The position numbers and the translations under genes are program-made. A stretch of DNA of 64,000 nucleotides, taken from Bolinopsis microptera. Lineage: Eukaryota; Ctenophora; Tentaculata; Lobata; Bolinopsidae. This document shows positions 1 through 64,000 of the stretch, in pieces. The stretch covers positions 3,885,408 to 3,949,407 of the forward strand of contig NC_087082.1 in assembly GCF_026151205.1 (NCBI RefSeq). The letters are read 5' to 3'. The notes under the pieces were generated by a model. It searched no databases, had not been told where the DNA came from, and saw only the letters and a program-made list of their open reading frames with translations. Positions within the stretch are counted from its first letter, which is position 1; every line of letters starts with the position of its first letter.

Positions 1-1405
1 GTTATTTCCGGAACTGCCATTTACCAAGTACAAGTACAGAAGTACAAGTAGACAAGTGTACTGTCTGGGGTGTGCAAGTACACTCGATAAGTAGAACAAG
101 ATGTGGGCCAACTCCACCAGCGGTCAGACGGGTTTAACCGCTTCTACATTAAACATGGACTGGGTATCTCTCATATTAATGATGATGTGGTGGTGTAACC
201 CAACCCCACGAATAGCCACCTAATACTTATCTCTCTCTCTCTCTCTCTCCTTCATAACAAGCTGACGACAAATCGAATTGTGTGATAACAGTAATTACAT
301 GATAATGTATCAGTTAATGATCAATCGTAATGATCAGTGCTCAAACTCAATAATTGGTATCCCGCTGGAATCACGTACAAATCCGACACTTTCACACGAT
401 CAGAATTTTACGCAGTCTCATCTTTTACACAACCCCGACAATCACACAACCCAAACTTTCACACAACCCCAACTTTCACACAACCCCGACATTCACACAA
501 CCCCGACAATCACACAACCCCGACATTCACACAACCCCAACTTTCACACAACCCCGACTTTCACACAACCCCACTTTAAAACGATCTCTCTTTTACCACC
601 ACCCAATTAGTGTCAGCCTAATTAGTCGGCTAATGTTTCAAACATTATCACGGTTTAAGCTTGGTTAGCCAACTCCAAAAATGTGCGCTGTAAACCAGGA
701 AATACCAATCATTTGTGTTGTACACACGCAGGAAGAGAAGGCAAAAGTTTAATTTCGACACATGTTTATTTTTTATTGGTGTATTTTTAATGAGTCACTG
801 ACCGAATATTGACTGAATAAATTTACTGAATATTGACTAAATATTGACTGAACAAATTTACTGAATATTTACTGAATATTGACTGATTTGTGACTGAATA
901 TGAATATTGACTGAAAATTGACTAATTACTAACTCATTAAAAAAAAGCTGAGTCTACAGGAGCATTATACCAATTTACCAGCTGCGGGCTGAATGATATC
1001 AAGGGCGGTTGAAGAAGCAGAGAAACATTGTGATCACGTGATTTACGAAAGACATTACGTCATCAACAGGGATGTTGTGCGTGACGGGAAATTTGGAAAT
1101 ATTGTGATATCACGTGATTCTTGGAAGATATCACGTGCTGACGAATTCACTTGTTTTGGAGGGGAAATTGGGAGACATTACTGACACTAATTAAGAAAAC
1201 AAAATTTGAAGTGTTTCGTTTCGGGCCTTCTTGGCTGGATATCCGGTGCAAAGAAAACTAATTAGGCCTAGGCCGAAGGAAGGAGTGTGGCGGCTCCTAA
1301 TTTAATGCAAATTTGTTGCCAGACTCTTGAAGTATTATTCTGGCATCCTTCTTGGCGGACGGTTATGGCTGAACTGTGAGAAACGTCTTTATCAGTAAAA
1401 CAAAC
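1..1405. other. Left flank, probably intron or 3' part of the Ral-like gene
   Basis: No coding exon was found here on either strand. The third exon expected for a Ras-family GTPase (switch II onward) was searched for on the minus strand and not seen, so it probably lies beyond the left edge. The stretch holds a CT microsatellite near 230-250, a 17-bp minisatellite at 427-575 and an AT-rich block near 800-905 built from repeats of tgaatattgact. Confidence 0.5.
427..575. repeat. 17-bp minisatellite
   Basis: About nine tandem copies of a 17-bp unit of the form actttcacacaacccca, with variation at the second and last bases. It is open in three frames only because the unit contains no stop codon; it is not a gene. 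Confidence 0.85.
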
Positions 1406-4400
1406 CCGCAGTGTCCGTAATCTGAACGTCTACTTCTTGTCCCTGGTAATCCATCATTGTCTGGTAGCTGTCCAGCTTGGTGGGCTCATAGTCGTCCACA
1501 AACTGAGGGGAAATGGTTTAGTTCGTTTTAGGAGAATGCAAAACCTGCCAATTATAACATTAATTGTTGTCGAAACAAGACAGTAATCATGCAAATGGGT
1601 AGGAGTATTTATATTACATAGTATTTATATTACATGACATGTAATATAGACATTGTCTTTCCCCTCAATAAGGGTGTTTTCTGATTTCTAAACTGAGCTA
1701 CTCAACTCAGGGGTAGAATTTGTCAACCAATTTGTCAACAAGACAAGTTCCAAATTCTTAATCTGAGGACCCAAAACTGAAGATAAACGTCTCACCCAAC
1801 ACTCTAGTCAAGGCCCGCGAGTACATTTTAAATTAACTTTTAATCAACTTATTAGTTGAATCTGCTAAAGTTATGTTAGGAGTTGGTTCTCAGTTTTAGA
1901 CATCTCTTTTGAGACAACAGTTCATAGACTAGAGGGGTGCAAGTGGGTTCTGGAGTTCTGATATTTAACCAAAACTATTTTCAACCGATCAAGCTACAAC
2001 TGCCCTTCGCACGCGCATGTTAATTCATTTCATATCCACTGTGGTTATCATCTAACTTAATGTATATTATTTAATCCAATTTAAGATGTAAACACAATAC
2101 AATATATACACATAATGACAATATATTATATATAATGGTTACATCTGATAGCTCACACAATACACACAGAAAACAGCTGGTAGATTTAAAACGTGTTTTA
2201 TGCAGGCTACAACAAGAGAACAAGCACACGTGGTGCCTATAAAATCATGCACAATCTGGAACGTTTAAAGGTCGGGAAAATACTCTAGAATATTCCGTCT
2301 GCATTTTATCTTGTTTTTATATCAAGGTTACAGTTGTAATAATATGTCAAGAATAGAATATAGAGTCAATACTGTTGTAGGGTTAATGAATAATGTGCAT
2401 TGTATACAGTGTATGTACTCAATACACTGTATCTTATTAGCATATTACAGCACTAAAACTATAATACTAGAATTGCACTAGTGTACACTGCACCAGAATT
2501 GCATAAGAACTGGTACTATTACTGCACTAGCAGTGTACTGCACTAGAAATGCCCTATTGTAGTGTACTGCACTAGAAATGCACTAGTAGTGTACTAGTAG
2601 TGTACTGCACTAGGTAGGATTCAGTGCACTGTCTGTATTATAACTGTGATTAGTTTATCTCTACATACACCCTGCTCCGTACCATCACTGTATTATACTG
2701 CTCATATAATACACACAGCAGCAACTAACACAACACACAACTGAATTAGTCATTACACACACATTTCTACTGCTAACAGTCTTCCGTAATTACTGAACAT
2801 GCTAACCTATTGGAATGTGTAGGAATGCAAATAACGAACAGATTAATTTGCATGTGGGTTTCAATCTTACGTGGTAATATACATTAAACTCAGCAAAGGG
2901 CTGCGATAGCGTTCATTGGAAAATTGAGCTGTTTTAGGTGGTCTTAAAACCATATTGTGTAATTCCAAAACCTCATTTTAGACTTCATAAAAGTAGATAT
3001 GTACTTCACAACGTCATAACTCAAATCTCCATGTGTGTGAAACAGCAATGTAAATGTTTTTGAAAGCCATGTATTACACACTGTACGAACCAACACACGT
3101 AATTCCACAACTTGGTCTGATCATTTCCATATTTAACAATGACACCAAGTCACATGTGTGAAGCCTGGTTTCCTTTTATAGAATCCAGTACAGGTCATCA
3201 TTCTCTGTGTTTACGCCTATAATTGATGCTGCAACAATTAATAAAAGATTGCAGTATTTCTAAATCACATACACGTGGAGGAAGTGAGCTGTTATTACCA
3301 GTTAATGGTTAAAACTGCACTTTTAAAATGTATGACGTAGAAATTTAGGCATGTGAATGAATTATAAGAATGTGCGAATAATTAGGAATGCGAATAATTA
3401 GGAATGTATGCGATAATATTAGGTATTTATGCGGATAATTATGAGGAATGTAAGAGAGCAATTTGCACTTCTTACACTACAAATATTACATTTCATCTTT
3501 TCATATTAGGTATGCCAGCGTTAGTTAATAGTTTTACACAGAACCAGAGTAAATTGAATACTCAAAGTCCACTTTACAGTTCACACAATACTCATTTCAA
3601 ATCTAGACTCACAGAAGATGTGAACACAACATAATACAATAATTATACCGTACTAAAGTACTAACTACACGATGATATGGGGATTCAACTCTAACCATTT
3701 TATCAGAACATATTGTATTTTAAATTATTACAGTGTACATTACGACACAATTTCATATGTAACCAGGCTAATATTATTCTAGTGATCAGTACAGAAGTAG
3801 TGTGTATAAAACACACTTTAAACCAACAACTGCACGCTAATTTCACGTTTTGCTAATGCTTGTATTCTGTAAGGATGCACTTGAAAAAAAAACAAGGATA
3901 TCCTGAATTCCGATCATTCTTCTCCTTTTCTTGGCCAGGAATTTAAAAACATTACGGTGTCGGGACCTCCATGAACTTGTCATCATGACACAGAAGTTGC
4001 CAGAATTTCCAATATATTGACTGCATACATTAGGGAAAGTTCATACTTTCGTAAATCCTAGTGATTAGATTTAAAGCAAATGTTAGTGTGAATACTGGCA
4101 AGCCGGAAATAGTTAGGGTGGGTTGGTTTGTGGACCAAGCTAGTTCGGACCCAGCCCTGATATCTTGAGTGAGGGTTTGTGGACCCAGCTAGTTCGGACC
4201 CAGCCCTGATATCTTGAGTGAGGGTTTGTGGACCCAGTTAGTTCGGACCCAGCCCTGATATCTTGAGTGAGGGTTTGTGGACCCAGTTAGTTCGGACCCA
4301 GCCCTGATATCTTGAGTGATGGGTTGTGGACCCAGCCCTGATATCTTGAGTGAGGGGTTGTGGACCCAGCTAGTTCGGACCCAGCCCTGATATCTTGAGT

Positions 4401-5674
4401 GAGGGGTTGTGGACCCAGCTAGTTCGGACCCAGCCCTGATATCTTGACTCTTGAGTGAGGGGTTGTGGACCCAGCTAGTTCGGACCCAGCCCTGATATCT
4501 TGAATGAGGGGTTGTGACCCAGCTAGTTCGGACCCAGCCCTGATATCTTGAGTGAGGGGTTGTGGACCCAGCTAGTTCGGACCCAGCCCTGATATCTTGA
4601 GTGAGGGGTTGTGGACCCAGCTAGTTCGGACCCAGCCCTGATATCTTGAGTGAGGGGTTGTGGACCCAGCTAGTTCGGACCCAGCCCTGATATCTTGAGT
4701 GAGGGGTTGTGGACCCAGCTAGTTCGGACCCAGCCCTGATATCTTGAGTGAAGGTTTGTACTTTGTGGACCCAGCTAGTTCGGACCCAGCCCTGATATCT
4801 TGAATGAGGGGTTGTGAACCCAGCTAGTTCGGACCCAGCCCTGATATCTTGAGTGAGGGTTTGTGGATCCAGCCAAATTAGACCAAGCCCTGATATCTCC
4901 AATATCACAATCCAAAAATTTACCGATCGTTTAGTGATCCTGGTTATTGCCATGTACGACTAAAAGATAAAACCTGTCCACTCGTATCGTATCACCCGAT
5001 AATTTGTTGTAATTATGTAATCACGAGTACACCGCTAATTACAGTGCAAGAGATATATCGGGGATCTTGCTTAGCATGCTGTACCGGCAAACTGCACCAA
5101 TTATCAGTGTCTATTGTAGATAACACGTACAGTACCATCTGGTGCAAACTCACAAGTTTAAATAGCGGTATAAAGACGGCAAGATGGCGGGAGTACGAGA
5201 TCAGGTTACCCTTTCAACCTACTAATTATTACTATTCGAGAGTGGGTAGGTGCTGGAGGTCGGCACAAGTATATTGATGCTACATTTTAAAGAACACTCT
5301 GTGGTCTTATAAGACTATTAAATTATAAGACTAGTCAATGAGGAGACTAATTAAGACTATTAATGAAGAGCAGTAAATCTTTGCTACTTACCAAATTTAC
5401 TGCTTGGTAATGGCAAAGTGTGAAAACTTCATTTTAAAATGAAATCTAGTCTACATGAAAACGCTAAGTTCAAAAAGATACAAGACAAACATACAGAAGA
5501 GTTGACTTGAGAACAGACAAACGAGGAGAAAATCACAAAAACAGTAGAAATAACAAACAATAAACAGGAAAAGCCACAAACCTCCTGGTAGAGAAGTCGA
5601 AGGGTAATAGCACTCTTACCGACTCCCGGGGCCCCAATCACCGTTATATTGTACTTTGAACTATTGGTCGTCAT
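1406..5674 (-). CDS. Ral-like small GTPase, first two coding exons (partial)
   Basis: Exon 1 is 5674-5582 (31 codons, ATG at 5674) and exon 2 is 1502-1406; the splice sites are cag/TTT and GAG/gtttgt, and the join is in phase. Exon 1 has the P-loop GAPGVGKSA (residues 14-22). Exon 2 carries a switch I/effector segment FVDDYEPTKLDSY, which follows Ral (YEPTKADSY) rather than Ras or Rap, and ends in DTAG of the G3 box, cut by a donor. Family knowledge: Ral GTPases act at membranes in exocyst, vesicle and endocytic signalling. Odd points: the residue equivalent to Ras Gly12 is Pro16, and intron 1 is 4.1 kb with a 49-bp minisatellite inside. The remaining exons (switch II, NKxD, C-terminal CaaX) are not in the window. 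Family assignment is firm, Ral subfamily likely. Confidence 0.85.
4126..4905. repeat. 49-bp minisatellite in intron 1 of the Ral-like gene
   Basis: About fifteen tandem copies of a 49-bp unit that includes gtttgtggacccagctag, ttcggacccagccctgat and atcttgagtga. Copies are nearly identical, with a few shortened units (near 4320) and small insertions (near 4447 and 4757). The minus-strand open frame through it is a by-product of the repeat. Confidence 0.9.
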
Positions 5675-7642
5675 CGTCGTTTAGTTCCTGTACTGATTAT
5701 CATATAATTTTATTCAAATAAAAAATATAACATAAATGAATATCTTAAAGATCTGATAAGTAGCCTGAAAAAAAGGAAAAACGGATACATAAACTAAAGT
5801 CTAAAACTAAAACAATGATGAAAACGATGAATAAGGTACCTGGTACTATACAATATATAATATACATTTGTATTGTTTTGTAACACATCAGTAAAACCAT
5901 GAGGTGTCGTGTTCTAACTTATAAAACCTTTAAAAGTGGTGTTTTTTGTTGACAATAAAACAATCTGACAAGAGTGTTACAAAATGTGCTTTCTATAGAA
6001 AAGCCTGAGTGAACGGGGTAGATTTCTAAACTAAGATTTATCTTGAGAAAAGGTAAATAAATAAAAGCTGGTCAACTGGAAGAATGTTTTAAACCATGAA
6101 TCTGCTTTGAGATTTAACAACTGAAATATGAGCTCTGAAACGTAAAGCTACCTAATTAAAACCTTCATTGCATTATAGTTACTCTATTACAATCCAATTA
6201 TTAAACCACAATCAAAAAGATTAACATTATATCCACTAAGTTTATGAAAGGGACCCTTACCTGTAGCTAATGTCCTAGTAGGTTGGTTATGTTTTTCATA
6301 GCAGGAGCAGAGAACCCGTCACGTATTGTTTTTACAGCACTATCTGGTTTACATGCCTGTACGGAACAACACGTTACTTTTCTAGTCTTACAATAAAATT
6401 GAAATTCAATATTTTTATGGATCATTAGAATTTGTCTTAAAAACAAAATAACATGCATACCTACTTGAGTACGTAATGCGTTATATGATAAAACGTTTTA
6501 AAACTTTATGATTATCGTAGTTTAAAAGAGATCATGACTGCTATATGTTACTCATGTTTTTAAGCTAATTTTACATTGTTGAGACATGGAATTGTCCTGA
6601 AAATGTGCAATCTTATGTCATAAATGTGCAGACAGTAAAAACCTGTTAAATTTTACAACTAACGTCAATATGTTTTACAACATTCTAATCTAATAGATTA
6701 AATTATCATAAATTTACATAAGTTACCCAAAAAACAACATAATTTCTGATACGAGTAATAAATTGTTATAAAGCATAAGAATTTAACAAACATCAAAGTA
6801 ATAACATGGACTATGCTAACTAAACACCAAAGCTCAGGGCTTAAGACGATTCGAGTTCTAAACAATCTTTACGGAATTCTCAGAGGTAGAATCAACCTAC
6901 AGGTATGTAGCTACATAAACCAACAGTATTCCTTCCATTTCAGGCGTCGTATTAATTTAATGAACAGTCAATCAGATAGAAGATATTATAATAATAAACG
7001 TTCAACGTTTTATCAGCGGCTAATAAATAATCACCCAAATATTCAACCTCATGATTAAAAAGATTTAAACACTACAACCATAGGATATTGGATCAAATAA
7101 TTATTTGCAAAATAAACCTATAAAATATTAGAGGCAGAACATAATAGCATCAAATTATTTTTAAACCTAAACTGTACAACTGAAAAATGAAATGTACACC
7201 TGAGCATGAGACAGTAAAATGGTACAATTCAATCATCAATTAGATATGATGACTTATGGACTGTGTTAAATTCTGCGGCCATATTCACATATTCGTAGTT
7301 ATAAAGCATGTTCATGTCATGTTGGGCGATTCGGCTACAATCAAAATCGTCGAAAAAACGGTCGTCTTTTTTTGCCAGGTCTACATTTCAAATGCGACAA
7401 AATCAAATTTCAGACCAAACAATATGCCTAGTACTAATCACATAATTCCACCATACACAGGGGAATATCCTAAGACATCTCCTTACGTTATACTTACATT
7501 AAACACATAATATAATACCATACGTATTCGACACATAAGCTAAGATTTAAATTAAAGCCTAGCTATCTGAAATTCTACGTATAATCAACAATCAAGTCGC
7601 ATGTGACAAACATGTGAGTCACATGTGATGTCACATCCAAAG
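5675..7642. other. No gene seen
   Basis: AT-rich sequence between the 5' end of the Ral-like gene and the 3' end of the next minus-strand gene. Short open frames are not supported by splice sites, homology or composition. The 5' UTR and promoter of the Ral-like gene probably lie just right of 5674. Confidence 0.5.
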
Positions 7643-8517
7643 TTATACAACTTCTTTCTCCATCTTTGCAGCTACACTTGAGTTCAGGTAAACAGAAAGG
7701 AGCATCAGGATAAAGGAACGGCAAGTTGAAGCGTCTATAGATGCTTTTGTGTTGTTATCCATGAAGTGCATGAGTTCAGGAATGTAGAGAGCAATACAAA
7801 CCAGTCCCATGACAACTGTCAGCATGTTCAACTGCAGTAATATTGTAATTTTATTTGGTACAGAAAGTTATGCCTGGTGTTACAACAAAGTCTGCATGAT
7901 TTGTCTACGGTACCTGGGCTTATTTTGTAATCATAAATACGTTTAATATAATACAGTTAAAACAGTTATACTGCATTATCGATTAAAACCCCTGAAACTC
8001 CTTATCAAAACCATGCACAACTCTTACCCTGTTCCTCTTATAGCTCATGATTAATAAAGTATGTGCTGGTATCCACAAGGTAAACAGCAGCATCATCATA
8101 CTTGATATTCCTATCTGGTGTGTCTCTGCAACTGATATGAAATCATAGCATTATGAACTGTCTGATTATATTATGACAGATGAATATTATTTCACCATCA
8201 GAAAACTCAGCAAAAGTCTCTTTATTGTTTTTGAAGAGGCAGAAAAACTTGAATATCAATCTTCATATCGTGAAGTCTAAAGGAAATTAAACTTTAGAAC
8301 CACGCAAACCTGTAGGTGTTTTGAAGGAGCAGATAACTCGGTAGGTGGTTGGGGTATACTCAAACATCTTGTAGAACATACAAGGCGCCATCATCAGGAA
8401 AGGGCATATGAAGCAGAGTATCTGTAACTTGATGTGTTTAACCGAGTTAGGAGAACCTGCAGAGACGAAGAGGACTAGTTCAAGCCACAGGATCCAGGAG
8501 ATTAGCACCAACGTTAG
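7643..8517 (-). CDS. Polytopic membrane protein, GPCR-like, 3' exons
   Basis: Three exons join in phase on the minus strand: 8517-8310 (atttcag/CTA; ACAG/gtttgc), 8125-8028 (ttgcag/AGA; AGG/gtaaga) and 7831-7643 (ctgcag/TTG, stop at 7643). The product has four to five hydrophobic segments: around ISWILWLELVLF, ILCFICPFLMMAPC, MMMLLFTLWIPAHTLLIM, MLTVVMGLVCIALYIPEL and a last one ending near SVYLNSS. The prolines in the last helices and a short KRNR loop resemble TM5-TM7 of rhodopsin-class receptors, but no DRY or NPxxY motif is intact, so this is only a likeness. The 5' exons are uncertain: a hydrophobic open frame at 10256-10017 and a possible exon at 9489-9387 (ends in phase) could supply earlier helices, but I could not join them without a stop. 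The gene may continue upstream or be partly decayed. Confidence 0.55.
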
Positions 8518-8537
8518 CTGAAATCATATATATATCA

Positions 8538-9032
8538 CAGGAATCGACCGGGACATGATTTCAGGCCTGACCGGGACCGGGACCAAGAATCCTGAATTAA
8601 CCGGGACCGGGATCATAAATCAGCATTTGACCCGGGACCGGGACCGGGATGAAAAATGTGACTTGACCGGGACCGGGATAGCTCAAAATTGCCAATCCCG
8701 GTACCGGGATTCCCGGTACTGGGAATTCCGGTCGATTACTGGTTAATTCATGATCATAATTTATTACTCAAACTTGTTTAGCAATTTTAAACATTGTTTT
8801 ATTTGGCTCAGAGGATGTTTATAGATGAAATTCACAATGAATGAAAGGAAAAACTTAAAATCACAGTGAATGAAATTATGTAAAAGATCCCGGTCAAAAT
8901 CCCGGCAAATTTGAGTGATTGACCGGGACCGGGATCGGACCAAGAATCATGAATTAACCGGGACCGGGATCATGAATCAGCATTTGACTGGGACCGGGAT
9001 AGCTCAAAATTTCCAATCCCGGTCGATTCCTG
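8538..9032. mobile_element. hAT-type MITE with GGGACC-rich body (copy 1)
   Basis: A 495-bp non-autonomous DNA transposon. It has perfect 16-bp terminal inverted repeats (left CAGGAATCGACCGGGA, its exact complement at the right end) and a perfect 8-bp target duplication ATATATCA (8530-8537 and 9033-9040). CAG ends with 8-bp duplications are hallmarks of the hAT superfamily. The body is made of ccggga/ccggtc hexamers separated by AT-rich spacers, with no coding sequence. It lies just upstream of the exon ending at 8517, in the presumed intron of the membrane-protein gene. A larger relative lies at 36183-37149. Confidence 0.92.
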
Positions 9033-10364
9033 ATATATCACCATATCAACATACATGTTATATTTTACTGTGGTATTCTGTAGGTGATGACTGAGATGTC
9101 ATACAGAAGATTTTATGTCAAAATTACCTTTAAAATTATAATAAACGTGAATAATTTACTCAATCACAATATACAGTGTACGTAATATCCGGATAGTATA
9201 CGTAATATCTGGATAGAAACATTATTTATGAGTTGCATTGTTTAGTGTTTCTAATCATTCCGTAAATATGACCAAGGGAAGCTGCTGCTTTCAGGTGTAG
9301 GTGACTACGGAAAACAAAATTTAATATAAGCAACTGAGCAAAAATGTATGAATTTCAAAAAGGTTCAACATTTTTAAGTGACAAACCAATTCAACATGCA
9401 TGCATGTTCCAGAATTTATTCGAGTGGTATCACCAGCTTTAAGTAGAACAACGTCTATTGCTCTATAACACAGCACTGATAGAACTGACCTGTAGGGAGG
9501 TTGAACCATTATATGCACCAAAACCATTTGAAGTTTAAAATTGATACTTAATTCAATTCAAATGTGAGGTCTAACATTATTTTAACAGTATCACATTGGT
9601 GACAAACAAACTAGCTACTTACAATCCTTGTCGGTTCCTGATATCAAGAAACAGATCTGATTGGTTGAAGTTATGAGGAATTTTGTAGTACATTGGTCCA
9701 TTTATTGCAAACAGAACCAGAAGTTCAATGAACATAACAAAATTGTAAAACTCCATTCTGTGCTGTAAAACATAATTTTAGTGAGAATGGAATAACAATT
9801 TAATTTGGGATCATAATTTGAAACAAATTCTCCTGATCCAGTCACAAATGAATGACCATTGCATCGAAGTTCTGTCACTAGCAATGTTTGATATCTGTTT
9901 CAAGGAAGTCATTATTTACCAATATTGTTTTTAATCAAATAGAATCAATCAAAACAAAAGTTTTGCTTGAGAAAATGAAACAAATGGACCAATGATCTCA
10001 CCATAAAATCAATGAATTATTCAGGACATAAACAGTATTCGCCATCGGCAAGATCGTTATCGGCAAAACAAAATCTAAAGGGTTTTGCCGGGAATAAAGG
10101 AAATATTAAATCTGTGACAATTGAAATCTCTTTTTGTAGGGAAAAAACTCGTCCTAGGATGAGTGGTTGCAAATATTTTTGGGGCAACCTTGTTTTTATT
10201 AAGAAACTAATCGCACTGGTAAATATCACAATGAATATCATCGTAATAATAAGCATCGGTCAACATTGCCATTTTATCGTCTTGACCTTTCTAAATAGAA
10301 GCCAAAATAGCTGACTAGCTCTTATTCATCATTGCATTTACATCATACTGTAACAAATTACACA
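9033..10364. other. Uncertain 5' region of the membrane-protein gene
   Basis: Minus-strand candidates: 9489-9387 (acceptor ccctacag, donor GAATTG/gttt, ends in phase with the exon at 8517), an open stretch 9693-9623 ending in a good donor (gtaagt), and a hydrophobic frame 10256-10017 whose first part looks like a membrane helix and whose middle contains SIVTDLIFPLF, reminiscent of receptor TM2. No combination that I tried gives one uninterrupted reading frame to the 3' exons. Confidence 0.3.
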
Positions 10365-10917
10365 CAGTGGCGTAACGTTGCCTGTTGGCGCCCCCCTGCC
10401 GAAAAAAGCGCCCCCCTGTTGGCGCCCCCTCCCCTTTTGGTGCCCCTCCCTAAAATTGAACAAATTAGGTGATATTAGAGAATACGCCGGTAAAATCTCT
10501 AAAAAAGTGTGTATCTAGAGTAGACTGACCTGAATTTTCACTTTTTCGTCCGATCATCTTGGAAAGTTTTTTGTACATCCCCATAGACGTAAATAGTAAC
10601 CAAAAAAATTATTTTTGAAAAATTCGGAAATTTAGGTGTTCCCCAAGCCGTTTCCATGACAACCGCGCTCGCGAACCTCAGAAATCTGGAAAAATTCGAT
10701 ATCTCAGGACCCATTGCACCTACAGAGTCAAAATTAGGCTTAAAAGATGCGGAATCAGCACATTTATATGAGACTTATTAATAAACATATAGCCTAAAGT
10801 GCTCACTTTCGTCAAAAATTGCAAAAAACACATTTTTTGTACATTTCCATGGCAACCGCGCCCTAAAATTTGGATGTGCATCTCTATTTTTCAGTCAAAC
10901 TATGAACAGCTCAGAAC
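10365..10917 (+). repeat. Left long terminal inverted repeat
   Basis: Begins CAGTGGCGTAACG, followed by a segment of ggcgcccccc runs, then the ~400 bp shared with the right end. The repeat ends at gaacagctcagaa, exactly where the minisatellite unit begins, so the minisatellite appears to have grown out of the inner end of this repeat. Confidence 0.85.
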
Positions 10918-12770
10918 TACAGGGGGATAACTACAGGGGGAGAACTAGAGGGGAGAGAACAGCTCAGTACTACACCTGAGGAAGAACTACAGGAGGGAGA
11001 ACAGCTTAGAACTACATAATTCTGAGCTGTTCCCCCATGTAGTTCTCCCCCTCCTCTGTAGTTCTCCCTCCTGTAGTTCTGAGCTGTTCTCTCCCTGTAG
11101 TTCTGAGCTGTTCTCTCCCCTGTAATTCTCCCCCTATAGTACTTCTGAGCTGCTCCCCCTGTAATTCACCCCCTGTAGTTCTGAGCTGTTCTCTCTCCAT
11201 GTAGTTCTTTTGAGCTGTTCTCCCCCTGTAGTTCTTTTGAGCTATTCTCCCCCCTCCCTGTAGTTTCTTCTGAGCTGTTCCCCCATGAAGTTCTGAGCTG
11301 TTCCCCCTGTAGTTACCCCTCCCCTGTAGTTCTCCCTCCCTGTAGTTCTGAGCTGTTCTCTCCCCTGTAGTGCTCCCCCTGTAGTTCTGAGCTGTTCTCC
11401 CCTGTAGTTCTCCCCCTGTAGTTCTGAGCTGTTCTCCCCCTGTAGTTCTTCCTCCTGTAGTTCTGAGCTGTTCTCTCCCCATGTAGTTCTTTTGAGCTAT
11501 TCTCCCCCCTCCCTGTAGTTTCTTTTGAGCTGTTCCCCCATGTAGTTCTCCCCCTCCCCTGTAGTTCTCCCCCCCCCCCCTGTAGTTCTGAGCTGTTCTC
11601 CCCCCTGTAGTTCTCCCCCTGTAGTTCCATGAGCTGTTCCCCCATGTAGTTCTCCCCCTCCCCTGTAGTTCTCCCCCCCCCCCCTGTAGTTCTGAGCTGT
11701 TCTCCCCCCTGTAGTTCTCCCCCTGTAGTTCTGAGCTGTTCCCCCTGTAGTTCCCCCCCTCCCCCGTAGATCTCCCTCCTGTACTTCTGAGCTGTTCTCT
11801 CCGCTGTAGTGCTCCCCCTGTAGTTCTGAGCTGTTCTCCCCCTGTAGTTCTTCCTCCTGTAGTTTTGAGCTGTTCTTCCCCTGTAGTTCTGAGCTGTTCT
11901 CTCCCCTGTAGTTCTTCTGAGCTGTTCTCCCCCTGTAGTTCTCCCACCCTGTAGTTCTGAGCTGTTCTCCCCCTGTAGTTCTTCCTCCTGTAGTTCTGAG
12001 CTGTTCTCCCTTGTAGTTCTTCTGAGCTGTTCTCTCCCCCGTAGTTCTTCTGAGCTGTTCTCTCCCCTGTAGTTCCTCTGAGCTGTTCTCCCCCTGTAGT
12101 TCTCCCACCCTGTAGTTCTGAGCTGTTCTCCCCCTGTAGTGCTTCCTCCTGTAGTTCTGAGCTGTTCTCCCCCCTGTAGTTCTCCCACCCTGTAGTTCTG
12201 AGCTGTTCTCTCCGCTGTAGTGCTCCCCCTGTACTCTGTAGTTCTGAGCTGTTCTCTCCCCTGTATTTCTCCCTCCTGTAGTTCTGAGCTGTTCTCCCCC
12301 TGTAGTTCTTCCTCCTGTAGTTCTGAACTGTTCTCCCCCTGTAGTTCTCCCACCCTGTAGTTCTGAGCTGTTCTCCCCCTGTAGTTCTCCCACCCTGTAG
12401 TTCTGAGCTGTTCTCCCCCTGTAGTTCTCCCTCCTGTAGTTCTGAGCTGTTCTCCCCTTGCAGTTCTTCTGAGCTGTTCTCTCCCTGTAGTTCTCCCACC
12501 CTGTAGTTCTGAGCTGTTCTCCCCCTGTAGTTCTCCCACCCTGTAGTTCTGAGCTGTTCTCCCCCTGTAGTTCTTCCTCCTGTAGTTCTGAGCTGTTCTC
12601 CCCTTGTAGTACTTCTGAGCTGTTCTCTCCCCTGTAGTTCTCCCCCCCCCCCCCCCCCTGTAGTTCTGAGCTGTTCTCCCTCCTGTAGTTCTTCCTCAGG
12701 TGTAGTACTGAGCTGTTCTCTCCCCTCTAGTTCTCCCCTGTAGTTATCCCCCTGTAGTTCTCCAGCACCA
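10905..12770. repeat. Minisatellite with inverted terminal arms
   Basis: A long array of two alternating motifs, ctgtagttctgagctgttct and cccctgtagttctccc. From about 11013 to 12770 the array runs in one orientation, but its first ~105 bp (10905-11012) are in the opposite orientation and are the reverse complement of its last ~105 bp (12663-12770). The whole array is therefore flanked by its own inverted arms. Long open frames on the minus strand reflect a repeat unit with few stop codons and low-complexity NSSELQG-type peptides; they are not genes. Confidence 0.9.
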
Positions 12771-12779
12771 CCTGTCCTT

Positions 12780-14045
12780 TTGCAGCCACCTCATCATGAG
12801 CAGAAACCTGTGGAACTGTTCAAAAACGATTTTATAGATCAGAAGACTGCGGAAGAACTAGTTGACCTATTTGATTTGAGCAGCACAGACTTCAAAATTG
12901 AAAACGAACGCTCCTGCCTATCATATGGGGAACGGTACGATTATCCTGGATCTAAGTCGTCCAAGACACCAAAGGCAATACCACCACCCTTGAGAAAACT
13001 CATCGACAGAATCAACAGTGAGTTTTGTTCAGGTGACCAACCTCAGGTTAACAGCTGTTTGGTGAATCGGTTTGACGGCACAAGCAGCACCTTGCCTAGA
13101 CACTCTGATAACGAGCCTTCTATCCACCCGGAATCAAGTATCTTTACAGTCTCTCTTGGTACTGCATGTCATGTTTCTTTCTCTGATGCTAGTACAGGTA
13201 TTGATGAGCACAAGCAACTATGTGGCCCAGGATCATTATATGTAATGACTCGTCGTAGCCAAGCACTGTTCCACCATCGTATCGATGCAGGCGAGATAAC
13301 TGGGCTGCGCTACAGTATAACATTGAGATCAGTCAGTTCCCTGAATAGAAACGCTACATGTATCATTGGGGACTCGAACACCGGCGGACTGAAATTCGGT
13401 TCTGATCCTGCCAAGTCATTCGGCAAATGGCTTCCTGGAAAACGATTCTTTGCCCCAACTGTCGATAGCATTGATCCTTATGTGTCCTGTGGCTATAGAA
13501 ACTGTGTTATATTGTGTGGGGTTAATGACCTGAAACAAACAGATGTAAAAAGCCAAAACGATATTGATATAATCTACAACCATCTAGTTTCAAAAATTGC
13601 CCAGATTCAATCTATTAATCCGGGTGTGCATGTATATGTTTGTCCAACAATTCCTTCTAAACGTGCTGATTTAAATAGAAAGCTTATATACTTTAACAGT
13701 TTGATTCGATGTAGGCTGCTCCCGTCCAATTTTGGTGTCAGTTATGTGGATGGATTTGATGAGTTCTGTGATAGGGATGGTCTCCTTGACCGCTCTCTCT
13801 CTCGCGACCTCAACAAATACCAAAAACCGGACTTCCTTCACCTCAACTGGAGGGGACTAGCAAAGTTAGGTCAATTTATTCGTAACACTGTTCTTCTCAG
13901 GATTAACGGTGGTATCGACAAAAGGAAGAGGAGGTCCACAAGGGTAGACGATAGATCCTACAGGGATGCGACTGCTGGAAGAGAAACTGGTCCTGTTGTT
14001 CCTGCTGCTGCTAGTCAGGGTCACGTGGATGGTTACCAACCATGA
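12780..14045 (+). CDS. Retrotransposon ORF1: AlkB-like 2OG-Fe(II) dioxygenase fused to SGNH hydrolase
   Basis: About 420 codons. The N-terminal half has the iron/2-oxoglutarate signature of AlkB-type dioxygenases: RHSDNE (HxD), a second histidine in LFHHRI, and the arginine in RYSITLR. The C-terminal half has SGNH/GDSL hydrolase blocks: IGDSNTGG (block I), CGVND (block III) and a final LHLNWRG carrying the catalytic histidine. Esterase-type ORF1 proteins are known in CR1/L2-like LINEs; the AlkB fusion is unusual. The frame opens with TTG at 12780 and its first in-frame ATG falls inside the AlkB domain (near residue 155), so the true start is missing or supplied upstream. The sequence cctgtccttttgcag just before the open frame looks like a 3' splice site. 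The stop overlaps the next start as ATGA. It may be 5'-truncated. Confidence 0.8.
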   Translation: MQPPHHEQKPVELFKNDFIDQKTAEELVDLFDLSSTDFKIENERSCLSYGERYDYPGSKSSKTPKAIPPPLRKLIDRINSEFCSGDQPQVNSCLVNRFDGTSSTLPRHSDNEPSIHPESSIFTVSLGTACHVSFSDASTGIDEHKQLCGPGSLYVMTRRSQALFHHRIDAGEITGLRYSITLRSVSSLNRNATCIIGDSNTGGLKFGSDPAKSFGKWLPGKRFFAPTVDSIDPYVSCGYRNCVILCGVNDLKQTDVKSQNDIDIIYNHLVSKIAQIQSINPGVHVYVCPTIPSKRADLNRKLIYFNSLIRCRLLPSNFGVSYVDGFDEFCDRDGLLDRSLSRDLNKYQKPDFLHLNWRGLAKLGQFIRNTVLLRINGGIDKRKRRSTRVDDRSYRDATAGRETGPVVPAAASQGHVDGYQP

Positions 14046-17000
14046 CTCCCCTCATTAAGGAGGTATGTCCTGTCTGTTCTAAGAACATAGTCATCGGCCA
14101 AACAATAGTTGAATGTTTTCACTGTGACTGCATAATGCACCATAAATGCTATCGCAAATCAAATCCAAATAGCCAATCTAATGAGTTTTACTGTACTCGT
14201 TGTATCCATTTAGACAAGGTTAAATACAACCCATTTAAACTACTCACTGACAATGACGACGACGACAACAACCTAGACGAATACACAACCAAAATCTCAA
14301 ATACTTTAAATGATTGTAACTCATACACTGCATCTGACCTTACAAATATTCTCTGCAACCAAGTAAAGAAACAATCATCTATTCTCTTTCAAAATATTGA
14401 TGGAAATAAATCAAATTTTGACAACCTTGCCATTGAAACCTGTAGGTACAAAACAAAATTCTCCGTAATAGCTCTAGCTGAAACCAACACTGGAAAAGAA
14501 TTAAGCAGTCTATTTCAGCTCGACGGTTATAATAGTTACTATCAGGACACAGCACCTAACAAACAAAAGGGCACTGGAGTAGCCCTTTATGTTGACGATA
14601 AATTAAATGCTACTGTAATTGAGAATATATCACAAGTCACAGAACATCTAGAAATACTTGTCTTATCATTAAGTAACGAAGATCAACCTGTTAATGTAGG
14701 TGTTTTGTATCGTCCACCAAGTGGCTGTATTTCCCAAGCTCTAGTTGAACTTTCTAACCTTCTTGATCACATGCCGAAGTTTAGTTATCTAGCTGGAGAC
14801 TTTAATATCGATCTTCATGATAAAGATAACAAAAATGTTCAAAAATATGAAGAAATATTATTCAGTAAAGGATTTTGTCCGTTAATATCTATTGTTACCC
14901 ACGAAAAACCAGGCTGTAAAGCATCCTGCATAGATAACATTATTACTAACGATATTGAGAATGTGATTACTTCAGGCACCCTAAAAGAACGAATAACTCA
15001 TCACTCACCTATTTTTAACACATTTAACTGGAATGTTGAAGTCAACTCTGAAAAAACTTCTTTTAAACAATATTACGACTTCTGTCAATCAAATGTTAAC
15101 GGCTTCCTAGTGGATCTTGAAGATGAGCTTAAAACTAAAACAATCCATAACTTTACTGAATTCCATGACACTTACAAAAACTGCGTCGAAAAATCGTTTA
15201 AATTAGAGACCCCGAAAACCTCTAAGAGAACTGTTCAGGTTAACCCTTGGATAACTCCCGGTCTCATTTGCTCAATTAATAATCAGCATAAACTGTACGA
15301 AAATTGGGTTGAGATAAGAAATAGAAAATGTAAACTCGGGGAAACTGATAACAAGGGCGGCATTTGCCAGTGCCCTGAATGCTCACTAAAACGTAGTCGC
15401 TACCTTATCTACAAAGAATACAGAAAAGTCCTAAAGAAAACACGTCAAACTGTGAAAACAGAATACTTCTCTGGTAAATTTGCTGAAAATAGCGGTGATA
15501 GTAAAAAGACCTGGGAACTAATAAATCGTATAAGAGGTAAACGGCGGCGTGAAATAAAGCCGCTGTTCACCATAGACAACGTTAAGATAACAAATAGAAG
15601 GATCATAGCAAACGAATTCAATAAATATTTTGTATCATTAGCCTCTGACCTAAATACCGCTTACAATGATCTTGGACAAATTAACATAAACAGTATACCT
15701 AGTTTCTATGATTATCTACCGCTTTCAAACACTTCCAGCATTTACATGCATGACTGCACAACAGACGAGGTTAGCAAAATCATATCTGAACTTAAAAATG
15801 GCAAGGCAAGTGACATACCGATTCATGTAATTAAGCAGTCCTCTAAAATAGTTACTCCTTTACTCACTGTACTGTATAACGAATGTATGAAAGATGGCAT
15901 ATTTCCAGATGACCTTAAAGTTGGAAGGATTAGTCCCATTTACAAGAAAGATAACCAGGAACTCCTTGAAAACTATAGACCTGTATCAACGCTAGCTGTG
16001 TTTGGTAAAATATTTGAAAAGATTATATTCAATAGATTATACAGCTTCTTTCATTCACAGAACTCCTTATATGAAAACCAGTACGGATTCCGTAAAAATC
16101 ACTCGACCAGTTATGCCCTAAATTACTCAGTGAACCACGTAGAATCTTGCCTCAAGAAAAAACAACACGTTCTTGGAATATTTATTGATCTTAGTAAAGC
16201 CTTTGATACAATATCACATGAAAAGTTACTGCATAAGTTAGAAAATTATGGAATCCGTGGAAATGCAAATAACCTTATAGCAAGTTACCTGTCGAACAGA
16301 TACCAGTATGTCTCGGTATTAGGTGAAGAATCCGAGAAACTTCCAGTAGTCTATGGAGTGCCGCAGGGGAGCTGTCTTGGTCCCTTACTTTTTATTATTT
16401 ATATTAATGACATCCGTAACTCATCAATTATAGGAAAGTTTATACTATTTGCCGACGACACTAACATATTTATAGAAGACACATGTGTCAAAAGACTATA
16501 CGAAAAAGGAAATGAAGTTCTATCATTTGTGTACAAGTATATGAAACTAAACTTATTACATATTAACATTAAGAAATGTTGTTTTATTCATTTTAAACCC
16601 TCACGGGCCAAAGAGGAAGTAGAAAATGACGAGAACATACTAACTTTAAATAATGTAGTTATCAAAAGAGTTCAAGAAGCTAAATTTCTAGGCGTTATTA
16701 TTGACGACCAACTTAACTGGAAATCACATACGCAGTCACTTAACTCAAAACTTAAATGCGAAGTAGGAAAGCTGTGCAGAATACGACACATTGTCCCAAA
16801 GCAGTATTATAAGGATTTATATCATACTCTATTTGAATCACATTTAGGATTTGGAATATCTGTGTGGGGTGGTATTAGCAATAACCGACTTGAACCTATC
16901 TTTAAAACACAGAAAAAGTGTATAAGAATTCTGTTTGGGGATAGAGAAGCTTACCTAGAGAAGTTTAAAACGTGTGCCCGAACACGACCTGTTGATAAGC

Positions 17001-17395
17001 AAAGACTGGGGGTGGACTTTTACCAAAAAGAACACTCCAAGCCCTTGTTTAAAACCCACAGGTTGTTGACGGTCCACAATCTGTACAAGTACACTTGTCT
17101 CTTAGAACTATTCAAAATTAATAAGTTAGAGGAACCATTATCACTGTACTCATCATTTAACAGGTCACCACGACGAGAGGATTATTTCATTACATCACAA
17201 CCATCCTCACAATTCATCTACCAATCATCCTACATGTGGAACAGCTGTCGACAAACATCAAGTAAGATAAGTTTTAATACTCCGACAAACGGGTTTAAGA
17301 ATATATTGAAAATTGCCTTACGAGAATTGCAATTCAAGCATGATACACTTGATTGGTGTGAGCTTAATTTTGCCACAAATGAGCTCAAGTTCTGA
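14042..17395 (+). CDS. Retrotransposon ORF2: PHD finger, APE-type endonuclease, reverse transcriptase (intact)
   Basis: An uninterrupted 1117-codon frame starting at ATG 14042. Residues ~9-55 form a C4HC3 PHD-type zinc finger (CPVC, CFHC, HHKC, CTRC). Residues ~115-335 form an apurinic-type endonuclease/exonuclease-phosphatase domain (FQNIDGNKSN, ALAETNTG, YRPPSG, AGDFNIDL, IDNIITND, THHSPIF). The reverse transcriptase follows, with NYRPVSTL, YGFRKNHST, FIDLSKAFDTISH, GVPQGSCLGPLLF and the catalytic FADDTN. The order fits the CR1/L2/Jockey group of LINEs. The ORF is full length with no stops, so the copy is young. No poly(A) tail or clear 3' repeat was identified. Confidence 0.92.
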   Translation: MTPLIKEVCPVCSKNIVIGQTIVECFHCDCIMHHKCYRKSNPNSQSNEFYCTRCIHLDKVKYNPFKLLTDNDDDDNNLDEYTTKISNTLNDCNSYTASDLTNILCNQVKKQSSILFQNIDGNKSNFDNLAIETCRYKTKFSVIALAETNTGKELSSLFQLDGYNSYYQDTAPNKQKGTGVALYVDDKLNATVIENISQVTEHLEILVLSLSNEDQPVNVGVLYRPPSGCISQALVELSNLLDHMPKFSYLAGDFNIDLHDKDNKNVQKYEEILFSKGFCPLISIVTHEKPGCKASCIDNIITNDIENVITSGTLKERITHHSPIFNTFNWNVEVNSEKTSFKQYYDFCQSNVNGFLVDLEDELKTKTIHNFTEFHDTYKNCVEKSFKLETPKTSKRTVQVNPWITPGLICSINNQHKLYENWVEIRNRKCKLGETDNKGGICQCPECSLKRSRYLIYKEYRKVLKKTRQTVKTEYFSGKFAENSGDSKKTWELINRIRGKRRREIKPLFTIDNVKITNRRIIANEFNKYFVSLASDLNTAYNDLGQININSIPSFYDYLPLSNTSSIYMHDCTTDEVSKIISELKNGKASDIPIHVIKQSSKIVTPLLTVLYNECMKDGIFPDDLKVGRISPIYKKDNQELLENYRPVSTLAVFGKIFEKIIFNRLYSFFHSQNSLYENQYGFRKNHSTSYALNYSVNHVESCLKKKQHVLGIFIDLSKAFDTISHEKLLHKLENYGIRGNANNLIASYLSNRYQYVSVLGEESEKLPVVYGVPQGSCLGPLLFIIYINDIRNSSIIGKFILFADDTNIFIEDTCVKRLYEKGNEVLSFVYKYMKLNLLHINIKKCCFIHFKPSRAKEEVENDENILTLNNVVIKRVQEAKFLGVIIDDQLNWKSHTQSLNSKLKCEVGKLCRIRHIVPKQYYKDLYHTLFESHLGFGISVWGGISNNRLEPIFKTQKKCIRILFGDREAYLEKFKTCARTRPVDKQRLGVDFYQKEHSKPLFKTHRLLTVHNLYKYTCLLELFKINKLEEPLSLYSSFNRSPRREDYFITSQPSSQFIYQSSYMWNSCRQTSSKISFNTPTNGFKNILKIALRELQFKHDTLDWCELNFATNELKF

Positions 17396-18966
17396 TTTAT
17401 GTGAGTTACTAAAATGACCATATATCTTTTCTCATACATATAACCACTGCACTCCAACCAAAAACATTACTTACACCATACTCCACAAATGATATATATA
17501 TATATACACAAACACACTAGTACCGAGCAATCGCACTGTAAAACATGCTCACGATACACTCAAAATTGGAAATATTCAACGGCTTGTATATGAAACTTAC
17601 ACTTACACTCAGTGTACACCCAGTGTTAACTAGTATTACACACTGGTAAACTCTACGTAACGCGCGAAAATAATAATTCTATGGCGTTTTCATTGTCACA
17701 TTTCACGTCGACGGGATTAAACGCGCGCGCGCGTAACGTCTTATCTTACTGCTATCTCAACGAATAAACACACAACGACTTTGACAATTGACCGACGACT
17801 TAACGATTGTGAGTTATGACGGACTTAACTGTATGGGTCAACTACTAAAACTGCATTGTATACTATCTTAATCATTATACTGGACATGAGATGACGAAGT
17901 ATCTTGAGCAGCACTTTGTACCTCCACTTAGAACTTGATTAGTCACGAACAATAGAATCATTATAAATCAATACAATAAAACATCTTGATCAATAAATGC
18001 CTAGCAGCACCAGACAGCAGCCGTGTACCTTTTTCGACTCCACGGAGTCCCTGATGGACTTTTGTTTACTTTTGTTAATAATTTGACCGCAACCTTTCTT
18101 TCTCGAAACACAAATCCTACTGTACTTCATTACAGTATTAAGATAATATAATATAAAGCAAATCATGTGAATATATGACTACGAAATAGATCTATAGACT
18201 TGTCCATAATATTTAATACCGTATTGATGGTTTTGAATTTTGTATATTGAATTTTAATGTGAAGCGTTTACTCTTCCCCCTCGGCAATTAATTAGAAAGT
18301 TAGATTAATGACAATAATTGCCAAATGACGTAGTAGATATAGATGTTCAATGTTGTAGAGTGATTTCAAGAGTAGTGGTCCACAGGGGCCCGAAAAAGCC
18401 GTACAGGCACTTGGGTCCTTATCCTTGTCACTAGTCCCAATTGGATTCACTTTACACAAAACATGAACGTTTACAATTTAGACGTACACATTGGCACGAT
18501 ATTTATTAGAAAGCAAACAGTATAAAATAATACGTGCGTGCGCGGCTTGAGCCGCGCCGCATAACAATTTATGCGTTTAGGGGCTGGAGTACGCGTGTTT
18601 ACAGATTAATGAATTGTTGCATTGTAAATATTTAAAGTTGACGATATATTATGATTTAATAGTAAATTTTTCAAAGCCGGCTTTGGACTTAGGTAAAATT
18701 ATAATTTATTTATTTAAAAGAAAAAACCACGGATAGTTTTTAATTTACATAGTCGTATAACTATAATCAAGTTAATCCTGTTTTCAAGAATGCGCGGCTT
18801 TGGCGGCCAGTTATTGACTTGTACATAAAATTGAATTTTAAATAGAAATGTGAATGTATTAAAATTTAAAACTTTCAAAACGGAGGCTTATAAATATTAT
18901 TATATTATGATTGTAAAATAAAGGATAAAATTTTAAATTTGTTTCACTAAAAAAAAAATTTGTTTC
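17396..18966. other. Non-coding tail between ORF2 and right inverted repeat
   Basis: Holds an AT dinucleotide run near 17491-17504, a gcgcgcgcgcg run near 17723 and AT-rich DNA. The 3' end of the retrotransposon should lie here but no boundary could be placed. No exon was recognised. Confidence 0.5.
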
Positions 18967-19505
18967 ACTTCTGAGCTGTTCATAGTTTGACTGAAAAATA
19001 GAGATGCACATCCAAATTTTAGGGCGCGGTTGCCATGGAAATGTACAAAAAATGTGTTTTTTGCAATTTTTGACGAAAGTGAGCACTTTAGGCTATATGT
19101 TTATTAATAAGTCTCATATAAATGTGCTGATTCCGCATCTTTTAAGCCTAATTTTAACTCTGTAGGTGCAATGGGTCCTGAGATATCGAATTTTTCCAGA
19201 TTTCTGAGGTTCCCGAGCGCGGTTGTCATGGAAACGGCTTGGGGAACACCTAAATTTCCGAATTTTTCAAAAATAATTTTTTTGGTTACTATTTACGTCT
19301 ATGGGGATGTACAAAAAACTTTCCAAGATGATCGGACGAAAAAGTGAAAATTCAGGTCAGTCTAATCTAGAGCAAAACGCGCAGTTTTGCTAGTACTTTA
19401 GTTAAGTTTTCGAAATTGTCCCACATTCAAACGACGATTTGGCGCCCCCCTAAGACAGCGCCCCCCTGCACAGCGGGGTCAGCAGGGCCTTTCGTTACGC
19501 CACTG
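18967..19505 (-). repeat. Right long terminal inverted repeat
   Basis: Reverse complement of the left repeat: ttctgagctgttcatag at its inner edge, near-identity through the central ~400 bp, a divergent outer segment with gcgccccccta runs, and the end cgttacgccactg at 19493-19505. Confidence 0.85.
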
Positions 19506-20605
19506 CAAATAACACTCATTGCTCCCACACATTATATGATATTAATGTATCGTATATAAGCAAATAAAGCCTGGTGTCCTGTTAGGAAAACAAATTTTAG
19601 GAAAACAAATTTAAATTTTGGTATTTATTAATAACAATCAAAACATATCATATCATAAAAATAAAGCCGCGCGATGGTTGACTGCCTCAGTAAGGTGAAT
19701 AATTTAAGCTTGAAGGTGCGCATTTACAGAACCTTATGCGGCGATCACATATTCACGAGGACCTGTGAGCGCCAAAATTAATTTAAAGTTTCTAGAAATC
19801 ATACATCACTACGAGTTACTCATGCTTTTGGATTATAAGAGTGCGGATTGTCAGGTATTTCATTCATTCATACTTAATCGGTTTAAAGCTGTATATTTAG
19901 AACTCACTATTGTTTAAACTACGAAAGCAGAACGTAGATAATGGACAATATACCGACGACAATACCAAGGACCCGAGTGCTGCATTGACTTTTCCGGATC
20001 CGTTTTTACCGAAGGCTTATCCACTAGTTACTCATGCTGCATGTATGGTATGATAATATTTTGTCTTATCTCTAGCAAGCATTCTGTAAATTGAAGTGTC
20101 GTATTTATTATAGAAGAGCCAGCCAACCTCCGCATTATAATCTTTTGTGTGCCAAGTTCGTTTATGAAATCTAATCATATAATAAGATTGATCCAATAGT
20201 CTAAGATGAACGGTATATCATAGCTCATCGTTATTAAAATCCGAATGGATGAATTAATCAAGTAATGTTCCCTTTCAACACAACTAAACAACAAACAAAT
20301 GCTTGCTCACCCGACGACGGCGTCGAGAAATTATTAAATTATGCATTTGCGCCATACTGGACACATTTTATATTTAATATTTTGTGGTTTGTAGAAATTA
20401 GTGTCATCTACAGTATAGCTTAACTGGCGAGCAAGCATCGTCCCACTCGGCCGGGACGAAAATACCGAGTCCAATCACAGAAAGTTAACCAAAAGATAAA
20501 AATAAGAGCTCAGATATCAACAAAAATCACACGCTCCAGACGACGGGGGAAGATTTAATTATTTATTATATTATGCCAGTTATTTGCAAAAATACAAAGC
20601 AAAAC

Positions 20606-20679
20606 TAGCTTCTGTTACTGGGCGGCACTCGGCTTAGCATGTCATTCCACCAAATTTTTATGAACATTGAAGCCTGGGG
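20606..20679 (-). repeat. Short TTACTGGG/TACCTGGGG-ended element (inverted copy)
   Basis: A copy of the ~80-bp family in the orientation ttactgggcgg to cctggggtcccc, with core gtcattccacc and tatgaacat. It forms an inverted pair with the copy at 20884-20960. Confidence 0.7.
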
Positions 20680-20711
20680 TCCCCGGCCCAGGTTGACGGA
20701 TGTTACTCGTC

Positions 20712-20825
20712 TTATAGCGCGATGCACTACTGGGTCGCGCGCGCATCCAATAATGCTTCTCGGTAGATCGGCGAAATACACCACTGTGCCTCACCGAGTT
20801 GCGAAGGATTTACATCGTGAATCAA
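20712..20825 (-). repeat. TTG...CAA short element with 9-bp target duplication
   Basis: A 114-bp copy of the gattcacgatg...gcgctacaa family, here reversed (ttatagcgcgatg to catcgtgaatcaa). It is flanked by ttactcgtc (20703-20711) and ttacacgtc (20826-20834), a 9-bp duplication with one mismatch. It is inserted inside an older repeat, since ttgacggatgttactcg on its left and ctaaatttcttcgaagtag on its right are contiguous (inverted) in the copies near 21100 and 23620. Confidence 0.8.
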
Positions 20826-20883
20826 TTACACGTCTAAATTTCTTCGAAGTAGCGCGCGCCGCTTTCTTCTCGAAATGTTTTAC

Positions 20884-20960
20884 CTGAGGACCCCAGGCTA
20901 TTATGTTCATTAACATAATATAGATTTGGCGGAATGACAGGCTGAGCGCGGCCCAGTAAG
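20884..20960 (+). repeat. Short TACCTGGGG...CAGTAA element
   Basis: A copy of the ~80-bp family with gaccccaggctattatg, a tatgttcattaacata core, cggaatgacaggctgagcg and an end at ggcccagtaa. It is inverted relative to the copy at 20606-20679. Confidence 0.7.
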
Positions 20961-21007
20961 AAATGTTAAATGTTAAATGGCCTGAGGCAAGTGCTACGGA
21001 AAGGCTT

Positions 21008-21126
21008 GACCATTGTTAATGATTTGGCCCGGCGCGCGCTACTTCGTTGCACTTGCACAATATTTCGAGAAGAAAGCGGCGCGCGCTACTTCGAAGAAAT
21101 TTATACGAGTAACATCCGTCAACAGA
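21008..21126. repeat. Dispersed gcgcgctacttcg repeat (copy 1)
   Basis: Shares cttgaccattgttaatg, ggcccggcgcgcgctactt and cgagtaacatccgtcaac with the stretch at 23568-23660. No terminal repeats were resolved. Confidence 0.65.
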
Positions 21127-21444
21127 AAGGCCCGCGGCTTAAGTGCTAAGAAGTAGCGCGCGTTTGGCTTGTCCGTTAACAATGGACAAGTCCCACTGTC
21201 CTAGGTCAAGCTTCTGTTGTTAACGGGTGATACTCGTAAAATATTTGTTCCATATAGGACCGTCGATGAGTCCAACTCGGCGCGCGTCTTGGGAGGTTAT
21301 AAACCTACAAAGTTGATTTAATACAAGTGCAGAAAATTATTCTAAATTTAAGCAAAAAATAGCACATTTTGACTTTTATTCACGAGGTCAATCCTCAACA
21401 TCAAACATGCAACAGCTCGGCGAGGCTTATATATTAGTGCAGTG

Positions 21445-21527
21445 TTACTGGGCCGCGCTTAGCCTGTCATTCCACCGAATCTCTATTCATATGTTTATGA
21501 ACATAATAGCCTGAGGTCCCCAGGTAA
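21445..21527 (-). repeat. Short TTACTGGG...CCAGGTAA element with 9-bp target duplication
   Basis: An 83-bp copy with imperfect inverted ends (TTACTGGGCC and, complemented, TTACCTGGGG). The flanks are agtgcagtg (21436-21444) and agtgtagtg (21528-21536), matching at 8 of 9 positions. The core holds gcctgtcattccaccgaat and tatgtttatgaacata. Confidence 0.8.
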
Positions 21528-22088
21528 AGTGTAGTGGTGCATATTTGTTACAAATTTTTACCACCTTTTTTGTTTTTGGATTTTCACCCGAGGAAAAATG
21601 AAGGGATTTGTTTTATTTTTGTTTTTGCACTATTTTGTGCGGCTGTGTTTTAGCTATCTTTATTATGCAGGTTTTATTTTAATTATGCAAATTTTTTCTG
21701 ATATGCCAACAAATTTAACTTGCTTAAAAGTTTTTAAAACTTGATACATGTTGCGTTCGTCGCTTCGCGCGCAAATAGTGGCATGCAACATTGCAACGTA
21801 TGTCAATAAAAAACAAAAACATTGTTTATTTGGCCCGTTGCTTTGCAAACCAGAGCAACGATCTGATCTCGCGATGGGTTGACATTATCAATCAAAATAA
21901 ATGAAGATCTGACGACCGTACCCTGCACCTGAAATAAAACATTGACTTACCCCATGAGCTGACATGCATAATGATAATCAAATTGACGGGTCGACGGGAG
22001 ATAAACTCGTAAAATATTTGTTCCAAATATTAGACCGCGTCGACGATTCGAACTCGGCCGGCGCGTTTTGGTAGGTCATAAACTTAAT

Positions 22089-22212
22089 TGACGATGTCAG
22101 ATGTCAATTCATGGCAGCTCGGCGCGGCACCAGGCACAGTAGCGCATCTCGCCGATCTAGCCAGAGAAGCCTTATTGAGTGCGCGGCGCGGCACAGTAAC
22201 GCATCGCGCTAC
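22089..22212 (+). repeat. TTG...CAA short element, older copy
   Basis: A diverged copy of the family at 55796-55920, running from attgacgatgtcagatg through gcagctcggcgcggcac and catctcgccgatctagcc to cgcatcgcgctacaag. A second, very similar copy follows at 22351-22479. Confidence 0.7.
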
Positions 22213-22350
22213 AAGTTTGCTCTATCCAGAGCCCTTGCGCTTGCAGAAATAAGCGCGCCCGAAGTGGCGTGAAAGCACATGGTTAGGTGAACTACAAGTC
22301 ATAAACCTACAACTACAAGCCCCACAAATGACTCATTTTGCACCCCTAAT

Positions 22351-22479
22351 GCTTAATTGACGATGTCAATTCATGGCAGCTCGGCGCGGCACAGTAGCGC
22401 ATCTCGCCGATCTAGCCAGAGAAGCTGTGAGAAGCCTTATTGAGTGCGCGGCGCGGCACAGTAACGCATCGCGCTACAA
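22351..22479 (+). repeat. TTG...CAA short element, older copy
   Basis: Nearly the same as the copy 260 bp upstream, from attgacgatgtcaattcatg to cgcatcgcgctacaa. The two share segments that the other copies lack (ccttattgagtgcgcggcg), so one may derive from a local duplication of the other. Confidence 0.7.
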
Positions 22480-23054
22480 CCCTAATGCCTATAATTATAT
22501 ATGGGAATCATTGTATCTTAAGTCGTGACCCCCATCGTCGTTTCACTATAGTGAGTAGAGTAACTAGAGTTTCTACGATACAGGGGGAGCCGCGCACTCG
22601 TGCGCGGCGGGTCATACAACGTATGACAAGGGAATCCCAGGTGTCTTTCTGACGGTAGTTAAAAGTTTTTCAAGTGCGGTCGATCCTTAGACGCCTGGAG
22701 AAAAAGTACTTTAACTTTTTTCCCTATCCAGATTCAAACTTTTTTGGGGTGGTTCCTGAGACTATGGACAACACATTTGACATTCTTGTAGAAAACTGCT
22801 TATCGTAATTTTTCCCAGATGGTTATTGGTTAAAGCTGTATTTTAATTTATGTTAATTATCCCTAACTATTGGCTTTAAGTTTAATGGTTCTATATTGTT
22901 TTAGAATTAGCTCGTTGCGAATATATCGACATTTTTATCATTTCTGTAGCAATTTCTGGAGATGCCTTTGGGATGATGATTAATCACTCTACACTCGACT
23001 GTCACGTGACTTTTTCAACCCGTTCTCCAGCTGGTTCTGAACGACTTTTCGAAA

Positions 23055-23135
23055 CCCTAACCCTCTAATCTGATCCCAACCCTAACCCTAACCCAATCCT
23101 TAACAAAAACATATGCTGAAACCCTAACCCTAACG
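23055..23135. repeat. Interstitial telomere-like CCCTAA stretch
   Basis: Several ccctaa hexamers in short runs (gaaaccctaaccctc, cccaaccctaaccctaaccc, gaaaccctaaccctaacg), separated by other sequence. It matches the (TTAGGG)n animal telomere word but is short and degenerate. Confidence 0.6.
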
Positions 23136-23567
23136 AGAAATAAGACTAACTTCCTTATACGGTCATATCACGTGATCGAGACAGTATTTCGCCAATATCT
23201 CGTCAGGGGAGCATTTTAACCCTATGTCATGTGGGGTGATTCGGAATCAGCGTCCGAAAATACATCGATTGAAGTTGGTTACAACCGTCGGGGGCCCTTT
23301 TAGAACAATCTCAAAGATCGACTGTAGAGTGATTTAGCACGCTCGATGCCTTTGTGCTTTGGTGATGATTGGCCAATTAGGCAATTTTGATAAGACGCGA
23401 AGAAACGAAAGTTGGTATATGAAATATTGACTTATCGAGAAACTTAGATGTTAGAGTTATACTATATATTAGAGTTATACTATATATTAGAGTTACTATA
23501 TATTAGAGTTACTATATATTATTGTCAATAAGCTAAATTTAAACATTGAAGTGACTCAAAGTTTGAC

Positions 23568-23660
23568 CATTGTTAATGGTCTGGCCCGGCGCGCGCTACT
23601 TCGTAGCACTTGCTATCGGGCTACTTCGAAGAAATTTAGACGAGTAACATCCGTCAACTC
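23568..23660. repeat. Dispersed gcgcgctacttcg repeat (copy 2)
   Basis: Second copy of the repeat described at 21008-21126, with tttgaccattgttaatg, ggcccggcgcgcgctactt and cgagtaacatccgtcaac, and a shorter middle. Confidence 0.65.
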
Positions 23661-24230
23661 AAAGTTTAACCATCTTAACTTTAAATTTCCATTATGAGTA
23701 TGTCAATGACATGCGGCAACTTGAACTCCTCTACCGCTGCTTCGTCATTTGTGAAAACTTGACATACGTTGCATGCCACTTTTCGCGCGCGAAGCGCGCG
23801 CCGCCGAAGGCGGAAAAATACATAATATCTCTGATATTTGTGATACGTAACATGTATCAAGTGAAAACCTGATTATTGCACGCAAGTTGCTGCTATTAAT
23901 TAGTCCGCTTGTAATAAAGGATAGGCTTCACTTGGGTAATACCACATATCAATGGTGTGGCACGGCAGGGGTTGACCAACAGATCGCATGTTACGCGACA
24001 TTACGATGAGGATCACATAACTACCAGCCCCATCGCAATTAGTTCCCACACTTAACGTCACCTGATCACACGCACAACGTCACCCGATCTGACGTTCTGC
24101 TCTGCACCACCTCACACCGTCTCTTTACTCGTCACGAATTCCCACACAACACGAGCCCATGACAGTGAACTTGAGTAGGTGATCGTCAGAGCAGGAACTG
24201 GTCAAACCCCTTCCACCCAGGTAACAAGAG

Positions 24231-24240
24231 TATAAATACC
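24231..24240 (+). promoter_or_regulatory. TATA box of the homeobox gene
   Basis: The word tataaatacc lies 77 bp before the start codon of the homeobox gene. Spacing predicts transcription starting near 24260-24270, in the ctcagacagag to tcctcagtaac stretch, giving a short 5' UTR. It is one of the few clear core-promoter words in the window. Confidence 0.65.
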
Positions 24241-24316
24241 CTCAGACAGAGGGTCTAGACATCGAGTTATCCTCAGTAACTACAACAACTACCAAACATC
24301 CTATCAACTAGTCACT

Positions 24317-25291
24317 ATGTGTACTGTTTACAATAACCCATCCTTCCAACTAACTCCTCCGACTTATCTGGAGTCCCACTCTGATAGACTTATTACCCCC
24401 GCTCCATATTCCATCCCTGTTCCAACCACCCTCTCTCAGTCTCAGGCACCCTACACAGCTGCCCTATCACCGGCATCCTATCCTCAATCCTCCACAAACC
24501 CTCCTCCAACTTTCTACCCCTCCCCAGATTCCAGCCACAACTCTCCTGGTTCTCCACCTACCACTACATCCCTCTTAGAACTGAGGAGCTATCCTGAGCC
24601 GAGTCTTTCAACCAGCACCGGTACCTACCCACAGGGGGACACTCCGCAACACAACTTCTACGAGTACATGTACTCTTCATTCCCTAACTACCAGTACCAG
24701 AATCCTAGCATCTACACTGATAACAGTGTCCCTGATACGGATAGTTACCCCAGTGTCGCACCATACTACTCCCACCCCTCCTACCATCCTTACAGCTACT
24801 CGAACAGAGCCCCTTCCCATTCCAACATCTACACAGAGAGAACTACTGCCTCCTCCACCGCCCACTCTCTGCTGCAAACCTCCCAGAGCTCCGCGACAAC
24901 CATCCAGCACCCAGCTGACTCCTCTACGGACCTCTACCCTTCCTCGACAGTCATGTCACCTGAAGCAAGTGATAATACTAACAGTCCCAAATACCCTCCT
25001 GTACTTGTGAAAGGTGGCGGTAAAATCAGAGCTAAACCGGTGAAACGGACAGAATTCTCCGCTGCAGACCTCAGGATCCTTGAAGGACACTTTGCGGTAT
25101 CAGACTTTGCCAGAGGACCACGTCGGGACGATATTGCTAGACAGTTGAACGTGAGACCTAGATCTATCACCATTTGGTTCCAGAACAGACGAGCTAAGCT
25201 GAGGGCCAGGACCCAACAACTGGATCTGTTGAAGAAGGCGGCAGAGACTGGGGTTGTTCAGGACATCGAGAAGATTTCTGATTTCAGATAG
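24317..25291 (+). CDS. Divergent homeobox transcription factor, single exon
   Basis: 324 codons from ATG 24317 with no intron. Residues ~240-299 form a homeodomain: KRTEF (positions 4-8), L16, F20, and the recognition helix ITIWFQNRRAK with W48, Q50 and N51, the last contacting adenine in nearly all homeodomains. The rest of the domain (LRILEGHFAVSDFARGP, DDIARQLNVRPRS) is unlike the standard ANTP, PRD, LIM or POU classes, so no class is assigned. Residues 1-235 are rich in Ser, Pro, Thr and Tyr and look disordered. Expected role: sequence-specific nuclear DNA-binding regulator. Q50 predicts a TAATTG/TAATTA-like site. A TATA box lies upstream. Being intronless among multi-exon neighbours, it could descend from a retrocopy, but no poly(A) trace was seen. 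Confidence 0.88.
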   Translation: MCTVYNNPSFQLTPPTYLESHSDRLITPAPYSIPVPTTLSQSQAPYTAALSPASYPQSSTNPPPTFYPSPDSSHNSPGSPPTTTSLLELRSYPEPSLSTSTGTYPQGDTPQHNFYEYMYSSFPNYQYQNPSIYTDNSVPDTDSYPSVAPYYSHPSYHPYSYSNRAPSHSNIYTERTTASSTAHSLLQTSQSSATTIQHPADSSTDLYPSSTVMSPEASDNTNSPKYPPVLVKGGGKIRAKPVKRTEFSAADLRILEGHFAVSDFARGPRRDDIARQLNVRPRSITIWFQNRRAKLRARTQQLDLLKKAAETGVVQDIEKISDFR

Positions 25292-28200
25292 ATTTTAGTT
25301 TTCAATATTAGTGGTTATCTGATAGTTAATCCTGTTATTTCTGTTTTGGAGAATACAAATAATCAATTTACAGTTCCGTTCCAAAGTAATTTAATATTTA
25401 AAAAAGGAGTATAGTGTAAACACTAAACATTGATATTTATTTATAATACATTCTGATGCATTTACAAAATTCGTCTACTTTGTAAAACTATGAAATTATA
25501 TGATCCAAATTTTGAAGTTATCTATCTTAATTAATTATCTACACATAGTCATAAGAATAATACATAACTTTGTTTACAGATTCACAATTAAAATTCCAAG
25601 TATAAGCCCTAAATACCTCAAACCTTAAGATAAAATATCTCACCAAGAATGAAGACCTATATTAAGCACCTGCAAAAATTTTAATACTCAGAATACCCAA
25701 AATATGCAATTGGAAATAAATGCACATAATATTTGAAATACAAATGAACCGATACGGACTTCCAAATTCAGCGATAAGGAACTGCTAAATGCGGGTAAAA
25801 TTATTTAGTAACGCCCAGTGACTCATGATAAGCCCAAAATAAATGGATAATACTCTTGGAGATAAATTGGAACATGATGAAGTGTACCCACGCCCCCTTG
25901 ACCATGATATACTATACATAGGTCTGTATAGACCTATGCATTATACATGATTCACGACATTAATATTATTCGTCGGGATGATCTTCGATGTTCCCATGAT
26001 ATTAATATCTATAGTCAATTACTTTGGCACCAAATTATGATCGATCTCGAGCCAATAATCCGCGAAGATAAGAGCAGTTGTGGGGGGTGACTGACACAGT
26101 GAAATTACGCGGAAGTCAGCATATATACGTTCGGCGTGTAACCTGATATGGCATTTAATCTATCACAGGATTGCAGATAAGGTAAGAAGATAAGAAAAGA
26201 TAATTCGGCGGTTATCGCCGAGGCAGAGAGAGATCTATCTTTGTATTTTCGCGTGTGAGTGTATTCTGTTTGTCTTGGTTTGTTGATATTGTGGTTTGAT
26301 TGCTGTTACCCTTTTCGTTCAGTTTTAGGGGGAGGACTGTCGGAGAACTTCTTGTCGATTAATACAGATGAAAGATTGATTATCACAATCCTTGGTGACA
26401 GTCATGTTATCAAAATTCAAAGAAGAGCTGGAACTAGATATTTCTATGATGAATTGTTTTTGTTCCACGTGTTTTTGCCTAATTTTTTACTCGTGAAACG
26501 TTATAGCCTTGCTCTATCACACTCACAGCGCCGGTTTTTACGAGCGATTCAGCTAAGGTAAAAGCGTAGTTAGAGAAATTAAACTCCCGTTCGGTAAGCT
26601 GTAAACTATTGCCTTGAGACTCAGAGAACACCTGTCTTTCTGTACACCTGCTCGACTATATTATAAATCTCCCGCCCACCCATTGGGCTATTCCACCTCG
26701 CTCAGCTTCTCTGATTGGCTACCAGTGGTCACGTGACTTGGCAAATCGTGAGCAGATTGGTTAAGACGCGCCACGTGGGTCAAACGCTGCACGCTTATTG
26801 AATAACGACGAGGTATGATGATCATGATTGGCTAATGTGGTGGTTGGATGATGGCGATGACGAAGATAGAGTACAAGTTCTGTAGGGTAACACATTGCAG
26901 CTCGAGGGTAGGAGGGAGGGCGGCTCGCAGATCAACACCTGTTTTTTTAATAAATTTAGAGGGACACCTGGTAAGGATAGATCGCTAGTAGTAGTAGCGG
27001 GCACTGCTGCTGTCTGGTGCCCACTCTGCCCTGCTGCACTCCCTATATTAACTCTCATATTCCGATCAGCTTATCTCTTCATCATGGCCACTTTCCATCT
27101 TAATCTAGATAAGCTGGCTGCTCTGCCATGCCTTGCAACGTCTTATTTGTTTGTTGACTACCTTTTGTGTCCTAAAGTTAGAGTTGAGCCGGGGTATGAT
27201 GGAGATCAATTTATGCAAGGTGTGGGGGAACATCTATCTAATCTCAATCTCCCGCACTTGTGCAACCTGTATTCGAGAAGTCAGTAATCATTGCATGCGT
27301 CAGCCCGGAAGGTGGCCATAAGGTGGTCAAAAGAAGAGGTATTCTTGGAATCATAGCTTGTTTTCCAAACTTTAAGCCACCTTTTCAACACCATTTTGAT
27401 CATCTTGTAATCATTAAGTTCATTCTGGGGATTCGAAAAAGTCGTTTTTCGTATTTCGTAGCACTTTCGAATGTGCCAGCAAGTTTTGCAACAGAAATCT
27501 GATAATGACTCATTTTTAGCTGAAAACCACAGTCTAATCAAATGTACGCTACTTTCGTTCCACGATCTCATTGATAATAGAAATCATTAGAAAGTCACAC
27601 GAACTCGATACTTGGTTAGGTGCGATAACGTCACCTCTTATCACAACATATCAGCTGATAATTCTATCGCATTATTCCGGACCCTGTCAACACGTCTCAC
27701 TGTCCAGCGCTCACAACTCCCCCTCTCTTCGCCTCGTGATCTGCACCGAACTGAGGAGAACTGTCCACTGAGAACCACAAACTGTGAACCGAGAATCAGA
27801 ATCTGCGAACTCAAATTGATCACCGACACCAGAAACATTGTTTAGCTGCTGTACAAAAATACATGGCCATTCATTTTTAAGGTGCGTTGGGTGATCGGCG
27901 ATCAGTAATTTTCACACATGATTTAGTTATGAAAAATAACATATCTGCTCTCGTCTGATTGTTTTAGAGCTGCCAGGTGTGCATTACCTCCCTGAATATA
28001 CACCTCTACAACTACCCTAAAGTCCTACGTGCACTCTAATTCCTGTTACCACGGGTACAATTCATCGTGGGCACAGTCATTTGAATGGTGTTAGTCACGT
28101 GATCTAGGCTGTGATCATTGGAACTTCTAACCTCCCCTCCCTTTCTAGGATGAAGCATGGTATCACGAATTTTGAGATTCCAGCACGGACCAGGACACCC

Positions 28201-28580
28201 GATAACATGTCCAATGGCCTGTCACCTAGGTAACGCTAGTTCTTAACACTTTTCACCATCTAATTTTACCACTGGTGTATTATATAAATAAAACCGTGAA
28301 TTATAAGTACCGCTACCACGTTATGGTTATGATTTATGAATATGATTGCTAATATGAAGAGGATTTCTGATATAGATATGAATTGAAAATCTGTTTCACC
28401 CATTTCGTAAGTTTTGAAGCGATCTTTTAAAGAAGAGCGTGATTGATTCGATGCCCTGAAAGTTTACAGAATCTGAATTTATTTTGGAAATCGCAAGACT
28501 GATTTACTGAAAGTAAAATTTACGATACATTCAGCTCGATGATTATTCAAAAAACATGTTAAAAACTATTCCCTCTCAGT
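25292..28580. other. Intergenic, includes the upstream region of the kelch-like gene
   Basis: No exon with supporting features was found. The 26500-28100 part is less AT-rich and contains several cacgtg/cacgtga words (near 26468, 26731, 26772 and 28096), as in promoters, but no TATA box or start site could be fixed. A 5' UTR exon of the kelch-like gene could be here. Open frames on both strands are short and overlapping. Confidence 0.4.
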
Positions 28581-31500
28581 ATGAGGAAGCTACAGCCGAT
28601 ATCACGAAAGCGAGCACGGTTGGACGGTAAACTATTGCTAGAGGACAGAAATCACAACTCAGTATGCATGATCGCCATGAACGACTTCAGAAAGCGTAAC
28701 CTTCTCTGTGATTTCGTCATCACTGCAGGTAGGGTTCCGGTGTGAGATTCATTTTTACACTGCGAGCAAGTAATGAACTTGGTGGTGAAATTTGTTTAAT
28801 ATTTTCATAATATTTTAGCTCTTTAAAACTCTGATCGTGCCAGTTGGGCTTATCTCAGCTGTGAAATTCAAGTCCCCCAGATTAACAAGATAACAAGGTT
28901 CACAATTAACATTGTCTAAATTAGCAATCAATTTATATTAACTGTCCACAGTAAATTAGTTAACAATTCCTCATCAGGAGAGAGGGAAATATTTGCTCAC
29001 AAGATAATCCTAATCTCAACGTCGCTCTGTTTTGCCGGACTACTGGACAGTGGAGGGAAGTTCTCTGAGATAAACAAGTACAAGTGAGTGTAGTGGACTT
29101 GTAGTGGACTCGTAGATATTTGGTAGACACTGGGTAGACACTGGGTGGACACTGTAGTTGTGTACTTGTGTAATGTGTAGGTAGAAATATTCTGCGCCTC
29201 TGAAATAAAGTGAAGGTTTAGATAAATCAGTGACATTTAATTGTCATATAAGCAGTGTATATTTATTCTATAGTCCCTACCACCCGCCCCCACTCCCCAC
29301 TCCCTCTTCCTTTAGCTGATTTCTCTTCCAACATACAATCATTACAGAGTGGATTTAGACGGTGAAGTAGTGGAAAATCTGATAGATTTCACGTACACAG
29401 GTACGATAGAGTTGACTCTGCAGGAGGTGCAGGCTATGCTAGTAGCAGCCAATCAACTCAAGTTCATCACTGTCGTCAGAGTAAGCTGGGACTTTTAGTT
29501 TTTAAATTGTATCCCTTAAAGTTTCAATACTCCTTGGTCTGATAAATGGCGAATATTAACGCCGCCCCTGTTTTTATTATTGTAAAACTTTATGAACCCT
29601 CTTTTCCTTTCAGGCATGTGTAGATTTCTTGAAGAGGCACATGTCAGCCATGACATGCATATCACTACGACAGTTTAGTAAAACTATCCAATGTGACGAG
29701 TTAAAGTTATCTGCAGATGTGTACATTTTACAACACTTCCGGGAAGTTTCCAACACGGAGGACTTCTGTAAGCTAGCTTATAGCCAGGTGAGATAGCCGT
29801 TAGCTACTTTTAGCTACCTATATAGCTATATAGCTACTCTTACTAACCTAGTGGCTACTTTTAGCTATCTATAGCTATATATACTATATAGCTGTTAGCT
29901 ACTTTTAGCTACCTAGTTATTTGGTTAGATACTCTCAGTAACCTAGTGGGTACTTTTAGCAAACTATTGTGCCTAATCGGTGTACTTTAAGTTGTTTTCT
30001 CCAAGCAACAGCAATATTCATAAGATAATATAACCCAGATGTTACAACAAAAATTCCACCATTCCATCAATAAAGAACCCCCATTCCCCAAGGTGTGGGA
30101 GCTGATAAGCAGTGATAATCTACAAGCAGAGAGTGAAGATTTAGTGTTTGAGGCGGTTATGACGTGGATTAAGTTCGATGTGACAAACAGACTGTCCTAC
30201 TTACAAGCCCTCTTTTCGGCCATCAGATTACCTCTCATTCCTATCAGATACCTACTTAAAAAAGTAAGCATATAAGATCATAATATCGTAGTTTGCAGTC
30301 TTTTAAGAAACAGTAAATTATACTTTTTAATAAGAATTCAATCAGGATTTAAATTCATCAATGACCTGCAAAATAAACATTCAATATTTCGTTTACACTG
30401 CAATTACTTAAAATTATCGTCTGTGAAGTGGTCATATTCTTCGTCATTCCTTCGTCATTCCTTCAAGTTGTATCCAACATTGTGGCCCGCCTGATAAGTT
30501 AAAATTCTTGCTGTTACGTACTGGGTACATGTCGACATGGAATCAGTTCTGGGTCAACCTGTCGATAAAGTTCATTTTCCGATCCAGAATCATGCTTAGG
30601 TCTAGAGACGCCATGATTCTTTTTGTATGATGAACGGATTGAATAGGACGTCTTCTGAGTAGTACCATGACTTACTCAGAATGATGATAAGACTCCTAGA
30701 GGGAAGATTTGCAGATTACAGGAGCAATTAACTCTAAAATTACTGATTATCATATGAACGATAAGGAATTTCTTGTCTCATTCTATAGATGAGCGAGTGG
30801 TGTTTCACGAGGAACATTATCTTTATAACCTTATTAGTATTATCATGGGATGGAATTTAAGAAATATTCAACGAAAAAATCTTACATTTAAATATTCATT
30901 TAGGGTCAGATAACTAACTTAGATAGTGGCTGGCACCCCACCAGCATCCCTTAATGATCAATTCAGCACTTGTTTCGAGGGAGAAAACATCAATATGATC
31001 CATAACATTTCCCCCCATTTCTTATCGCTCCGAGACAGAATTTTGAGTATGAAGTGATGTCTTTCGGAAAGTTAATCCTAATGCCCACGCGCCTTCGGGA
31101 CTTAATAATAATAGAATAATCATATTAGCTTATCTGTGGAGCAATTTTTGGAGGCTACTGCTGTACTGAACTTTATCGGTTTGTTTTGGACTTAATAAAT
31201 AATAACGATGCATAAACGATTCCATTAAGATAACCTAGAGGGTCTCCAGATCATCTTCATTATCAAGATCTTGTAAATTCAACGACCAGGCCGATAATTA
31301 TGCTGCTGATAGCAATCCATCTCGAATGAAAGTCAGGTACGACGGTGAAATACCTCTAAACATTTCATTTTGGAATGTGTTTGCAATGAATTTTAAAAGC
31401 AACAGTATAATCTGTATCCGTTGGGTATCTGAGAAAGCTCAAATTCCAAAACACTCCTACAAAGTTTTAGATAAAACTAGCTGCTGAGCTGCATGTTACT

Positions 31501-34500
31501 CATGACGCAAATGTAATTTCCAGACCAGATAAGATAAGGGCTGATATGCCCGTCAACAAATTCTACAAAACAACAAAAAGGTTAGGAAGAAAAACCGGAA
31601 ACTCATAGTCGCGTGTTGCACCATGTGTTACAAAAATAGGCTGTACGTATCAGTTCTGTACAAGTCCGGTCTTGGAATTTCTAAGAAGTTTCGCCCATTT
31701 TGCTTATCTCAAAACTATATCTCATTTGAAAACAGAAACGTAGCAGTGAAACCTAGATATCGCAAACGTATCACTTTGTAACCCAGACCCTAAATTTAAC
31801 AGATAGAGTTATCAGCACTCAGGTGATCCAGCCTTAAAAATATCTTTTCAAGAACAAGAAAATTACATCATATATATGAAGAATATAGTCTACAGTCTCA
31901 AGATAAAAGTGTGGTCGACTATCAAACGTTTTTTATCCCTTACTTTGTATCTCAAAAAGTAAAACATGAAAACTATCTCATATTATTGGATCGTTTCCAG
32001 CGGCCAAGAAGAGAATATCCCAAATTATTTTACTTTTAGCCGTAGAACAGAATATACTTCGAGGAACGGTTGCTATTTTAGAAATGTTCAGATAAGATAC
32101 TGAGTACGATCAGTAGTATTACTATTATAAAACGGCCGGCTAAACCAGCAAATCCAGGATTATGTGTATAAACTGCCATATTACTTTAGGTTGGTGTTTT
32201 CAACTATAATTTCCATTATTAATTATTGAGAATCGTATATTTCAGGTAGAAACAGAAGAACTGATAACTAATGATGTGACCTGCAACTCACTGCTACACA
32301 AAGCTAAAAACTACCATTTACTACCCGGTAAAGTCTCTTTTATTCATTGCTGAATCAGGGTTTAATAACTGTGGAGATCTCAGTTTGAGCAGTTGGTCAC
32401 TAATATCGAGGTCACTAATTAGTTATTATCTCTGGTGACTGGCCACTAATTAGTAATCATCTCTTCAGATAACAGGTGTCAGTTCGTTATCCCTGGTCCC
32501 CTACAAAACCCAGGACGATCTAGGCTTGTCAGTAACGTGCTCTACGCTGTAGGTGGGGAGGAACTTAATGGTGCACGACTCAAAAGTGTAAGTATTTCAA
32601 TCGTGACCTTGAGTCTCAAGAACTGTATAGATCAATTCCTATGATATCTAGTTTAAATAGTTTTAATTAAAATAATTATTTTAATGCTTATTACTATAAT
32701 TGCAGGTAGAATGTTACTCGACCGAAACAAAAGAGTGGATACCAGTAGCTAACTTGAACACCGAGAGGAGCGGAGCAGCTGTCTCATTCCTTCAGGGATA
32801 TCTTTACGCGTGTGGAGGTCAGCAATAAGCATACACATAGTCTTTTCACTATTCCCAATGTTTGAAATGGAGAAAATAGAAAGTTAAGGTTCTCGTGTAC
32901 TACGATTGTCCATTATAAATTAAACTAATCAACTGATCACCGTTTTCTAAATGGGGTGTTAAAGCCGAACAGTGACGAACCCATTGCAGGTTTTGAGCAG
33001 TCGAGTGCGCTGAGCAGTGTGGAGAGGTATGATATCTACAACAACAGGTGGAGTTACCTTCCTCCTATGATCAAAGAGAGATCCTGTGCTGGAGCTACTG
33101 TTCTTGATAACTGCTTGTGAGTTATGTTCTTTAGAGCTACTGTTCTTGATAACTGCTTGTGAGTTATGTTCTTTAGAAACAACAGCTTGTTAGGAGTAAA
33201 TCAAGGTTATAATTATCTTAGAACGACACTATTCACCAAGACAATAATATGCTCATCGCGAAACCTTCACTGTCACAGTGCTGCAGTGTCACAGTGCTGC
33301 AGTGTCACAGTGCTATAGTGTCACAGTGCTATAGTGTCACAGTGCTATAGTGTCACAGTGCTACAGTGTCATAGTGCTACAGTGTCACAGTGCTACAGTG
33401 TCATAGTGCTACAGTGTCACGGTGTTAGTGTCACAGTGTTATTGTGTCACAGTGTTAGTGTCACAGTGTTATTGTGTCACAGTGTTAGTGTCACAGTGTT
33501 AGTGTCACAGTGTTAGTGTCACAGTGTTATTGTGTCACAGTATTATAGTGTTACAGTGTAACACAAACAATGACTAACACGGTGCTAGCTGACAAAGGCC
33601 CTCATGTTACCAACAGGTGTGACACTGATTACCACTGTACTGTACATAACAACAACTCTTCAGGTATGTAGCAGGTGGTAACTCCAGTTCAACCACCCTC
33701 AACTCCGTCGAGAGATTTGACCCACGCGACAACGGGTGGAGCGCCGTGGGTAACATGCAGTTCCCGCGCAACGGAGTCACTGTTTGCACGTGCAGGGGCA
33801 TGGTGTACGCTGTCGGGGGACATGACGGTCATCAGGAACTCAAGTGTGTGGAGAGGTAAGCATCATAATCCTACGGGAGAGATTGAGATATATACCATGT
33901 TATTTTAACAAGCCAGATTGTTTTAGTGAAAGAAATATATCATCCGTACACGTTAAATCTTATTTGTAATCAACAAATCACAAACTCCAGATGTTCTAAA
34001 GTCAGTGATACACTACGTATTTTACAGGTACAACATCCGGATGAACAAGTGGGAGAGCGTGTGCTCAATGCACTCTCACCGCTCCTACGCGGTAGCGGGG
34101 GTTGTGGGCGGGGAGGTGATTGTGGTTGGGGGTTACAACGGCTCAATAAACCTGGCTACGGTTGAGAAGTACAATCCTGTAAGCGATAGCTGGTCCATGT
34201 TGTCCATGTTGGGCAGTCCCAGGAGGTGGGTGATGATTATTTTATAATTCTTAAAAACTAGGAGGATGCCTTTGAGATCTTTTTTACTTCGTCTAAAATT
34301 TTCTTTACAGATCAACTGAGTAGTAACTGATTTCCCGACTGAATACTGACTGATTTTCCAACTGATTTCCTGACTGAGTACTAATATATTTGTTTCAGCT
34401 ATGCAGGATGTGGAGTTCTGGACGACAACCTGTTTGTCGTGGGAGGATGTGACATCACACAATGCCTAAACACTGTGGAGATGTACGACTCAACCACCAA

Positions 34501-34576
34501 CAAGTGGAGTCCTTCGGAGAGAATCAACGTTCCTCGAGCCTGCTGTGGTGTGTCCGGACTCTGTTTTAGCTCATGA
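28581..34576 (+). CDS. Kelch-like protein (BTB-BACK-Kelch), complete, 12 coding exons
   Basis: Exons: 28581-28728, 28978-29083, 29348-29480, 29614-29787, 30039-30263, 32246-32327, 32469-32587, 32706-32817, 32990-33116, 33664-33855, 34028-34225, 34399-34576. All have GT-AG introns and matching phases, giving 597 codons and a TGA. The BTB domain covers about residues 25-140 (LLCDFVITAGEREIFAHK, then VENLIDFTYTGTIEL). BACK is about 145-265 (VWELISSDNL, VFEAVMTWIKFD, IRLPLIPIRYLL). Six kelch blades cover about 302-594, each with a double glycine (YAVGGEE, YACGG, YVAGG, YAVGGHDG, VVGGYNG, VVGGCD) and a later W. Proteins of this form are substrate adaptors of Cullin-3 ubiquitin ligases in the cytoplasm. 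The length is typical. I cannot assign a numbered KLHL ortholog. Intron 5 is ~2 kb; exon 9 ends in a tandem duplication covering its donor. Confidence 0.95.
30264..32245 (+). other. Intron 5 of the kelch-like gene
   Basis: About 2 kb of AT-rich DNA with many gataag words; no repeat, nested gene or structured RNA was recognised. Confidence 0.6.
33092..33175 (+). repeat. 42-bp tandem duplication across an exon-intron border
   Basis: Two perfect 42-bp copies (33092-33133 and 33134-33175) begin gagctactgttcttgataac and include the 3' end of kelch exon 9 and its donor (CTT/gtgagtt). The second donor would add sequence with an immediate in-frame TGA, so the first must be used for a full-length protein. 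Confidence 0.9.
33270..33555 (+). repeat. cacagtg minisatellite in kelch intron 9
   Basis: Tandem 14- and 16-bp units (tgtcacagtgctatag, tgtcacagtgttag and tgtcacagtgttattg variants), about eighteen copies. Length is probably polymorphic. No coding role. Confidence 0.88.
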
Positions 34577-36058
34577 AGGAAACGTGACATTGTGAGATGA
34601 CTTTGTTATGACGTCACCGGTTATTTAACACCTCAATAGTCAATAATATTGTGAGCAAAAGGGATTTAGAGGTGATGGACGAGACTACAAGTTGTAGCAG
34701 TAGCCATAGAGCATGGAGAGAGAACTGTTGTCGAAAGATCATGAGAACAGGATGGTTGAGAATTGAGATGCTATGGATTTGTGTCGTAAAGACTTATATA
34801 ATAGATCATGATGCAGATGTTAAACTATTAAATTTATATTACTCATATACTTAGGATAAACTAGAAAATTAGCAATAGGGCGAAGATAATCGATCTGGAA
34901 CTTGATTTTGATTTTATTTTGGTGTTTTTTTCGATCTTGAATTTTCTTGCCATGGAATATAACATAAACATTCATAAATGATAAATGATAAAATTCAAAA
35001 AGATATGATTTGATAACAAAAAAGTTATTATAATCTTACAATAGCTGTTTGATATAGGACGTTACGACTTTCAGTTTGAAACTTAGTGTACTAATTTAAA
35101 AACATAGATCATAGGTTAGCTTACTAGAACTTAACAAAATTTAAATATGAAATACATAGATTTCGTTGATACATTATATATGTTAAATTGTTCGAAATAG
35201 ACATGGGACAGTCGACAAAGTTATTAGTTTTTCTTATTTGATCGGTGCGATCTTGATTCACAATTTGGCGGTTTAGTCTAGTTCATGTATGTCAACAAAT
35301 TATATTAATTTTTTAAAGGTGTCTTTTGAGATGTTGAACTTACACGCAAAAATCGAAACGCACCTGTGCTACTCAATATTCGTGTATGTATATTGATAGC
35401 ATTTTCGTGTGAAGGATTGTGTAATACGTGTATGGATATTGAATATTGATATGTACGGATTGATTGATACTTGGCAACCATTAAAGACTTAGTTATCTTG
35501 TTTCCCGCAATAACACTTTCATTTAAACAAAATTTTTGATAATGGTATATCTTGTACGTACTGCATTGATATTCACGTTCGAAAATTTTATCATAAATAC
35601 ATTACGTTTCGTTTTGCAAATTTATTTACTTGATTTTTAATTTCAGAATGACAAATAATTAATTCGTTTTACTTATTCAAGCATATTAAATGGATGGAGC
35701 GAATTACTTATCCCATTCCAAGAGGCAGTGATTAGAGAAGCTTTATTAACAAGCCAGATAATATTGTCCCATGTCCTGCTATTTATCAGATTTTTCCTAA
35801 TTTGAAAATCCTACCTAATTAATGGTCTAATTACCTAATTGATGGTCTAATTACCTAATTGATGGTCGGCAACTCTATTTCGGCTCCAGAGACCAGGATC
35901 CTGATGCTCCAGGTTGAGAAACCACAGCTCTATTTCTTGCAGACGGTACTCGGGGGACAAATATTTGAGGCATCACAGTATCTTGTAATTCGTCTCATCT
36001 AGCAGTGAATGGGAGCTGAAGTAGGAAAGTTTTGAATTTCAATAACAACATAAAAGTG
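34577..36058. other. 3' flank of kelch gene, no gene seen
   Basis: AT-rich DNA. A short motif taattacctaattgatggtc is repeated near 35828-35865. The 3' UTR of the kelch gene should end in the first few hundred bases, but no canonical aataaa near the stop was found. Confidence 0.45.
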
Positions 36059-36130
36059 TGGAGATGCGGGGTCTCGAACCCCGGACCTTGTACATGCAAA
36101 GCACACGCTCTACCGCTGAGCTACATCCCC
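36059..36130 (-). tRNA. tRNA-Ala (UGC)
   Basis: A 72-nt gene without intron, same sequence as the plus-strand copy at 37258. The acceptor stem GGGGATG/CATCTCC, D arm, anticodon loop TTTGCAT (anticodon TGC), T arm CGGGG-TTCGAGA-CCCCG and discriminator A all fold. A TTTT pol III terminator follows about 4 nt after the gene (CACTTTTAT). Confidence 0.95.
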
Positions 36131-36182
36131 ATTGAATTGTTTGAAAACGCGTTTTATAGAAAAACAGACAAAGCGTACAGAT

Positions 36183-37149
36183 CAGGAGGTGACCGGGAAT
36201 CCCGGTACCGGGAATCCCGGTACCGGGATTGGCAATTTTGAGCTATCCCGGTCCCGGTCCCGGTCCCGGTCAACCGGTTCAAGTCACATTTTTCATCCCG
36301 GTTGCGGTCCCGGTCCCGGTCAAATGCTGATTTATGATCCCGGTCCCGGTCCCGGTCCCGGTTAATTCAGGATTCTTGGTCCCGGTCCCGGTCCCGGTCC
36401 CGGTCAATCACTCAAATTTGCCGGGATTTTGACCGGGATCTTTGACATAATTTCATTCACTGTGATTTTAAGTTTTTACTTTCATTCATTGTGAATTTCA
36501 TCTTTAAACAACCTCTGAGCCAAATAAAACAATGTTTAAAATTGCTAAACAAGTTTAGGTAACTAATATCGTTACATAACTCGTAAGTGCAAACAAACAT
36601 CAAGTTTTCAACTAGGGCTACGCCCAATTGTCAATTGGAATTGGAGAATGAAACTGTTGAATAATTTGAGGGATCATTGATTGAGGAATGAGGAATGAGG
36701 GTGAACTTGAGTAATCAGTACATGAACATTATTGGTGTAGTACATTAGGCCCATGCCCCATATTGACGGTTTTTAAAAAGTTTTTTCTAATTTAATATTC
36801 TAGTTATTACTTATTCAAATTGTTCAATTATAATGTAAATGAAAGTTGCAGCTTTCAATATGAGAATACCACTTTTGGTCCCGGTCATCCCGGTCATCCC
36901 GGTTAAATCCCGGTTAAATCCCGGTCATCCCGGTCATCCCGGTAAAATTGGATTGTTGGTCCTGGTCCCGGTCCCGGTCCCGGTAAGATAGAAATCCCAG
37001 AAATTATTGGTCCCGGTCCCGGTCCCGGTCACGGTAAATTGATAATCTCAGTCCCGGTCCCGGTCCCGGTCCCGGTCAAGTCACATTTTGTATCCCGGTC
37101 CCGGTCCCGGTCCCGGTCAGGCCTAAAATCATGTCCCGGTCACCTCCTG
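36183..37149. mobile_element. hAT-type MITE with GGTCCC-hexamer body (copy 2)
   Basis: A 967-bp element with perfect 16-bp terminal inverted repeats (CAGGAGGTGACCGGGA and its complement) and a perfect 8-bp target duplication GTACAGAT (36175-36182 and 37150-37157). The body has blocks of cccggt/ggtccc hexamers separated by spacers that it shares with copy 1 in reverse order, such as caatcactcaaatttgccgg and catttttcatcccgg. It differs from copy 1 at terminal positions 6-8 and is twice as long. No coding sequence. It sits between the two tRNA-Ala genes. Confidence 0.93.
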
Positions 37150-37257
37150 GTACAGATTATCCTTAAAATGCAAAGACTTAGGATCAAAGACGAAACATAT
37201 TTGAACACAAAAATATTTATTAATTATAAATATACTAAACTTTCATTAATCATATCT

Positions 37258-37329
37258 GGGGATGTAGCTCAGCGGTAGAGCGTGTGCTTTGCATGTACAA
37301 GGTCCGGGGTTCGAGACCCCGCATCTCCA
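37258..37329 (+). tRNA. tRNA-Ala (UGC)
   Basis: A complete cloverleaf: acceptor GGGGATG/CATCTCC with one G-U pair, D arm GCTC-AGCGGTA-GAGC, anticodon arm TGTGC-TTTGCAT-GTACA with anticodon TGC at 37290-37292, T arm CGGGG-TTCGAGA-CCCCG, discriminator A. The internal A box (tagctcagcggtagag) and B box (ggttcgagacc) are intact, and a TTTT terminator follows. It lies 60 bp beyond the stop of the TMEM249-like gene, on the opposite strand. Confidence 0.96.
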
Positions 37330-37389
37330 CACTTTTATCATGATCGAAATGTTTACCATGCAAGGTTAACAGCCCTAATGATTTTTGAT

Positions 37390-40300
37390 TCAACAATAAA
37401 AGCAAATGCAGCACGAAATATAGTTATTTTCGAAGTGGACAGTTCGCCCACCGTGGACTTCATATTTATACCATATACAAAGTACAAACCTGCTGCTTAG
37501 ATCTGGAGGCCGCTCCCAATGTACAATGTGATGGGCAGAAACGTCCTTGCAGTCGAAATAATTGATTGATAATCTTTTAGACATCCCTTTACCTGAAACA
37601 GAATAAAAATTACTTCACGCAGTGATGTTGTGATTCCCTGATATTGGATAATTAAATGGATATGACTCATATCGTTGCAAAATGTCACGCGAATCAAAAA
37701 TATCAGTTTTAGCATTTGGGCCTTAGAGGCAAATCAGATTCTAATAGGTGGGCACAACTAGCTGCCCATGGATCTTACTGAACTGTGTCATTACTCATTA
37801 GTCTTATTATAGCTAATTAATAATTTAAAAAATGGCAAATGCATAATCGTGCATCTTTATAGATAAACAGTGAATTTATGTTTTATTTTCATGTCGTGCA
37901 GCGCACGCGCGTATATATCATTTCTGTCAAGCTGGCTGCTGGAAAAGACTTCTAACTTATAAGCGCGCGATACTGTCAATTTTTGAGAAGACCCTTCTGT
38001 GGAAATGTTTTGACAATGGATACAAATCCGGCCATCGATCAGTGGCGTAACGAAGGGTCCCGCTTGTGTATTATAAATAGGGTTTTGTCAGATGCAGAGT
38101 GTGGACATGGTATACACTATACATTATATATTCGTCACTTCTGGTCGTGACAATACGAACAGTGTAAAACCAAGAATTTTCACTGAGCCATTATAATTCT
38201 GCTTCCCAACAACCGATTTGCAGAATTCGATTACAGTAAAACCCCGATTTACCGCAAACTCCGATTTACCGTGGCCATCTCCTTTCCCTGAAATAGAGCC
38301 TTACATTTATAATGTAAAAAAACAAAACCTCGATTTACCGCGAACACCGATTTACCGCGAATGTTTCCTCTCCCCCAAACTCCGAATAAATCGGGGTTTT
38401 ACTGTACTTTGTCATTACACTCGGTAAATAAAAAAATCTATTGCTACAAAGTAAAATATTATAAAATACATGACACTCTTCAGATCAGAAATTAAGCTTG
38501 CAAAGATGACATTTTTCTTGTCCGATGATATGGGTAATTCTTCCAATTTAGAAATATTACAGAGAGTATATACAATAATGTAATGGGAACAAAAACACTC
38601 ACTTCAAGGTCAGTTAGTGAAGGATACAAATCCAATGTAATATACGTATAAAAATTATAATATACACCTCCTACAAGCAAAATTAGCACTAAATCAATCA
38701 TCATACACACAGGGACTATATAAATCATCGTATAACCCAGAGGTAAGGTGAAATATTTTTTAAACCCAGCTGCTGACTGACACTTCTTACGGTACTGACT
38801 GGCTCGTTTTCTGATGGTACCAAGACATGAGTAATATCTAGCTTCTAAGAAGAGAGCAAATAATAATACCGAAGGTTCAACATCTAACAAACAATGGAGA
38901 AGAGAATAAGGCAAAATCACCCAGAGGGACTTTATCAGTATACAAATTCCAGTAACGATAATTACTGTGTACACTACAAACAGATGATGGTAGGATTCTT
39001 TTTCTCTGCTTTCTCCGGATAGAAGGTATAGTTCGTAGAAAAGGAAGACAATGTACAAAAACTTTGCTAGAGGAAATCCACCATTTCTTAACAGTCTCGA
39101 TAACAGCGTTAATGGGCTTGTCAAATCAGAAACTGTAGATAGTTTCCAAGTTTTATCTATTGCAAATTTATTAAATATTTCTTTGGCAAAATGTTGACAG
39201 TTATTTTCCATTAAATCGTATATATAATTCGTTTTTAATATATATTTTAAACGGCGAACTAGAACACTGACTGTACGATCTGACACATCACTGATAAGTC
39301 TGCGTTTGTAAAATCCATCCAGTTTGGGACGGAGATGACCATTGAAGCACACGGTAACAGAATAAAGGCTCTCTCCCCAGCTAACGAATATACCTTCAGC
39401 TGTTTTATCAAGTGCCCACCATATTCCATCACTTGTATTAAAAACCACATAAGCATGATAGTCCACAGGGAGGTATTGGCCTTGCATGAAACTTCGAACG
39501 GGATCTTTAGAGCTACTGAATGGTGCACTCAACGGAGATTTATATACACTGATTTCACCGAGAGATAGAGCTGCTGTTGTTTCATAAAGTTCATTAGTAC
39601 CTTTGAAAGCTTCTTCAAGATTATCAGCAGTTATTTGAAGAGTATGACAAATCTCTTGACACATCCCAGGGTCGTCAGGTGGTCCGCTACTACTGAGTAT
39701 CCACCCTCTCGTCCCGGGCATCAGAAAACTTATGCTCATGTCAGGAAGCATAGCTAGAAGAAACAGTGACAAAACAATAACTTCACAAAACTTTTCCACA
39801 CCCATGACCTGATCAATAATGTATCGAATGTAACATTTTAACCAAGGCTCTTTGTCTTGTCGATTCAGTAATCTGTACGAGCCGTCAGGACGTAGAACCA
39901 AACGTGCACCCAACCTTGTTCTACAAGTAGAACAAATATGTTCCTTGACAGGAGTGGAGCAGGGCTCTTCGTTTCGTACATTCATGATCTTATCTTGTTA
40001 GTCATATAACGCTCATCACTAATCAGCCCAGTCAACCTGAATTTTTATAAATAATCAATTTGATTGGTCGCTATCTAGAACAGATTCGCTATTAGCAGTC
40101 ACGTTTCAATAAATAAATAAAACAACATTTGTCAATGTTCGTACATTGATTATGGATGTAGCTAGCCCCCATACCCCTCTATTATAGCTTATTCATAGAA
40201 GTAAAATTACTCAAAATTAACTCAGCTAAAAGTTGGATCTATACTCTATACTCTATCATTGGAAACTATTCGCATGACAACTGATATGTTCACTGCTTTA

Positions 40301-43300
40301 ATTCAATACAACAATTAGATTTTAAAATGAAATAACGAAAATCCATTCCACAAGGTTTTCAAACTTGGATCACAGTTGCACTATATTACTATAGCAACAA
40401 GAGAACACTGTGAAGGTTAGATATCACTTGTCGCGTTATAAATAGCTTTAAATCACCATCAAAATTGAATCAAAAAATGAGATCATAAAATCGACGCAAC
40501 AGCTCGAAAATGAATAACCTTCAGCACGAAACTGGACTAACTTTATCAACAAAATATCGACGTGAAGTGAGAACCGCTAATATGTTTGCTAAACTTCAAT
40601 ATATTTCCAAGTTTAGCCAATAGCTTATTATATAATATATATAAGGAAAGAAAGAGCAGCAGTAAAATATGTTTAAATAATGTAATATGAGTACATAATT
40701 GTGTAAAGTGTGGTAGCTTCCGTGGCTATATAATGTCATTTATTCCTCATAGAGTCACTTCGTGAGCTACGTAAGTAAATGTTAATGTCCTCACGACAAT
40801 GTAAACATTCCATAAATCACCACTCAAGTACCAACCGCCCGCTATGAGTATTTCTTTAGAATGGAACACCGCAATTTGCATTCAAGCCATTAGCCAACAT
40901 TGAAATTATAACACAAACATATTATAAGCTTAGATACATAATAATAATATATCAACACGTCAAGTTACAACAAAAAAACATCAAACGAAACGATAGATTG
41001 AAATAGACTTTAAGAAGTAGAAAATCAACTCGGTTCGCTATCTTAACAACAGGTAAGAAGCATATTCCACTGCTATTGCGGTTACATTAAACAAATTAAG
41101 ATATACCGTCATCTCCGCGGAACCTTCCTCCCTCCACCCCAGCACCTCACTAATCTTAGTCTCCTCACTCTTTCTCCCCAGTATTTCCATCACCGGCCTC
41201 TTACTCTCCTTACTCCACTCATTCTGTTCTCACCAGCGCCCAACTTTCTCCAGCGACTTGCTCTCCTACGTCTCTTTATTTTACAACCCACATGTGCCCA
41301 AAATCGTTTTTGCTTTCAACACTACTTTCAACACTACTACATAACAAATAATTTGAGCCTGAAGATGGCGTCGACGCCAAAAATTTGCCTACATTCCTTA
41401 CTTCAAGTTTCATTTGTCCTTGTCTCTTCCAATCGGATATTATCCAACTATCAGTATTCCAATCACTCAATCATGAGACTAAGAAACAGCGAACTACTCC
41501 ATCATTTGATATACTCTATCAATGGAAATTATTCGCTTGGCAACTGATGACCACCAAGAAATCAGATAAAATAATAACTAAGATGAGACAGAATACTGAA
41601 TAACAATCAATAAAGCTGGTATACGATACAATAATATGACGTGACATGATGTACGCATTATTTACATTCAAAACAAAACACCCCGGAAAGTGATCACTGA
41701 TCCTGTATATCTTTATTTACCCAGCTTGTATCAAATTTCGTATTTCAAGATGATGATAACTTTACAAATTTTGTCTCTTTAAACTTTTAAAAATCTTAAA
41801 TTGTCGGAAATCAAGAAAAATTTTGAAAAAGAAAATTCGGAGGAAAGGAATAACCCGTGGTAAATCAGAGCGCGGTAATTTTAAACCATTTTTACTATAG
41901 AAAATGTACTCGATAAATGAATTTGAAGATGACTCCAACTAGGTTTTAAATATACGTATATTTAATTAACTATTATTTAATTACCTAATTCCCTCATTTT
42001 TCTGATGTTCTTGGAGAATCCCGACAAACTGACACATGAGACTTTGTAACCATTCAACACTATCTCGTAGTAAGGAAAACCTGAAAAAAATTAAGTCTGT
42101 TTACTGTTAACGGTATGAAATAATAACAAATATAGGATCACAATTCTAAGCAACAGCACAAAATTTGTTTAATGATATTTAACAAAATTTATTCTTCTCA
42201 CACTTCTCACACTTAGTCGCATTTTTATCATCAATCATAATATCATATGGATGAGAGATTGAAGAAGTAAGGTGACTATTGTGACACTGTGACAGGTAAT
42301 AACTGAGTTATCAGTTCTACGGCAGTAAAATTACAGTTATATCGTACAGCTCCTAATTAATCATGAGATTATAGCCAGTTTTGCTGTTGTCACTGACTGA
42401 CTCATCACTCATCAGTCTGGTTGTCCTCAGCGATTTAATGGAATGTGGCATGTTATCTATATAATATAGTAGACCTTCTGAGGCCTGAAATATTAATTCA
42501 CGCGTGGTTGTACGAAGCAGTGATACATTTGAATATTGTACTTGTACTTGTAACTGCAGTTTTACAGAACTCTAAATGCTTAATGAACACTCTTGCAGGT
42601 ACCACCCGTATTCACACTCAGACCTGAGTTTAGTCATTTTCCGATACAAGATTGGGGACGGGTTCTAAAAACAAACAAACAAACAAACATGTACTTTTAG
42701 CAGCAACTGGCGTTTCATTCTGTACATTATACCCGTATACCTTTACATGAAGTAGGGAGTCATTTTGATCTTCATCTTGACTGCTGTAAGATTTTTGGAC
42801 CAGGTCAATCATGGTACCAAGAAATCGAGCAGGTCGTTTCACCTTATTGCATACGATGTTTATTTAAGGTTATTATTTGTTACTGCATGGTGCTCACCAG
42901 TAGTGGATCTCTCATGAAGTCTAAAGTACAGGTTATGTAGTTTTCCCTTTTGCACCTGCTCTCCGCCCACGTGGAACTGGTAGAATCCCGCGTCTACGTT
43001 CACTCTGTACGATCTCGTCTGGTAAAATAATTCTTCATTAAGAAACGAACAGCTAGAAATAAATAATTGTGGACTTACTGCTTACCGATCTTTTAGTTCT
43101 AAAAAACGAAAATCCTAATAAAATGGTATACAATTTTCTATCAGGTCTTATCCTCGGTTCATAATATAATATAATAACAAACCTTGAAAGTTTGAGTAGC
43201 TCTATAAAAGAAGTAGATGACAAGAGCGACGGGGAATATGATACCCTGTCCTAAGGAGAGCGGAGTGAAGAGAGTAACAATGATCCAGATAGTAGATATA

Positions 43301-43704
43301 ATACTCGACACCACTAAAACTACACCTGAAATATATAAACATTCCATGTTAGGTAAGGAAGCTCATCAGATCTGATACTGGATTAAAAGGGTCAGAAGAA
43401 AGTCATTGAAATATTTAATATACTAAAGTTCCATTGATATGACGTGTAAATTGGATATTAATTGAGAGATTGGTGGTTTTACTGAAGTATTTTATGTTCT
43501 ACATGATGATTAGTCATGATAGTAATCTTGCTGCGAACAGATTTACTCACATGAAACGTAGAATTCCATGGGTCGGTCGCTGTACACCAATAGATTGGGA
43601 TCCAGATCATCCTTTACAAAAGGGTAGTTGAAGTTACCGATAATCTGACCCTCCAGTCTGTCCTCTACTTTCTCAAGTATCGACCACTTGCTGAACACGC
43701 CCAT
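37390..43704 (-). CDS. TMEM249: TMEM249-like protein (CatSper channel accessory), 5 exons
   Basis: Exons on the minus strand: 43704-43551, 43325-43183, 43018-42898, 42080-41985 and 37592-37390, all GT-AG with phases 1, 0, 1, 1, giving 238 codons. The N-terminal part has a YPFV segment; exon 2 carries two hydrophobic helices (VVLVVSSIISTIWIIVTLF and IIFPVALVIYFFY). After them come YYEIVLNGYKVSC, LSGFSKNIRKM and, in the last exon, KRLSINYFDC and HHIVHWERP. The C-terminal RLxINYFDC-xxxHxVxHW pattern and the length recall vertebrate TMEM249, a subunit of the sperm-tail CatSper calcium-channel complex; this was matched from memory of the family. Expected place: sperm flagellar membrane. The last intron is 4.4 kb and contains an entire second gene on the same strand plus a MITE. 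Confidence 0.8.
38234..38404. mobile_element. Tc1/mariner-type (pogo/Tigger-like) MITE
   Basis: A 171-bp element bounded by TA (38232-38233 and 38405-38406), with inverted ends CAGTAAAACCCCGATTTA (right end aaatcggggttttactg, with one base inserted or changed further in). TA duplication and CAGT ends fit Tc1/mariner, pogo branch. Interior repeats of ccgatttaccgc. It lies downstream of the nested LRAT-like gene, within the TMEM249-like intron. Confidence 0.85.
38492..39985 (-). CDS. LRAT/NlpC-P60-fold membrane protein, single exon, nested gene
   Basis: 497 codons from ATG 39985, no intron. The middle region has the two hallmarks of LRAT-type papain-like folds: a histidine in VDYHAYVVF (His177) and, about 85 residues later, the NNCQHF motif (Cys263), the usual NCxHF catalytic cysteine block. 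Enzymes of this fold act as acyltransferases or thiol hydrolases on lipids or peptides. One hydrophobic helix near residues 66-82 and four to five after residue 300 (including FLYIVFLFYELYLL, VVYTVIIVTGICILI, MIYIVPVCMMIDLVLILLV and VFVPITLLYILSVIFL) make it an integral membrane protein. An N-terminal CSTC...C cluster may bind metal. It lies wholly inside the last intron of the TMEM249-like gene, same strand. The exact substrate is unknown. Confidence 0.82.
   Translation of the reverse strand: MNVRNEEPCSTPVKEHICSTCRTRLGARLVLRPDGSYRLLNRQDKEPWLKCYIRYIIDQVMGVEKFCEVIVLSLFLLAMLPDMSISFLMPGTRGWILSSSGPPDDPGMCQEICHTLQITADNLEEAFKGTNELYETTAALSLGEISVYKSPLSAPFSSSKDPVRSFMQGQYLPVDYHAYVVFNTSDGIWWALDKTAEGIFVSWGESLYSVTVCFNGHLRPKLDGFYKRRLISDVSDRTVSVLVRRLKYILKTNYIYDLMENNCQHFAKEIFNKFAIDKTWKLSTVSDLTSPLTLLSRLLRNGGFPLAKFLYIVFLFYELYLLSGESREKESYHHLFVVYTVIIVTGICILIKSLWVILPYSLLHCLLDVEPSVLLFALFLEARYYSCLGTIRKRASQYRKKCQSAAGFKKYFTLPLGYTMIYIVPVCMMIDLVLILLVGGVYYNFYTYITLDLYPSLTDLEVSVFVPITLLYILSVIFLNWKNYPYHRTRKMSSLQA
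39986..41984 (-). other. Rest of the last intron of the TMEM249-like gene
   Basis: The upstream region of the nested gene and AT-rich DNA. Two related segments (catttggaaac/attcgcatgacaactgat near 40250-40290 and tcaatggaaattattcgctt near 41518-41545) suggest an old dispersed repeat. A motif at 41359-41381 resembles part of a hammerhead core but is not complete (see rejected items). Confidence 0.4.
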
Positions 43705-44201
43705 ATCCTAGCTTACTGAGGCATCTCGTGTTAGAAATTACGAACTGTATTTTGCTTACGGTTTTTAAACTGTTTATCTACTTCGCAACGGAATACCGAA
43801 GAGATAAGGATATGCCCCAAAAAAATAACCTGAGCTCAGAGCTGGGTCGTCGGCCAAAAACAAAGGAACAAATACATGCTCGTCATTTTTATTATTGCAT
43901 AATCAAATTTAGAGAGTTAAGGTGGAGAACTGGAGGCGGGGCAAAGCGTTTTAAAGTATTTATCTAATCGTTATCAGATAAAGTGAAGACAATATATAAC
44001 GTAACCATAATATGGCTGTCACTTGTCTGGTCTGATATTTGTCCCTCAAACAAGCTGTGACGTAACCATTCACACGTCGATTAGTAGAAGCACGAGTTAA
44101 CGCTAGATTCAGCATCGTGTTAGTTTAGTTTAGGTTTAGTAATAAAATCTTTTTTGTTAGCTTGTTAGGATTATTTTTAGTGTTTAGTTTATTTTACAAT
44201 T

Positions 44202-47200
44202 ATGAGGTTTAATTTAACGGTTCTGGAGAAATTAGCTATCTTTCTGGCAATATTTGTAAGTAGCTTTTTAAATCATCATTCGGTTTTGCTTAATTACCAG
44301 GTTGGGTTTTATTTCAATGAATATAGGGCCTGATGGACAGAATAGAGATTTTCATAAAATGATTCTTCATTGAGCCTTATCATTTGATAACGAACTTTTC
44401 AGCTGCAAATTGAAGGGAGAGGTGAACTATCATTGAAGTTCGAACAATACAAGAACTCATCTAGCTGTGATAATCCAGGGAACGCCTGTGACTTCTACTT
44501 TAAAATTACTACATCCGCCGCCTTCCAATCGTGAGATTCTTCTAGAATATCACCCTGCCCTTTTGCATTAAATCCTGAATTTAAAGTTTGATTTCATTCT
44601 ACTAATTTGTTCACACATCAAGTCACAAATCTCGATAAAAAACATTTAATTTTTTCCAGGTCATTCACAAGTGATTACTACGGGAATAAGCAGTTAATTT
44701 ACTTCGGTAGTTCCTTCCTCGGTGGAGATCCAAATCCCATTAGCATTACGTTCACAACAAATGTAAGTTTAAAGTTCCGGGGTTATTCGAATTAAAACTG
44801 AAACTCACATCTACACATGAGAAGAGTAAGATTTTAAGATATGGAGCCGCATTTTAAAATTATTCTTCTCCAATTTCCATCGACGATTTTAATAATAATC
44901 TAGCATAGGCCAACGTCAGTGATTAATGTTAGTATTTTTAACCCTCATAATTAGGGGGGGGGGGGGGGCTAATTATCATGATTATAAAGTTATAGCAATA
45001 TCTAAACCACTTACAACAAATATTCTGACTAAAAACTCTTAGGGCACCGTGTCTTTAGACGTTGAAATAATGGACAAAGATGAGTGGACGACGGGGAGTG
45101 ACGACTTTATAAGTAACCTAAAGTACACCATAAACCCATGGAATTTAAAATCTGGGGGCGATTGGAAATCAATATCCATTAAAGATACTCAGGTGAGTGT
45201 AAAATGGGAACCAAGCTGAGATTTTATACAGTCTAAGACATGACAGTATCTTGTCAACTTAATATTAATACCTGTTAAATCCGACCACATTTTCACGAAC
45301 GTCAAACAAATACATGATTATGGTTCTGTTGGTCCTAATAATAATAACCAATATATTAATAATATTATGTGTGACTAGCAATGTCTAAGTTCTGGTTGAG
45401 GTGTGAGTTTAATATTGTTATAATTTGAGGGCTGGTCATGGTCTCAAGGCCTCGATCTCGTGACCATGGTAACTATGCACACAGCTCAGGTCAAAGCCAT
45501 AAAACAGCAAGGTTTTTATAACTAGCCGAACTTTACTTGTGATTTAATTCTATGGCGAAAGTTGGAATAATATTTATTGCAAATTAGCTCGACTTTATGC
45601 AGTCTGATTTTATGCCTACTCGTACTCTGCCCATTCATATGTCTGTTCTAGGTCTCTGTGAAAACAAGGTGCCTTACAGCCTAACTGACATAATGTTATA
45701 TAAATTATCATGATTCGTGACGATTATGATCCAAAGTTATTCCAAACTGTGTTGGTCATTTTAAAAACATTAAACATGACTTATTTCAATCAAATTTTTC
45801 GAATTTAACCATATCTTTAGTCTCTCACATGCCCGTCCCCGATGATGACTTCTATTGATCAGACAGGTAACGTGGTCGTCGAAAATTTTCTCATTTATAA
45901 AGATTATATTGTACAGGGACATCTCAATTTAAAGTACAAAATTATCTCCTGTTCACCGGAATTTGACGGAAATGGCTGCAACGATTGTGCGACGAACTAC
46001 TATCAACACAACTGCTCTGTCTTCTGTAAACCGACTCAATCTGTCTCTGCAAATTACACTTGCAGCTTCACAGGTTTACTTATTTTTCACTTCAATGAAT
46101 ATTCAAGGTAGTAAGGTACTTGGTGAAATCGGATCATAGCAACAGCCGTTGGAGATTAATATTCAATAGTGCCAGTGTAAAAATTACATAGCAATAACTT
46201 CAGTGAATGTTAAAAATTAAACCATTTATCAAGATCGGCTGATCTTTTGAATACAAGGATCATTTCAAACAACTTTCCTGGTCAAAAACATCCACATTCG
46301 CCATCCACCTCCCACATCAATTATGGCGATAATTCATGATTATCCACTGAACATCGGTGGCATTAAATATAACGGATATTACAAACTGAGATTATATTGT
46401 TCGCTTAAGAAAGCGAAATATTTGTTGGAGTGAACGAATGATATTCGGAGGGACACTTAATTATGACACTTTGAACAGATCCTACAATATATTCCCCGGG
46501 ACGCACCACTTGAATTTATTGCATTATTACCCCCGTACTGGAGTGATGGAACAGCCATGACTTACCTACAGCCAATAACGTTAGGTATAAGCTCGTCATG
46601 CATAACTTGAGTATTGTTAATTTGATACCTCATTGAGCTTGTTTAGCCTCAAGGTGACGGATAATTCTCAATGTGAGGGATAATTCTCATAATCGTTTTG
46701 TTTACCTGAGGTGTTGTTCCCCGTTCACTTTATCATAAATATTATTAATCTTTGTTGAATGATGTCCCTGTCTAGTACCAAGCATTTAAGGAACTAAACC
46801 AATGAAGCCCATGAAGTGCTCCCCGGAAACTCATTAAACTAAGATTTTATACTTTATAGGTTTCTGATCTTATTTTAAGCTTTAATTTGCAAAGTCAAGG
46901 GATGTTAATTTCTACATTTAAGAGCATTGGTATAGAATCACTTCATCAGAATGCTACTTGCAGTTTTATGCAAGTAAGCCAATATCACATAGCGCATTTA
47001 TTTCTTGAGTTGTCAGTCTTACATCCATGTGACAGCCTTGTGACACCTGCCATAAAACATTACAGCGGATAAAATGCAGAGGTCGACAGCACTTAATTAT
47101 ATTTGTCATACCATGTGAGGTGCACTCCCCTCGTCCAGTAACAGCTAGCTAGGAGACACCCCATTTGAAAACGTGATTTCGCGTCCTGGTGTTCAAGAAG

Positions 47201-50200
47201 TAGAATTCGGGCTGCCTTGTGCTTGTCTACCACAGTCCACAGATAAGGATCAGTACAGTGCAACTCTAACACTACTCCGGCACCTGATAAGAGTATCACC
47301 CCGGTAACACACTTCTCCCTGTTACATCATGCATGAAGCCACAGATTACAGAACCCGTTTCTGCACAGCATCATGTGCAATGACGATGTGGTAATGTGGT
47401 CATGACTGGGAATAATGTATTAAGAGATAATTATGTAGTCAGCTATAATAAATAATTAATGATGGTGGGTGCTCACTGCTCTTTGATAATTATTTGATCC
47501 TTTCAAGCTTGCTGTCAGTTTATTTGCATTGAAATCGAATTCTTTATCCACATAAAACCTTAGAAAAGCATAGACGGCCATGGATCAATTTGACACATAA
47601 TTATTAATTTAAAACTTAATTCTTATCTTTCCAAATATTTTCAGTGGGCTGGGAGTCAGATCTTGATATTTCTTATCTAATCATTTGTTATCTATTGTTT
47701 TTCTTCCTAGTAGGTTTATTTGTCTTGTCTAGAACCAAATCTTTAACTGCCCGTATTTGATAATGATAGAAGTATGAATAAAACAAAGTTATTTAGTGAA
47801 AAATGTTTATTCAGAGGAGATAATGAGCGGTGTAAGACTAAGAAAATCAGTGATATTTTGTATCTTATTCCTCTACATGTTGGTAAGTCCAAATTTTTTT
47901 CGAATGTAATTCCACTTCTTGAGCTTATGATTGCACTTGCATGGCTTTGAATCAATATATCTCGTGACATGACAGCAACTGAATCTTCGTTTAAGCTGGA
48001 AGAGGAAAGGAGCACGTGGCAATCGTTAAGATTGTGATATGGTTACACTGAACTTAAATAGGATTTCTACTCCATTGCAGGAAAGGGGCGAAACAAGTGG
48101 TATTGGTAAAATAAGGTTCATCTCCTATTTTGACAACGGTGTAGAAGGTTCCAAAGATATGTGTGGGGATATGAGTTCATCGTGTGACTTTTACTTTAAT
48201 CCCATCGAAATCATTGGAGCCAAGTAAGTCACATCAGCAATACCAAGTTGTTGTGACCATATCATATACTATGGCGAAGATCGTGAAACACGATCTTCGC
48301 CATAGTATATAATATAAGTCCTGTTATGTCTTATTAAGAAAATATTTTGCTAGACTAATATATAATACTAAAATATCTGTTTCGTATCAACCTTATTATC
48401 TCTGAAAATTCCTCTGCACTACAATTGTATAGTTTGATTGTACGAAAACTGTACGAAAACTGTACAAAAACTCCCCAGCCATACTATTATCAAGACCAAC
48501 GTAATGGATAATACTTACCTTCTCGATCTTACGAAACTGATCCCTGGAATCATATACATCAAACTTAGAACAAACGTTTGTAACTGGTGGGGTGGGGTTG
48601 ACTTTAAAATTAATCCTTAAAATGAATTTATTAATGTTTCATTTGAGATCCGGATTTTGAGTGCAGGTTATTGGATACTGAATGTTTCTAATATTTCAAT
48701 ATTATTCACAATCCAAACCGTGTCATAGGATACAGTTCAATTAAAGTTGACGGTGATGGACGATGATGGAGGGTTGAGTAATCCCGACTATGTAAGACAG
48801 CTCCAATATGAAATAGACTTCTCTTTGGTACACCTAGACGGCCACTGGAAAAAAGAGGAATTCAATTACTCGCCACCAAATGTAAAAATTAAAAAAACTC
48901 AGATAAGGAATTTGGATTCCCAAATAAGTGACAATTTCTTATAATTCATTATATTATGTTAATAATAATGACTTGAACATAAACCTACAAAACATAGTTA
49001 TAATGCATGTAAACCAGCATGTAAACCAGCATGTAATAGGCACCTTACTATCATGCCCAGTAATGAGCTCATATCCGATACAATCAGGTAAATGACAGAG
49101 CTAAACTCAAGTTGGAGTACGCGATTGACAGTTGTAATACTCATTTTGTAGAAGAAGGCTGTAACTTCTGCGAAGAGAACTATCATACACCATCCTGTGA
49201 CGTATTTTGTAAACCTACCGTAAACTTTACATGTGATCATGAAACAGGTATATCATGAATGTAGACAATTTACCATGTTACCAAGGTAAAATGGGACTCT
49301 TAATTCTTTAATTCATGCCACAATTGTGCCATTTTGTAACTTTGTTGCAGAATAGTCGTATTGACATAGTAGTGGCATCATGTAACGTCTTAGTTGGGGG
49401 GCATTATGCATGAGCACCTTAGACCAATAAAATGCAATATGCATGCTAACTGATGTTCACATGTTCAACTCAAAGGTCATAAAATGCATTGCATGAACTA
49501 GGGAAATGTAGCCGATTGGGACAGTTAATTTCAGCAATGATATGAATCCAGTCAACTAGGTAGTAACCATGGCAACCCTCCATTTCATCTTCACTTTCAT
49601 TTGATCACTTACAAATCAAACAGCCAAGTTGCGACTAGACAAAATAATCTGATTACCTCAAAATCATGAGGAAGGTCAGAATTCTATTGATCATTCATCA
49701 AAGAAAATTCGAACTGTAACCAGCTGTTAAATCAAAGTTTAATCACCAGATAATTAATCACAGATTCTAGTGCATGATGATTCATTTTCAGGTGAGAAAG
49801 TGTGTGGGTATGGACGAGCAAAACCTGATTGTGACACATGCCGTCTGAACTACTATTCTACAAACTGTAGCAAATACTGTGTCGACAGTCCAGGACAGCA
49901 AAGCTGCAACAAGTCAACTGGAGAAAAGACGTGCCTGGGTAACTGGATAGGAGAATGTGATACCTGCAAATCTGACTATTATGGATCAAATTGTTCTGTC
50001 TATTGTGTTGCTGTGCCAGGTAAAATGACTTTCATAGGCTTCAAATTATCAGCTATAAGTATAAATAGAGAGAAAGGAGTAAGTAATTCAAGTATCAAAT
50101 TGTAGTTATTTTTACTAATTGAGGTAACTCAGATGTTAAGAATAAAGGATTGGTTTATTTTCACTGTCTGGTGACTGGTTGATCACTATTCACCATGATC

Positions 50201-52032
50201 AGGTAACTACAGCTGTGACACCAGTACTGGAGACAAGCTATGTGTTATTAGTAAGACAGGAGAAGACTGTGACCATTGTGCAGCAGGGTACTTTGGGACG
50301 GACTGTGCGATATATTGTCAGGATACTCTAGATCAATACTCCTGTGATGAGAATGGTACAAAAATATGCGAACAGAACTGGATTGGTAAAGACTGCAACA
50401 GTTGCTCTGATGGATATTATGGGGTGAACTGTGATAAATACTGTTTGCCAACTGGTCATTACAATTGCACTGAAAAGGGAGAGAAGTTGTGTCTAGGGAA
50501 CCGAACAGACAGTGCCAATAACTGCAGTGACTGTTTGCCAGGATATCATGGGACTAACTGTGACACTTTCTGTGTAGAGATTAACAGGTATACATGCAGC
50601 AACAATGGATCAAAGCAATGTAAAGATAATTGGGATGGACAGCAATGTGATCTATGCCTAACTGATTATTATGGTCCAAACTGTGATGTGTTCTGCACTC
50701 CCAATTCAAATTACAGCTGTGGTCAAGATGGTTCAAAACAGTGTTTTGGAAACCGAGGAGGTCTCGAGTGTACAACTTGCATTGAGGATCATTTCGGATT
50801 TAACTGCACAACTTACTGTGATCATAGCAACACAAACTACACCTGTTCTAGTAATGGAACTAAAATATGCGACAAGAACCGGCAAGGCATGGAATGTAAT
50901 CAGTGCACTGCTGATTACTTCACTTCTTCATGTCTAGTACATTGCCAGGAATCTGTGAAAAAAACATGCGACAAAGAAAATGGAGAATCTGTATGTAAAG
51001 GTAACAGGTCTGGCCATGATTGTTCAGGTTGCAGACCAGATTTCTTTGGAGACAACTGTGAAACATTTTGTGATACTAATTCCACAACATTTACTTGCGA
51101 CAGTGGAACTGGTATGAAGATATGTAACAATGACTGGTATGGAGTAGACTGTGAAGTATTTTGCGAACAAGTGGAAAATCGCTACAACTGCTCCACAAAT
51201 GGAAAAAGGGTCTGCTTGGGCAACTTTGAAGGGGACTGCTTTGTATGTAAGCTTAATTTCTTTGGTGATAACTGCAATACATATTGCCATGAACTTCCTG
51301 AACAGAGCAAGTGCAGCAATAATGGAACAATAACATGTTTAAACAACTTTTCTGGACCTAGATGCGAAAACTGTACAGAGGGTTGGAGTGGACATCAATG
51401 TAATATCTGTGAAATCTGCGAGGAGGGGAACAAAGATAAAATAATTTCAGCAAATGAAAGTAAGTTTTCAATGACTTAACAGGTTCCTTTTACTAACTAG
51501 CAATGACCAATATTTAAGCTTTAAAATGATAGAGGTATAAGCAGATGTAAAGGGTAAATGATCTTTGATCATATATAATACTTACATAGATATCATCTGC
51601 AAACAGAAAGGCATAGGTACATCAATTCAAAACCTTTTGCATCTCTGTTGTGAGTATCGTAACAAATAATCGGTTAGAAGCTGCAATAATTGGTTATAAA
51701 TTTATCCAGCACTATGAATAAATTCTAATTCCAATTTATTTTATCATTTACTTTATGAAAATATCTTAGGTTTTACGAGGACCCTGGTCATAATTTGTGG
51801 TATATTTGGATCAGTTACAATTGCTGCCCTGCTCATCACTGTGAGGACGAATGTGAAGATCAGCAGAATAAGAAACAAGAAAAATCCATTGATTTGGACA
51901 GACAGTCAGCTAAAAATTGAACTTGAAGAAGTAAGGTGTGGTAGAAAATTAACAACTCAACTAAGCAAAGGAAATTTAGATCCACTTAGCTTTGAATTTG
52001 CTTACGATAACCCCGTTTATGAGGACTTTTAG
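44202..52032 (+). CDS. Delta/Jagged-type Notch ligand made of tandem DSL repeats, two alternative N-terminal cassettes
   Basis: Cassette A exons: 44202-44255, 44403-44530, 44660-44762, 45043-45192, 45821-46073. Cassette B exons: 47823-47882, 48081-48223, 48479-48575, 48729-48881, 49088-49247. Common exons: 49792-50019, 50203-51459, 51770-52032. Both cassettes have phases 0, 2, 0, 0, 1 and join the common part in frame (811 or 786 residues). Each cassette encodes a signal peptide, a C2-like MNNL domain (GRGELSLKFEQY, CDFYF, SLDVEIMD in A) and a first DSL unit (NYYQHNCSVFC in A, NYHTPSCDVFC in B). The common part has about eleven more DSL-type units of ~42 residues (C..C...YYG.NC..YC...C..G...C..NW.G..C), many N-glycosylation sites, one transmembrane helix (LVIICGIFGSVTIAALLI) and a short tail ending NPVYEDF. 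No EGF repeats were seen. Expected role: cell-surface ligand for Notch. Cassette A has no downstream exons of its own. Confidence 0.85.
47823..49247 (+). CDS. Second N-terminal cassette (B) of the tandem-DSL ligand
   Basis: Five exons (47823-47882, 48081-48223, 48479-48575, 48729-48881, 49088-49247) that parallel cassette A exon by exon and in every intron phase. Protein: signal peptide MSGVRLRKSVIFCILFLYML, then an MNNL-type region (GKIRFISYFDNG, CDFYFNP, LKLTVMDDDGG) and the first DSL unit (CNFCEENYHTPSCDVFC, TCDHETG). The donor of exon 4 (AAT/gtaaaa) is the weakest site in the model. Cassettes A and B are clearly paralogous but diverged, so the duplication is old. Confidence 0.75.
48264..48310. 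repeat. Perfect 22-bp inverted repeat in an intron
   Basis: Arms of 22 bp (atatactatggcgaagatcg plus tg) with a 3-nt loop, in the intron after cassette B exon 2. The loop is too short for a standard microRNA precursor; it may be a recent foldback or a cruciform. Confidence 0.85.
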
Positions 52033-52544
52033 AATAGTAGATGCTATTAGATTCATACATAGACTGTAGTTAGTTTTGTTTATTTGTACGAATTTAGGAA
52101 ATATTATAGTTTTAATATAGTTTGATGATTACAGGACAGATTTCGACATAATTGTATGACCAACAGGAAATGATTACAAATAACATTATTTTCTGTGGAC
52201 ATATTTACTGCCATAGCGTTAGGTACTGTTAACGGTTAACTATATCAATTGACAATAAACAATTTAGTAGGTGTTTATTCTATGATTAATAAAGATGTTC
52301 AAATTATATGTATAATATGTAATAGTGTGCTTGACCTTACGAAAGCTATTTAGTATTTCTGAATTGATTATTGTAAGATACTATCTCGTCCCTAAGATAC
52401 ATTTCATTTTGTATGCATTTGAATTATTCAAATTCACTTTGTCTTGTGCAACAATTTGTTACACATTGTATACCTGCCGCGTAAGAGTGCGCGGCTGTAC
52501 CGTAGCTTTTGCCACGATACTAGTAAAACGACAATGGGGATCAC

Positions 52545-52844
52545 TGTTAGATGGCCTCTAGTTGAACAATAAAACCCGTATTTGTCGTATGTACAAAACC
52601 TGTAAAACAAAATACTTTATTACATAATAGAATAACTTTACCACCAAATTAAACCAATTCCAAATAAATATCTAATAACTAAACATTATAAATACTTACC
52701 GATTGGACGGTAGTGTGCTGCCAATGTTCCACTCCTCCCCAGTCCAATCGGTTATCCTTCTTTGCTTGTCATTGCTAGAAAAGGTAAACACGGTTAGAAG
52801 TATTCTGTCACGAAAGAGAGAGAAAGGTGTGAACAGTAATAACA
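52545..52844. mobile_element. Solo LTR
   Basis: A 300-bp LTR that starts TGTTAG and ends AATAACA, flanked by a perfect 5-bp target duplication ATCAC (52540-52544 and 52845-52849). It is the same family as the LTRs at 53899-54281 and 57318-57616. Recombination between two LTRs has removed the interior. It lies about 500 bp beyond the end of the DSL-ligand gene. Confidence 0.92.
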
Positions 52845-53026
52845 ATCACAAGTACAACAATAAATTCAATTCCTTCAACAAAAGTGTACAGCAATAATTG
52901 AAATATAAATAAATTTAAAATACAATCTATATCCTGTCATCACTCCTGGAGTAATGGATATTATATGTTTATTTCAATAAATATAATAACCAATAAATTA
53001 GAATAGAATTTTGTCTTCTTTTCAGC

Positions 53027-53898
53027 TCACTCTTCTGAAACCTCTTCCTCTACATTCTCCACCTCATCATCAACTTCCTCATCTTCATCATCAACATCAT
53101 CACCCCTGTCTTCATCGCTGGTGGTGTGTGCGAGGTTTAGGTCCAGTTCGTGAACAGGTATTGCTTTCTCATAATACCGTCCTCTGTGTCCTCTCACTGC
53201 AATCAAAACTGTTTCGAGTAGCTCAAATCGCAAACGACGTCTAAGATTTGCCATGATGAGGCTTTTGTCCTGGCTGGTCTTGGCTGCCAGAAGTGTTGCC
53301 ACTCGTTTAAGGAACATGGTAGCCTGTGGGCCCATACCTCCGGTGGTTGAGAATACAAGGCCATTGCAGGTTCCTTTTTCGATCTGTACACAGCGGTCTC
53401 CATATTTCCTTTCTTTCTCTCTCATGCTTATTGTACATCTTTGCTGGGGTGTTGTGATTAGCGTTGGATTTGGCTCCGGGGTGTAAAACCCTGATATCAA
53501 AAAATGCCATCTCCATTGGTGACCACAGACCTCTAGCTGCAATGTCAAGCCTTGCCCCATCATCCAGAATGGTACCAGGGCGAAGGCTTTCTCCAGTGCA
53601 TGGCTGGAGTGTGGGCTCTACAACAACCTCATTACAGATTTTTTCAAGAATGCTTGCAATGGTGTCTCTCAGTCGGTTGTGTCTGCTGTTGACAAAACCT
53701 CCTTTCTTGCAAATGAGAATGTGGTTGTAGGTGTTATCTTTGCCACAAATGCATTTCTTGGCTATGTTGGCAATGGGTAGAGCATATCTCAGTGCTATAG
53801 CGTCTTTGAACCCTTGCTTGTTCAAGACAAATCCGTACTTCTCATAAGGTAGTCCGGTCAGCCAGCTTGATGCACCTTTTTCACATGCATGTGGGATC
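53027..53898 (-). pseudogene. C-terminal part of the decayed non-LTR element: CCHC knuckle and restriction-like endonuclease
   Basis: Contains CICGKDNTYNHILIC (a C-C-H-C knuckle) and, after it, LDDGARLDIAARG...FFDIRV, the pattern of a PD-(D/E)xK restriction-like endonuclease as in R2-type LINEs. The frame shifts near 53410-53430: the first frame ends soon after, and the continuation (GLVFSTTGGMGPQATMF and onward to the acidic tail) is in another frame ending at 53027. Confidence 0.75.
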
Positions 53899-54281
53899 TG
53901 TTAGATGACCTTTAGTTGACCAATAAAACCCGTATTTGTCGTATGTACAAAACCTGTAAAACAAAATACTTTATTACATAATAGAATAACTTTACAACCA
54001 AATTAACCAATTCCAAATATATACCTAATAACTAAACATAATAAATACTTACCGATTGGACAGTAGTGTGCTGCCACTGGTCTGCAACTCCCCAGTCCAA
54101 TCGGTTATCCCTGTTTCCTTGTCATTGCTAGAAAGGGTAAACACGGTTAGATTTTTAAATAGTAAGATTATTCAAACAATATACACATAATATAACAATT
54201 ACCCTATATAAAAATTCAATATAAACACGGTTAGAAGTATTCCGTCACAAAAGAGAGATAAATGTGTGATCAGAAATAACA
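53899..54281 (-). repeat. 3' LTR (with ~83-bp insertion)
   Basis: Matches the right LTR throughout except for an insertion near 54151-54235, after which aacacggttagaagtattcc resumes the LTR. The insertion is AT-rich and begins and ends at aacacggttaga, a short direct repeat. Confidence 0.9.
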
Positions 54282-54357
54282 TTCCCCGGTTTTCCCTTTC
54301 CAGCAATGCTAACCCCAATTTCTCTCAGGATTGCACTGCAAATTTACCCAAAAATAC

Positions 54358-55225
54358 TGTCAAAGACCCCGTCTGAGCTACAGCTGTCGTCAGATTATCA
54401 CTGACCCGCAGTGACCTATCTGGACGAATCAACTAAAAACTAAAATACAGTCAACAACCCCGTTTGAGTTATAGCTGTCTTCAGATTATCACCCGCAGTG
54501 ACCTATCTGGACGAATCCACTAAAAACTAAAATACAGTCAACAACCCCGTTTGAGTTATAGCTGTCTTCAGATTATCACCCGCAGTGACCTATCTGGACG
54601 AATTTACCAAAACTAAACTACAGTCAACAACCCCGTTTGAGTTATAGCTGTCTTCAGATTATCACCCGCAGTGACCTATCTGGACGAATCCATCAGATAA
54701 TTAAATACGCTCAACAACCCTGTTGGAGTTGATTCACGATGTCAATCCGATCCTTCGCAGCTCGGTGAGGCACAGTGGTGCATCTCGCCGATCTACCGAA
54801 GATAGATGTGGTTGCGAGAAGCATTATTTGATGCGCGCGCGACCCAGTAGTGCATCGCGTTACAACTGTTGGAGCTACAGCTGTCATCAGATTATCACCC
54901 GCAGTGACCTATCTGGACGAATCTATCAAACAATAAACTTGTACCCACAAATACGCTCAACAACCCTGTTGGAGTTACAGCTGTCTTCAGATTATTACCC
55001 GCAGTGACCTATTTGGACAAATCTACCAAACAATTAACTTGTACCCACAAATACGCTCAACAAACCCCGTTGGAGCTACAGCTGTCTTTAGATTATCACC
55101 CGCAGTGACCTATCAAGACGAAACTGCCGAATATTAAAATCGTCCCTGTATTGACGCTCAACAACCCGGTTGGAGCAACAGTTGTTTTTAGATTATCACC
55201 CGCAGTGACCTATCGAGACGAAACT
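54358..55225. repeat. ~87-bp tandem repeat inside the LTR element
   Basis: Eight copies of a unit containing caacaaccccgtttgagtta, agctgtcttcagattatcac and ccgcagtgacctatctgga. The first four are close copies; the later ones are more diverged and are separated from the first by a short transposon at 54729-54865. Confidence 0.88.
54729..54865 (+). mobile_element. TTG...CAA short element with perfect 9-bp target duplication
   Basis: A 137-bp copy from ttgattcacgatgtcaatc to catcgcgttacaa, flanked by CTGTTGGAG at 54720-54728 and 54866-54874. It sits in the middle of one unit of the tandem repeat, which gives an independent view of the empty site. Confidence 0.9.
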
Positions 55226-55252
55226 GTTCGGAATTTATTACAGAGAAAACAT

Positions 55253-55332
55253 TACATGGGGACCTCAGGCTGTTATGTTCATAAACAACAATGGAGATTA
55301 AGCGGAATGACAGGCTGAGCGCGGCCCAGTAA
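55253..55332 (+). mobile_element. 80-bp TACATGGGG...CAGTAA element with perfect 9-bp target duplication
   Basis: The best-preserved copy of this short family, flanked by AGAAAACAT (55244-55252 and 55333-55341). It runs from tacatggggacctcaggc through ggaatgacaggctgagcg to ggcccagtaa. Confidence 0.88.
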
Positions 55333-55795
55333 AGAAAACATAATAAGTCATATTAAAATCTCTTTAAAACCCCGCTAAAATATAAATGCCACGCGCGCGC
55401 GCGTCCAGCGCGCATTTTCAAATGCTTACACTATAAGTACTTACTGTACCTACGAGCTCAAAATTACTAGCAATACAGAAATTCCTTTGTTCTCAAAAAA
55501 AAACTCACCGAGATGTTATAATATCTAGCTCAAAAACTAAAAGCGTCCCCATAAAACGAGTAAATATTCGAAATAAATACTAAAAGAACAACTCAGCAAA
55601 GTGGATTAGCTACCTAAATTAGCTACAAACATATTATATACGCAAATATATTATTATGTTTACCTGCGACCACACTCTTTTGCAAATTAAAATGAAATAT
55701 ACAAACTTAAAATAAAATCCGACGAGACGAAATAATATATACTCCTGACATTGCTCAGCAATTAACTCGTAAAAAACGACTAAAACACGATCCTA

Positions 55796-55920
55796 TTGAT
55801 TCACGATGTCAATCCTTCGCAGCTCGGTGAGACACAGTGGTGCATCTCGCCGATCTAACGAAGTGGTTGCGAGAAGCATTATTTGATGCGCGCGCGACCC
55901 AGTAGTGCATCGCGCTACAA
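55796..55920 (+). mobile_element. TTG...CAA short element with perfect 9-bp target duplication
   Basis: 125 bp, from ttgattcacgatgtcaatcc through gcagctcggtgagacacag and catctcgccgatctaacg to catcgcgctacaa. The flanks ACGATCCTA (55787-55795 and 55921-55929) are identical. Only the end trinucleotides and a loose CACGATG/GCGATG match relate the two ends. Confidence 0.92.
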
Positions 55921-56277
55921 ACGATCCTACGAATCATGGAACTGGATATACATACTGAATATTACTCTTATTTCTTATAAACAGACATAATTGATCTTGT
56001 AATAAGTATTCGACTCTTTTCTATATTTAGTATCATAGAATCCGACAGGAAATGCGATAAAACCTTAAAACACGACACATAACAAATTACAAAACATAAA
56101 ACTGAATAAACTCACAATTCCTAAAATAGAAACATTGACTTTTGCTTGACTCAACGCTCTTGACTCATACATTTAACGACACAAAACATTCATTTGATTG
56201 CCTTCTCGTTTCTCAATCAAGATACTTTTCCAAATCTACTCTGAACAAAAGTTTTTATGTATTGCCAGCTCTCTCGA

Positions 56278-57177
56278 TCATTCCGTATTTCCAAGGTCAG
56301 CATCCTCAGATCCGGGGAATGTGTTAAATGAACACTGAGCAACCATATGACCTGGTTGTCGGCATATAAAACAACATACCTTGGGACTACTACTCCCCCT
56401 CATATAAAGCTTTTGTCCTCGTTTTTGAGCATATGAGTTGTATCTCTGCTGTCCTCTATCCTGAGCATCAGGGTTATATCTGTTTTCTTCTCTCATTGGT
56501 TGACCCGTGAAATTCCTTTGATCCCCATTTCTGGTCCAGTGAATGTCAGACCCCAATTTGTAATCCTCAGCTAGAAAGACAGGTTCCTGCTTTACAATTT
56601 CCTCCATAGGAGTACTTTTAAAAGGTAGACTAGAGTGATTCTCATTCCTTGTGAATCCATCTCCAAACGTCCTTTTTAACTGTTCTTGCATCAAGTCATA
56701 AGATAATGTACTAGTGCAAGTTGCTCTAACCAATCTGGCCTGTTCATCATTTAGGCTTGCCTGATTTAAAAGTCTATACGCTAATACCATGTCATCGTAA
56801 AGATCTTCGTTCTTTCTCAGCTGTTTAAGGATTTTATACCTCCTCTGGAATTCCAAGATGTAGTTGTCTATATCTTCTCCATCTCCTCTCCTGTATCCCT
56901 CAAAAACATCTATTGCCTTAAATAAAGACTGGGTACTGTCCTTCTTATACAGTTTGTCCAGTTCGGCAATGAGTTTATCAACTCCATCTTCTGCCCCTAG
57001 CACCTTTAATGTCATGTTTATAGAGACCTCCTGTGGTCTACCTTTCATGTTCATAATCAGCTTACTAGCTTGCTGTTTCGTTGTTGCTGCGGTGCCAAGC
57101 TGCCATATTAACACTTTCTTCTTCCATGTGCTGTAATCAGCGCTGTCGTCTAAAACTGGTATCTCACGAAGACTCAT
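56278..57177 (-). CDS. Gag protein of the LTR element
   Basis: About 299 codons from the ATG at 57177; an upstream in-frame TTG at 57195 is less likely as start. The N-terminal two thirds (YSTWKKKVLIWQL, ALY-type helical segments, FEGYRRGDGEDIDNYILEF) look like a copia/UBN2-type capsid. The C-terminus has a CCHC zinc knuckle CFICRQPGHMVAQC. Expected role: particle assembly and RNA packaging. No protease, integrase or RT of this element follows, so it would rely on a helper copy. Confidence 0.85.
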   Translation of the reverse strand: MSLREIPVLDDSADYSTWKKKVLIWQLGTAATTKQQASKLIMNMKGRPQEVSINMTLKVLGAEDGVDKLIAELDKLYKKDSTQSLFKAIDVFEGYRRGDGEDIDNYILEFQRRYKILKQLRKNEDLYDDMVLAYRLLNQASLNDEQARLVRATCTSTLSYDLMQEQLKRTFGDGFTRNENHSSLPFKSTPMEEIVKQEPVFLAEDYKLGSDIHWTRNGDQRNFTGQPMREENRYNPDAQDRGQQRYNSYAQKRGQKLYMRGSSSPKVCCFICRQPGHMVAQCSFNTFPGSEDADLGNTE

Positions 57178-57317
57178 AGTTATAGTTCGACTCAAAAAAC
57201 TCTAAAAATTGTCTCTCAATTAGTCTCTAAATTAGTCTCTAAATTGTAGTCTAAATAACACACAAACAAGGTGCCACTGTCAGGTGCGTAGAACGTTTTC
57301 CGACTTCCTGCTATCAC

Positions 57318-57616
57318 TGTTAGATGACCTTTAGTTGACCAATAAAACCCGTATTTGTCGTATGTACAAAACCTGTAAAACAAAATACTTTATTACATAA
57401 TAGAATAACTTTACAACCAAATTAACCAATTCCAAATATATACCTAATAACTAAACATAATAAATACTTACCGATTGGACGGTAGTGTGCTGCCACTGGT
57501 CTGCAACTCCCCAGTCCAATCGGTTATCCCTGTTTCCTTGTCATTGCTAGAAAGGGTAAACACGGTTAGAAGTATTCCGTCACAAAAGAGAGATAAATGT
57601 GTGATCAGAAATAACA
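57318..57616 (-). repeat. 5' LTR
   Basis: 299 bp; on the minus strand it runs TGTTATTTCTG to CATCTAACA and contains aataaa-type signals. The interior after it begins gtgatagcaggaagtcgg, a candidate primer-binding site. Confidence 0.9.
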
Positions 57617-57621
57617 GGATC

Positions 57622-59372
57622 TTCTCACTGATCGAAGGTGGTAGATCGTTCATCAGCTGGTTTTTGAGAGATTCATGTCTCTTTGCATTTGACAGGCTAA
57701 TGGCACTCTTGACCGATTTCCCAGCCTCTCTGTTGGTATTGAGAGTGGTGTGTTGCTTCAGAATGTGTTCTGTAAGCTGCTGGTTAGCCATGAGTGAGTT
57801 CTTGTACTCAGTATCAGCAATTTCTACTGGATTGATTATAGCTAGTCCACCTAACTTAGCTGGGAGGGAGAACAGACTTCGCTCAAGGTCAGACCGGATT
57901 GTGTGTCCTGTCATGTTGGGAATGAGCAAATTCCTGATCATGTCCTCGATGGGCTGCAAGTTCACTGCTATGTCGGGGGTGGTCCTCATCAGGAAAGACC
58001 ATCTGCGGGAGGAGTCGTAAACAAAAGCAGCGTAAGCAAGGTGTGGCTCGTGCCGTGCAATTGATGCCAATCCCTCGATCTCTTCTATCCATTCAACACA
58101 TTTGGCTTGGATAAAATTATACTTTCCAGTCTCTGTACCTATAAAGGAACCCAGGTATCGACAACCTTCGGTGGTGATGTTAAGGTCGGGGAAGAGAGAC
58201 TTGGCTTCCTCTTGGTACTCCTCTTTAACAATAAGCCAGGTCTTGGACGGTTTGGGAAAATAGCCGTAAACAGGGCCAGATGCCTGTAGGGAATCCCACC
58301 AAATCTTCAGGGCTTTAAGCCTTCCTGCTGCTCCAGAATCATCTGCAAACCATATATGTGTTTAGCAGCTTTGTTGGTGGGCTTATTAACCTCTGGGGTC
58401 CTATCTGGAGTTATATCTGGTGGTGTCTTAATCTTATTGTGCTCCTCAGGAGGTTTCTGGGGTGGTTTTGTGTTCTCAAAGACCACAGGAGAAATATCTG
58501 GTGGCTCTGTGGGGAGTTTGTCCAGAAGGGGCATCAGGCTACAGGAGTAAAATGCAGAAGCACAGTTGTCCCCCTGAGTAGTACCTTCTTGGGATAAAAT
58601 AAACAAACCCTCGGAGTTTGGTATGTACAATTTCGCTGCTTTTCTGTTGGTATTAACAAGATATTTATACAGCTCGGGACACATCACACTTGTGTTGTGG
58701 AGGGCAACTCTCCGGTTTAAACGGTTGAAGGCATTATCTGCATCAACAAGAAGGATACCATGAGTGTCTTCATCTTCATACATGGTTCTAAGAGCATGAA
58801 TAGCAGCTTCTACTACACCTTCTAGGCCTGCTGACGCTTGAAGTGGTGCAGTGGCTGCTAGGATCTCTGGTTTGAGCAGAGTAGTAACTGACTTGCCGAT
58901 TATTCGGCGGAGGACTTCACCAATCCCTATTGGTCTAACGCCAGGTTTCTTTTCCAAAGGAATAAGGCGGCAAGATATGAACATTGCTAGGGGATCAGGG
59001 TCAACTAATTCAGTGCAGAGTTTCCTGGTTAGTAGGGCAACTGATTCGCATAGTTCAGCACCACACGTCTTGAATGACTTAGAGCAAAGGATACGTTGCC
59101 AACCATCGGAATCTAGGCCAGATGGGCCAGCTGATCCATTGGTGTTCTTTGCTGCCTTCTGGATTGCTTCAATATCTATGTTCTCGAATATAACGTTGTC
59201 TACTTTTTCCAAGCCAACATTGCTGAGTAGACTGCTTACAAGGAAAGATTCTTCAGGCTGTGGGTCAGGATGTTTACTCTCTAGCAACTTGATAGTTTCT
59301 GGTGTTGGTTCTAGGAGGCCCCCAGCTTTATTTGTCACCCATCTGAGTGCTGCTGACACCTTTTCCTTGAAG
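57622..59372 (-). pseudogene. Reverse transcriptase part of the decayed non-LTR element
   Basis: The first frame (to 58307) has GVRPIGIGEVLRRIIGKSV, HGILLVDADNAFNRLNR and EGTTQGDN, the A/B motifs of a reverse transcriptase. The catalytic IWFADDSGAAG box is present near 58355 but in another frame, reached after a Pro/Thr-rich insertion. The following thumb-like region (to 57622) stays open and ends at the LTR-element insertion, after the PPSISEKI segment. Confidence 0.78.
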
Positions 59373-59461
59373 CATAAGCTTAGAGAATACTTTGTGGGTA
59401 TGTTGGGGAGTAAACTTGCTTGATGTTAAACGCTTTTGAATAGCTTTACCTTCCTTGATAA
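59373..59461 (-). repeat. 89-bp direct repeat flanking an insertion (copy 1)
   Basis: Identical, apart from one base, to 60558-60646. Encodes the same piece (KEGKAIQKRLTSSKFTPQH) of the non-LTR element on both sides of the inserted LTR remnant. Confidence 0.92.
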
Positions 59462-59462
59462 G

Positions 59463-60297
59463 TGTTGGAACCTTGTTCTTGGGTTATTTAAATAACAAAT
59501 AATACTCAATTATTATAAATACAAATTAGATGAATAAAGAGGTTATACAAATAAATGGTGTGTCAAATGTAACCTTGTTACTCTATGTACTCACTCTCAA
59601 ATAGTGAATGAGTGATTAAAAGGTGATTGGTGTGACTCAGTTACTCACACTGCTCTAACTAATACACATTTCAATACTAAACTAAATAATGTCTTTTTAC
59701 TATTAGATTAAACAACTATTAAATTAAAACTACTACTCCTGATGATGATGTTCTTCTTACTATATATGAGGGACTTCTGAATGATGAGGACTTCAACTAA
59801 AACTGGAACTGATAACTATAAAACAAAACCCTGGGGGAAAACAACCGTGAGTAAAGTGAAAGGTAAACCACGTGAAACTATAATGAAAGTGAAAGAGGAA
59901 GCAGGAACTCCTAGACTAAACTACTAAACTATAACTATAAACTACTTACCACTCTTTCCACGTCACAGAACACAGATAGTATCTGTCGACCGGAATCTGT
60001 GGGATCACTAAAATACTAGACACTCCTCTTTCTTCTGCTACGCTAGAGTCTGGAGTCAACAACGTCACTCCTCTCCCTTCTGCTTCGCTAGAGTCTGGAG
60101 TCAACTAAACACTGGACACTCCTCTCTCTTCTGTTACTTCAACTAGAGTCTGGAGTCGAGCCTTGTCTGCCTTCTGGATTCCCTTTACCCCAACACTGTA
60201 TATACAATCACTGGAACTAAACCTTTGCTAAAGTGAGATACAGGGTTAGTAATATGAAGTACAAAAACAAGCTACAAATAGGATTAAGATTCTAACA
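59463..60297 (-). mobile_element. Probable single LTR plus adjacent remnant
   Basis: 835 bp bounded by TGTTGGAACC and GATTCTAACA (TG...CA ends). On the minus strand a purine tract (aaagtagggggaa, 60298-60312) directly precedes it, as expected for a 3' LTR. The interior is nearly gone; 60298-60414 may be its remnant. Tandem near-repeats ctctctcttctg/gctagagtctggagtcaac lie at 60025-60150. No coding sequence. Confidence 0.6.
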
Positions 60298-60414
60298 TTC
60301 CCCCTACTTTAAAAAAGAAAAAGTACTTACTAATAATTTAACTCATGACTTTTACAATCTTAAAGTCATAACTCCCTATACTTTCTTTGTTAAAAAATAG
60401 ATATCCGACCATCC

Positions 60415-60558
60415 GAGTGAAATTAGGAGATAAACTCTAGAAAAAAATGTTAAGTTAAAAATATTCTAATCCCGCACGCTGCACAAAAACGTGTTGTGCG
60501 GGATTAGAATATTTTTAACTTAACATTTTTTTCTAGAGTTTATCTCCTAATTTCACTC
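60415..60558. repeat. Perfect 63-bp hairpin
   Basis: Arms 60415-60477 and 60496-60558 are exact reverse complements; the loop is 18 nt. Its outer right edge abuts the second 89-bp repeat, so it belongs to the inserted segment. Confidence 0.95.
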
Positions 60559-60646
60559 ATAAGCTTAGAGAATACTTTGTGGGTATGTTGGGGAGTAAAC
60601 TTGCTTGATGTTAAACGCTTCTGAATAGCTTTACCTTCCTTGATAA
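60558..60646 (-). repeat. 89-bp direct repeat flanking an insertion (copy 2)
   Basis: Second copy of the segment at 59373-59461. It is far longer than any transposon target duplication, so a duplication by repair or recombination is more likely than insertion alone. Confidence 0.92.
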
Positions 60647-61473
60647 AGCCCTTGATGTCGCCTTTCTCCCAAAGTTTGAGGCGATCTTCAAAATATCTGA
60701 CGTGGTCCTTTGTTTTGGATCGTTTGGAAGGTTTTTGGAGGAGCAGGGCTGGCATAACCATAAGTGCAGTCATGGCTACATTTTGAAGGGGGGAGTTGTT
60801 AACATAGTAATTGATGACTTTAGAGGTCGCTTTCACATAAGCTTTACCTTGAGCACCAGAAGGAACCTTGAACAGGTTTTTCTTCCACTTGATTATTTCA
60901 TCATAGGCATTGCCAAATGTCTCTTTAATAACATGCCCCTTGAGCAAACCCCATGTTGCGGGTGCTGAGTCAACTGTCTTCACAAAACTTGGGAAGCCAG
61001 GGAAAGCCTCTTTACCATAACATGAGGAACAGTACCAATATCCCTCACAAACTGCTTGATCGCCCTCTGCAAAGTGCAAGGCATGTAACGTGGAACCATT
61101 TTCCACAAACACCATCACATCCAACAACATCCCCTCCACGATCAGCTGTTGTGCTGCATATTGGGCAAAGGATTGCATTATCATCGGGTTCTTTGTGTAT
61201 GTTTACACCGTCTTTGGTTTTATTTACATCATACTGATTACATTTATTTACATTTACATATACATCAGATGCAGTGGGCTTTGCATTGTCACAATTGGTT
61301 TTCTCGTTGCATGTTTTACACACCTCTCCTTCTCTTTTCTTAAGTTCAGCACATTTAACATGGTACCACTGTTTACATGGCCCAAGACACAAAAATCCTC
61401 TAGTTGCTTTGACATTACATATATGGCACACCTTAGTGACAGATGATGAAGGCGCCACAGTAAAAGATGACAT
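60559..61473 (-). pseudogene. N-terminal part of the decayed non-LTR element: two PHD fingers and linker
   Basis: Starts at ATG 61473. The first PHD-type finger is CHICNVKATRGFLCLG...WYHVKC...CKTC; the second is CPICS...CDGVCGKWFHVTC, whose last cysteine pair (YWYCSSC) is in another frame, so a frameshift lies near 61070-61085. The remainder (GNAYDEIIKWKKNLFK and RYFEDRLKLWEKG) is a basic helical linker leading into the reverse transcriptase. Confidence 0.75.
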
Positions 61474-61653
61474 TCGTGTTACAAGGATACATTCGTGTTA
61501 CAAGGGCACTATATATTAGACACTATATTGTATCAGCACTCAGAAGCAAAGGTGTTATAGTATTATTAACAATTGTATTTAAAATACAATTGTTCAAAAT
61601 ATTGCCAATGAAAATAAAAAGTAAATATAATGAACACAAATAAAACTGCTAAT

Positions 61654-61809
61654 TTGATTCACGATGTCAATCATTCGCAGCTTGGCAAGGCGCAATATTA
61701 CATTTTGCCGATTTACATGAGAAGATTGGTTGCAAAAAGAAATAATTGCATTGGTTGCGAGAACAATTATTTAAAGCGCGACGCAGCCCAGTAGTGCATT
61801 GCGCTACAA
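61654..61809 (+). mobile_element. TTG...CAA short element, longer diverged copy
   Basis: 156 bp from ttgattcacgatgtcaatca to cattgcgctacaa, with an internal partial duplication (gattggttgcaaaaagaa and cattggttgcgagaac). A 9-bp target duplication could not be confirmed. Confidence 0.75.
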
Positions 61810-61853
61810 TTGCCAACCAAATTTATATTGTATTATATTTGCAACTTAAAATT

Positions 61854-61940
61854 TACCTGGGGACCTCAGGCTATTATGTTCATAAACATATAATTATATA
61901 GAGATTCGGCGGAATGACAGGCTGAGCGCGGCCGCAGTAA
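61854..61940 (+). mobile_element. Short TACCTGGGG...CAGTAA element
   Basis: 87 bp; flanks cttaaaatt (61845-61853) and tttaaaatt (61941-61949) match at 8 of 9 bases. Core: tatgttcataaacata and cggaatgacaggctgagcg. Confidence 0.82.
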
Positions 61941-63409
61941 TTTAAAATTTAAAACTTGTTTTCCTAACTTATATTTGATATTATAGTTCAAGAAAACAAC
62001 AAATGTATATTCATTCATTTTCACATATATTTGCCGTCGAAACGAAACGAGCACTCAGCATCATGGACATGTCACATTATCCATTTTTGGTTTTCCTTGA
62101 AATATCCCCATCGTTTTTCGAAATCAATGAAACAAGAAATTTTCAATGAAACAAGAAATTACATTTTAGCACATTTTACAGACTAAATTTATAACAATAA
62201 AAATGTAATGCTCATTTGGTGTATGACTTTCTGTCATGTCCTTGAAGCTGTTAATTGGGTATTGTAATCGGACAGGCAACTAAAGTGGCAAGAAATGTGC
62301 GGGCCTGAAAGCTTTTGCCCACACCGAAACGTTAGTCCGAATTTTTGACTCTCTCTTTTCGATTCAATCAATTAATTGAGCTAAAAGAAATCGTGAACGT
62401 TCACGTATTAATTTTTTCTCACTCAAATAATATACTCCATGGAACAGGTCACCCGTATAATTTTATTTCGCAAATAAAATTTGGGCAAATTTTGCCACTG
62501 TATTATTTGCCTATGGAACTAAAGGGTTACTCACAGGACAAGACTTGGAAAACACTAGCCTAGGGGAATTTAGTTGAGATTTGTGTGACCAGCCAGTTAT
62601 AATTTTTGGAAAATAACATATATGCAGTCAAAATCTCTTACGGTCCAATCAAGCAGGGCGTGGTTATGTTGATTAGTTAATAACGCACGTTTTAGCTTTC
62701 CTCGCAAACGCATTACACAATTGTGGTAAGGTCCCTAGGTAAAATCACTTGAACACCTTTCAGAGAAATGCTGCAATTATTGGGGATGTTGCCTGTCCGA
62801 ATCTTCTTCTTTGTAAGATCATTGTAGAAGTGTGTGAGCGCACTACCAGTGTTATTAGCCATTCATGGAACAATCCCATAGGTTAAATAGTCAAGGATAC
62901 AGATCTGTCACCACTAAACATTTCTTTAAAGAGCATCAAATTATATTTTATGCTTTCGTCATTTAGGGACGTCATGTGCCTTCTTTCCTCCACTCTACAA
63001 CGGGAGTTTGCTAAAAGCCAGGTTGAGACTCCTACTACTGATAGACTTGCTTGGTCAGATATATTGACATACCTACAATACTTTAAATTTGTCTTGTTAT
63101 TACTGGTATTTGAAATGAAATATAAAATCGTTTATTAGTGTAGGGAATGACACACGTATATAGATCATCTGGTCTGCCTTGGACGAGTAAAGGATTCCAA
63201 GTCGAACCAAAGCTGTTCATTAAAATCAAACCACTTGCTATCCAGTCACAAAAAGGCTATAAAATCAGAACCAGGTAGTTATCAATTTATTCAACTTTAT
63301 GTATGAATAATACACCTATTTATAAGAATTCCTTTATTCATATTTCAATTACAGATCAGAAATTAACCCTCATTTCAAATCAATTGTTTGGTCATTACTT
63401 ACAATAACA
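61941..63409. other. No gene seen
   Basis: AT-rich intergenic DNA. A cgaaacgttagtc word near 62326 resembles the end region of some retroelements but nothing else supports one. The 5' UTR of the small gene at 63410 may begin here. Confidence 0.45.
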
Positions 63410-63954
63410 ATGACCAGATCTGAACAACAATACTCGTGTGCTGATCGACCAAGAGACCAAATATTTAAAGATAACTATGACAGGAGACAGTTCCAGGTAT
63501 TAATTCTCTCTATGTTTATAAGTCTATAATTTGTGCTGCTGTGAATTAGTTAAAACAATTCACTTGCAATTGTTGTGGAAAATGTTGACATTAGAACTTG
63601 TAATACTGATACCATGTTGAATGATTGCAATAATTGCTCATTTAAGCAGTTTCTGTTATTTATACTTACTTATAGGTATTATGTATATTATATAATTATC
63701 TGAAATAAATGTCACATAATAATGATGATGAACAATGATGATTGGCACTATAGTAAAATAGTGCTATAATGATCGTTTGACAGATCATGATATTTATGAT
63801 TTGATTTGCTTAACAGGTGAAGAAGTGTGGCTACTGGTCCGATATCTCTAAACCGTACCGGCCTGTGGGGGACGTAGAACTCGACACAAGAATGCTCCTA
63901 CTCAGAACTCTGGACCAGCAAGATCCTTCCTTAAATGTTCGTAGCTTCACTTAA
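63410..63954 (+). CDS. Small two-exon protein, unknown
   Basis: Exon 1 is 63410-63496 (29 codons; TTCCAG/gtatta) and exon 2 is 63817-63954 (ttaacag/GTGAAG, stop TAA). The join is in phase 0 and yields 74 residues: a charged, hydrophilic protein with no signal peptide or membrane helix, Tyr/Trp/Arg-rich in the middle (CGYWSDISKPYRPVG) and a TRMLLLRTLDQQ helix. Its size and composition recall short ciliary microtubule-associated proteins, but I do not recognise a family. The open frames are short, so the model rests on the splice sites and composition. It is close to the right edge and could have further 5' non-coding exons. Confidence 0.5.
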
Positions 63955-64000
63955 TCTTAACCTCCTACGAGATTTGTTCATGATGTTTTCAGCGCCACAA

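Follow-up and report, generated by a model that had tools for sequence, protein, structure and literature searches.

Cassettes A and B, which lie in tandem ahead of a single body of DSL repeats, are perhaps best explained as two genes of one DSL-repeat family, of which A would encode a short membrane protein of its own. We favor this reading only tentatively, over one in which both cassettes supply heads to a shared body. Gene B would consist of exons B1-B5 and D1-D3 and encode a 786-aa type I membrane protein, composed of a signal peptide, a C2/MNNL-like head, tandem DSL repeats, a transmembrane helix, and a short tail, in this order. Gene A would be its shorter sibling of 235 aa, in which A1-A5 are spliced in phase 1 to a membrane anchor at 47645-47760, with a putative poly(A) signal at 47777, just ahead of B. 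Such a gene may have emerged from a full gene by losing the phase 1-1 DSL exons, the head and anchor exons staying in frame. At the cell surface, gene A would present only a bare head, held by a short anchor, and B-D would present a head on a rod of DSL repeats.

Two cassettes and one repeat body

The window is the whole stretch of 64,000 nucleotides that was analyzed (C11:3885408-3949407), and the genome searched comprises 264.65 Mb in 232 contigs. The exons of the locus are as follows, in window positions.

44202..44255, plus strand: cassette A exon 1, signal peptide (open frame, donor GTAAGT)
44403..44530, plus strand: cassette A exon 2, start of the C2/MNNL-like head, CDFYFK (open frame, head profile)
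44660..44762, plus strand: cassette A exon 3, head (open frame, head profile)
45043..45192, plus strand: cassette A exon 4, head (open frame, head profile)
45917..46073, plus strand: cassette A exon 5, which completes the head and begins DSL1 (leaves in phase 1 through the weak donor GTTTAC)
47823..47882, plus strand: cassette B exon 1, signal peptide (open frame)
48081..48223, plus strand: cassette B exon 2 (open frame, head profile)
48479..48575, plus strand: cassette B exon 3 (open frame, weak donor GTTTGT)
48729..48881, plus strand: cassette B exon 4 (open frame, head profile)
49088..49247, plus strand: cassette B exon 5, which begins DSL1 (leaves in phase 1, 49% identity to A over 47 positions)
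49792..50019, plus strand: body exon D1, DSL repeats (phase 1-1, Pfam DSL)
50203..51459, plus strand: body exon D2, tandem DSL repeats (phase 1-1, Pfam DSL)
51770..52032, plus strand: body exon D3, transmembrane helix and tail ending in NPVYEDF, stop TAG (open frame, the genome's only match at E<=1)

As the initial annotation had described, each cassette has five exons with the phases 0, 2, 0, 0, 1; all are open throughout, every donor is GT, and every acceptor is AG. Its claim that both cassettes exit in the phase needed for the body was also borne out, because A5 and B5 both leave in phase 1, in frame with D1 at 49792, and the products of A plus body (779 aa) and B plus body (786 aa) are free of stops. 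The first DSL unit ascribed to each cassette is encoded there only in its first part, through the fourth cysteine of the canonical DSL order, and the remainder comes from 49792 onward. A and B are 35% identical, and their kinship by tblastn resides mainly in exon 5. When joined to D1, the last residues of A read TG|EK, as in B, an observation that we counted against an independent gene A.

Pfam recognized only the DSL and EGF_laminin families in A plus body, with DSL (PF01414) at an E-value of 5e-59 in 12 stretches, and EGF repeats after the DSL units are absent by Pfam. A genome-wide search with the body tail at E<=1 matched the window alone, and revealed no second D-like body. The earlier statement that only one downstream exon set exists stands for the body tail, which is single-copy at this threshold, but it overlooked a possible last exon of A (47645-47760). 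Within the window there are no further cassettes, as the head profile matches only exons 2-4 of A and exons 2-4 of B, six in all, and tblastn detected no other pieces of the family (30 of 111 rows fell outside the gene, the best with E 0.64).

A candidate terminal exon of cassette A

Three features between the cassettes bear on how A might end and how B might begin.

47645..47760, plus strand: candidate terminal exon of cassette A, VGWESDLDISYLIICYLLFFFLVGLFVLSRTKSLTARI, transmembrane anchor, stop TGA (in phase with A5, acceptor TATTTTCAG, compared with chance controls)
47711..47714, plus strand: candidate spliced-leader acceptor of B, the first exon bases after the two best acceptor-like sites (4.9 and 7.1 by self-made weights) before B's ATG, falling within the putative last exon of A
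47777..47782, plus strand: AATAAA poly(A)-like signal, 16 nt past the stop of the candidate exon

The candidate exon is entered in phase 1 at 47645 and encodes 38 residues up to a TGA at 47758-47760 within the run TGATAATGATAG; translation of A1-A5 together with it gives the 235 aa mentioned above. Its helix reaches a KD19 value of 2.67, compared with 2.56 for the body's own helix, and the net charge changes from -3 ahead of the helix to +3 behind it, the tail being basic. A would accordingly have candidate features of an independent gene, namely a start, an anchor, a stop, and a poly(A) signal that belong to it alone, with controls that were mixed and post hoc: the exon was spotted first, the criteria were then set on it, and the pools of the three control sets overlap. 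In non-coding sequence, 4 such helices were found in 721,236 frame-bases (0.010 per 1750-base segment and phase), none of them with a charge asymmetry >=4, 1 with AATAAA, and 0 with both. Likewise, among 110 segments, 4 had such a helix, 0 with the charge asymmetry, 1 with AATAAA, and 0 with both. At the candidate exon's own scores, 7 of 198 overlapping segments qualified without the AATAAA requirement and 1 of 198 with it, and the corresponding counts were 1 and 0 of 2000 Markov sequences. Looser scores admitted 10 of 198 segments (1 of 198 with AATAAA) and 74 of 2000 Markov sequences without the AATAAA requirement. Chance helices of this kind are rare to occasional, and none in the controls had the charge pattern of the candidate exon.

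The best polypyrimidine tract ahead of B (47711/47714) is the T-rich stretch of this candidate exon, and that role may explain the exon's hydrophobicity. Six of the 96 AGs in 46081-47822 score above the acceptor at 47645. The candidate exon has no match elsewhere in the genome at E<=10, and no DSL remnant was found between A and B by tblastn at E<=10. Among seven family genes searched for a phase-1-entered transmembrane exon downstream, two have one (L018 and L020, mutual close relatives), and none was found for the other five (L017, L021, L022, L024, and L029).

Splicing routes and alternative readings of cassette A

Splice sites were scored with generic, self-made position weights, which were not trained on this species. 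By this measure, the donor of A5 (GTTTAC) is the lowest of the 12 scored (-2.5), followed by that of B3 (-2.3). Joining A5 to B2, B3, B4, or B5 shifts the frame and leads to a stop at residue 207, 206, 210, or 200, respectively, and the route from A to the body requires skipping B2-B5, all of which have AG acceptors. Between A5 and D1 there are 197 acceptor-like AGs, of which 47714, ahead of B's ATG, scores best. Acceptor-like sites precede both starts, at 44169 (5.7) before A and at 47714 (7.1) before B, and would suit spliced-leader addition. With a search pattern taken from the Hormiphora spliced leader, as given in an excerpt of PMC8527503, we found 566 places in the genome at <=2 mismatches, compared with 405 for a reversed control. 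The four exact matches all lie within C13:12.81-12.89 Mb. Eight of the 566 places were inspected; the six on C13 have a common leader-like stretch and flanks, and those on C9 and C12 are without these flanks. Judging from the shared flanks, the C13 places are an array of spliced-leader genes. This array speaks for a ctenophore as the source, over Nematostella, which was considered in view of PMC2770060; zf-C4 had no match in the genome, a result that does not prove absence. Operons had not been reported in ctenophores, according to an excerpt of PMC7986045.

A second two-cassette layout was found in this same genome, at C1:4.414 Mb, by searching a 12-head profile against 5893 six-frame pieces of the window and of L009-L033. 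There, in L033, an extra head, U, lies upstream of the head V, which precedes a body.

380-516 of L033: U exon 2 (acceptor CACAG, open)
973-1105 of L033: U exon 3 (open)
1353-1520 of L033: U exon 4 (open)

From the entry at 380, the phases of U exons 2-4 are as in V, to which U is 38% identical. Neither exon 1 nor exon 5 of U was recognized, and the sequence ahead of V in L042 and L033 yielded nothing DSL-like. No transmembrane exon was found after U except V's own signal-peptide stretch (4230-4241), and this lack of an anchor was counted against an independent gene A. U4 is in frame with V5, at a junction identical to that of V4, and also with V2, so that one protein with two heads is possible. 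In a 14-row tree, U grouped with V and the L032 head (100/99), and a grouping of A with U was rejected (p 0.0035). The two doublings therefore look independent, and the genome appears to hold two separately formed sites at which an intact head lies ahead of another head and a single DSL body. The family would then make head-only or double-headed proteins, or else choose heads by splicing.

The locus on C1 raises the odds that A and B share their body, as the initial annotation had proposed; we still regard this as somewhat unlikely. A and B would be alternative heads on D1-D3, selected by promoter, by leaving out the B exons, or according to whether a spliced leader is trans-spliced at B or A is cis-spliced to the body. 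This sharing is consistent with the intact cassette A, the in-frame A5-D1 junction, the body tail unmatched elsewhere at E<=1, the spliced-leader gene array, and the independent two-headed locus, where U has no recognized DSL exon or anchor and is in frame with exon 5 of the next head. However, the equal phases are a family trait and do not discriminate, four acceptor-bearing B exons would have to be skipped, the A5 donor scores lowest among 12, the candidate exon at 47645 offers A a separate ending, and the C1 locus can be read as one two-headed gene (U4-V2 in frame, U exon 1 not identified). The likeness to clustered protocadherins, also put forward initially, is limited to several alternative 5' units ahead of one 3' exon set. 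In protocadherins each variable region is one exon that has no acceptor, and an upstream unit thereby skips those that follow it, whereas the cassettes here comprise five exons with internal acceptors, including the AGs of B2-B5, and their sharing of the body is a proposal; the analogy fails at the variable unit. A particular form of sharing, to which we give a slim chance, is one pre-mRNA with two heads, in which A5-D1 cis-splicing would produce the A form and spliced-leader trans-splicing at 47711/47714 the B form, the same device having arisen separately at C1:4.414 Mb. If true, competition between cis- and trans-splicing would decide which head a DSL protein receives, with no need for alternative promoters.

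Weak donors are frequent in alternative splicing, and the weak A5 donor would also fit the use of both endings, in which A would be made as a short anchored protein by way of the 47645 exon and as a long one joined to the body at 49792. Each of these junctions keeps the frame, but the objections to an independent gene A and to a shared body apply here together, and we find this improbable. About as improbable is a recent functionless 5' stump left by deletion of the body. No body of A's own was detected, and broken head pieces occur in the family (for example, C7:6829773-6830297 with four in-frame stops), yet the frame of A is uninterrupted and none of its splice dinucleotides is missing. In a simple neutral-decay simulation at self-chosen rates (indels at 1/10 of substitutions, 2000 runs each), A stayed intact in 39, 16, 6, 1, and 0% of copies at 0.01, 0.02, 0.03, 0.05, and 0.08 substitutions per site, respectively. 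Because few simulated copies stay intact, loss of the body would have to be recent, which constrains the lost-gene alternative raised in the initial annotation to a recent stump. Reading of A on into the intron, which would give a secreted head of 209 aa with the tail GLLIFHFNEYSR, is most improbable: translation could run on for 12 residues, starting at the split codon, and the donor is weak, but 46074-46215 contains no AATAAA or ATTAAA and the donor dinucleotide is retained. A short membrane protein encoded by A alone is the explanation that we retain, by a narrow margin.

The DSL family and the nature of the head

The genome contains at least 72 DSL matches at E<=0.001. The A head matches 40 places and the B head 50 places at E<=1, counting their own exons and some repeats, and at least 25 related heads exist elsewhere in the genome, several of whose genes have ITIM-like tails. 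The head of V (C1:4.42 Mb) is split by introns with the exon phases 0, 2, 0, 0, 1, and the first three head exons of L032 (C1:1.41 Mb) are as in V. The phase series is therefore an inherited family trait, which says nothing on body sharing. A tree was built of A, B, and 25 other heads, each of the latter within one open frame, excluding matches shorter than 140 residues or with E above 1e-5. The branches of A (2.09) and B (2.07) are very long. A was placed beside L022/L024 (81/82) and B beside a C7 group (82/80); an A+B clade was not rejected (p 0.116, and 0.16 in the 14-row tree), and the tree gave no conclusion on the kinship of A and B.

The head is likely C2/MNNL-like, which is not proven for B. 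The MNNL domain initially assigned to each cassette is borderline in A (E 1.7e-4, 21.5 bits against a Pfam cut-off of 22.5), the only match among 12 heads scanned, and B has no MNNL match. Sequence searches of the PDB with A found Jagged-2 (E 0.005), spanning head and DSL, and those with B plus D1 found Delta (E 0.008), through the D1 part only. An A+B profile reached Notch ligands via the DSL piece only (Jagged-2, E 0.023), and the best matches of a 12-head profile were C2 domains, which were weak (E 0.05). The DSL1 loop reads KPTQSVSANYTC in A and KPTVNFTC in B, neither of the GHY type that marks the Notch-contacting loop. Since it lacks both EGF repeats and a GHY-type DSL loop, we did not file the protein as a Notch ligand. 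It shares with the Notch DSL ligands (Delta and Jagged/Serrate) the signal peptide, the C2/MNNL-like head, DSL, and the transmembrane helix, but tandem DSL repeats replace the EGF repeats, MNNL is only borderline, and DSL1 is without the GHY/GHF loop that is present in canonical-looking DSL units at C3:8.85 and C3:3.45 Mb (L001-L003).

For ctenophores, an excerpt of PMC4810162 describes Delta in Pleurobrachia and no diagnostic domains in Mnemiopsis. Among open-licence papers, we found none on a locus of this kind, and DSL, ITIM, and Notch do not occur in the main text of a ctenophore immune-gene paper (PMC11797021). The excerpted part of Gazave et al. 2009 (PMC2770060) lists, for Nematostella, DSL-only genes with 1-11 repeats and one gene with MNLL and 3 DSL, and leaves open whether these are true genes. 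A head with tandem DSL units, EGF repeats not being named in that excerpt, is common to those genes and to the locus studied here; unlike them as there described, the family here is large, and several members have a transmembrane helix and an ITIM-like tail. Such a large head-plus-DSL family with ITIM-like tails would provide candidate surface recognition receptors that can be put to the test.

Head and tandem-DSL loci across the genome

Three loci (L001-L003) carry canonical-looking DSL units with the loops GHYTC or GHFTC, and these are, by sequence, candidates for true Delta-type ligands of the species. A large family of proteins, in which an N-terminal head akin to cassettes A and B is joined to tandem DSL units, was found at L009-L031, mainly at C7:1.65-6.85 Mb, C12:9.97 Mb and C4:11.37 Mb. 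A transmembrane helix was detected in 15 of 31 cysteine-rich ORFs by a scan starting at residue 150; helices before this start went unseen, at least that of L023 1882-3309 (L coordinates are local to each locus). Behind the helix, 12 of these 15 ORFs have at least one match, such as ALYSTI or ATYITV, to an ITIM-like motif defined by the loose pattern [SIVLTA]xYxx[ILV]. At L022 (C1:23.36 Mb), a DSL head is followed by the tandem pieces CSAGDYMTDTGCQQCGENTFSSDRASSCIDCPNGKFSNAGSTSAENC, so that the body carrying this head may be of another type. A second two-headed locus lies on C1:

L033 380-1520 (C1:4.4144 Mb): upstream head U, preceding head V and the body of V

Duplicated and broken heads

The heads of L028 (C3:7.47 Mb; open frame of 451 aa) and L029 (C11:12.85 Mb; 273 aa) are identical and lie on two chromosomes, from which we infer that the pair is a recent duplication. 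The head at C7:6829773-6830297 (L019) contains four in-frame stops and looks broken. Three other heads (L011 5607-6154, L019 8332-8977 and L026 3457-5304) are each split over frames and also look broken, introns being a possible alternative explanation for the split.

Other features in the window and the genome

Window 12744-17392: retroelement-like ORF pair
L034-L039 (C13:12.80-12.89 Mb): spliced-leader RNA gene array, leader end AATTTGAG, then GT

The first ORF of the pair matches the 2OG-Fe(II) oxygenase domain at E = 2.5e-16; it also has a GDSL-like stretch, which at E = 2.1e-6 stays below its cut-off. The second encodes a reverse transcriptase. Intron 2 of cassette B holds a near-perfect hairpin at window 48259-48315, a 57-base self-inverted match of 91%.
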